Below are positions 1 through 34,197 of a stretch of 34,197 nucleotides of DNA, in pieces; the stretch's first letter is position 1, and every line of letters begins with the position of its first letter. This stretch comes from Erysipelotrichaceae bacterium NK3D112 (GTDB lineage: Bacteria; Bacillota_I; Bacilli_A; Erysipelotrichales; Erysipelotrichaceae). Below the pieces are notes generated by a model that made no database searches, had not been told where the DNA came from, and saw only the letters and a program-made list of their open reading frames with translations. A program made the position numbers and the translations under genes. The DNA is taken from the NCBI GenBank assembly GCA_000701725.1, contig JNJQ01000023.1:1-34197 (forward strand), given 5' to 3'.

Positions 1-232
1 TACAATGCCTACGACCGATTCACTGAGTGAGCGTGCCTTAAGAGGTGTCAAATCAAAGATGAAGATATCCGGCCAGTTCCACACTGTACAGACAGCCGAT
101 TATTACGCAATCATCAAAAGCTATGTTGAAACATGTCACCGCAATGGAATCAACGAGTTTGATGCATTGCAAAGACTGGCATCCGGTAAACCATATACAG
201 TTCAGGAGATATTCCAGTTGAATTTGTGCTAA
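1..232 (+). CDS. IS66-family transposase, C-terminal fragment (cut by left window edge)
   Basis: The frame is open to the left edge, so the ATG at 5 is probably internal and the gene is 5'-truncated by the window. The visible 75 residues match the end of the IS66 TnpC transposase: a conserved 'SERALRGVKSKMKISGQF' stretch (the ERDxRxxKxxxKxSGxFR block after the catalytic region), then a 'SYVETCHRNG' helix and an 'ALQRLASGKPY' tail. TnpC is a DDE transposase. The catalytic residues lie outside the window, so activity cannot be judged. No terminal inverted repeat could be recognised between the stop codon and uvrB. Family assignment is from pattern memory; fairly sure. Confidence 0.72.
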   Translation, partial: TMPTTDSLSERALRGVKSKMKISGQFHTVQTADYYAIIKSYVETCHRNGINEFDALQRLASGKPYTVQEIFQLNLC

Positions 233-256
233 GCTTTTTTTGTCGTGGAACGAAAA

Positions 257-280
257 TGATCAGGGATATTACCCTGATCA
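257..280. repeat. Perfect 9-bp inverted repeat downstream of the transposase
   Basis: TGATCAGGG, a 6-nt loop ATATTA, then CCCTGATCA. There is no proper T-run on the + side and only a broken one on the - side, so it is either a weak terminator between the IS remnant and uvrB or part of the IS end. The rest of 233-385 holds nothing else I can recognise. Confidence 0.5.
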
Positions 281-385
281 CTGATTTATATCATTGACTG
301 TGAATAGTAACCGTATTCCCATACATGACTATACATTTCCGGAAGGGATATCACCGTAAACTGCCAGTATAAATTAACCGGCAAA

Positions 386-411
386 GAAAAAGCCGTGCAT
401 GCGCACAGCTT
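386..411 (-). terminator. Rho-independent terminator of uvrB
   Basis: On the - strand AGCTGTGC, loop GCAT, GCACGGCT, then TTTTTC: an 8-bp stem with one mismatch followed by a T-run. It overlaps the uvrB stop codon (410-412) and closes the leftward operon. Confidence 0.8.
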
Positions 412-2389
412 AATTTTCGGATTTGAGTTCGAAGATCATATCGCGCAGCTCCGCGGCTCTTTCGAAATCCAGCGCTGCCGCCGCCTCTCTCATTTCCTTT
501 TCGAGGTCGGTCACAAGTTTTGCGTGATCCTTCGCGCTCATCTTCTTCTTGCGGCTCATGTACTTGGCCGCCATCTCTTTGGTTTCCTTGCCGCGGATCG
601 CCTCCTCGACATTCTTGCGGATGGTGGTCGGGACGATGCCGTGCTCCCTGTTGTAAGCTTCCTGGATGGATCTTCTGCGGTTGGTTTCGGTGATCGCGAA
701 CTTCATCGAATCGGTGATGTTGTCCGCATACATATACACTTCGCCGTTGGCGTTTCTTGCGGCTCTTCCGATCGTCTGGATCAGGGAGCGCTGCGAACGC
801 AGGAAGCCTTCCTTGTCAGCGTCAAGAATGCATACCAGAGAGACTTCGGGGATATCCAGACCTTCTCTGAGCAGGTTGATGCCGACGATGGCATCCACTT
901 TGCCAAGACGCAGATCGCGGATGACTTCGGTTCTTTCCAGGGTTTTTGTCTCATGATGCAGGTAGGCGATTTTGTATCCCCTGTCCTTGAGATAATCGGT
1001 CAGGTCCTCCGCCATGCGCACGGTCAGCGTGGTGATGAGCAGACGCTCATTCTTTTTGATGCGCTCATCCAGCGCCTCACATATGTCATCGACCTGTCCG
1101 CGGGTGGGCTTGACGGTGATCTTGGGATCGAGCAGACCGGTCGGACGGATGATCTGTTCGACCACCTCATGGCCGGTATGATCCAGTTCATAATCACCCG
1201 GAGTAGCCGAGCAGTAGATGACCTGGTTGATCATGCCTTCGAATTCATCGAATTTCATCGGTCTGTTGTCAAGGGCCGAAGGCAGACGGAAGCCATACTC
1301 CACAAGGGTTTCCTTGCGCTGTCTGTCGCCGTTGTACATGCCTCTGATCTGGGGCAGCGAAACATGGGATTCATCGACAATGAGCAGATAATCATCCGGG
1401 AAATAGTCAAACAGATTCCACGGTCTCTGGCCGGGCTTTCTGCCGTCAATATGCATCGAATAGTTTTCAATGCCCGAGCAGTAGCCGTTTTCACGCAGGG
1501 ATTCGAGATCAAACCGGCATCTTTGTTCCAGGCGTTCCGCTTCCAGAAGCTTTCCGTTGTCCTTGAAGTATTTCAGTCTGTCCTCAAGTTCCGCCTCAAT
1601 CTCATCGCACGCCCGCATCATGGCGCTCTTGGAGCGCGCATAGCCGCTGGCCGGGAAGATGTTGTAGAACTGATAGGCATTGATGGTGTGTCCGGTGACG
1701 GGATCGACCTCACTGATGCGGTCAATCTCATCGCCCCACATCTCAATGCGGATATTGAATTTGTCGGTATATGAGGGAGTCAGGTCAATGACATCTCCTC
1801 TGACCCGGATCGTGCCTCTTGCCTGGTCGAGGTCATTGCGGGTGTACTGCAGTTCGATGAACCTGCGCAGCAGATCATTGCGGTTATAGCTTTCACCGAC
1901 CCGGATGGTCATGAACATGTTGCGGTATTCGACCGGATCGCTGGCCGCGTAAATGCAGGCAACCGATGCCACCACGATCGTGTCTCTGCGTTCGGAAAGC
2001 GAGTTGAGCGTGCTTTCCCTGAACATGTCGAGCTCCTCATTGATATCGGCAGTCTTCTCGATGTACATGTCGGTTTTGGGCATGTAGGCTTCCGGCTGAT
2101 AGTAATCGAAATTGGAGACAAAGAATTCCACCCGGTTATGGGGGAAGAGCTCCTTGAATTCCGAATACAGCTGTCCGGCAAGTGTCTTGTTATGGGAGAA
2201 GACAAGGGTGGGCCGGTTGACTCTGGCAATCACATTTGCCATCGTGAAGGTTTTGCCGGTACCGGTCGCGCCTTCAAGCACCTGTTCCCGCTTGCCGTTG
2301 TTCAGTCCCTTTACCAGCTCATCGATGGCGTGGGGCTGATCGCCGGTAGGTTTGAATTCCGATACCAGTTCGAATTTTTCATCAGCCAT
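410..2389 (-). CDS. uvrB: Excinuclease ABC subunit B
   Basis: UvrB is the DNA-damage verification helicase of nucleotide excision repair; it is loaded by UvrA and recruits UvrC. Visible features: Walker A GATGTGKT near residues 40-47, the beta-hairpin region '[19 protein letters not shown]', the DESH box (DEAD-like Walker B) in '[13 protein letters not shown]', helicase motif VI 'QTIGRAARN', and a C-terminal UVR coiled-coil. The 659-aa length is normal. The start at 2389 is chosen over the longer frame to 2431 because AAGGGAG lies just upstream and the N-terminus then fits the family. It overlaps the ctpA stop by 8 nt, implying translational coupling. uvrA, often the next gene, is absent; an IS66 remnant is found there instead. 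Confidence 0.97.
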
Positions 2390-3929
2390 TGAGTATCTCC
2401 CTTGCCCGTGTGAGCTGCGTGTCATGGTCATGGGTGGTAGACCAGTTCATGATCAAAGCTGAAACGACCGCCTCATGAAGATCAGAGGTCAGCTTTCCGT
2501 TATAATCCAGACCTTTGTCCGCAGCGAACTTCTTCAGCGCATCTTCCGTGGAAACGGAGAAGTAGCCGTCCTTGCGGTCAGGCGCATAGCCAAGATACTC
2601 CAGGGCAATCTGCACATCCTTGACTGCTTCGGACACCTGGTCTGTCTGATAAGTCTCATCATCCTCCATGCCGTAATACATGCGGCTGACGCCTTCGGGC
2701 ACCGCGACTTCCTCGTCCGGTGTGATACCGGTGCCGTTGACCCAGACGCCGTTGGGTGATACCCACTTGGAGGTTGTGTATTTGATGGCGGAGCCGTCAT
2801 TGAACATGCGGGTGATCTGCACGGTTCCCTTGCCATAGGATGTGGTTCCCACGATTGTGACATCCTTGCGCTGTTCCTTCATTGCCAGGGTGAAGACTTC
2901 GGCAGCGCTTGCGCTGTTCTCATTGATCAGAATGACGATGCCGAAATAGTCCTGTAAAAAGCCGCTGGCCGCGTAAACCGACTCCTCGGTGCCGTCGGGA
3001 TAAACCTGTTTCATGCACAGGGTTCCGCCCGGCAGGAAGCGGCTGGCAACCTGGGCAAGGGCGTCGAGATAGCCGCCCCCGTTGTCACGCAGGTCAATGA
3101 CCAGCTTATGGATATCCGCGTCTCTGAATTCGGACAGATAGCGGTCGATTTCCTGTGCTGTGCCGGTGCCGAACTGATAGAGCTGCAGATAGCCGGTGTT
3201 CTCATCGAGAATGAAGCCGTGGGCGGTCGCGGAGATCTCATCCCTGGTAATGGTGATGTCGACCGGTTCGCCCTGGCGGCGGAAGCTGATTGTCACATCC
3301 GTGCCCTTTTCACCCTGCACACGCTCCTTGATATCGGCAGATGTCATGCCTTCCGTGCTGACCCCGTCAATCGCTTCAATCACGTCGCCGGGCTGCACCC
3401 CTGCCTCAAAGGCGGGAGCGCCGCGGAACACCTTGGTGACTATATTGATGCCGCTGTTGGAAATGAATTCCACACCGATGCCGACAAAGTTGCGGTCGAT
3501 GGACTGACGGAATTCGCTCACTTCCTCCGCAGTCATATATTCTGTATGGGGATCCTCCTCATTGGAGAAGATGCCAAGCAGCGCCTGGTCTCTCAGACGC
3601 GCATCGAGGTTCTCGATATCCTTTCCGAAGAACCAGTCATTTTCCATGACATCCAGTGCTGCTTCGATCTTGTTTGAGGCGTCCATGGTGCTGGCCTGTC
3701 TGGCGTTTCTGCGCAGCCATGAGGTGCCGGGCATCGGAAACACACTGCCAAGCAGCCATCCCGCTAACAGTCCGCAAACCAGCAGAGCCGCTGTGATGAT
3801 CCGCATGAGCCGCGGGTTACGGCCGCTTCTGGCATACCTGTTATTGTCTTTCTGCCTGTCGCTGCCAAAGCGCATCAGCTGAATGTCATCCTTTTCATTT
3901 TCCACATGATCCCTGTCAAGATTCACCAT
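2382..3929 (-). CDS. ctpA: S41-family C-terminal processing peptidase with PDZ and peptidoglycan-binding domains
   Basis: A membrane-anchored serine protease of the CtpA/CtpB type that trims exported proteins or peptidoglycan hydrolase partners. Order along 515 aa: cytoplasmic basic N-terminus, one transmembrane helix (about 43-64), S41 N-terminal helices, PDZ domain (about 148-220, '[17 protein letters not shown]'), and S41 core with the Ser in 'NENSASAAE' (about 339-341) and the Lys of 'SYGKG' (367), giving a Ser-Lys dyad. A C-terminal PG_binding_1-like module (about 435-500) follows. RBS AAGGAGGGG lies 3 nt from the ATG. It follows the M23 gene, with a terminator hairpin between, and overlaps uvrB. 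Its position suggests it processes or controls the FtsEX-linked hydrolase (inference). Confidence 0.93.
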
Positions 3930-3944
3930 GGTCCCCTCCTTTTA

Positions 3945-3979
3945 GGAAAAAGAGCTCCGGAAGATCCGGAGTCTTTTTA
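3945..3979 (-). terminator. Hairpin terminator between the M23 gene and ctpA
   Basis: CTCCGG, ATCTT loop, CCGGAG, then CTCTTTTT on the - strand; the flanking A/T runs make it partly bidirectional. It lies inside a same-strand operon, so it probably attenuates rather than fully separates ctpA-uvrB from ftsEX. Confidence 0.7.
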
Positions 3980-3985
3980 TACATC

Positions 3986-5503
3986 TTAATATCCGAAAAC
4001 TGTTTCCGGTCTGATACGGCACGGTGCGCCGTAGCCGGCATCGCATTTTCTGTTGTTGCCCTGCCATCCGGCTCCGAATGCCAGATCGCCGTTCCATGTC
4101 TGGGCGTAACGTGAGAAGTTCGATCCGTCGCCGAGATAGATGATCTCAATATGGCAGTGCGGACCGGAACTGTTGCCGGAAGAGCCGACGTTGCCGATCT
4201 GGGTGCCGGCCGTGATGATGGTGCCGGAAGCGATCGGTGAGCCGAGCATCATATGATATGCCGCTATGCCATAGAGCGAGCCGTTGACCACAACCAGATA
4301 ATGCACCTGGTTGCCCCCGCCATAAGCGCCGCCGAACTGATAGCCGCACATGTTGCCAAGGCCTCCATAGGTGGAACAGCCGTTGGCGGAGCTTAAGACA
4401 ACGCCGCTGCCGACCGCGTAGATCGGAGAGCCGACCGCTGCCGCAAAGTCGTAGCCGAGATGCTCATAGCCGCTGGAATATGCCCATGTGCCGGCAGAAC
4501 GGTAGGAGCCGGGCACCGGGAAGTACCAGCTGGATGAGGAGACAGCGGGAATGTCCTCAAGGTCTCCCGCTGAAGCCAGCGCGATCATGCGGGCCGTGAT
4601 CGAACTGATATCAGCCGCGATCTGGGCACTCGCCGCACGCATTTCCGCTTCCTTCTCAACCGCCGCATCCTGGACGATCTGCACCTGTGCCTGCAGGACG
4701 ATCACATCCTCCTGACGGGCAACCAGGTCATTCTGCTGGATCTGCATCTCATTCTTGGCGATTTCCATCTCCGCCTTGATCGCTTCCATCTGTTTTCTGA
4801 CTTCGATCATTTCGGCTCTGACCGCCTGCAGCTGCTCTTTCTGAACATTGAGCTGATTGATCAGGTCCACGAGCTTTTCCATCGTGGTGCGGTCATATTT
4901 GGCAATCGCGCTGATGCCTGTGATAACTCTCAGGAAGTCCTCAAAGGTGCTTGCCCCGAGCATGATATCCATATATTTGTTGAAACGCATGGAAGACTGG
5001 GCATTGGACATGCGGCTCTTCACTTTGTCCTTGATGGAATCAACTTCCTTCTGGGTGCTGTCAATCTCCGCCTGCTTGGCATCAATTTCCTTCTGTTTGT
5101 TGTCGATCTCGATCTGCTTGTTGTCAATCTCAACCTGCTTGGCATCAATCTCCGCCTGCTTGGCATCGATTTCAGCCTGCTTGCTGTTGATCTGCACCTG
5201 CAGATCATCAATCTGTGTCTGATAGCCCGAAATCTGGGCCGCGTATGTTTCCAGATCCGCCTTGATGGCAGCTCTCTGGCTTTCAATCTCATCGAGTCTT
5301 GATTCCAGTGATGAGCGCTGGGAATTGACATATTCCGCATATGCGTTGCATGCCGCTCTGTCTCCGGAAGCCACCTGGCCGGTGCACTTCTCCTCCCAGT
5401 AATCCGTATCGCTGTAATCAGGCTCTGCCTGAACCGGGAACACTGCCGCGATATTGGCAACGGTGATGCATGCGGCTGCCGTCACAGCCATTAACCGCTT
5501 CAT
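3986..5503 (-). CDS. Secreted M23-family murein hydrolase-like protein with a long coiled coil (PcsB/EnvC-like partner of FtsEX)
   Basis: 505 aa. A signal peptide (cut near AxA 'VQAEP') is followed by a long coiled coil (about 60-310) and a C-terminal LytM/M23 domain with its metal ligands: His348 and Asp352 in 'HLGYDF' and His449/His451 in 'GPHCHIE'. It should therefore be an active Zn endopeptidase on peptidoglycan cross-links, unlike EnvC, which has lost its ligands. Several Cys are found on the exported part, including a pair near residues 40-53. The start is ATG 5503 (GAGGTGG upstream), which forms an ATGA overlap with the ftsX stop; a GTG at 5512 is the alternative. The ftsE-ftsX-hydrolase order matches FtsEX systems where FtsX gates the hydrolase through its coiled coil (known for PcsB and EnvC; inferred here). 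Confidence 0.9.
   Translation of the reverse strand: MKRLMAVTAAACITVANIAAVFPVQAEPDYSDTDYWEEKCTGQVASGDRAACNAYAEYVNSQRSSLESRLDEIESQRAAIKADLETYAAQISGYQTQIDDLQVQINSKQAEIDAKQAEIDAKQVEIDNKQIEIDNKQKEIDAKQAEIDSTQKEVDSIKDKVKSRMSNAQSSMRFNKYMDIMLGASTFEDFLRVITGISAIAKYDRTTMEKLVDLINQLNVQKEQLQAVRAEMIEVRKQMEAIKAEMEIAKNEMQIQQNDLVARQEDVIVLQAQVQIVQDAAVEKEAEMRAASAQIAADISSITARMIALASAGDLEDIPAVSSSSWYFPVPGSYRSAGTWAYSSGYEHLGYDFAAAVGSPIYAVGSGVVLSSANGCSTYGGLGNMCGYQFGGAYGGGNQVHYLVVVNGSLYGIAAYHMMLGSPIASGTIITAGTQIGNVGSSGNSSGPHCHIEIIYLGDGSNFSRYAQTWNGDLAFGAGWQGNNRKCDAGYGAPCRIRPETVFGY
5036..5191 (-). repeat. 21-bp near-tandem repeats encoding heptads in the coiled coil
   Basis: About seven consecutive 21-nt units encode variants of the heptad IDAKQAE (SKQAE, IDAKQAE, IDAKQVE, IDNKQIE, IDNKQKE, IDAKQAE, IDSTQKE). 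Unit identity at DNA level is high, so unit number could change by slippage or recombination without breaking the frame or the coiled coil. Confidence 0.9.
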
Positions 5504-6396
5504 CTCTTCCACCTCAGATACTTGGTCACGCTCAGCCAGCTGCCGATGAAGCCGACGACAATGCCGATCACGGCGAGGATGCCTGCCACATACAGGGAGA
5601 ACGGGATCGGTTTTTCCAGATTGAACAGTGCCGAGAAGACAATGCCCTGGGTGCGGTTATAGAGCGCCATGTAGCCCCAGACGGTCAAAGCGATGGGAAT
5701 CACGGATCCTAAGAAGCCGATGATCATACCTTCCCAGACAAACGGGGCACGGATGAAGCCGTTGGCCGCGCCGACATTGCGCATGATGGTGATTTCATCC
5801 TGACGTGCGCTGATGGTCAGTTTGATCGTGTTCTGGATCAGGAAGATGGCAAGCAGTGAGAGCGCCGCCACGAAAATCGCGCCGACTCTGCGGATGGTCT
5901 CCATTGCGGAAACCACATCGACGGTGGTCTGTCCGCCATAGTCAACCTTGGAGACACCGTCAATCTCACGGATCTGTGAGGAAATCACCTCAATCATGTC
6001 GCCGTCCTGCACTTCCACATAGAATGCGTCATTCATGGGGTTTTCATCGCCGAACGGTGCCATGACCTCACGCATGGATTCATCGTCATACTGATCCAGA
6101 TAATACTGGAATTCCTCCTCTTTGGAGGAGAAATCGACGTTTTTGACACCTTCGATCTTTTCAATCTGGCTGCGGATTTTCTCCTCGGCCGAACTGTTTT
6201 CATATTTGTCATCCACGATGACCGCGATCTTCATGGAGTACTCAATGCTCTTGGTGAAAATGCGCAGATGCCATGAGAATATCAGGAATATGGAGATGAT
6301 GGTCAGGGTGATCGTCACCGCGATTGCGCTGGAAAGCGCCATTCCCCAGTGTCTGCCGACACCGCGGAATCCTTCTTTGATGGGTCTACTGATCAT
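5500..6396 (-). CDS. ftsX: Cell-division ABC transporter-like permease FtsX
   Basis: FtsX pairs with FtsE at the divisome and uses ATP hydrolysis to activate an extracellular peptidoglycan hydrolase. 298 aa: short cytoplasmic N-terminus, TM1 (about 19-42), an extracellular domain of about 140 residues, then three more TM helices around a cytoplasmic loop with the FtsX-typical 'RQDEITIMRNVGA' coupling segment. The ATG at 6396 lies 11 nt after AAGGAGG and gives the usual FtsX N-terminus '[12 protein letters not shown]'. The ATG at 6405 is only 2 nt from the SD, so is less likely. It overlaps ftsE by 11 nt upstream and the M23 gene by 4 nt downstream (ATGA), so all three are translationally coupled. 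Confidence 0.95.
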   Translation of the reverse strand: MISRPIKEGFRGVGRHWGMALSSAIAVTITLTIISIFLIFSWHLRIFTKSIEYSMKIAVIVDDKYENSSAEEKIRSQIEKIEGVKNVDFSSKEEEFQYYLDQYDDESMREVMAPFGDENPMNDAFYVEVQDGDMIEVISSQIREIDGVSKVDYGGQTTVDVVSAMETIRRVGAIFVAALSLLAIFLIQNTIKLTISARQDEITIMRNVGAANGFIRAPFVWEGMIIGFLGSVIPIALTVWGYMALYNRTQGIVFSALFNLEKPIPFSLYVAGILAVIGIVVGFIGSWLSVTKYLRWKR

Positions 6397-7078
6397 GACG
6401 GACATAACCTCCTTCCGCGAGGTCTGCCACGATATGACCGTGCTCAAGAACAACCGTGCGCTTGCGGTGCTTGTTGACAAGGGTCAGGTCATGGGTGACC
6501 ATCAGGATTGTTGTGCCATAGCGCTTGTTGATTCTCTCAAGCAGCGCCATAATCTCGTCGGATTTGCCCGGGTCAAGGTTGCCGGTGGGCTCATCGGCGA
6601 TCAATACTTTGGGACGGTTGGCAATGGCGCGGGCGATTGCCACACGCTGCTGCTGGCCGCCTGAAAGCTCATGCGGAAAGGCATTTCCCTTTTCGCCCAG
6701 GCCCACAATGCCCATGACTTCCTTGGCTCTTGCCCGTACCTGCGGTTTTTTCATTTTAATGACTTCCAGCGCGTAGGTGATGTTTTCAAACACCGTCTTC
6801 GTCGGAAGCAGTCTGTAGTCCTGGAATACAACGCCGATGTTCCGTCTGTAGACAGGAATCTGCGAGGCTCTCAGGGAGCCGACATCAATGCCGACAACCT
6901 TGACGACGCCTTTGGTCGGGACCTCTTCCCCGTCCAGAAGCTTGATCAGAGTTGACTTGCCGGAGCCGGTCGGGCCGATGATATAGATGAATTCCCCCTG
7001 CTCGACCGAAATATTGATATCATACAGGGCGTTGGTTCCAGTCTTGTATTTCTTGTATACGTGAGTGCATTCAATCAT
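6386..7078 (-). CDS. ftsE: Cell-division ATP-binding protein FtsE
   Basis: 230-aa ABC ATPase that drives FtsX. It shows Walker A 'GPTGSGKST', the Q-loop 'VFQDYRLL', ABC signature 'LSGGQQQR', Walker B '[13 protein letters not shown]' and the switch His in 'VTHD'. Start ATG 7078 is chosen because AAGGAGGG lies 5-6 nt upstream and '[11 protein letters not shown]' is the standard FtsE start; the in-frame ATG at 7099 has no SD. First gene of the leftward ftsE-ftsX-M23 operon. Confidence 0.96.
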
Positions 7079-7134
7079 GGACACCCTCCTTATATGCAAA
7101 TGATGCGCATCCTCTGTCTGAAGATACGCATGGT

Positions 7135-7143
7135 ATTATAACA
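7135..7143 (-). promoter_or_regulatory. Extended -10 promoter of the ftsEX operon
   Basis: On the - strand TGT-TATAAT, a perfect -10 with TG extension and no clear -35. The predicted start is near 7128, giving a leader of about 50 nt. The leader begins with an imperfect hairpin (arms 7123-7131 and 7103-7111, GCGTATC/GATGCGC with one G-U pair) before the SD. The promoter sits between the yitT stop and ftsE, so ftsE need not depend on yitT readthrough. Confidence 0.65.
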
Positions 7144-7161
7144 TAGTCGTCTGAAATCGCC

Positions 7162-8016
7162 TCAGATGTTCGGTGAAGAATAGGTGAATCCTTCCCCGAG
7201 CATGTCAGAGGTGTCGGTGATGATGACAAAGGCATGAGGATCGATCGAACGGATCAGATCGGTCAGCGCAATATACTGTCTTTCCGAAACCACGCAGAGA
7301 ATCATCTTGCGCTCGCTTCCGGTATAGCCGCCCTGGCAGTCAAAGATGGTTGTGCCGCGGTTGATATTTTCCTCAATTCCCTTTTTGATTTCCTGCCAGT
7401 GATCGGAAATGATCTGCACATTCTTGACCCGCACACCGCTGCCCGCTTCCAGAATACGGCGGATCGCAAAGCCGGAGGCCATGACCGAAATCAGTCCGAG
7501 CAGTGCCGCCGAAAGATCATAGGCAATGATGCCGGCCATCACGGTCAGGGCATCGGTGATCATGACAAGGGTTGAAACCTTGATGCCGGTCAGCTTGTGG
7601 ATGATCAGCGGCGGAATATCCATACCGCCGGTGCTGGCGCCGGTTCTCATGACCAGTCCGATTCCCGCTCCGCCAAGCAGGCCCGCATAGAAGGATGCCA
7701 GCAGCGGATCAATGGTCAGATCCACCGGATGGCGTGAGAGGATCGTGGTGAAGACCGGATAGGCCAGTGAGCTGATCAGTGTGTTTCCCGCAAATTCCTT
7801 TCCGAGCACGAAGCTGCCCGCGATGAACAGTCCGATGACTGTCGCGTTGGCAAAGAGCAGTTTGTCAAAGTGAAAAAACGGCTCCAGGGCAACGGCCAGT
7901 CCGGCCACACCGCCGGAAAGAATATTGTAGGGAAGAATAAACATCTCGACCGAGACGGCCAGAATGAATGTTCCCGCAAGGGTAAGAAGAAGATCTGTAA
8001 TTGTTTTGCGCATCAT
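7162..8016 (-). CDS. YitT-family membrane protein (DUF161/DUF2179)
   Basis: 284 aa. About five or six hydrophobic helices (roughly 1-190), including the family's 'PYNILSGGVAGLA' and 'GGMDIPPLI' segments, precede a soluble DUF2179 domain (about 200-280) with 'RGTTIFDCQGGYTGSERKMILCVV'-type sequence. The family's transport function is unproven, so none is assigned. Two ATGs in tandem (8016 and 8013) cannot be told apart by an SD because none is present; the -10 box at 8021-8026 puts the mRNA 5' end at about 8014, so a leaderless mRNA starting at the second ATG is plausible. Same strand as ftsE, but that gene has its own promoter. Confidence 0.88.
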   Translation of the reverse strand: MMRKTITDLLLTLAGTFILAVSVEMFILPYNILSGGVAGLAVALEPFFHFDKLLFANATVIGLFIAGSFVLGKEFAGNTLISSLAYPVFTTILSRHPVDLTIDPLLASFYAGLLGGAGIGLVMRTGASTGGMDIPPLIIHKLTGIKVSTLVMITDALTVMAGIIAYDLSAALLGLISVMASGFAIRRILEAGSGVRVKNVQIISDHWQEIKKGIEENINRGTTIFDCQGGYTGSERKMILCVVSERQYIALTDLIRSIDPHAFVIITDTSDMLGEGFTYSSPNI

Positions 8017-8020
8017 TAAG

Positions 8021-8029
8021 ATTATAGCA
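8021..8029 (-). promoter_or_regulatory. Extended -10 promoter directly before yitT (leaderless arrangement)
   Basis: TGC-TATAAT on the - strand, 4 nt from the first ATG and 7 nt from the second. There is no Shine-Dalgarno between. The -35 is poor, as usual for extended -10 promoters. Confidence 0.6.
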
Positions 8030-8112
8030 TATGGATGACATTATAAACTTTATGAAATCAGACCCGGAATCATTCTTAAGAAAAGATTGAATGAAGCCGG
8101 AGATCATATAAA

Positions 8113-8556
8113 ATGAAACTCATGAACAAAACCCGTTCCTCAAAACTGATCTGGCTTCTTCCGCTGTTATGGACGGCAGTGATTTTCCTTGCGTCCTTTC
8201 AGAGCGGCGAAGATTCAGGCGCTCTTTCCGGAAACATCACCCGTGCAGTGCTGGATTTTCTTTCTTCTCTCAGCATCCGGTTTTCCTTTGAAACCTTCCA
8301 TCTGCTGATGCGCAAAGCCGCCCATTTCAGCGAATATGCCGTGCTCGGTGTTCTGGTATCAATCGCTCACAGAAAAGCACCGCTTTGGAATCACGGTGCC
8401 TTTGATATCTGTCTCTGGATGATTGTGCCGCTGATTGATGAAAGCATTCAGCACTTTGTGCCCGGCCGCAATGGCGCCCTGTACGATTCGGGTATTGATC
8501 TCTGCGGATTTCTGTGTGCCGTATTGCTGTATCATCTGATCGCGAAACGGAAGTGA
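8113..8556 (+). CDS. VanZ-like family membrane protein
   Basis: 147 aa with about four transmembrane helices. Family landmarks: 'FLASFQSGEDSG' after TM1, 'RKAAHFSEYAVLG' (the conserved H..EY) and 'DESIQHFVPGRNGALYDSGID' (the DExxQxFxPGRxxxxxD motif). VanZ proteins are linked to glycopeptide and lipoglycopeptide tolerance in some species, but most genomic copies have no known role. GGAG at 8099-8102 lies 10 nt before the ATG; a second ATG (8122) is possible. Divergent from yitT. Its stop codon abuts that of ybaK with no gap. Confidence 0.85.
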   Translation: MKLMNKTRSSKLIWLLPLLWTAVIFLASFQSGEDSGALSGNITRAVLDFLSSLSIRFSFETFHLLMRKAAHFSEYAVLGVLVSIAHRKAPLWNHGAFDICLWMIVPLIDESIQHFVPGRNGALYDSGIDLCGFLCAVLLYHLIAKRK

Positions 8557-9042
8557 TCACTCCCTGGCGATGTCGGCGGTAATGCCCTGGATCAGTTCAA
8601 TCAGTTCGGCAGGATTGACTTCCACCTGAACCCCGACGCGTCCGCCGGAAACCATGATTGAATCATAGAGAATGACCGTCTCATCAAAGACGGTTTTAAA
8701 CTGCTTTTTCATGCCCACGGGACTGCAGCCGCCATGGATGTATCCGGTGGTTTTGAGAAGATCCTTCTGGGGAATCATCGCCACCGCTTTCACTCCTGCC
8801 GCCCTGGCTGCCGCCTTGAGATCCAGTTTCATGGCAACCGGAATCACAAAGACATAATGTTCGCCGTCATCCCCTTTTGTGACCAGGGTCTTGTATACCT
8901 GATCGGGATTCTCGCCGCATTTTTTCGCGACGGAAACCCCGTCAATGGCACCGTCATCCGTTTCATAGGTATGTTCCGTATAGGCAATGCCGGCTGTTTC
9001 CAGCATCCGCATCGCGTTTGTTTTCGCTTCTTTTTTTGCCAT
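8557..9042 (-). CDS. ybaK: Cys-tRNA(Pro)/Cys-tRNA(Cys) deacylase, YbaK/EbsC type
   Basis: 160 aa. A trans-editing enzyme that removes wrongly attached Cys from tRNA(Pro). Visible family features: 'NPDQVYKTLVTKG' with the catalytic Lys of the 'KTL' motif, 'LKAAARAAGVKAVAMI', 'TGYIHGGCSPVGMKKQF' (the GGxSPxG loop, here with Cys before Ser) and a C-terminal 'GVQVEVNPAELI'. The start at 9042 follows AAAGG by about 6 nt; the longer frame to 9072 runs into the terminator hairpin and is rejected. It lies downstream of trpZ beyond a hairpin, so may be read through from the T-box operon. Confidence 0.93.
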   Translation of the reverse strand: MAKKEAKTNAMRMLETAGIAYTEHTYETDDGAIDGVSVAKKCGENPDQVYKTLVTKGDDGEHYVFVIPVAMKLDLKAAARAAGVKAVAMIPQKDLLKTTGYIHGGCSPVGMKKQFKTVFDETVILYDSIMVSGGRVGVQVEVNPAELIELIQGITADIARE

Positions 9043-9055
9043 AATATGCCTTTCA

Positions 9056-9081
9056 TTCAAAATCCCGGACATGCCGGGATT
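9056..9081 (-). terminator. Terminator between trpZ and ybaK
   Basis: AATCCCGG, CATGT loop, CCGGGATT then TTG on the - strand: a perfect 8-bp stem with a short T-run, starting about 5 nt after the trpZ stop. It closes the T-box operon, probably incompletely. Confidence 0.75.
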
Positions 9082-9085
9082 CTTT

Positions 9086-9889
9086 TCAGTGATCGGAAAG
9101 CAGGATGCGGTCGTCGTCGAGCTCCTCTTTCGCCCCTTCGCGGAACCGTTTCAGCAGTTCCTCCATGGTGAGACTTTCCCGCTCCTCACCTTTCAGGTCA
9201 AGGATAATACGGCCGTCCGCCATCATCAAGGTGCGGTTTCCGGTTTTCAGGGCCTGGTGCAGGTTGTGGGTGATCATCAGACAGGTGGTGTGATTGGCTT
9301 TGACGATCTCATCGGTCAGCTTCATGATCTTCTCAGCCGCGGCCGGATCAAGGGCTGCGGTGTGTTCGTCCAAAAGAAGCAGCTTCGGCGGAACGATGGT
9401 CGCCATCAATAATGTCAGCGCCTGTCTCTGTCCGCCCGAGAGTGTTCCCACCTGGGTGTTCATTCTGTCCTCAAGTCCCATTTCCAGCAGTCTCAGCTTT
9501 TCTTTGAACATCTCATGATCTTTCTTTGAGATGCGGCTGAAGGAATCGGTGGAATGACCAGCTCTGAGATAGGCAAGAGCGAGGTTCTCCTCGATCGTCA
9601 TGTGCGGCGCGGTTCCTTTCAGGGGATCCTGGAACAGTCTGCCGATGTATTTGGACCGTCTGTAATCGGGAAGGAATGTGATATTCTCCCCGTCCAGGAT
9701 AATCTTTCCCTCATCAGCGAGAAACACGCCCGCGATGGCATTGAACAAAGTGGATTTGCCGGCTCCGTTGGAACCGAGAATGGTGATGAAATCCCCGTCA
9801 TTGACAACCAGGTTCATATGGGAGATTGCCTTCTTCTCATTGATTGTGCCGGGATTGAACACCTTTGAAAGATTCTGGATTTCCAGCAT
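9086..9889 (-). CDS. trpZ: ABC transporter ATP-binding protein of a TrpXYZ-type (tryptophan) importer
   Basis: 267 aa ABC ATPase of the group that pairs with TrpX/TrpY-like components. Walker A 'GSNGAGKST', signature 'LSGGQRQAL', Walker B 'LLLLDEHTAALDP' (His where Pro is commoner, typical of this branch) and switch 'MITHN'. The start at ATG 9889 lies 1 nt after the TGA of the permease gene (TGATATG); AAAGGAGAG is 11-12 nt upstream. The long frame to 9931 lies inside the permease gene and is rejected. The substrate is inferred from the Trp T-box upstream. Confidence 0.88.
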   Translation of the reverse strand: MLEIQNLSKVFNPGTINEKKAISHMNLVVNDGDFITILGSNGAGKSTLFNAIAGVFLADEGKIILDGENITFLPDYRRSKYIGRLFQDPLKGTAPHMTIEENLALAYLRAGHSTDSFSRISKKDHEMFKEKLRLLEMGLEDRMNTQVGTLSGGQRQALTLLMATIVPPKLLLLDEHTAALDPAAAEKIMKLTDEIVKANHTTCLMITHNLHQALKTGNRTLMMADGRIILDLKGEERESLTMEELLKRFREGAKEELDDDRILLSDH

Positions 9890-9890
9890 A

Positions 9891-10793
9891 TCAGAGCGCA
9901 CTCTCCTTTCTTTCCCTCGCCTTTGTGGCAAGGTTTTCCTTAATCGTCGGGGCGGCGATGGCCAATGCGACGATGACTGCCGTCATCAGCTTGAGGCATT
10001 CAATCGGCAGGATTCGTGTCTGCAGGATCAATGCATAGATGAAACGGTAAATGATATTGCCGACAAGACACGCCACTATATTGCGTTTGATCGACTTTCT
10101 GCCCCCGATCACCGTTTCGCCGATGATCAAAGAGGCAAGACCGATGACCACGATGCCGGTGCCGGCATTGATGTCGGCGCTCTTCTGCATCTGCCCGACC
10201 AGACCTCCGCAAAGGCCGGTGAAGCAGTTGGCCAGAATCAGACCGACAGCAATCGTGAATTTCGGGTTGATGCTGGAAGCGGATACCATGTCCAGGTTGT
10301 CGCCGGTGGCGCGGATGGAAAGGCCGAGTCTGGTCCGTAAGAACCATCTCATGAACAGCATTCCCAGCACGCTTGCGCAAAAGACAACCGCGAACTGATA
10401 CCAGCTGCCGAAAATACCGAGATCCCTGACCATGGTGAAGACGGTGGTCTGCTTGAGCAATGACACATTGGCGCTCCAGCCCATGGTCATCAGGTTGACT
10501 GTGTATAAGCCGGTGTTGGTGACAATGCCGGCCAGAATCGAAGGCACGCCGAGTCTTGTCTGCAGGAATGCAGTGACATATCCCGCACAGCCCCCGCCGA
10601 TCACCGCCAGCAGAATTCCCAGCAGAGGATGTCCCGCCGCCGCGGCGGAGACACTGAGCGCCATGCCGAAAACAAAGCATCCGTCGGTTGTGAGATCAGC
10701 GATGTCAAGCACGCGGTAGCTCAGAAACAGAGCCAGAGCCACCAGCGAGTACACGCATCCGAGCGTGAGAGCGGTCTGTGCGATATGCAGCAT
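9891..10793 (-). CDS. trpY: ABC transporter permease of a TrpXYZ-type importer
   Basis: 300 aa, about eight to nine transmembrane helices of the BPD_transp_2 (branched-chain/ribose-like) fold. Recognisable segments: 'SYRVLDIADLTTDGCF' near the N-terminus and 'RATGDNLDMVSASSINPKF' in the middle, both typical of the COG4120 permeases found beside TrpX-like binding proteins. GGAGG lies 7 nt before the ATG. A 23-nt gap follows the trpX stop, and trpZ starts next to its stop codon: one operon. Confidence 0.88.
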   Translation of the reverse strand: MLHIAQTALTLGCVYSLVALALFLSYRVLDIADLTTDGCFVFGMALSVSAAAAGHPLLGILLAVIGGGCAGYVTAFLQTRLGVPSILAGIVTNTGLYTVNLMTMGWSANVSLLKQTTVFTMVRDLGIFGSWYQFAVVFCASVLGMLFMRWFLRTRLGLSIRATGDNLDMVSASSINPKFTIAVGLILANCFTGLCGGLVGQMQKSADINAGTGIVVIGLASLIIGETVIGGRKSIKRNIVACLVGNIIYRFIYALILQTRILPIECLKLMTAVIVALAIAAPTIKENLATKARERKESAL

Positions 10794-10816
10794 GTTTATC
10801 CTCCGGTTAAATCAGA

Positions 10817-11839
10817 TCATTCTTCAGTGGTGACAACTTCCACGAGTTCGCCGAACTGTGCGAAGACGGAAGTATCGATGCCGAGCGCTTCAGCGGTCTC
10901 GGTGTTGACGGTGATGATGCCTCCGGGCATCACTTCATAGCTCTTGAAATACTTTGCGTTTTCGATGCCGTTTGCCATCATGTCATAAGCCAGATCAGCT
11001 GTTTCCCTGCCAAGGTCTGTGTAATTGACACCGCATGTGGCGAAGGCGCCGTTTCTGACGAAGGAGTCCGCACCCGCATAGTGGGCAATGCCCGCTTCCG
11101 CAAGCACCGGAGCGATGGTCAGTTCCGCGTCCATGATCACATTGTCGGTCGGTGTGAACACCGCGTCGCAGCCGCTGGCAACGATCGAGCTGACTGTCTG
11201 GATGACCTCATCTCTTGTGGTCGGGGAACCAAAGTCCTCATAAGCGATGCCTTTGTCATCCAGATATGCCTTTGCCTCGGCGATGGGACGTGTGCTGTTT
11301 GATTCGCTCGGAGAATATAACAGAGCGATTTTCTTTGTGTCGGGATTCGCCGCGAAGATCATGTCCATGATCTGTTCGGTATTGAGCGCGTCGCTGGTTC
11401 CGGTCACGAAGTCTGTATCCGTGAGACCTGCGCCTTCCGGGTCGGAGATCGCCGCGAAGATGACCGGTGTCTTGGTGTCTTCAGCCGCCACATACATCGT
11501 CTGGGCTGCCAGGGTTGCGATCGGCACGATCGCATCAACACCGTTGACAATCGCATCGGAGCCGATGGACTGCAGTGTTGAAGGATCATTGTTTCCGGAA
11601 TAGAGCTGATACTCAATGGTGACACCGTTTGCCTTTGCCAGCTCATCGAATTCAGCCATCACGGCATTGGCAATCTCGTCCAGGGAAGCGTGATCAAGCT
11701 GTTTGACAACCGCCACTTTATAAGTCTTTGTTTCTGCGGCGTCATCCTGTGCGGGTGTGTCTGCCGCTGAAGAATCCGAGCAGGCTGCCAATGAAACAGC
11801 GAGAAGTGATGACATTAATACGGATGTGAACTTTTTCAT
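10817..11839 (-). CDS. trpX: ABC transporter substrate-binding lipoprotein, TrpX type
   Basis: 340 aa. Lipoprotein signal with lipobox LAAC (Cys20), so anchored to the outer face of the membrane. The mature part is the two-lobed ABC_sub_bind fold (COG2984), with 'YKVAVVKQLDHASLDEI' at the start, 'VDAIVPIATLAAQTM', 'DPEGAGLTDTDFVTGTSD' and 'GCDAVFTPTDN'. Relatives bind aromatic amino acids, notably tryptophan. AAGGGAGGAA lies about 5 nt before the ATG. The gene is first after the Trp T-box, which is the main argument for tryptophan as ligand. Confidence 0.88.
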   Translation of the reverse strand: MKKFTSVLMSSLLAVSLAACSDSSAADTPAQDDAAETKTYKVAVVKQLDHASLDEIANAVMAEFDELAKANGVTIEYQLYSGNNDPSTLQSIGSDAIVNGVDAIVPIATLAAQTMYVAAEDTKTPVIFAAISDPEGAGLTDTDFVTGTSDALNTEQIMDMIFAANPDTKKIALLYSPSESNSTRPIAEAKAYLDDKGIAYEDFGSPTTRDEVIQTVSSIVASGCDAVFTPTDNVIMDAELTIAPVLAEAGIAHYAGADSFVRNGAFATCGVNYTDLGRETADLAYDMMANGIENAKYFKSYEVMPGGIITVNTETAEALGIDTSVFAQFGELVEVVTTEE

Positions 11840-11882
11840 GTGATTTCCTCCCTTTCCCGATGCATTTCATGAGGTTTGAAAC

Positions 11883-11910
11883 AAAAAGCGCCTGTCCGTA
11901 AAGGACAGGC
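11883..11910 (-). terminator. T-box-controlled terminator
   Basis: GCCTGTCC, 5-nt loop TTTAC, GGACAGGC, then GCTTTTTGT on the - strand. A perfect 8-bp stem about 45 nt before the trpX ATG. Confidence 0.92.
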
Positions 11911-12136
11911 ACTGTGCCTGCGGTACCACCTTTTTTGACAGCTCATGCTGTCCTCTCCATGAAAATGCAATCACATTTTCTGCCCTTTAACGCTGGCAAT
12001 GCGTCAATGGATACTCGCCTTTTGCTTTCGCCATGCCCTCATGGGTCCATTTGCATACCGCTTCGCTGCCGGGCTCTCACCTGCCCCGGCTCTCTTTGAG
12101 CCGCCAATATGTTTGATCTCCCAATCACCGGTTTTC
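11883..12136 (-). promoter_or_regulatory. T-box leader, Trp (UGG) specifier, controlling trpXYZ
   Basis: A complete leader on the - strand. Stem I apical part: AGAGAGCC, GGGG, GGTGAGAGCC. Specifier loop: AAA-TGG-ACCC, with codon TGG at 12049-12047. Stem III GACAGC/GCTGTC at 11937-11952. T-box AAGGTGGTACCGC at about 11929-11917. The antiterminator forms from AAGG with CCTT, bulging TGGTACC, over a CAGGC/GCCTG inner stem; it excludes the terminator that follows. The TGGT pairs with a tRNA acceptor end whose discriminator is A (or G by wobble). Uncharged tRNA(Trp) should therefore switch on Trp import. Nothing in 11840-12283 is coding apart from this leader and flanking promoters. Confidence 0.93.
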
Positions 12137-12142
12137 GAGGGA

Positions 12143-12171
12143 ATTTTATCGGGAATCAAAATGCATGTCAA
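12143..12171 (-). promoter_or_regulatory. Promoter of the T-box-trpXYZ operon
   Basis: TTGACA (perfect -35, 12171-12166), 17-nt spacer, TAAAAT (-10, 12148-12143) on the - strand. Predicted start near 12136, about 295 nt before trpX. Confidence 0.88.
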
Positions 12172-12271
12172 CGCAATTTGACGCGTTTTCATTCGTTTTG
12201 CATTATTTTTCTGAAAGAATTTCGCAAATTGTTTCATTATTCACTTATCCGTGAACGGCATCCATCTGTGC

Positions 12272-12277
12272 TATATT
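12272..12277 (+). promoter_or_regulatory. -10 element abutting the XpaC-like gene (leaderless arrangement)
   Basis: TGC-TATATT: an extended -10 whose expected start (+7) is the A of the ATG at 12284. The six bases between -10 and ATG, TGTTTC, contain no Shine-Dalgarno. Confidence 0.55.
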
Positions 12278-12283
12278 TGTTTC

Positions 12284-12760
12284 ATGAGCGAAAAAACAAA
12301 TGACAATATCGAAATCAAAAGACAGGAACATCTGGATAAAGCGGCGAAAACACTGACGGAAATCTACCGGCACATGGAATCAATCCGTTCCGCTGCGGTG
12401 CTGAACAAGCTGGAAATGCTCGTGAACCGGATCAAGGATCTGCGCGATGTGCAGTATCTGTTTGACAGCGGCGAATATGAGCTGGACCGCCTCTATGACC
12501 GCTATCTCCCCTATCTTCTGCTGGTCATCGGCAATTATGCCGAAATCGAGGAGACCGGCCATGATCCTTCTGAAGTGCAGAAGGTGCGTGAAAAGCTGCT
12601 CAAGGCGCTGGACACCCTGATCGATGCCATACTCAACATCCGCGACATCCTGCCCCAGGATGAAATCTCAAAAGCCAAGGCAGAGAGCGCGGCGAAAAAG
12701 AAAAAAGAGGAACTCGATCAGATGTTTCCGAAGATCGACGAGATCAAAGGCTTTGAATGA
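12284..12760 (+). CDS. XpaC-like protein (5-bromo-4-chloroindolyl phosphate hydrolysis family), tentative
   Basis: 158 aa, soluble, highly charged and helical. The middle 'YDRYLPYLLLVIGNYAEIE' followed by a long helix ending 'DAILNIRDIL' resembles the YLP...LL..Y core of XpaC proteins. That family's cellular role is unknown; some members sit beside TelA-like proteins, but none is seen here. The C-terminus is Lys/Glu rich ('AAKKKKEELDQ'). The ATG at 12284 is used because the -10 box sits right before it; the longer frame from 12251 would start upstream of the promoter. A terminator overlaps the stop codon, so it is monocistronic. Family call moderate, gene call high. Confidence 0.7.
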   Translation: MSEKTNDNIEIKRQEHLDKAAKTLTEIYRHMESIRSAAVLNKLEMLVNRIKDLRDVQYLFDSGEYELDRLYDRYLPYLLLVIGNYAEIEETGHDPSEVQKVREKLLKALDTLIDAILNIRDILPQDEISKAKAESAAKKKKEELDQMFPKIDEIKGFE

Positions 12761-12770
12761 GCCTTTTTTC
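12746..12770 (+). terminator. Terminator of the XpaC-like gene
   Basis: AAAGGCT, loop TTGAATG, AGCCTTT then TTTC. The stem overlaps the stop codon at 12758-12760. Confidence 0.8.
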
Positions 12771-12807
12771 TTTATCCTTGAACGGGAACCGTTCCGGTGG
12801 GTTTCAA

Positions 12808-12836
12808 TGGACAGGCAGAATTCATTAAACTAGAAT
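12808..12836 (+). promoter_or_regulatory. Promoter of the M20 peptidase-ABC operon (leaderless arrangement)
   Basis: TGGACA (5/6 match to -35, 12808-12813), 17-nt spacer, TAGAAT (12831-12836). The expected start, 7 nt after the -10, is the A of the ATG at 12843. The spacer AATTCC carries no SD. Confidence 0.7.
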
Positions 12837-12842
12837 AATTCC

Positions 12843-14258
12843 ATGAATATTTACAATTTATATATTAATGAAGAAGATTATCCGGATCTGAATGCGGATG
12901 CCGCAGTCAGACATCTTTCGGAAGCGATTCAGATCAACACAACCAGTTATATGGATACATCAAAGATTGATTATCAGGCTTTTGATCTGTTCCATGAAAA
13001 AATCAGGCAGTGGTATCCGCACATCATGAAACACGGGGAATACAAGGAGATTGATCACAGTGTGCTGATCCGCATTGAAGGCAGCGATCCCTCCCTGAAG
13101 CCAGCTCTGTTCATGGCCCACCAGGATGTCGTGCCGATTGCGGAAGGAACACTGAACGACTGGATCCATGGACCGTTCAGCGGCGATATCGCCGGCGGAT
13201 ACATCTGGGGCAGAGGCGCCTTTGACATCAAGGAAATGCTCATCGCGGAGCTGGAAAGCCTGGAATATCTGCTCGCGCACGGAAAGCGTTTCAGACGCAC
13301 GCTGTATCTGGCCTTCGGACAGGATGAGGAAGTGATCGGCTCCGGCGCCATCGCCATTGCGAAATACCTCAAAGAACAGGGCGTCGAACTGGAGTTTGTG
13401 CTGGATGAAGGCGGCAGAATCGCGGATGGCGAAGCATATGGCGCTGAAATCGCGGTCGGCTCCATCGGCATGTATGAAAAAGGATACGCTGATCTGAGAC
13501 TGTGTGCGGAATCATACGGCGGACACAGTTCCAATCCTTTCCATGGCACTTCCCTGCAAGCGCTGGCAAAGGCGATCACTGAAATCTGCGATCACCCGCT
13601 GGAAAGCGCGCTTCCTTCGAGCCTCAGGGAAACCCTGCGGATTCTGAAGCCGTATATCAAAAAAGGTCCGCTGAAAGAAATGGTCACGGACATCGATGCC
13701 AATGAGAAACAGATCATTGAATATTATCTGTCTCAGCCGGAACTGAACCCCCAGGTTCATACAACCATTGCCCCGACCATGATCACAAAAGGATCGGATG
13801 CCGGCAATGTCATGCCTCAGCATATGGAGGCGGTCATCAATTTCCGCCTTGCCCCGCAGGATTCAGACGCGAAACTGCTGGAGCACTGCCGCAGACTCGT
13901 CGGTCCGGATATTCAGGCGGACTTCGTTGTCGCCAATGAGGCGTCCAGGGAATCAAGATTCGACACAATCGGATTCCATTGTCTGAACAATGTGCTTAAT
14001 CATTATTTCAGGGATATCGTGTTTGTTCCGTCCGTGAACACCACCTCCACGGATGCCCGCAGCTATGAGGGGATCTGTGAGTGCTGCATGCGCTTTGAGC
14101 CGTTCTTTGAGGATCAGGGGATCCGGGCGAAAGGCGTGCACGGAACCAACGAGCGGATATCCATCCGCGCCTATCTTCAGGGGATCAGAGTGCTGATCCG
14201 CATGATGGACGAAACATGTCAGTCATATGTCTTGATTAAAAAAAACTATTTGGTATAA
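12843..14258 (+). CDS. M20-family metallopeptidase (carboxypeptidase/aminoacylase type)
   Basis: 471 aa di-zinc amidohydrolase. Metal and catalytic motifs in order: 'AHQDVVP' (His93, Asp95), 'WGRGAFDIK' (bridging Asp128), 'GQDEEVIG' (Glu162-Glu163: general base and Zn ligand), 'FVLDEGG' (Asp188) and a C-terminal 'GVHGTNERI' His. A dimerisation lid with 'YGGHSSNPF' lies between. The shape fits the CPS1/PM20D1-like branch of M20, which cleaves peptide or N-acyl-amino-acid bonds. No signal peptide, so cytoplasmic. It leads an operon with an amino-acid ABC importer, which suggests it splits an imported dipeptide or acyl-amino acid (inference). No SD; see promoter. Confidence 0.9.
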   Translation: MNIYNLYINEEDYPDLNADAAVRHLSEAIQINTTSYMDTSKIDYQAFDLFHEKIRQWYPHIMKHGEYKEIDHSVLIRIEGSDPSLKPALFMAHQDVVPIAEGTLNDWIHGPFSGDIAGGYIWGRGAFDIKEMLIAELESLEYLLAHGKRFRRTLYLAFGQDEEVIGSGAIAIAKYLKEQGVELEFVLDEGGRIADGEAYGAEIAVGSIGMYEKGYADLRLCAESYGGHSSNPFHGTSLQALAKAITEICDHPLESALPSSLRETLRILKPYIKKGPLKEMVTDIDANEKQIIEYYLSQPELNPQVHTTIAPTMITKGSDAGNVMPQHMEAVINFRLAPQDSDAKLLEHCRRLVGPDIQADFVVANEASRESRFDTIGFHCLNNVLNHYFRDIVFVPSVNTTSTDARSYEGICECCMRFEPFFEDQGIRAKGVHGTNERISIRAYLQGIRVLIRMMDETCQSYVLIKKNYLV

Positions 14259-14259
14259 A
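14232..14259 (+). promoter_or_regulatory. Possible internal promoter before the amino-acid ABC permease
   Basis: TTGATT (14232-14237), 16-nt spacer, TATAAA (14254-14259), overlapping the M20 stop codon. It could uncouple the transporter from the peptidase. AT-rich context makes chance occurrence possible. Confidence 0.45.
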
Positions 14260-14280
14260 TACGTTTGTCAGGTTAAATAT

Positions 14281-14952
14281 ATGAATGAAAAATTACTGCA
14301 GCTTCTGATCGATTCTTTCTGGAAAATACTGATGGCCGGCATCCGGGTGACCATTCCCCTTGCCGTGCTTTCCTTTATATTCGCACTGCTGATCGCCATT
14401 CTTGTGGCTGTGATTCAGTACGCAAACATCAAGGTACTGAGACCGTTTATCCGTTTCTATATCTGGATTATCCGCGGCACACCGCTGCTTGTGCAGCTGT
14501 ATGTGGTGTTCTACGGTCTGCCTTCCATCGGCATCGTTCTGCCGGCCTTCCCCTCGGCGGTCTTCTGCCTTGCGGTCAATGAAGGCGCCTATATGGCTGA
14601 AAGCATGCGTGCCGCTCTGGAGGCGGTGCCCAAAGGACAGCTGGAAGCGGGCTATTGCGTGGGCATGAGCTACTGGCAGATCATGCGCAGGATCATCCTG
14701 CCCCAGGCATTCCGCACGGCTTTCCCGTCATTGTCAAATTCGTTTATTTCCATGATCAAGAGCACATCCATGGCATCCACGATCACCGTCACCGAAATGC
14801 TCAGACAGACACAGATCATCAACGGCCGTGTCTATCAGTCATTTGCACTGTATATGGAAGTCGGTCTTGTATATCTGATTTTCTGCACCGTTCTGACATG
14901 GCTGCAGAGCTATGGTGAAAAGAAGCTCAGCGCTTACGGAGGCACCAGATGA
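14281..14952 (+). CDS. Polar amino-acid ABC transporter permease (His/Glu/Gln/Arg/cystine family)
   Basis: 223 aa, about five transmembrane helices. It carries the family's 'IRGTPLLVQLYVVFYGLP' segment (8-18 region after TM2) and the EAA loop 'EAVPKGQLEAGYCVGMSYWQ' with 'ILPQAFRTAFPSLSN', which docks on the ATPase. Only one permease gene is present, so the transporter is probably a permease homodimer. A short SD (AGGTT) lies 22 nt after the M20 stop. It overlaps the ATPase gene by ATGA. The exact substrate is not readable; cystine-type (TcyB-like) systems are the closest in feel. Confidence 0.9.
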   Translation: MNEKLLQLLIDSFWKILMAGIRVTIPLAVLSFIFALLIAILVAVIQYANIKVLRPFIRFYIWIIRGTPLLVQLYVVFYGLPSIGIVLPAFPSAVFCLAVNEGAYMAESMRAALEAVPKGQLEAGYCVGMSYWQIMRRIILPQAFRTAFPSLSNSFISMIKSTSMASTITVTEMLRQTQIINGRVYQSFALYMEVGLVYLIFCTVLTWLQSYGEKKLSAYGGTR

Positions 14953-15692
14953 TCGATGTACAGAATGTGACGAAATCATTCGGCAGCTTCGGCGCTTTAC
15001 GCGGTGTGAGCCTGCATGTGGACAAAGGCGATGTGGTTGCCATTCTCGGACCTTCCGGCTCCGGCAAAACCACCCTGCTCAGATGCATCAATTATCTTGA
15101 GATCGCCGATTCGGGAACCATGACATTTGATGATGAGACCTTTGACATGCATGCCATCAGTAAAAAGGATATCAGCCGTCTCAGAAGAAAAACCGCGTTT
15201 GTGTTCCAGAACTACAACCTGTTCCTGAACAAGACGGTTCTGCAGAATGTGACGGAAGGCCTGATCATCGCCCGCAAGGTTCCCAAGGAGACCGCGGAAA
15301 AGAAAGCCATTGCCGCGCTTGAGAAAGTCGGCATGGCGGACAGGCTTGATTCCTTCCCTTCGCAGCTCTCCGGCGGTCAGCAGCAGCGTGTCGCCATCGC
15401 CAGAGCCCTGGCGGCGGATCCCGAGATTATCTACTTTGATGAACCAACCAGTGCGCTCGATCCCGAGCTGATCGGCGAAGTCCTTTCCGTCATGCGTGAT
15501 CTGGCGAAGGAAGGAATGACGATGCTGGTGGTCACCCACGAAATGAATTTTGCCCGCAACGTTTCCAATAAGGTGATCTTTATGGAAAACGGCCAGGTCA
15601 TTGAAGCGGCGGATTCAAAAACATTCTTTGAAAACCCCAAAGAGGAACGTACAAAGCTTTTCATCCAGACAATCCAGTCTGGCCGAGAATAG
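14949..15692 (+). CDS. Polar amino-acid ABC transporter ATP-binding protein
   Basis: 247 aa GlnQ/HisP-like ATPase. Walker A 'GPSGSGKTT', Q-loop 'VFQNYNLF', signature 'LSGGQQQR', Walker B 'IIYFDEPTSALDPE' and switch 'VVTHEM'. GGAGGC lies 6 nt before an ATG that overlaps the permease stop (ATGA), implying coupled translation. A C-terminal 'FFENPKEERTKLFIQTI' tail is typical of the family. Confidence 0.94.
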   Translation: MIDVQNVTKSFGSFGALRGVSLHVDKGDVVAILGPSGSGKTTLLRCINYLEIADSGTMTFDDETFDMHAISKKDISRLRRKTAFVFQNYNLFLNKTVLQNVTEGLIIARKVPKETAEKKAIAALEKVGMADRLDSFPSQLSGGQQQRVAIARALAADPEIIYFDEPTSALDPELIGEVLSVMRDLAKEGMTMLVVTHEMNFARNVSNKVIFMENGQVIEAADSKTFFENPKEERTKLFIQTIQSGRE

Positions 15693-15702
15693 GAGGAAAG
15701 AA

Positions 15703-16521
15703 ATGAAAAAGACAATCAACATGTTCCTGAGCGCAGCCATGGCTTTAAGCCTTGCGGCATGCTCAGGCAATTCACCGGCTCCCGAAGAAACCGCAGAAAC
15801 TGATACAGCTGAAACAAGTGTTCTTGATCAGGTCAAGGAAAGAGGATATCTGATCATCGGAACGGAAGGTGTCTGGTCGCCATGGACATATCATGATGAA
15901 AACACCGATGTGCTGACCGGTTTCGATGTTGAGGTCGGCAAAGAAATCGCAGCCGCGCTCGGCGTTGAGGCACGCTTTGAAGAGACTGACTGGGGAAGCC
16001 TTCTCTCCGGTGTCTCCGCAGGCCGTTTCGACATTATCTGCAACGGTGTCGGATACACGGAAGATCGTGCGGAACAGTATGAATTCTCCGATCCGTATGT
16101 CTACACAAGAAAAGTCCTGATCGTTTCTTCTGAAAACGACTCAATCCATTCATTTGAGGATCTCGCCGGCAAGACAACCGCGAACTCCCCCAACTCAACA
16201 TATGCGACCGTCGCGGAAGAGTATGGCGCCAATGTGGAATACATTGACACATTCGGTGAGACCATCACACTTCTGGAACAGGGAAGAATCGATGCCACCA
16301 TCAATTCCGAAGTTTCCTATCTGGACTACATGAGCCAGCATCCCGAAGCAAAGATCAAGATCGTCGCTGAGAGCGAAGGCGAAGCCGTCTGCTACCCCGT
16401 CAAAAAGGGTGAAACAGAACTGTGCGAAGCCGTCAACAAGGCGCTCGCTGATCTGCGCTCCTCAGGCAGACTGGCAGAGCTGTCCGAACAGTTCTTCGGC
16501 GGAGACATCACAAACAAATAA
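15703..16521 (+). CDS. Polar amino-acid ABC transporter substrate-binding lipoprotein (SBP_bac_3)
   Basis: 272 aa. Lipoprotein signal with lipobox LAAC (Cys at about 18). The mature domain follows SBP family 3: 'GYLIIGTEGVWSPWTYHDE' opening strand, 'LTGFDVEVGKEIAAALG', 'DWGSLLSGVSAGRFDIICNGVG' and 'GRIDATINSEVSYLDYM'. Residues of the amino-acid clamp (an Arg in the first lobe, an Asp in the second) cannot be assigned with certainty, so the ligand remains open. Start 15703 follows AGGAGG; the frame back to 15601 runs inside the ATPase gene. Last gene of the operon. Confidence 0.93.
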   Translation: MKKTINMFLSAAMALSLAACSGNSPAPEETAETDTAETSVLDQVKERGYLIIGTEGVWSPWTYHDENTDVLTGFDVEVGKEIAAALGVEARFEETDWGSLLSGVSAGRFDIICNGVGYTEDRAEQYEFSDPYVYTRKVLIVSSENDSIHSFEDLAGKTTANSPNSTYATVAEEYGANVEYIDTFGETITLLEQGRIDATINSEVSYLDYMSQHPEAKIKIVAESEGEAVCYPVKKGETELCEAVNKALADLRSSGRLAELSEQFFGGDITNK

Positions 16522-16542
16522 TTCAGTTTTCTGAAAACAGTA

Positions 16543-16589
16543 AAAGCTGTTCAGCTTCCAGATCATTCTGAAAGCCGGACAGCTTTTTT
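16543..16589 (+). terminator. Terminator of the M20-ABC operon
   Basis: AAAGCTGTTC and GGACAGCTTT arms with a nested inner stem (GCTT/AAGC), followed by a run of T at 16584-16589. Confidence 0.82.
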
Positions 16590-16598
16590 AAGACAATG

Positions 16599-16621
16599 AA
16601 AAAGCCCGTTTTTGAGCGGGC
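16599..16621 (-). terminator. Terminator of the chorismate mutase gene
   Basis: GCCCG, loop, CGGGC followed by TTTTT on the - strand, directly after the stop codon. Confidence 0.82.
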
Positions 16622-16622
16622 A

Positions 16623-16901
16623 TCATTTTTCTCTGAGGATATCGTCCTGGAACTCTCTGGAAAGATCCAGCATGTCGGCGTACAGCTTGCGGAAATAGAC
16701 CCGGATATCGTCATCCTGAATCCTGGAGACATTGGTTTCGATGATCTGCTTTTCCCTTGAGGAATCAAGGATGGGAAGTCTGTTTTCAACCTTGTAGTCG
16801 ATGATATCGCGTACCACCTCGAATCGTTTTTCAAATAATTCCGCCAGGCGGGCATCAATCTCATCGATTGCCAGCCTGTCCAGATCCAGCCGTGTTGCCA
16901 T
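16623..16901 (-). CDS. Stand-alone chorismate mutase (type II, AroQ class)
   Basis: 92 aa, all-helical CM_2 domain. It shows the family pattern: 'DEIDARLAELFEKRFEVVRDI' (helix 1 with the Arg of the active site), 'IDYKVENRLPILDSSREK' (the Lys and the D..RE motif) and a final amphipathic helix. It converts chorismate to prephenate for Phe/Tyr synthesis. It is not fused to prephenate dehydratase or DAHP synthase and no aromatic-pathway gene is adjacent. AGGAGG lies 6 nt before the ATG. Divergent from the ATP-grasp gene. Confidence 0.87.
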   Translation of the reverse strand: MATRLDLDRLAIDEIDARLAELFEKRFEVVRDIIDYKVENRLPILDSSREKQIIETNVSRIQDDDIRVYFRKLYADMLDLSREFQDDILREK

Positions 16902-16929
16902 AAATTCCTCCTGTAACAGCCCTTAACCA

Positions 16930-16935
16930 ATTATA
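16930..16935 (-). promoter_or_regulatory. -10 of the chorismate mutase promoter
   Basis: Perfect TATAAT on the - strand about 29 nt before the ATG; the -35 region (GCATTT, 17-nt spacing) is weak. Confidence 0.5.
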
Positions 16936-16990
16936 GACACACTCATTTCAAAAATGCACGTGATGATTTCGTGTAAGATTGTCATCGTTA

Positions 16991-16999
16991 TGATAGAAT
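16991..16999 (+). promoter_or_regulatory. Extended -10 promoter of the ATP-grasp/hydrolase operon
   Basis: TGA-TAGAAT; predicted start near 17006, leaving a 25-nt leader with AAAAGGATGG as SD. It shares the intergenic space with the divergent chorismate mutase promoter. Confidence 0.55.
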
Positions 17000-17030
17000 A
17001 ATTTACTATAAAAAAAGGATGGATCTGACC

Positions 17031-18236
17031 ATGGGAAAAAACTTCGTATTTATATCTCCAACCTTCCCGAAGACATATTATCAGTTCCCCAAAGCCTGGA
17101 AAGAACTTGGCGGAACCTCGTTATGCATCGGTGAGGACAGCTGGGAATCCCTTTCCCAGGAAATGAAAGACGCCTGCACGGAATACTACCGTGTCGACTC
17201 CATGATGGATTACGACCAGATGTACAGAGCTGTCGCCTGGTTTGCCCACAAGCACGGTAAGATCGACTGGCTGGAATCCAACAATGAATTCTGGCTAGAA
17301 CAGGACGCAAGACTGCGTACTGACTTCAACATCACATCCGGAGACAACTCCGAGGATGTCATGCGTTTCAAGCGCAAGTCAAACATGAAAGCATACTACC
17401 ACAAGGCGGGTGTCCCGGTGGCCAGATACCACCTGACCACAACCCTTGAGGAAGGCAAGAAATTCGTCAAAGAGGTCGGCTATCCGGTCATCGTCAAACC
17501 GGATGGAGGCGTCGGGGCAAGCGCGACCTGGAAGATTAAAAATGATGAGGAGCTGGCTGATTTCTATACAAAGGATCTGCCCACCCAGTACATCATGGAG
17601 GAATTCGTTCCCGGATATATTGTTTCCTTTGACGGCATCACCGATCAGGACAACAATATCATCTTCAAGACAAGCCACACCTTCCCGGAGCCGATCATGG
17701 ACATCGTCAACTCCAAGGGGGAATGTTACTACTGGAGCGAGAGAGTGATCCCCGAAGACCTCGACAAGGCGGGAACCGCCGTCATCAAGGCCTTCAATAT
17801 CCGCGGCCGTTTCTTCCATACCGAATACTTCCGTCTGTCCGAAGACAAGGAAGGCCTCGGTAAAAAAGGCGATGTCGTCGGCCTTGAAGTCAACATGCGT
17901 CCGCCCGGAGGATATACTCCCGACATGATGAACTTCGCCAACAACATCAATGTCTATGCCATCTATGCGAGAATGGCAATGTACAACAACACCGACTATA
18001 AGACAGACAGACCCTACTCCTGCGTCTATTGCGCAAGAAGAGACGGTCTGGTCTATGAGCACAACGCGGCTTCCGTATTTTCAAGATACGGCAAGAACAT
18101 CTGTATCCATGACCGCATGGCGGAACTGCTCTCCGAAGCGATGGGCAATGAATTCTATGTCGCCCGCTTCAAAACGGATGAGGAATGCCGCGAATTCATT
18201 AAGTTCGTGCTCGAGAAAGCAAAGGATCAGGATTGA
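17031..18236 (+). CDS. ATP-grasp ligase of unknown substrate
   Basis: 401 aa. An N-terminal Rossmann-like preATP-grasp part ('FVFISPTFPKTYYQFPKAW') is followed by an ATP-grasp core: adenine/phosphate-binding 'YPVIVKPDGGVGASATWKI', hinge 'YIMEEFVPG' and Mg-binding 'EYFRL' plus 'GLEVNMRPPGGYTPD', with the E...N pair needed for catalysis. It therefore should activate a carboxylate as acyl phosphate and join it to an amine or thiol. It is not D-Ala-D-Ala ligase, carbamoyl-phosphate synthetase or a purine enzyme by these motifs. ATG 17031 is preferred to 17019, which leaves no room for the SD. The TGATG junction with the next gene indicates coupled translation with the hydrolase. Confidence 0.88.
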   Translation: MGKNFVFISPTFPKTYYQFPKAWKELGGTSLCIGEDSWESLSQEMKDACTEYYRVDSMMDYDQMYRAVAWFAHKHGKIDWLESNNEFWLEQDARLRTDFNITSGDNSEDVMRFKRKSNMKAYYHKAGVPVARYHLTTTLEEGKKFVKEVGYPVIVKPDGGVGASATWKIKNDEELADFYTKDLPTQYIMEEFVPGYIVSFDGITDQDNNIIFKTSHTFPEPIMDIVNSKGECYYWSERVIPEDLDKAGTAVIKAFNIRGRFFHTEYFRLSEDKEGLGKKGDVVGLEVNMRPPGGYTPDMMNFANNINVYAIYARMAMYNNTDYKTDRPYSCVYCARRDGLVYEHNAASVFSRYGKNICIHDRMAELLSEAMGNEFYVARFKTDEECREFIKFVLEKAKDQD

Positions 18237-18994
18237 TGAAAACAGAATACTACAAAGAATACAGCCCGAGCCTTGGCCGGGACATGGAATACAAAGTCTA
18301 CGGACATGCGGGCAGACCGATGCTCGTCTTCCCCTGCCAGGACGGCCGCTTCTTCGACTTCGAGGACAGAGGCATGGTGGAGGTTGCCAGACCGTTCATT
18401 GACGCAGGCAGAATCCAGCTGTTCTGCTGTGATTCCAACGACCAGAATTCCTGGAGCCGTGTCAACGACTGGGACAACCGCGACCGCATCCAGCAGCAGG
18501 AAGCTTATTACCGCTACATCTGCAATGAGCTGTGCCCGCGCATCTTCGATATCAACGCCAATGCCAACGGCGGCAATTATGCCGAAGGCATCCTGACCGC
18601 AGGCTGTTCCATGGGCGGCACACACGCGCTCAACTTCCTGCTCAGAAGACCTGACATCTTCGCCGGCTGCATCGCCATGAGCGGTGCCTACAACGCAAGA
18701 CTGTTCTTCCCGGATTACATGGATGATCTGGTCTATGCCAACTCACCGGTGGATTATATTGAAGGAATGCCCTATGATCACCCCTATGTTGAAATGTACC
18801 GCAACCGCGAAATCATCGTCGTCTGCGGACGGGGTGCCTGGGAACATCCCATGCAGGAGGATTCCGCAAGACTCCAGGAGCTCTTCGGATACAAGAACAT
18901 TCCTGCCCATATCGAATTCTGGGGCAATGACGTGGCGCATGACTGGCCATGGTGGCTCAAGGAATTCCCCTATTATCTCGACTGGGTCTGCTGA
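18236..18994 (+). CDS. Alpha/beta hydrolase of the esterase-D-like family, paired with the ATP-grasp ligase
   Basis: 252 aa. Nucleophile elbow 'AGCSMGGTHALN' (Ser near 123), an early oxyanion strand 'PMLVFPCQDGRFFDF' and a C-terminal 'VAHDWPWW' whose His is the likely catalytic base. An acidic partner is not certain. There is no signal peptide, so it acts in the cytosol. Unusual traits: many aromatic and Cys residues around 'LFCCDSNDQNSWSR', and a Trp-rich C-terminus. ATG 18236 shares its A with the TGA of the ATP-grasp gene (TGATG); a TTG one codon earlier is less likely. A ligase plus a hydrolase made in fixed ratio suggests that one makes and the other matures, proofreads or removes an ester or amide product; this is inference. 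Confidence 0.85.
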   Translation: MKTEYYKEYSPSLGRDMEYKVYGHAGRPMLVFPCQDGRFFDFEDRGMVEVARPFIDAGRIQLFCCDSNDQNSWSRVNDWDNRDRIQQQEAYYRYICNELCPRIFDINANANGGNYAEGILTAGCSMGGTHALNFLLRRPDIFAGCIAMSGAYNARLFFPDYMDDLVYANSPVDYIEGMPYDHPYVEMYRNREIIVVCGRGAWEHPMQEDSARLQELFGYKNIPAHIEFWGNDVAHDWPWWLKEFPYYLDWVC

Positions 18995-19002
18995 AAACAG
19001 CA

Positions 19003-19030
19003 AAAGTCCGCTTCGCGCGGGCTTTTTCTT
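19003..19030 (+). terminator. Terminator of the ATP-grasp/hydrolase operon
   Basis: AGTCCGC, loop TTCGC, GCGGGCT (one G-T pair) followed by TTTTTC. Confidence 0.82.
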
Positions 19031-19039
19031 TTGGCATTG

Positions 19040-19070
19040 AAAAAGACCTGTCCCCGTGAAGGAACAGGCC
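19040..19070 (-). terminator. Terminator of the flavoprotein reductase gene
   Basis: GGCCTGTTCC pairs with GGGGACAGGTC on the - strand (10 bp with wobbles), then TTTTT. It lies just after the stop codon at 19084. Confidence 0.82.
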
Positions 19071-19083
19071 CTGAGTTTATGGA

Positions 19084-20991
19084 TTATTTTGCGTAGTCAG
19101 CCGCGCTCTGGCCTGCGATGAGACCGAATACGGTGAAGTCCGCAACAGCGTTGCCGCCAAGACGGTTGGAGCCGTGGACACCGCCGGTGACCTCGCCTGC
19201 CGCAAAGAGACCCGGGATCGCCTCGCCTTCAGTGGAGATGACTTCCGCTGCGGAGTTGATCTTCAGACCTCCCATGGTGTGATGAACACCCGGCTGAACG
19301 GTCAGCGCATAAAGTGTGCCTTCAAGCGGATTTGCGAAGGAAGTGCGTCCGAAGTCCGGATCGTTCTTTGCCTCGACATATCCGTTCCATGTGGAGATGG
19401 TTTCCGCAAGAGCAGCCTCATCAACGCCCATTTCCTTTGCCAGCGCCTCAGGGGAATCGCCTGTGACTGTCCAGCCCTTGGAAACATAGCCCTGGATGAC
19501 TGCGGATGCGTCATACATCTTCTGGTCAACAATCAGCCATGCATAGCCGCCTGTCTGATGGTTTTCAGCATCGGATACCTTGTCACGGGTGGAGACTTCG
19601 TCATAGAAACGCTTGCCTTCCGCATTGACCAGGATCGCGCCGTCGCCGCGCAGACCTTCTGTGATCAGGTTTGCGGAACCGTCATCCGCAACGTGCACAG
19701 TCGGATGGAGCTGGATCTGATCCATGTCGACAGTGTCAGCACCGACCGCCTGACCCATCTGGATGCCCTGGCCGAGAATGCCCGGAGCATTGGTTGTGAT
19801 ATAACCGTCAAGAGCCGGATTGAGTTCCTTGATCATGTCATTGTTTGCACCGAAGCCGCCGGTTGCGATGACAACGGACTTCGCGTTGACAGTGACCTTT
19901 TCACCGGAAGCGCCTTCCGCAACAACGCCGCATGCCTTGCCTTCATTCATGAGAATGGTATTGGCGGTTGTGGAGAAGAGAATCTCGATGCCGCGATCAT
20001 TCACATTCTTTTCCAGAATCGGGATCACATATGCGCCGACGGAGACAACCTTGCCCTCGTCGTTGACCGGACGGTGGATACGCTTGACGGAAGCACCGCC
20101 GAATGATGATACATTGTGCAGAGTTGCGCCATGCTCATCCAGCCAGTCGATTGCGTCCGCGGAGTTTTCAGCCAGTGTTTTGACCAGTTCGATATCATTG
20201 AGACCGCTGCCTCCGACCATTGTGTCGAGTTCGAACAGCTCAACGGAATCAAAATAGCCTTCCGGCTTTGCCTGATAGGCAGCCCACTGATCCGCAACGG
20301 TGGCGGCCAGTTCCTTGACAACATCAGCGTTGGCGCCGCTGTAGCTTTCAACTGCCTTCAGTCTTGCCTCAACGCCTGCGTTTTCACCGAATTCATTATC
20401 GTCCTGATAAACAGTCTTGGCAGCATTCATACCGCCGGTGGAACGGACGGAGTTGCCGCCGCTCATGGCTGTGCTTTCGAGAATGACAACACTCTTGCCT
20501 GCATCCGCAGCTGTGATCGCCGCGATCATGCCCGCGCCGCCGGCGCCGACAACAACGACATCAACATCTTTTGTGACATCTTCCGCAGCAGCTGCTTCGC
20601 CGCCTTCCTTCTTCACAAGATCCTCAGGTTTGAGGCCTGCTTCGGACAGCGCGCTCTTTGCGGCTTCGATGATCGCCGTGGAAGTGACTGTCGCACCGGA
20701 AACCATATCAACATCCAGTGAATTGGCAGCCACGATCGCACCCGGCATGGATTCAATCGCCTTGGAACCGATACCGTCGGTTTCACCCGGGCCTTCTGCT
20801 TTGAAGTCAGTGATGACGCTGTCTTCGAGTGTGATGGTGACCTTGACAGGATTGTCAGGTCCGCCCTGACCCGTTGCCTCACCGGAGAATGTTCCGGAGA
20901 CACCGCTTCCGCCGGAAGCTGTGCCTGACTGGCACGCAGCCATGGATAAAGCCATCGCCGCAGCCGCAAGCATACTCATTACTTTTTTCAT
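19084..20991 (-). CDS. Surface flavoprotein reductase: FMN_bind + FAD_binding_2 (fumarate/urocanate reductase-like lipoprotein)
   Basis: 635 aa. Lipobox MAAC (Cys20), then an FMN_bind domain (about 35-120) with the flavinylation motif 'DMVSGATV', where ApbE attaches FMN to Thr101. The FAD_binding_2 domain follows (from about 133): 'VVVVGAGGAGMIAA' dinucleotide fold, 'RFYDEVSTRDKVSDAE' (Arg equivalent to the proton-shuttle Arg of soluble fumarate reductases), 'VHHTMGG' and 'HGSNRLGGNAV'. All active-site elements of the flavocytochrome c fumarate reductase family are present, but the heme domain is not. It should reduce an external electron acceptor (fumarate, urocanate or another enoate) at the cell surface. 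No apbE or membrane electron donor is in the window. AAAGGAAATAACA precedes the ATG. Confidence 0.9.
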   Translation of the reverse strand: MKKVMSMLAAAAMALSMAACQSGTASGGSGVSGTFSGEATGQGGPDNPVKVTITLEDSVITDFKAEGPGETDGIGSKAIESMPGAIVAANSLDVDMVSGATVTSTAIIEAAKSALSEAGLKPEDLVKKEGGEAAAAEDVTKDVDVVVVGAGGAGMIAAITAADAGKSVVILESTAMSGGNSVRSTGGMNAAKTVYQDDNEFGENAGVEARLKAVESYSGANADVVKELAATVADQWAAYQAKPEGYFDSVELFELDTMVGGSGLNDIELVKTLAENSADAIDWLDEHGATLHNVSSFGGASVKRIHRPVNDEGKVVSVGAYVIPILEKNVNDRGIEILFSTTANTILMNEGKACGVVAEGASGEKVTVNAKSVVIATGGFGANNDMIKELNPALDGYITTNAPGILGQGIQMGQAVGADTVDMDQIQLHPTVHVADDGSANLITEGLRGDGAILVNAEGKRFYDEVSTRDKVSDAENHQTGGYAWLIVDQKMYDASAVIQGYVSKGWTVTGDSPEALAKEMGVDEAALAETISTWNGYVEAKNDPDFGRTSFANPLEGTLYALTVQPGVHHTMGGLKINSAAEVISTEGEAIPGLFAAGEVTGGVHGSNRLGGNAVADFTVFGLIAGQSAADYAK

Positions 20992-21015
20992 TGTTATTTC
21001 CTTTCCCTTTCCTCA

Positions 21016-21032
21016 CTGTCATATCTTGACAG
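21016..21032. promoter_or_regulatory. Inverted repeat in the flavoprotein 5' leader (possible operator)
   Basis: CTGTCA-TATCT-TGACAG: 6-bp perfect arms, placed between the predicted transcription start (about 21039) and the SD. It is short; it may bind a repressor or simply be chance. Confidence 0.4.
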
Positions 21033-21045
21033 ATTTGGCAAGAAC

Positions 21046-21074
21046 ATTTTACTTTGCCGACAGTTTCTGTGCAA
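21046..21074 (-). promoter_or_regulatory. Promoter of the flavoprotein reductase
   Basis: TTGCAC (21074-21069), 17-nt spacer, TAAAAT (21051-21046) on the - strand; predicted start near 21039. Confidence 0.7.
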
Positions 21075-21147
21075 TTGATATTATCGCAGATTCATGACAT
21101 GACACGTAACATAGAGAGGGCTTGCTCTTTTAAAAGTTTTCACCTTC

Positions 21148-21156
21148 TGCTAATAT
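21148..21156 (+). promoter_or_regulatory. Extended -10 promoter of tRNA-Leu
   Basis: TGC-TAATAT; predicted start near 21163, about 11 nt before the mature 5' end. The -35 is weak. Confidence 0.5.
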
Positions 21157-21173
21157 TACTGTGTTTCATCTGC

Positions 21174-21254
21174 GGGGATATGGTGGAATTGGCAGACACG
21201 TCAGATTTAGGATCTGATGCTTCGCGCGTGCAGGTTCAAGTCCTGTTATCCTCA
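21174..21254 (+). tRNA. tRNA-Leu (anticodon UAG)
   Basis: Acceptor GGGGATA (21174-21180) pairs with TATCCTC (21247-21253), leaving one G-T pair. D arm GTG...CAC around AATTGGCAGA. Anticodon arm TCAGA/TCTGA with loop TTTAGGA, giving anticodon TAG (Leu, CUN). Long type-II variable region TGCTTCGCGCGT, then T arm GCAGG-TTCAAGT-CCTGT. Discriminator A at 21254; CCA is not encoded (CTG follows). The 3' part from the anticodon loop is repeated at 30451, where the acceptor strand TATCCCC would pair perfectly: this copy's 3' half probably came with the inserted element. Confidence 0.95.
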
Positions 21255-21272
21255 CTGAAAAAAATGAGATTC
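21206..21272 (+). repeat. Left attachment repeat (attL-like) inside the intact tRNA-Leu
   Basis: Begins at the anticodon loop with TTTAGGATCTGATGC, includes the T arm block GCGTGCAGGTTCAAG and extends 18 nt past the discriminator (ending TGAGATTC). It matches 30451-30515 except for three substitutions and a 2-nt A-run difference. Confidence 0.85.
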
Positions 21273-21313
21273 CAATCTTCTGTGCAGGAAGAACTAAACG
21301 GGATCTCATTTTT
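21263..21313. terminator. Bidirectional terminator shared by tRNA-Leu and the ROK gene
   Basis: AATGAGATTCC (21263-21273) pairs with GGGATCTCATT (21300-21310) across a 26-nt loop; T-runs occur on both strands. Confidence 0.7.
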
Positions 21314-21330
21314 CTATAGTTTTCAGTTCA

Positions 21331-22233
21331 TCAAAGCTGAGGCATCGGACTGTGATTCATTGCTTTAAAGAAAGTTATTGCAGCACCCATGATATTCGCA
21401 TCATTGCCACCCTGTGCTTTATAGATCTGTGCCCGGGGAATCGGGAACGGGAAAGCTTCATAGTATCCTGTCAGGGTTTCCTTCAGTCTGCTCATATACA
21501 GTTCGTTATCACTGATGCCGCCGCCGATCACGATCCTCTCAAGATCATTGATGATCTGAATATTGAAGATTGCCTTGGCCAGAACCTTTAAGCATCCATC
21601 CAGTACTTCATTGGCTTTTTCATCACCCTGTGCTGCCAGTTCCATGAACCGTACACCGTCAAGCGTGTCGTCATCAAGCGTCTTTTTCGCAATTTCGACC
21701 ATGGAAACCGAAGAACACTTTGGTGCCAGCAGTGCACCGAAGCCTTCCCTGAGGAAATCCCCTTCCAGCAGAATAGATATTTCTCCGGCTCTGTTATAGG
21801 TCCCGTCATAAACCTGACCATTCAGAATAAAGGTGCATCCCAATCCTGTGCCAAGAACGATGACAGCACCGTTTTCAATACCTTTCAGCGCTCCCATTTC
21901 CTGTTCGCATACCGCGGCGCACTTTGAATCGTTTTCAAGGGTAACGGGCAGATGAAAATAAGCTTCCGTCTCTTTTTTGTATTCGCGGCCGTGATTATAT
22001 TCCAGCGCACCGCCCTGGATGATCAGACCGGTTTTTTTGTCGATCGTACCCGGCAGAGAAAATGCCAGGCCTTTTATATCCTCAAACTTTCCGACAACAC
22101 CCTGCAATGCCTTCAGATAATCCTCAAAGCAAGTTTTCGGAGTCGGAACTTTTCCTTTTTCCAATATCCTGAAATCATCGAGCAATGCCCATTTGATAAA
22201 TGTTCCGCCTACGTCAAACGCTATAATTTTCAT
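21331..22233 (-). CDS. ROK-family sugar kinase (glucokinase/beta-glucoside kinase-like)
   Basis: 300 aa. N-terminal phosphate-binding 'AFDVGGTFIKWALL', sugar-contact 'LENDSKCAAVCEQEMG' (ROK E-N-D motif) and second ATP site 'VIVLGTGLGCTFILNG'. The ROK zinc-binding CxCGxxGCxE signature is absent: the corresponding region reads 'GFGALLAPKCSSVSM'. That lack is seen in the BglK/non-zinc ROK branch. In a cluster with 6-phospho-beta-glucosidases it could phosphorylate the released glucose or the disaccharide itself. AGGAGACAAG lies about 11 nt before the ATG. Last gene of the island operon, 60 nt from the left att repeat. Confidence 0.88.
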   Translation of the reverse strand: MKIIAFDVGGTFIKWALLDDFRILEKGKVPTPKTCFEDYLKALQGVVGKFEDIKGLAFSLPGTIDKKTGLIIQGGALEYNHGREYKKETEAYFHLPVTLENDSKCAAVCEQEMGALKGIENGAVIVLGTGLGCTFILNGQVYDGTYNRAGEISILLEGDFLREGFGALLAPKCSSVSMVEIAKKTLDDDTLDGVRFMELAAQGDEKANEVLDGCLKVLAKAIFNIQIINDLERIVIGGGISDNELYMSRLKETLTGYYEAFPFPIPRAQIYKAQGGNDANIMGAAITFFKAMNHSPMPQL

Positions 22234-22260
22234 TTATTTCTTGTCTCCTGATCATGATTT

Positions 22261-23987
<1,727 letters not shown>

Positions 23988-25289
23988 TTACGCTGTTTCC
24001 TGAAGTCTTGCCTGTTCTTCTTCGTATTCCTTTTTGTCAGCCATCTTGAAGAACGGATACCAGCATAACATATGGATGAAGAATGCACCGACGATTGCGA
24101 GGAAGAAGCGGAAGCCGCCCATCAGGAATGCAGAGATTACGGAAGGAACGACCCACGGGATGCTCAGTGCAACGACGGGGTTTGCTGCAGCACCTGCACC
24201 CAGGACATTCAGGGCGAACAGGCCATAGATACCGCCGACCAGCGGTGTCAGGATCATGGGGATCAGGAAGTAAGGGTTCAGCAGAACCGGCAGACCGAAG
24301 ATGATCGGCTCGTTGATATTGAAGATATTGGGGAGTAAGGAGATCTTGCCCATCGCCTTGAATTTTTCAGACTTTGCCTTGCACAGCAGGCATGCCAGGG
24401 ATACTGTATTGCCCTGACCGCCAAGATAGCAGAATGAGCCGATCAGCAGGACATTAAGATACGGTAATGCAGAAGCCGGAGTGCCAGCCATATACATTTC
24501 GATATTCTGAGTATTCAGCTGTAATAAAATCGGGAACAGAATGCCAAGCATCGGTGCCGGATGGATACCGAAGAACCACGCAAGATTCAGGAATGTCTGG
24601 AATAAGACGATTGTCCACGGTGTTGCGGCGAAGTTCAGGAACGGCTTGGTGATGAGTGAGTACAGCAGGTCGAAGATATTGCCATAAGATGTGAAAGAAA
24701 CGATATAGCGGAATGCCAGAATACTGGTGAAAATAATCATTGATACAAAGATCGGGCTCAGGGAATCGGAAACCATCGGCGGAACGGATGCAGGCAGCTT
24801 CATCTTGATGTTTTTCTTCATCAGTGCGCTGTACACCATACCGATCACAACACCTGTGATCATTGCAACGAAAATACCCTGTGAACCTAAGTAACCCGAC
24901 TGGAGTGCGCCGACTGTCTGTTCGCCGACTGTCACACTCTGAGGCATCAGAATGATGAATGCTGCCAGCGAAATAAGCGCTGCGTTCAGAGCGTTTTCGC
25001 CTTCACCTTTTGCATATTTGTAAGCAACTGCGGGAGCGATGTAAATTGCCATCAGGCTTGTGGTTGCTGAGACGACATCGTTCATCTGTGCGCCAAGACC
25101 TGTAGAAGTCAGGAAATTCTGCCAGGGTTCAAACGGAATGGCTGACAGGATCGAGATGACTGCCACACCCATCGTGATGACCAGAGTGGTCATCATACCG
25201 GACATGATCGCGGAAATGATCTTGCTCTCGCTGATTTTCTTGGCAAGAGGATTCATAATGGCTTCTAAAGCATTTTGTAATTTGTCCAT
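23988..25289 (-). CDS. celB: PTS lactose/cellobiose-family EIIC permease
   Basis: 433 aa, about ten hydrophobic helices. Family landmarks: 'KLPASVPPMVSDSLSPIF', 'WFFGIHPAPMLGILFPI', 'GGQGNTVSLACLL' and 'NIFNINEPIIFGLPVLLNP' (the conserved NEP loop that binds sugar). It imports a beta-glucoside with phosphorylation through IIB, but no IIA or IIB gene is found in the island, so these must come from elsewhere. AAGGAGAATAAAC precedes the ATG. It starts 14 nt after GH1 copy 2. Confidence 0.94.
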   Translation of the reverse strand: MDKLQNALEAIMNPLAKKISESKIISAIMSGMMTTLVITMGVAVISILSAIPFEPWQNFLTSTGLGAQMNDVVSATTSLMAIYIAPAVAYKYAKGEGENALNAALISLAAFIILMPQSVTVGEQTVGALQSGYLGSQGIFVAMITGVVIGMVYSALMKKNIKMKLPASVPPMVSDSLSPIFVSMIIFTSILAFRYIVSFTSYGNIFDLLYSLITKPFLNFAATPWTIVLFQTFLNLAWFFGIHPAPMLGILFPILLQLNTQNIEMYMAGTPASALPYLNVLLIGSFCYLGGQGNTVSLACLLCKAKSEKFKAMGKISLLPNIFNINEPIIFGLPVLLNPYFLIPMILTPLVGGIYGLFALNVLGAGAAANPVVALSIPWVVPSVISAFLMGGFRFFLAIVGAFFIHMLCWYPFFKMADKKEYEEEQARLQETA

Positions 25290-25302
25290 GTTTATTCTCC
25301 TT

Positions 25303-26817
<1,515 letters not shown>

Positions 26818-26820
26818 TTA

Positions 26821-27657
26821 TTATTTGCCAATGTTTTCACTGCTCTTTCCTGCTGCGCCGCTTTCAAGCGGAAGCCATTCCAGAGCTTTCAGGATATAGG
26901 TGTCCCAGAAATCCCATTCATGCGAACCCGGGCCGGTCACAAATGTGTGATTTACTCCGCAGTCTGTAAGAAGCTGATCAATTCGCCTGTTTTTCTCAAG
27001 CAGGAAATCTTCTGTGCCGCATGCCATGTAAATCTCAGGGAAATCAACATTACTCCGCGACAGTGTTTCAATAAGATATTTCGGGTTTCTGTCACTGATC
27101 AGAGCAGCTTCCAAATCATCTCCGTAAACACGCTTCTTATAAGTTGTCGTCTCTCCTGCAAACATCGGGTTTTCAACTTCGATCAGCGTTTCTTCATCCA
27201 ATACATACGCACCAGAGAGCGAAATGATCGCTCCGAATGTTTCGTGGTACTTAAGTCCGTTCCTCATCGCACCGAATCCGCCCATGGAAAGACCGCCGAT
27301 GTAGGTATCTTCTCTTTTGCGGGACAGCGGGAATGTTTTTCTTGTGAATTCCACAATCTCTTTTCCGACGAACTCCCCATAAAAATCGACGCCCTGATCC
27401 AGATACATACTGTTGTCTCCGGATGGCATGACAACACAGAGATCTCTGTCTTCGGCATACTTCTTGATTCTGGTGCTGTACAGCCAGTCTGTGTAATTTC
27501 CGATCACACCATGCAGAAGATAAAGCGTTTTATACGGCTTTCCTTCTTCTCTTCTCGGCATTCCCGGAAAATAGGTTTTGTCAGTCGGCAGGATCACATA
27601 CATCGGTACGGTTCTGCCCAGTGACTCTGAATGAAAATTCACTTCAAATACCGCCAT
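26821..27657 (-). CDS. Alpha/beta-hydrolase esterase (tributyrin esterase/EstA-like)
   Basis: 278 aa, esterase-D family. 'LYLLHGVIGNYTDW' oxyanion strand, nucleophile elbow 'GGLSMGGFGAMRNG', and C-terminal 'GPGSHEWDFWDTYI' with the catalytic His. No signal peptide. In this cassette it may remove acyl groups (acetyl, feruloyl or other) from imported beta-glucosides before cleavage; this is inferred from context. AGGAGGAAAA lies directly before the ATG. First gene of the structural operon, downstream of a palindrome at 27731. Confidence 0.9.
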   Translation of the reverse strand: MAVFEVNFHSESLGRTVPMYVILPTDKTYFPGMPRREEGKPYKTLYLLHGVIGNYTDWLYSTRIKKYAEDRDLCVVMPSGDNSMYLDQGVDFYGEFVGKEIVEFTRKTFPLSRKREDTYIGGLSMGGFGAMRNGLKYHETFGAIISLSGAYVLDEETLIEVENPMFAGETTTYKKRVYGDDLEAALISDRNPKYLIETLSRSNVDFPEIYMACGTEDFLLEKNRRIDQLLTDCGVNHTFVTGPGSHEWDFWDTYILKALEWLPLESGAAGKSSENIGK

Positions 27658-27730
27658 TTTTCCTCCTTCTCACGTTTGGGACCGCTGACCTTATCTGATC
27701 ATCTATATGGTAGCCGCCGACCTGTTTTTA

Positions 27731-27748
27731 ATCTGTTAAATAACAGAT
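27731..27748. promoter_or_regulatory. 18-bp perfect palindrome upstream of the island operon (candidate operator)
   Basis: ATCTGTTAAATAACAGAT, about 75 nt before the esterase ATG. A -10-like TATAGA lies downstream on the - strand near 27705. The half TCTGTTAAA also occurs before the AraC gene at 30149-30157, suggesting one regulator binds both. Confidence 0.6.
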
Positions 27749-27803
27749 ATTATTTGGCTGATTTTTAGCCTTTTTGCATTCAAAAAGAATAAGAAAGCAT
27801 TAA

Positions 27804-27835
27804 AAAAACGATATTTTATCCAAAATATCGTTTTT
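27804..27835. terminator. Bidirectional terminator downstream of the AraC-type gene
   Basis: AAAAACGATATTTT, loop ATCC, AAAATATCGTTTTT: a perfect 14-bp stem. It ends the AraC-type transcript and separates it from the structural operon. Confidence 0.85.
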
Positions 27836-27838
27836 GTC

Positions 27839-30103
27839 TCAGTTTTCATGAATAATATGTATCATAACAAACTCATTCGGTTCCAGAATGACACTCACAT
27901 CCAGAACACCGCTGTCAACAGTGACTTCTTTCAGACTGATATGCGGGATGGAAACACTCTCCAGAAATTCAATGTCATGCGGATGAATGAAGGATACCTC
28001 TCCGGGCTTCATGCGCTCCATCTCATCCTGTACACTCCCGCCTTTTGAAGAAATAGACCTGGTCTTTATCTCATAAAGGCCATTTTCAACATGATCGATT
28101 CGTATTCTCACCTCCAGCGGGTCTTCGTTTTCAAAGTAACTGTTCAGGTTTTTCAAATCCAGATTGTTCTCTTCCATGTAATACCTGTATCCAAGGCTCT
28201 TGCAGTTATGTGCAATCACATGGTAATTGCCGTAATCATTGGTAAATACCGCGATGTTGTCATTCCGGTTCAGATACCAGTTGCCGACAGTATTCATGAA
28301 CTGGTATGCAAAAAACGAAGGTTTTCTGATTCCATGATAAGTCACCAGTCCATCGCCTCCGATCATCAGATCGGTCTGATGAATGGAATCATACATTGAA
28401 TCCAGCAGTATACCGGGAGAAAGCGAATCCACCTGGCCGAAACACTCAAGGAATTTCTTTATCATCAGAGCACCTTTATAACAGGAATCATTGAGAATAT
28501 TGTATTGCTGAAGATTTTCCCTCCAGGATACAACAAATACATTTTTAACAATGTCTCTGAAATAGTTATCCGTCTGTTTCAGGGTCAGCAGATCATTATG
28601 AATATCATTTTCCTGTGTCGGCCGGATCATTTTCATTCCGTTTTCATCTTCGTAATAGATGTAGGGCTCCGCCACAAAAGACTGATTCACAAACGTCAGA
28701 TCATTAGTCTCGAGATAATGGTACAGATTGCGGATCCCTTTCCTGTTTCCCAGCGCCATACCGCCTATGACAAAGTTCTTTTCACATCCATAGAACCGCA
28801 GCACATCCAGGATTTTCCGGATATATTCATAATAGCTGTCACCTTTATCCTGATCAAAAACAGTATTATATGTCAGCTCAAAATACCATTCCCTGACCCT
28901 GTGGATATTCCATTGCCGTGTCATATACGACAGGAAGGCTTTCAGATAACTGCAGAAACCGTCAATATCGTCGATATCTCTGTAGTCCGCTGTGAGCCAG
29001 ATCTTGAAACCCAGACGATACAGTTCATCAAACCGGCTTATTTCTTTGACGAGATTGTAATCTCCATTAATATTGACCGTATGCTTTTCGAGAGTGATAC
29101 GGATAAATTCAAACTTCAGCTGATTCTGCACCTCTTTCAGCTGATTCAGTATGCGTGCTTCATCCAGCTGTCTGGATTCACCGAAATTAATTACCTTGTT
29201 CCAGAAGGATTTATACTCCTTTTTATCCCGGGCATCCACGTCCAGAGAAATAACATTTTCACATGTTTCAGGCCGGACTCTTAAATGTTCAATTGCCTCA
29301 GCCAATTCCGCGGAATTCTCATGACCGTTCTGACTTTGAAATGCATTTTTCTCTCTGTACGACTTGGGGGACACACCATATTTTTCTTTGAAATAATGAT
29401 TAAAGGCACTGATATTCGGAAAACCGTTATCCATGGCAATTGCCAGAAACCGCTTGTTTGTATACAATACATCATTCAACGCATGATTAAGCCGGACCTC
29501 TGTCAGATATTTCAGATACTGTACGCCGACATGTTTCTTGAAATACTTGCTGAAATACTGCCCAGACATATTGAAGGCGGCACTGATTTCCTGAAGACTC
29601 AGATCTTCAAAATAATGATTCTCAACGAATTGCTCCAGTTCATCTTTTTCGCTGTTTTCCAGTTCCAGCTGTTCCACCGCAAAATCCCTTAACAGATAAA
29701 GTATTAGATCATAGAAAAGCTGCCTGAGTTTGATTTGACCGAACTTATGCTTATAATATTTGACGATCAGTATTTCTGACAGAACCTTTCGTAAACCATT
29801 ATAGTTTTCATTCAGTTCCAAGGATGAATCACATACAAAAGTGTATTTTTTTCCCGACAGACAGGATTTCAGATCAACAGCATTTAATGCATATTTGACA
29901 TACAGACCGTCTGAACAGTCACATACATAATTGCTGTTCATGTTTATGACAATAACATCATTCTCTTTCAGACAACTTGTTTTTCCGTTCACGGTTACTG
30001 AAAGGCTGTTTTTCAGGTTATATATGATTACTACATCCCGGGACAGGTTTTCCTGTATTGACTGATCTCTGTATATCCAGCACTGTATTCTTTCACTTTC
30101 CAC
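27839..30103 (-). CDS. AraC-family regulator fused to a GH39-like (probably catalytically dead) domain
   Basis: 754 aa. Region 1-85: small cupin-like sensor ('KENDVIVINMNSNYVC'). Region 155-252: AraC HTH pair, with 'LSLQEISAAFNMSGQYFSKYFKK' and 'FLAIAMDNGFPNISAFNHYFKEKYGVSP'. Region 285-754: beta/alpha-barrel plus beta-domain resembling GH39 beta-xylosidases. The usual acid/base motif (WYFExWNEP) reads 'WYFELTYNTVF', so Asn413 replaces Glu. The nucleophile strand (TEW) reads 'VVSWREN', so Ser526 replaces Glu. Loss of both implies a sugar-binding sensor, not an enzyme. Starts with GTG after GAGGAG. It should control the adjacent beta-glucoside operon. Visibly AT-richer than chromosomal neighbours. 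AraC-GH39 fusions are known; the loss of residues is my alignment by eye. Confidence 0.85.
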   Translation of the reverse strand: MESERIQCWIYRDQSIQENLSRDVVIIYNLKNSLSVTVNGKTSCLKENDVIVINMNSNYVCDCSDGLYVKYALNAVDLKSCLSGKKYTFVCDSSLELNENYNGLRKVLSEILIVKYYKHKFGQIKLRQLFYDLILYLLRDFAVEQLELENSEKDELEQFVENHYFEDLSLQEISAAFNMSGQYFSKYFKKHVGVQYLKYLTEVRLNHALNDVLYTNKRFLAIAMDNGFPNISAFNHYFKEKYGVSPKSYREKNAFQSQNGHENSAELAEAIEHLRVRPETCENVISLDVDARDKKEYKSFWNKVINFGESRQLDEARILNQLKEVQNQLKFEFIRITLEKHTVNINGDYNLVKEISRFDELYRLGFKIWLTADYRDIDDIDGFCSYLKAFLSYMTRQWNIHRVREWYFELTYNTVFDQDKGDSYYEYIRKILDVLRFYGCEKNFVIGGMALGNRKGIRNLYHYLETNDLTFVNQSFVAEPYIYYEDENGMKMIRPTQENDIHNDLLTLKQTDNYFRDIVKNVFVVSWRENLQQYNILNDSCYKGALMIKKFLECFGQVDSLSPGILLDSMYDSIHQTDLMIGGDGLVTYHGIRKPSFFAYQFMNTVGNWYLNRNDNIAVFTNDYGNYHVIAHNCKSLGYRYYMEENNLDLKNLNSYFENEDPLEVRIRIDHVENGLYEIKTRSISSKGGSVQDEMERMKPGEVSFIHPHDIEFLESVSIPHISLKEVTVDSGVLDVSVILEPNEFVMIHIIHEN

Positions 30104-30450
30104 AATAGCGCTCCTCTATGTGAACAGGTATTACTATTCTTAATACATTTTAACAGAAGATGAATTCAACTATAGATAATGATGATCAAAGTCTGGCAGA
30201 TTCTTGTTTGCTGTTTTCCGGATCATTACGCAAGACAGATATCTCAATTTTCAACTAAGTCAGAATATCTATAGCGATTTTCTCTCCGATGAGCAATAAT
30301 GACAATCGCACTATCCATGTTTTATTCTTACGTGCCGAAACCAAAAAGATCTTATGCGGTGACAGACGATGACATCGCATAAGATCAATAGCAACCGATA
30401 TTCATGATTCAAAAGATTATTTCAGACACTGATCTTACGCATTCTGGAGT
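30104..30450. other. Non-coding right end of the island
   Basis: About 350 nt, AT-rich, with no plausible gene. It holds the AraC promoter area with the half-site TTTTAACAGA (30148-30157), an 11-bp perfect inverted repeat (30348-30386) and GATCTTACGC at 30431-30440, a near-copy of that repeat's arm. If an integrase once lay here it has been deleted completely. Confidence 0.6.
30348..30386 (-). repeat. Large perfect inverted repeat next to the right att repeat
   Basis: GATCTTATGCG (30348-30358) and CGCATAAGATC (30376-30386) with a 17-nt spacer; three more base pairs close the inner part. On the - strand a TTTTT run follows, so it can act as a terminator for leftward transcription. No leftward gene lies directly upstream of it, so it may be the leftover of a lost gene or a recombinase-binding site. 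Confidence 0.7.
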
Positions 30451-30515
30451 TTTAGGATCTGATGCCTCGTGCGTGCAGGTTCAAGTCCTGTTATCCCCAC
30501 TGAAAAATGAGATTC
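30451..30515 (+). repeat. Right attachment repeat: 3' half of tRNA-Leu (attR-like, non-functional tRNA remnant)
   Basis: Starts at the anticodon loop (TTTAGGATCTGATGC), includes the variable arm, T arm (GCAGG-TTCAAGT-CCTGT) and acceptor 3' strand TATCCCC, then CACTGAAAAATGAG. The 5' half of a tRNA is missing. TATCCCC pairs perfectly with GGGGATA of the intact tRNA, so this looks like the original chromosomal 3' end displaced by the insertion. Confidence 0.88.
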
Positions 30516-30548
30516 TTCCGCGTGATAACAGCAGATGAATCTCTTTTT
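30509..30548. terminator. Original tRNA-Leu terminator, also serving the leftward phosphatase operon
   Basis: GAGATTC (30509-30515) and GAATCTC (30537-30543) then TTTTTG; a T-run (ATTTTT) also occurs on the - strand side. Confidence 0.75.
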
Positions 30549-30562
30549 GAATATCCGGGTAT

Positions 30563-30769
30563 TCAGTGCAGAAGCCGTTCTTTGCGATCCTCTTGCGGAT
30601 CCGTGTCCGGATTCATCATTTTCAATACCGCTTCACGGATTTCAAGCTGATCCCTCCGGTGGCTTTGCGCCAGCTGCTCACCGCTGAGTCCCTTCCGCTT
30701 TGCCTGAAAATGACGGTATCGCACTGTATAGAGCACTGCCATCAGCAGTTCCATAATCTCATCATTCAT
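30563..30769 (-). CDS. Small hypothetical protein, 68 aa
   Basis: Not recognised. Helical, basic ('YRHFQAKRKGLSGEQLAQSHRRD'), no membrane segment. Supported as a gene by GAGGG 7 nt before the ATG and by its position 10 nt after the phosphatase stop codon, in the same orientation. Low overall certainty about function. Confidence 0.6.
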   Translation of the reverse strand: MNDEIMELLMAVLYTVRYRHFQAKRKGLSGEQLAQSHRRDQLEIREAVLKMMNPDTDPQEDRKERLLH

Positions 30770-30779
30770 ATTGCATCCC

Positions 30780-31370
30780 TCACAGTTTCAGCTCTTGAGG
30801 AACCGTGAACGCACCGTTTTCGACATCGCTGACATAGACCGCGCAGTTGCCGATATATTTTGACCAGTAGCTGCCGCCTGAATCAGGACTCAGATATTCC
30901 AGTGCGCCTTTCAGGGCAATCGCATGCGTGCTGATCAGAATATTTCCGCTGATTCCCCTTGCTTTGATTTCTTCGAGAAAGTTACCGAGTCTTGCCGTAA
31001 CGTGATCCAGCTGTTCCATCCCCTCTGGTGCGGGATTGTGCACGAAATCGGAGAAGAATGTGCGGATCGCCTCATCCGGCTTTGTAAGGTCCATGCCCTC
31101 ATACGGTCCGTAATCCATTTCAATCAGCCGCTCATCAGTGATGACATTCTGATCCGCTCCGGCAATCAGGGATGCGGTCTCAACGGCTCTTTGCAGAGGG
31201 CTTGAAAAGACATGATCAAAGACGATGCCCTTTTCCTTCAGGGCCGCACCGGCTGCGCAGGCCTGCTGTCTGCCGGTCTCGTTGAGCGGGATATCGCTTC
31301 TGCCCTGCAGCAGTTTTGCATGGTTCATCGCCGTCTGACCATGGCGAATCATTAAGATTGTTGTTTTCAT
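30780..31370 (-). CDS. Histidine phosphatase-superfamily protein (phosphoglycerate mutase-like)
   Basis: 196 aa. The catalytic 'MIRHGQTAMNH' (RHG with phospho-His), 'LNETGRQQA', 'VFSSPLQRAVETA' (second Arg), 'ERLIEMDYGPYEG' and 'ILISTHAIALKGAL' (second His) are all present. It is a broad-specificity phosphatase rather than glycolytic GpmA, given length and sequence. No usable SD: AAGG is 1 nt from the ATG. A TATACT box places the transcription start on the ATG itself. Followed by the 68-aa gene. Confidence 0.9.
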   Translation of the reverse strand: MKTTILMIRHGQTAMNHAKLLQGRSDIPLNETGRQQACAAGAALKEKGIVFDHVFSSPLQRAVETASLIAGADQNVITDERLIEMDYGPYEGMDLTKPDEAIRTFFSDFVHNPAPEGMEQLDHVTARLGNFLEEIKARGISGNILISTHAIALKGALEYLSPDSGGSYWSKYIGNCAVYVSDVENGAFTVPQELKL

Positions 31371-31376
31371 GCCTTC

Positions 31377-31382
31377 AGTATA
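31377..31382 (-). promoter_or_regulatory. -10 element abutting the histidine phosphatase gene (leaderless arrangement)
   Basis: TATACT on the - strand, followed by GAAGGC and then ATG; position +7 is the A of the start codon. The -35 is weak (GGTAAA). Confidence 0.5.
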
Positions 31383-31435
31383 CAGGATCAGGCCCTAATT
31401 TTACCTTCTTTCCTTTTCGTAAAAAATGTATGTTG

Positions 31436-31441
31436 TATAAT
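31436..31441 (+). promoter_or_regulatory. -10 of the DUF937 gene promoter
   Basis: Perfect TATAAT, predicted start near 31448, with a leader of about 44 nt ending in AGAGGGATACA before the ATG. Confidence 0.55.
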
Positions 31442-31491
31442 GAAATCAGAAATCACTGCTGTAATCACGCAGAAAAAGAAAGAGGGATACA

Positions 31492-32307
31492 ATGAATTTA
31501 TTACAATTGCTTTTAAGCACAATGACCACCGCCAGCTCTGTCAATTCCGTTTCACAGAAGACAGGCCTCAAAGCACAGCTCGTCAAGAAGCTGATCATCG
31601 CAGCCATTCCGCTGCTGATCAAATACATGACAAAGAACGCCTCTTCCGCTAACGGTGCGCAGTCTCTGCTCGGTGCCCTGACACAGCACAACAGCAACCG
31701 CACCATGACCGAGCAGATCGATGACGCGGATGAGGAAGACGGCGAAAAGATCATCGGCCATATCCTCGGCGATGACAAGAACACAGTTATCAGAGAACTC
31801 GCAGCTGAAACAGGCGCAACCGATGTACAGGTCACAAGAGGCCTCGCATCCATCGCTCCGGCGATCCTCTCAGGACTCGCTGCAGCAACCAGCGCTGCCA
31901 AGCCTCAGCAGAACAATGCCCTTGATCTCTCCAGCCTTCTCGGTATGTTCGGCGGCAGCCAGCAGCAGGCAGCCAGCTCAACCGATCTTCTGAGCGCACT
32001 TCTTGGCGGAGCAACCCAGCAGCAGGCACAGCCGCAGAGCAGCGGACTGCTCAATCTCTTCGGACTCAGCCCTGTTCAGCAGCAGCCGCAGGTGCAGCAG
32101 ACACAGCAGGCAGTCAATCCGCTCGGCGCACTGTTCGGAAGCCTTCTTGGCGGCGCTCCGCAGACAGCCCAGACTGCACAGACCGCTCAGCCTGTTCAGC
32201 AGACACAGCCCGCAAATGCGATTCCGCTGACCGGAGCCGGCACAGCAAACACATCCTCACTGGATGGAACCGCACTGCTCAACCTCCTCGCACAGTTTAT
32301 GAAATAA
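31492..32307 (+). CDS. DUF937-like protein with a Gln-rich low-complexity C-terminus
   Basis: 271 aa. N-terminal helical DUF937-type part (about 1-135: 'LLQLLLSTMTTASSVNSVSQ', 'GHILGDDKNTVIRELAAETG', 'LASIAPAILSGLAA'). The second half is built of repeated hydrophobic 'LLxxLxG' patches ('DLSSLLGMFGG', 'DLLSALLGG', 'GLLNLFGLSP', 'GALFGSLLGG') joined by Gln/Ala/Thr linkers such as 'QQQPQVQQTQQ' and 'QTAQTAQTAQ'. No signal peptide. The function of DUF937 proteins is unknown; the pattern suggests self-assembly. GAGGGA SD. Own promoter and terminator. Confidence 0.82.
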   Translation: MNLLQLLLSTMTTASSVNSVSQKTGLKAQLVKKLIIAAIPLLIKYMTKNASSANGAQSLLGALTQHNSNRTMTEQIDDADEEDGEKIIGHILGDDKNTVIRELAAETGATDVQVTRGLASIAPAILSGLAAATSAAKPQQNNALDLSSLLGMFGGSQQQAASSTDLLSALLGGATQQQAQPQSSGLLNLFGLSPVQQQPQVQQTQQAVNPLGALFGSLLGGAPQTAQTAQTAQPVQQTQPANAIPLTGAGTANTSSLDGTALLNLLAQFMK

Positions 32308-32314
32308 TCTTCTC

Positions 32315-32343
32315 AAGGGAGCCGCGCGCTCCCTTTTCTTTTT
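32315..32343 (+). terminator. Terminator of the DUF937 gene
   Basis: AAGGGAGC, loop CGCGC, GCTCCCTT then TTCTTTTT. Confidence 0.88.
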
Positions 32344-32349
32344 GCACGA

Positions 32350-32374
32350 AAAGAAAAAACGGCTTTCACCGTTT
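32350..32374 (-). terminator. Terminator of the flavodoxin-like gene
   Basis: AAACGG, loop TGAAAG, CCGTTT then TTTCTT on the - strand; it overlaps the stop codon. Confidence 0.75.
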
Positions 32375-32951
32375 AACGCACATAATCAAGGGTGCGGGTA
32401 TACGTTCCTTCCGGATGTTCCTCTCCCGCTTCAAGACAATGCATCAGCCATTTCATTCGTGTGCAAAGGGCACGCACCGTTTCCTCATTATCGGGGGAAT
32501 CCGCTGTGATCAGGTGATGCTGCTTGGCGGAAAGGATGATCATGCCGGCATAGGAGAAATACTCCTGCATGCGGTTTACGGCCTGCTCAGCGCCATATGC
32601 GCGGCCGCACGGAATATAAGCGGCAGGCTTGTCTGCCATCCTGTCAGAAACGCAATATGTAAGCCTGGACATGAAATCGTTCAGCGGCTCAGAAAGCTGC
32701 CCGTAAATCACATCTGAAAGCACGATGATTCCGCCGATTGCGTCCATCTGATCCGCCGCCTGATTGAGGCCATCCTCAAAGACGCAGCGGTGCTTCTTCC
32801 AGCATTTGCCGCAGCCGGTGCATCCCTGCACGCTTTCATCCGCAATGCACAGCAAGGTTTCTATGCCGGTTTGACTAAAGAATTGATTCACCTGTCTCAC
32901 TGCCTCTGTCAAAGGGGCGGAGTGACCGGATGAGATGATAAGTACCTTCAT
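32373..32951 (-). CDS. NAD(P)H-dependent FMN reductase/iron-sulfur flavoprotein-like
   Basis: 192 aa flavodoxin-like fold. 'VLIISSGHSAPLTEAV' replaces the usual GSPR phosphate loop. 'CTGCGKCWKKHRCVFED' gives four closely spaced Cys, as in the iron-sulfur flavoprotein/MdaB-like branch, followed by 'ADQMDAIGGIIVLSDVIYGQLS' (the PVYWGxxS-type FMN loop). It may hold FMN and perhaps a cluster; the substrate is unknown. No SD: a TAGAAT box lies 7 nt before the ATG. Confidence 0.83.
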   Translation of the reverse strand: MKVLIISSGHSAPLTEAVRQVNQFFSQTGIETLLCIADESVQGCTGCGKCWKKHRCVFEDGLNQAADQMDAIGGIIVLSDVIYGQLSEPLNDFMSRLTYCVSDRMADKPAAYIPCGRAYGAEQAVNRMQEYFSYAGMIILSAKQHHLITADSPDNEETVRALCTRMKWLMHCLEAGEEHPEGTYTRTLDYVR

Positions 32952-32958
32952 ATGGAAA

Positions 32959-32964
32959 ATTCTA
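32959..32964 (-). promoter_or_regulatory. -10 element abutting the flavodoxin-like gene (leaderless arrangement)
   Basis: TAGAAT followed by TTTCCAT and ATG on the - strand; the A of ATG is +8 relative to the box. -35 TTTTCA (4/6) at 17-nt spacing. Confidence 0.5.
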
Positions 32965-32989
32965 CATGAAGCATTGCAAAATGAAAATC

Positions 32990-33031
32990 AAAAAAGCTGC
33001 CTGCCATCATTCAAGATGACACAGCAGCTTT
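32990..33031 (-). terminator. Terminator downstream of the small membrane protein
   Basis: AAAGCTGC and GCAGCTTT arms with an inner CATC/GATG stem, then TTTTTT on the - strand. Confidence 0.8.
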
Positions 33032-33042
33032 ATGATCCGCAC

Positions 33043-33351
33043 TCATCCTCCAAGCACGAAATGTCTTATGTATTGGTAGAAGATGACGCATCCGACGAAT
33101 GTCCATAAATAGACGGACGAATCATTCAGATGAAGCTTCTCTCTTCTTGTCCAGATATACCAGATCCCTACCGGAGGAAGAAAGAGGACTATCGCGTAAG
33201 CGATCAGATTCTGTGTGGACAGCATCTGAACGATACGTTCTGAGTCCTCTTTATTAATGTAACCTTGTGCGATTTCATTGCGGAGTTTTTTGTTCTCCGC
33301 TTTTAATTCTTCCTGAGTAAGTTTCTGGCGTTTTTTTGACGCCTTACTCAT
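33043..33351 (-). CDS. Small membrane protein with coiled-coil N-terminus, function unknown
   Basis: 102 aa. Charged helix (about 8-45, 'TQEELKAENKKLRNEIAQG') then two hydrophobic segments (about 48-68 and 81-98). Not recognised as a named family. It lies 23 nt after the PTS EIIC stop on the same strand and shares its terminator, so is probably co-transcribed; only a weak SD (GAAG) is seen. Confidence 0.65.
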   Translation of the reverse strand: MSKASKKRQKLTQEELKAENKKLRNEIAQGYINKEDSERIVQMLSTQNLIAYAIVLFLPPVGIWYIWTRREKLHLNDSSVYLWTFVGCVIFYQYIRHFVLGG

Positions 33352-33374
33352 GAATCAGTCTTCGCTTTGCTTAA

Positions 33375-34197
33375 TTATGCTTCAGCCGCGCTTCTGTTCG
33401 AAATGATAACGAACGGTGTGTAAACGAGGATGGATGTAGCGAATGCGAGGAGCTGAGACAGACCACCCATGAAGTTACCGCCGGCTGCGAGGAATCCGAG
33501 GATACCTGTAGGAGTTGTCCAAGGTGCGTCAACACCGAATCTCGGGCAGATGCCGATAACAGTCAGGATGTAACCAACAGTGACGGAAACAACCGGAGCA
33601 AGGAAGAACGGGATACCGAGCAGAGGGTTCATAACCATCGGGATACCGAAGATAATCGGCTCGTTGATGTTGAAGATTCCGCAAGGGATCGCGAGTCTAG
33701 CGATTGCCTTATAGTCATCTCTCTTGGAGAACAGCATGATCGCGATGATCAGACCGCCGGTGATACCGGAACCGGTGTGGGAGAAGAATGCAGAACCGAA
33801 CGGTGTGCAGATGATGTTCGGCAGCGGCTTGCCAGCAGCGAAAGCTTCGTTGTTAGCAGCATAAGCAGCTGTCATGAACGGTGTTGTAACTGCGCCCATT
33901 ACGTTCGGTCCGTGAATTCCGAACCACCACAGGAGCATCATAATCAGAACGATTACGAGGTATCCAGGCAGACCAGTCATGATAGCCTGTACAGGTCTCA
34001 TGATTGTAGCGATCAGGTTGAAGAAGTTCATGTGAACAACCTTGTCCATGAAGAATCTCAGCAGACCGAAGCAGAAGATTGTGATAACTGCCGGCAGGAG
34101 AACCTCGAAGGAGTGGGAAACGTTGGGAGGAACACTGTCAGGAAGCTTGATTGTGAGCTTACCGGACTGGTACAATTTGCAGTAGATCAGTGTAGCG
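33375..34197 (-). CDS. PTS lactose/cellobiose-family EIIC permease, 5'-truncated by the window edge
   Basis: The frame stays open to the right edge ('ATLIYCKLYQSGKL' before the first possible start, a TTG at 34175), so about the first third is missing. Visible part: 'IKLPDSVPPNVSHSFEVLLP', 'LWWFGIHGPNVMGAVTTP', 'GSAFFSHTGSGITGGLI' and the sugar-binding loop 'GIFNINEPIIFGIPMVMNP'. It is homologous to the island EIIC but clearly different in sequence and outside the island. Its IIA/IIB genes, if any, may lie beyond the window. Confidence 0.93.
   Translation of the reverse strand, partial: ATLIYCKLYQSGKLTIKLPDSVPPNVSHSFEVLLPAVITIFCFGLLRFFMDKVVHMNFFNLIATIMRPVQAIMTGLPGYLVIVLIMMLLWWFGIHGPNVMGAVTTPFMTAAYAANNEAFAAGKPLPNIICTPFGSAFFSHTGSGITGGLIIAIMLFSKRDDYKAIARLAIPCGIFNINEPIIFGIPMVMNPLLGIPFFLAPVVSVTVGYILTVIGICPRFGVDAPWTTPTGILGFLAAGGNFMGGLSQLLAFATSILVYTPFVIISNRSAAEA

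Follow-up and report, generated by a model that had tools for sequence, protein, structure and literature searches.

An ATP-grasp ligase and a serine hydrolase encoded side by side in an Erysipelotrichaceae genome almost certainly work in one small pathway, because the pair has been passed on jointly, by inheritance and by transfer, among distant bacteria. At a probability of about 60%, we read it as a two-gene metabolic module, at times joined by a second ligase or esterase, that has moved as a unit and in which the ligase forms an amide and the hydrolase acts downstream. The genes lie in a stretch of DNA of 34,197 nucleotides (the window) from a rumen metagenome-assembled genome (MAG) of a Solobacterium-like member of this family. 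The closest public locus, that of MAG RUG10685, encodes a ligase with 99% identity to that of the window, and most near relatives come from ruminants (rumen and gut).

The ligase gene (positions 17031 to 18236, plus strand; Pfam CPSase_L_D2/GARS_A) encodes a carboxylate-amine ligase of the ATP-grasp type with 401 amino acids. There is a second in-frame ATG at position 17019, and the homologues begin at the methionine of the MGKNFVF sequence. The hydrolase gene (18236 to 18994, plus strand), whose start is the ATG at 18236, encodes an esterase-like alpha/beta hydrolase of 252 amino acids (PF00756; Pfam Esterase, E = 1.6e-12). The TGATG overlap reported in the first-pass annotation is found at positions 18234 to 18238 of the plus strand, where the stop codon TGA (18234-18236) and the start codon ATG (18236-18238) have one base in common. 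When we inspected 65 ligase-to-hydrolase junctions in homologues, stop and start overlapped in 33, mostly by one or four bases (-1 or -4), and the gap did not exceed 30 nt in 59; close spacing is typical, and the TGATG arrangement itself is not universal. The same annotation had assigned a common promoter and terminator to both genes, which is borne out by an extended -10 element (TGATAGAAT, a TGnTAnAAT-like box; 16991 to 16999, plus strand) found at the same site in most of 15 loci aligned from the genus, and by an intrinsic terminator with a 10-pair stem followed by a T tail (19002 to 19026, plus strand). A scan with the sigma-70 consensus alone detected neither a promoter nor a match to the -35 region upstream of the ligase gene. 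The dN/dS values of both genes, determined against five relatives, range from 0.04 to 0.14 and point to strong purifying selection; with such values, the two reading frames are therefore not chance open frames.

Whether the two families co-occur across genomes had been proposed as a check on the pair, and the outcome is clear-cut. Among 60 relatives, the ligase is present in 52 and the hydrolase in 53; all 52 ligase-bearing genomes also possess the hydrolase. The two genes are adjacent on one strand in 51 of the 60, and in 15 of the 60 a ligase is found on both sides of the hydrolase. As a second sample, we took 299 genomes of another phylum, that to which a Clostridia MAG belongs. Here, the ligase occurs in 10 genomes, the hydrolase is found in exactly the same 10, and all of these pairs are adjacent and co-directional, with both gene orders represented. 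By simple counting, the chance of such an overlap is about 1 in 10^18, a figure to be read with the reservation that the genomes are not all independent and that two of the loci are near-identical. In one Clostridia-type genome (L192, positions 6218-6953, minus strand), the linked hydrolase is represented by two matches, due to a frameshift or an assembly error.

The order of the genes varies by lineage, with the ligase preceding the hydrolase in some and following it in others. Adjacent pairs are also present on large replicons of Peptoclostridium acidaminophilum, Sinorhizobium sp., and Pararhizobium qamdonense. In the ligase tree, sequences from Clostridia are scattered among those of Erysipelotrichia, supported branches require a minimum of four changes, and the mixed groups recur in the hydrolase tree (L165, L190 and L075; L161, L163, L167 and L195; L168 and L169 near L193 and L194). 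Joint transfer of both genes would be the simplest reading of these congruent trees. The suggestion that ligase and hydrolase form one functional system has thus gained ground: the families co-occur near-perfectly and have kept their adjacency in spite of horizontal transfer and flips in gene order, and the functional link of the pair is far better supported than an annotation made from the letters of the window could know.

The dependence between the two genes is asymmetric. Among 295 genomes of the window's own phylum, the ligase is present in 69 and the hydrolase in 32, and 31 of the latter also possess the ligase. Genomes with the ligase only are accordingly common (38 of 69), and genomes with the hydrolase only are rare (1 of 32). 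In five genomes of two families (f13 and f14) and in two genomes of a third (f1; G285 and G317), the hydrolase gene is located on another contig, apart from that of the ligase. Most of the ligase-only genomes come from one family of small genomes (f8); there, no hydrolase gene neighbors the ligase gene, which is often preceded by the F-ATPase genes. In the ligase-only genomes, too, the ligase has retained its catalytic residues. Since the ligase is often found alone and the hydrolase almost never, it is probably the hydrolase that depends on the ligase and not the reverse, and the same distribution indicates that the hydrolase probably acts on the product of the ligase or on a derivative thereof. 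Of the biosynthetic and editing roles suggested in the first-pass annotation, this skew favors neither, so that a small biosynthetic system would be a tentative label. About half of the ligase-bearing genomes in this wider sample are without a close homologue of the hydrolase, which is therefore not essential to the role of the ligase.

The AlphaFold2 model of the ligase is confident (pLDDT 89), and among solved structures it comes closest to those of the L-amino acid ligases BL00235 (PDB 3VOT; Z 31.4, 3.8 Å over 357 residues) and RizA (PDB 4WD3; Z 30.6). Matches to L-amino acid ligases, a group that includes BacD/YwfE, extend over the whole length of the fold (357 to 363 residues) and lie about 3 Z units above that to PurK (27.9), the next family. 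RizA is likewise the first match of a profile built from 27 relatives (E = 5e-14, residues 49-309). Identity to RizA and BL00235 amounts to just 15-20%, and with PurK, PurT and biotin carboxylase matching at Z 24-28, the substrates need therefore not be amino acids.

Eight residues of the ligase (K116, K156, H263, E265, E286, N288, R290 and G293) are invariant in 108 sequences. The codon of the ATP-binding Lys156 (17496-17498, plus strand) aligns with the VKP motif of RizA. The region of the metal ligands and catalytic residues (17823 to 17900, plus strand) comprises the codons for E265 (17823-17825), E286 (17886-17888), N288 (17892-17894) and R290 (17898-17900), and E265, E286 and R290 align with identical residues of RizA. 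The ATP-binding lysine, the metal-ligand glutamates and the conserved arginine of the E-x-x-x-R motif are thus held in common with RizA and BL00235, whereas N288 is replaced by an alanine in RizA. The three-domain ATP-grasp fold, the ATP/Mg residues and the catalytic arginine are those expected of L-amino acid ligases (EC 6.3.2.28/6.3.2.49 type); to say that the enzyme may work like an L-amino acid ligase is a safer claim than membership in this class.

Positions that shape the pocket for the C-terminal substrate of RizA are known from mutants (PMC9321006). In the ligases studied here, the equivalent positions are near-fixed, with W88 always and N85 and A163 nearly always present, and this applies to hydrolase-linked, unlinked and duplicate copies alike. 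In RizA, the pocket carries T81, K83 and S84, as opposed to N85, an aromatic residue at position 87, and W88 in the ligase of the window. This pattern suggests that the family has one conserved acceptor site that differs from that of RizA. A comparison of linked and unlinked ligases revealed no specificity-determining positions at 85% conservation, and there is therefore no evidence of a difference in substrate between them. The first-pass annotation had stated that neither protein matches a known pathway. This holds in so far as no NCBIfam cut-off was reached, the ligase giving matches far below the cut-offs to mixed families in a library that may hold no model for L-amino acid ligases; it does not hold in so far as the ligase has a recognizable closest relative in these enzymes. 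They differ from the window's ligase in that the latter is paired with a serine hydrolase and is not part of a recognized antibiotic cluster.

The hydrolase belongs to PF00756 (48.2 bits versus a cut-off of 22) and possesses the conserved S125 and H235. Its nucleophile Ser125 (GCSMGG; 18608-18610, plus strand) is invariant in linked homologues; the putative acid Glu203 and His235 of the HDWPWW motif (region 18842 to 18940, plus strand; codons 18842-18844 and 18938-18940) are present in 98% and 100% of them, respectively. The claim that both proteins keep their catalytic motifs is thus upheld. By analogy with Ag85, a Ser-Glu-His triad with Glu203 as the acid is likely. The confident AlphaFold2 model (pLDDT 93) gave tied matches at Z 20-23 to CE1 feruloyl esterases, FrmB/FphF, esterase D and Ag85, and a profile search yielded no solved relative at a threshold of 1e-5; the fold of the hydrolase does therefore not tell its substrate. 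While it has the alpha/beta hydrolase fold, the GxSxG nucleophile and the HxWxxW histidine motif in common with FrmB/FphF, CE1 enzymes and Ag85, it differs from them by an identity of 13-20% and by its genetic tie to an ATP-grasp ligase. An assignment as S-formylglutathione hydrolase (FrmB/esterase D) is not borne out by NCBIfam model TIGR02821, for which the score is 13.2 bits versus a cut-off of 281.7, and the fold match to FrmB is tied with those to CE1 and Ag85. No signal peptide is apparent at the N-terminus as judged by eye rather than by a predictor, and on this ground a secreted carbohydrate esterase was rejected.

In the mechanism that we propose, the ligase would use Mg-ATP to convert the carboxylate of an amino acid or a similar acid into an acyl phosphate, which would then be coupled to a second amine to give a dipeptide-like amide; the fold, the nearest relatives and the conserved catalytic residues make this the most likely reaction. 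The acyl-amine bond envisaged earlier is accordingly favored by the closeness to L-amino acid ligases, whereas the ester bond named alongside it finds no support. The co-translated, cytosolic serine hydrolase would act afterwards, in tailoring or turnover, and would cut an ester, thioester or amide bond in the ligase product or a derivative. This downstream position and the type of bond are deductions that we set beside the observed fold, nucleophile, histidine and near-strict dependence on the ligase in the sampled genomes.

A second PF00756 esterase is the sole neighbor that recurs beside the pair across lineages, and homologues of it are present elsewhere in the window's genome. Six loci (L060, L062, L066, L069, L144 and L159) carry ligase-hydrolase-ligase triplets, in which the two ligases are strongly divergent and both possess the catalytic residues. 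They recall PnaB/PnaC of the phosphonoalamide pathway, in which two L-amino-acid-ligase-type ATP-grasp enzymes are encoded per locus (PMC11867202), and differ from it by the position of a hydrolase between the ligases; the surroundings of the pair showed no phosphonate genes. It is speculation that the triplets might carry out one ligation after the other, in the manner of peptide pathways with two ligases (PMC11867202). Three genomes of one genus have a third copy of each gene, which is part of a tight run encoding GshA, an EgtC-like class-II amidotransferase, the ligase and the hydrolase (L138, positions 5252-9200, minus strand, with equivalents in L139 and L207; the ligase of L138 is broken by a stop codon), and this run fits peptide-like amide chemistry. 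Locus L219 (4085-7491, plus strand) encodes a 714-amino-acid protein that combines an EgtC-like amidotransferase domain with a part of about 470 residues without a Pfam match; a GshA-like gene comes after it.

The neighbors of the pair otherwise vary between lineages, and a fixed wider gene cluster was rejected for this reason. Divergent from the ligase gene lies that for a monofunctional AroQ-type chorismate mutase (16626-16901, minus strand). Further upstream, an M20 peptidase gene is followed by those for a polar amino-acid ABC transporter (permease, ATPase and binding protein; 12843-16521, plus strand), and other loci of the genus likewise have parts of this run upstream of the pair. The window also contains a T-box leader (11898-12137, minus strand; Rfam RF00230, 94.7 bits) upstream of a minus-strand gene for a 340-amino-acid protein, a flavocytochrome-c-type FAD reductase gene (19084-20991, minus strand) whose product has an N-terminal FMN-binding domain and a lipoprotein-like N-terminus, and a tRNA-Leu gene (21174-21255, plus strand). 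An anti-phage defense system was rejected, as PADLOC gave no match for either protein at E <= 0.01, and so was a phage origin, in view of weak PHROG matches.

Tight coupling and a hydrolase dependent on the ligase would also be features of a synthetase/hydrolase counter-pair, in which the hydrolase cleaves the very bond that the ligase makes, either in a storable or regulated conjugate or in the editing of wrong products; a single hydrolase common to two divergent ligases, as found in the 15 relatives mentioned above, speaks for it too. The ligase should make an amide, however, whereas PF00756 enzymes are mostly esterases or thioesterases, and many lineages are without the hydrolase, so that we consider such an arrangement unlikely. 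Neighbors with independent functions that are held together by operon inertia are extremely improbable: bacterial operons can hold unrelated genes and ligase-only lineages exist, but inertia would hardly explain why the genes co-occur perfectly in scattered genomes, appear in both orders and were transferred congruently.

The run that contains the third copy, and the presence of FrmB/S-formylglutathione hydrolases in the fold group of the hydrolase, could be taken to indicate a pathway for a low-molecular-weight thiol, with a GshB-like extension of gamma-glutamyl-cysteine by the ligase and with the hydrolase as an FrmB-like S-acyl- or S-formyl-thiol hydrolase. The third copy is a divergent paralogue, though, and GshA, EgtC-like or GCS2-type partners are present in 2-6 of the 60 relatives versus 52 for the pair. 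The window's genome (96% complete) yielded no match to queries of these three types, and a glutathione-type pathway was rejected for the window copy on this genome content, a partner glutamate-cysteine ligase being found for the third copy only, for which such a pathway is retained as a lead; the thiol pathway appears improbable overall. An aromatic, chorismate-derived product, as made with BacD in bacilysin, would suit the chorismate mutase gene, which lies close to the pair in the majority of same-genus loci and in a small number of further genera of the family, as well as the two DAHP synthases that flank the pair in Peptoclostridium. The mutase forms a separate, divergent transcription unit, however, other tailoring genes are lacking, and no chorismate mutase gene was found near the pair in Clostridia or alphaproteobacterial loci, and we regard an aromatic product as likewise improbable.

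The module of an amide-forming ligase and a downstream hydrolase hence remains our preferred reading. Both enzymes fall within known folds and known kinds of reactions; it is their conserved pairing that appears to be undescribed. We found no curated family for the pair and no report on it, a statement that applies to the libraries searched and does not establish its absence from the literature. A broader interpretation, which we put forward tentatively as a possibility, is that of an undescribed, horizontally mobile dipeptide-like (amide) metabolism, in which an L-amino-acid-ligase-type enzyme of fixed specificity and its dependent hydrolase would make and process a small molecule common among gut Erysipelotrichales. 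If correct, our reading would extend the few characterized L-amino acid ligases by a new specificity, and since merely two or three genes are needed, the pathway would be easy to reconstitute in vitro and to probe by metabolomics. The Erysipelotrichales of gut and rumen, scattered Clostridia, and rhizobia would then have in common an unrecognized two- or three-gene pathway for a small molecule.
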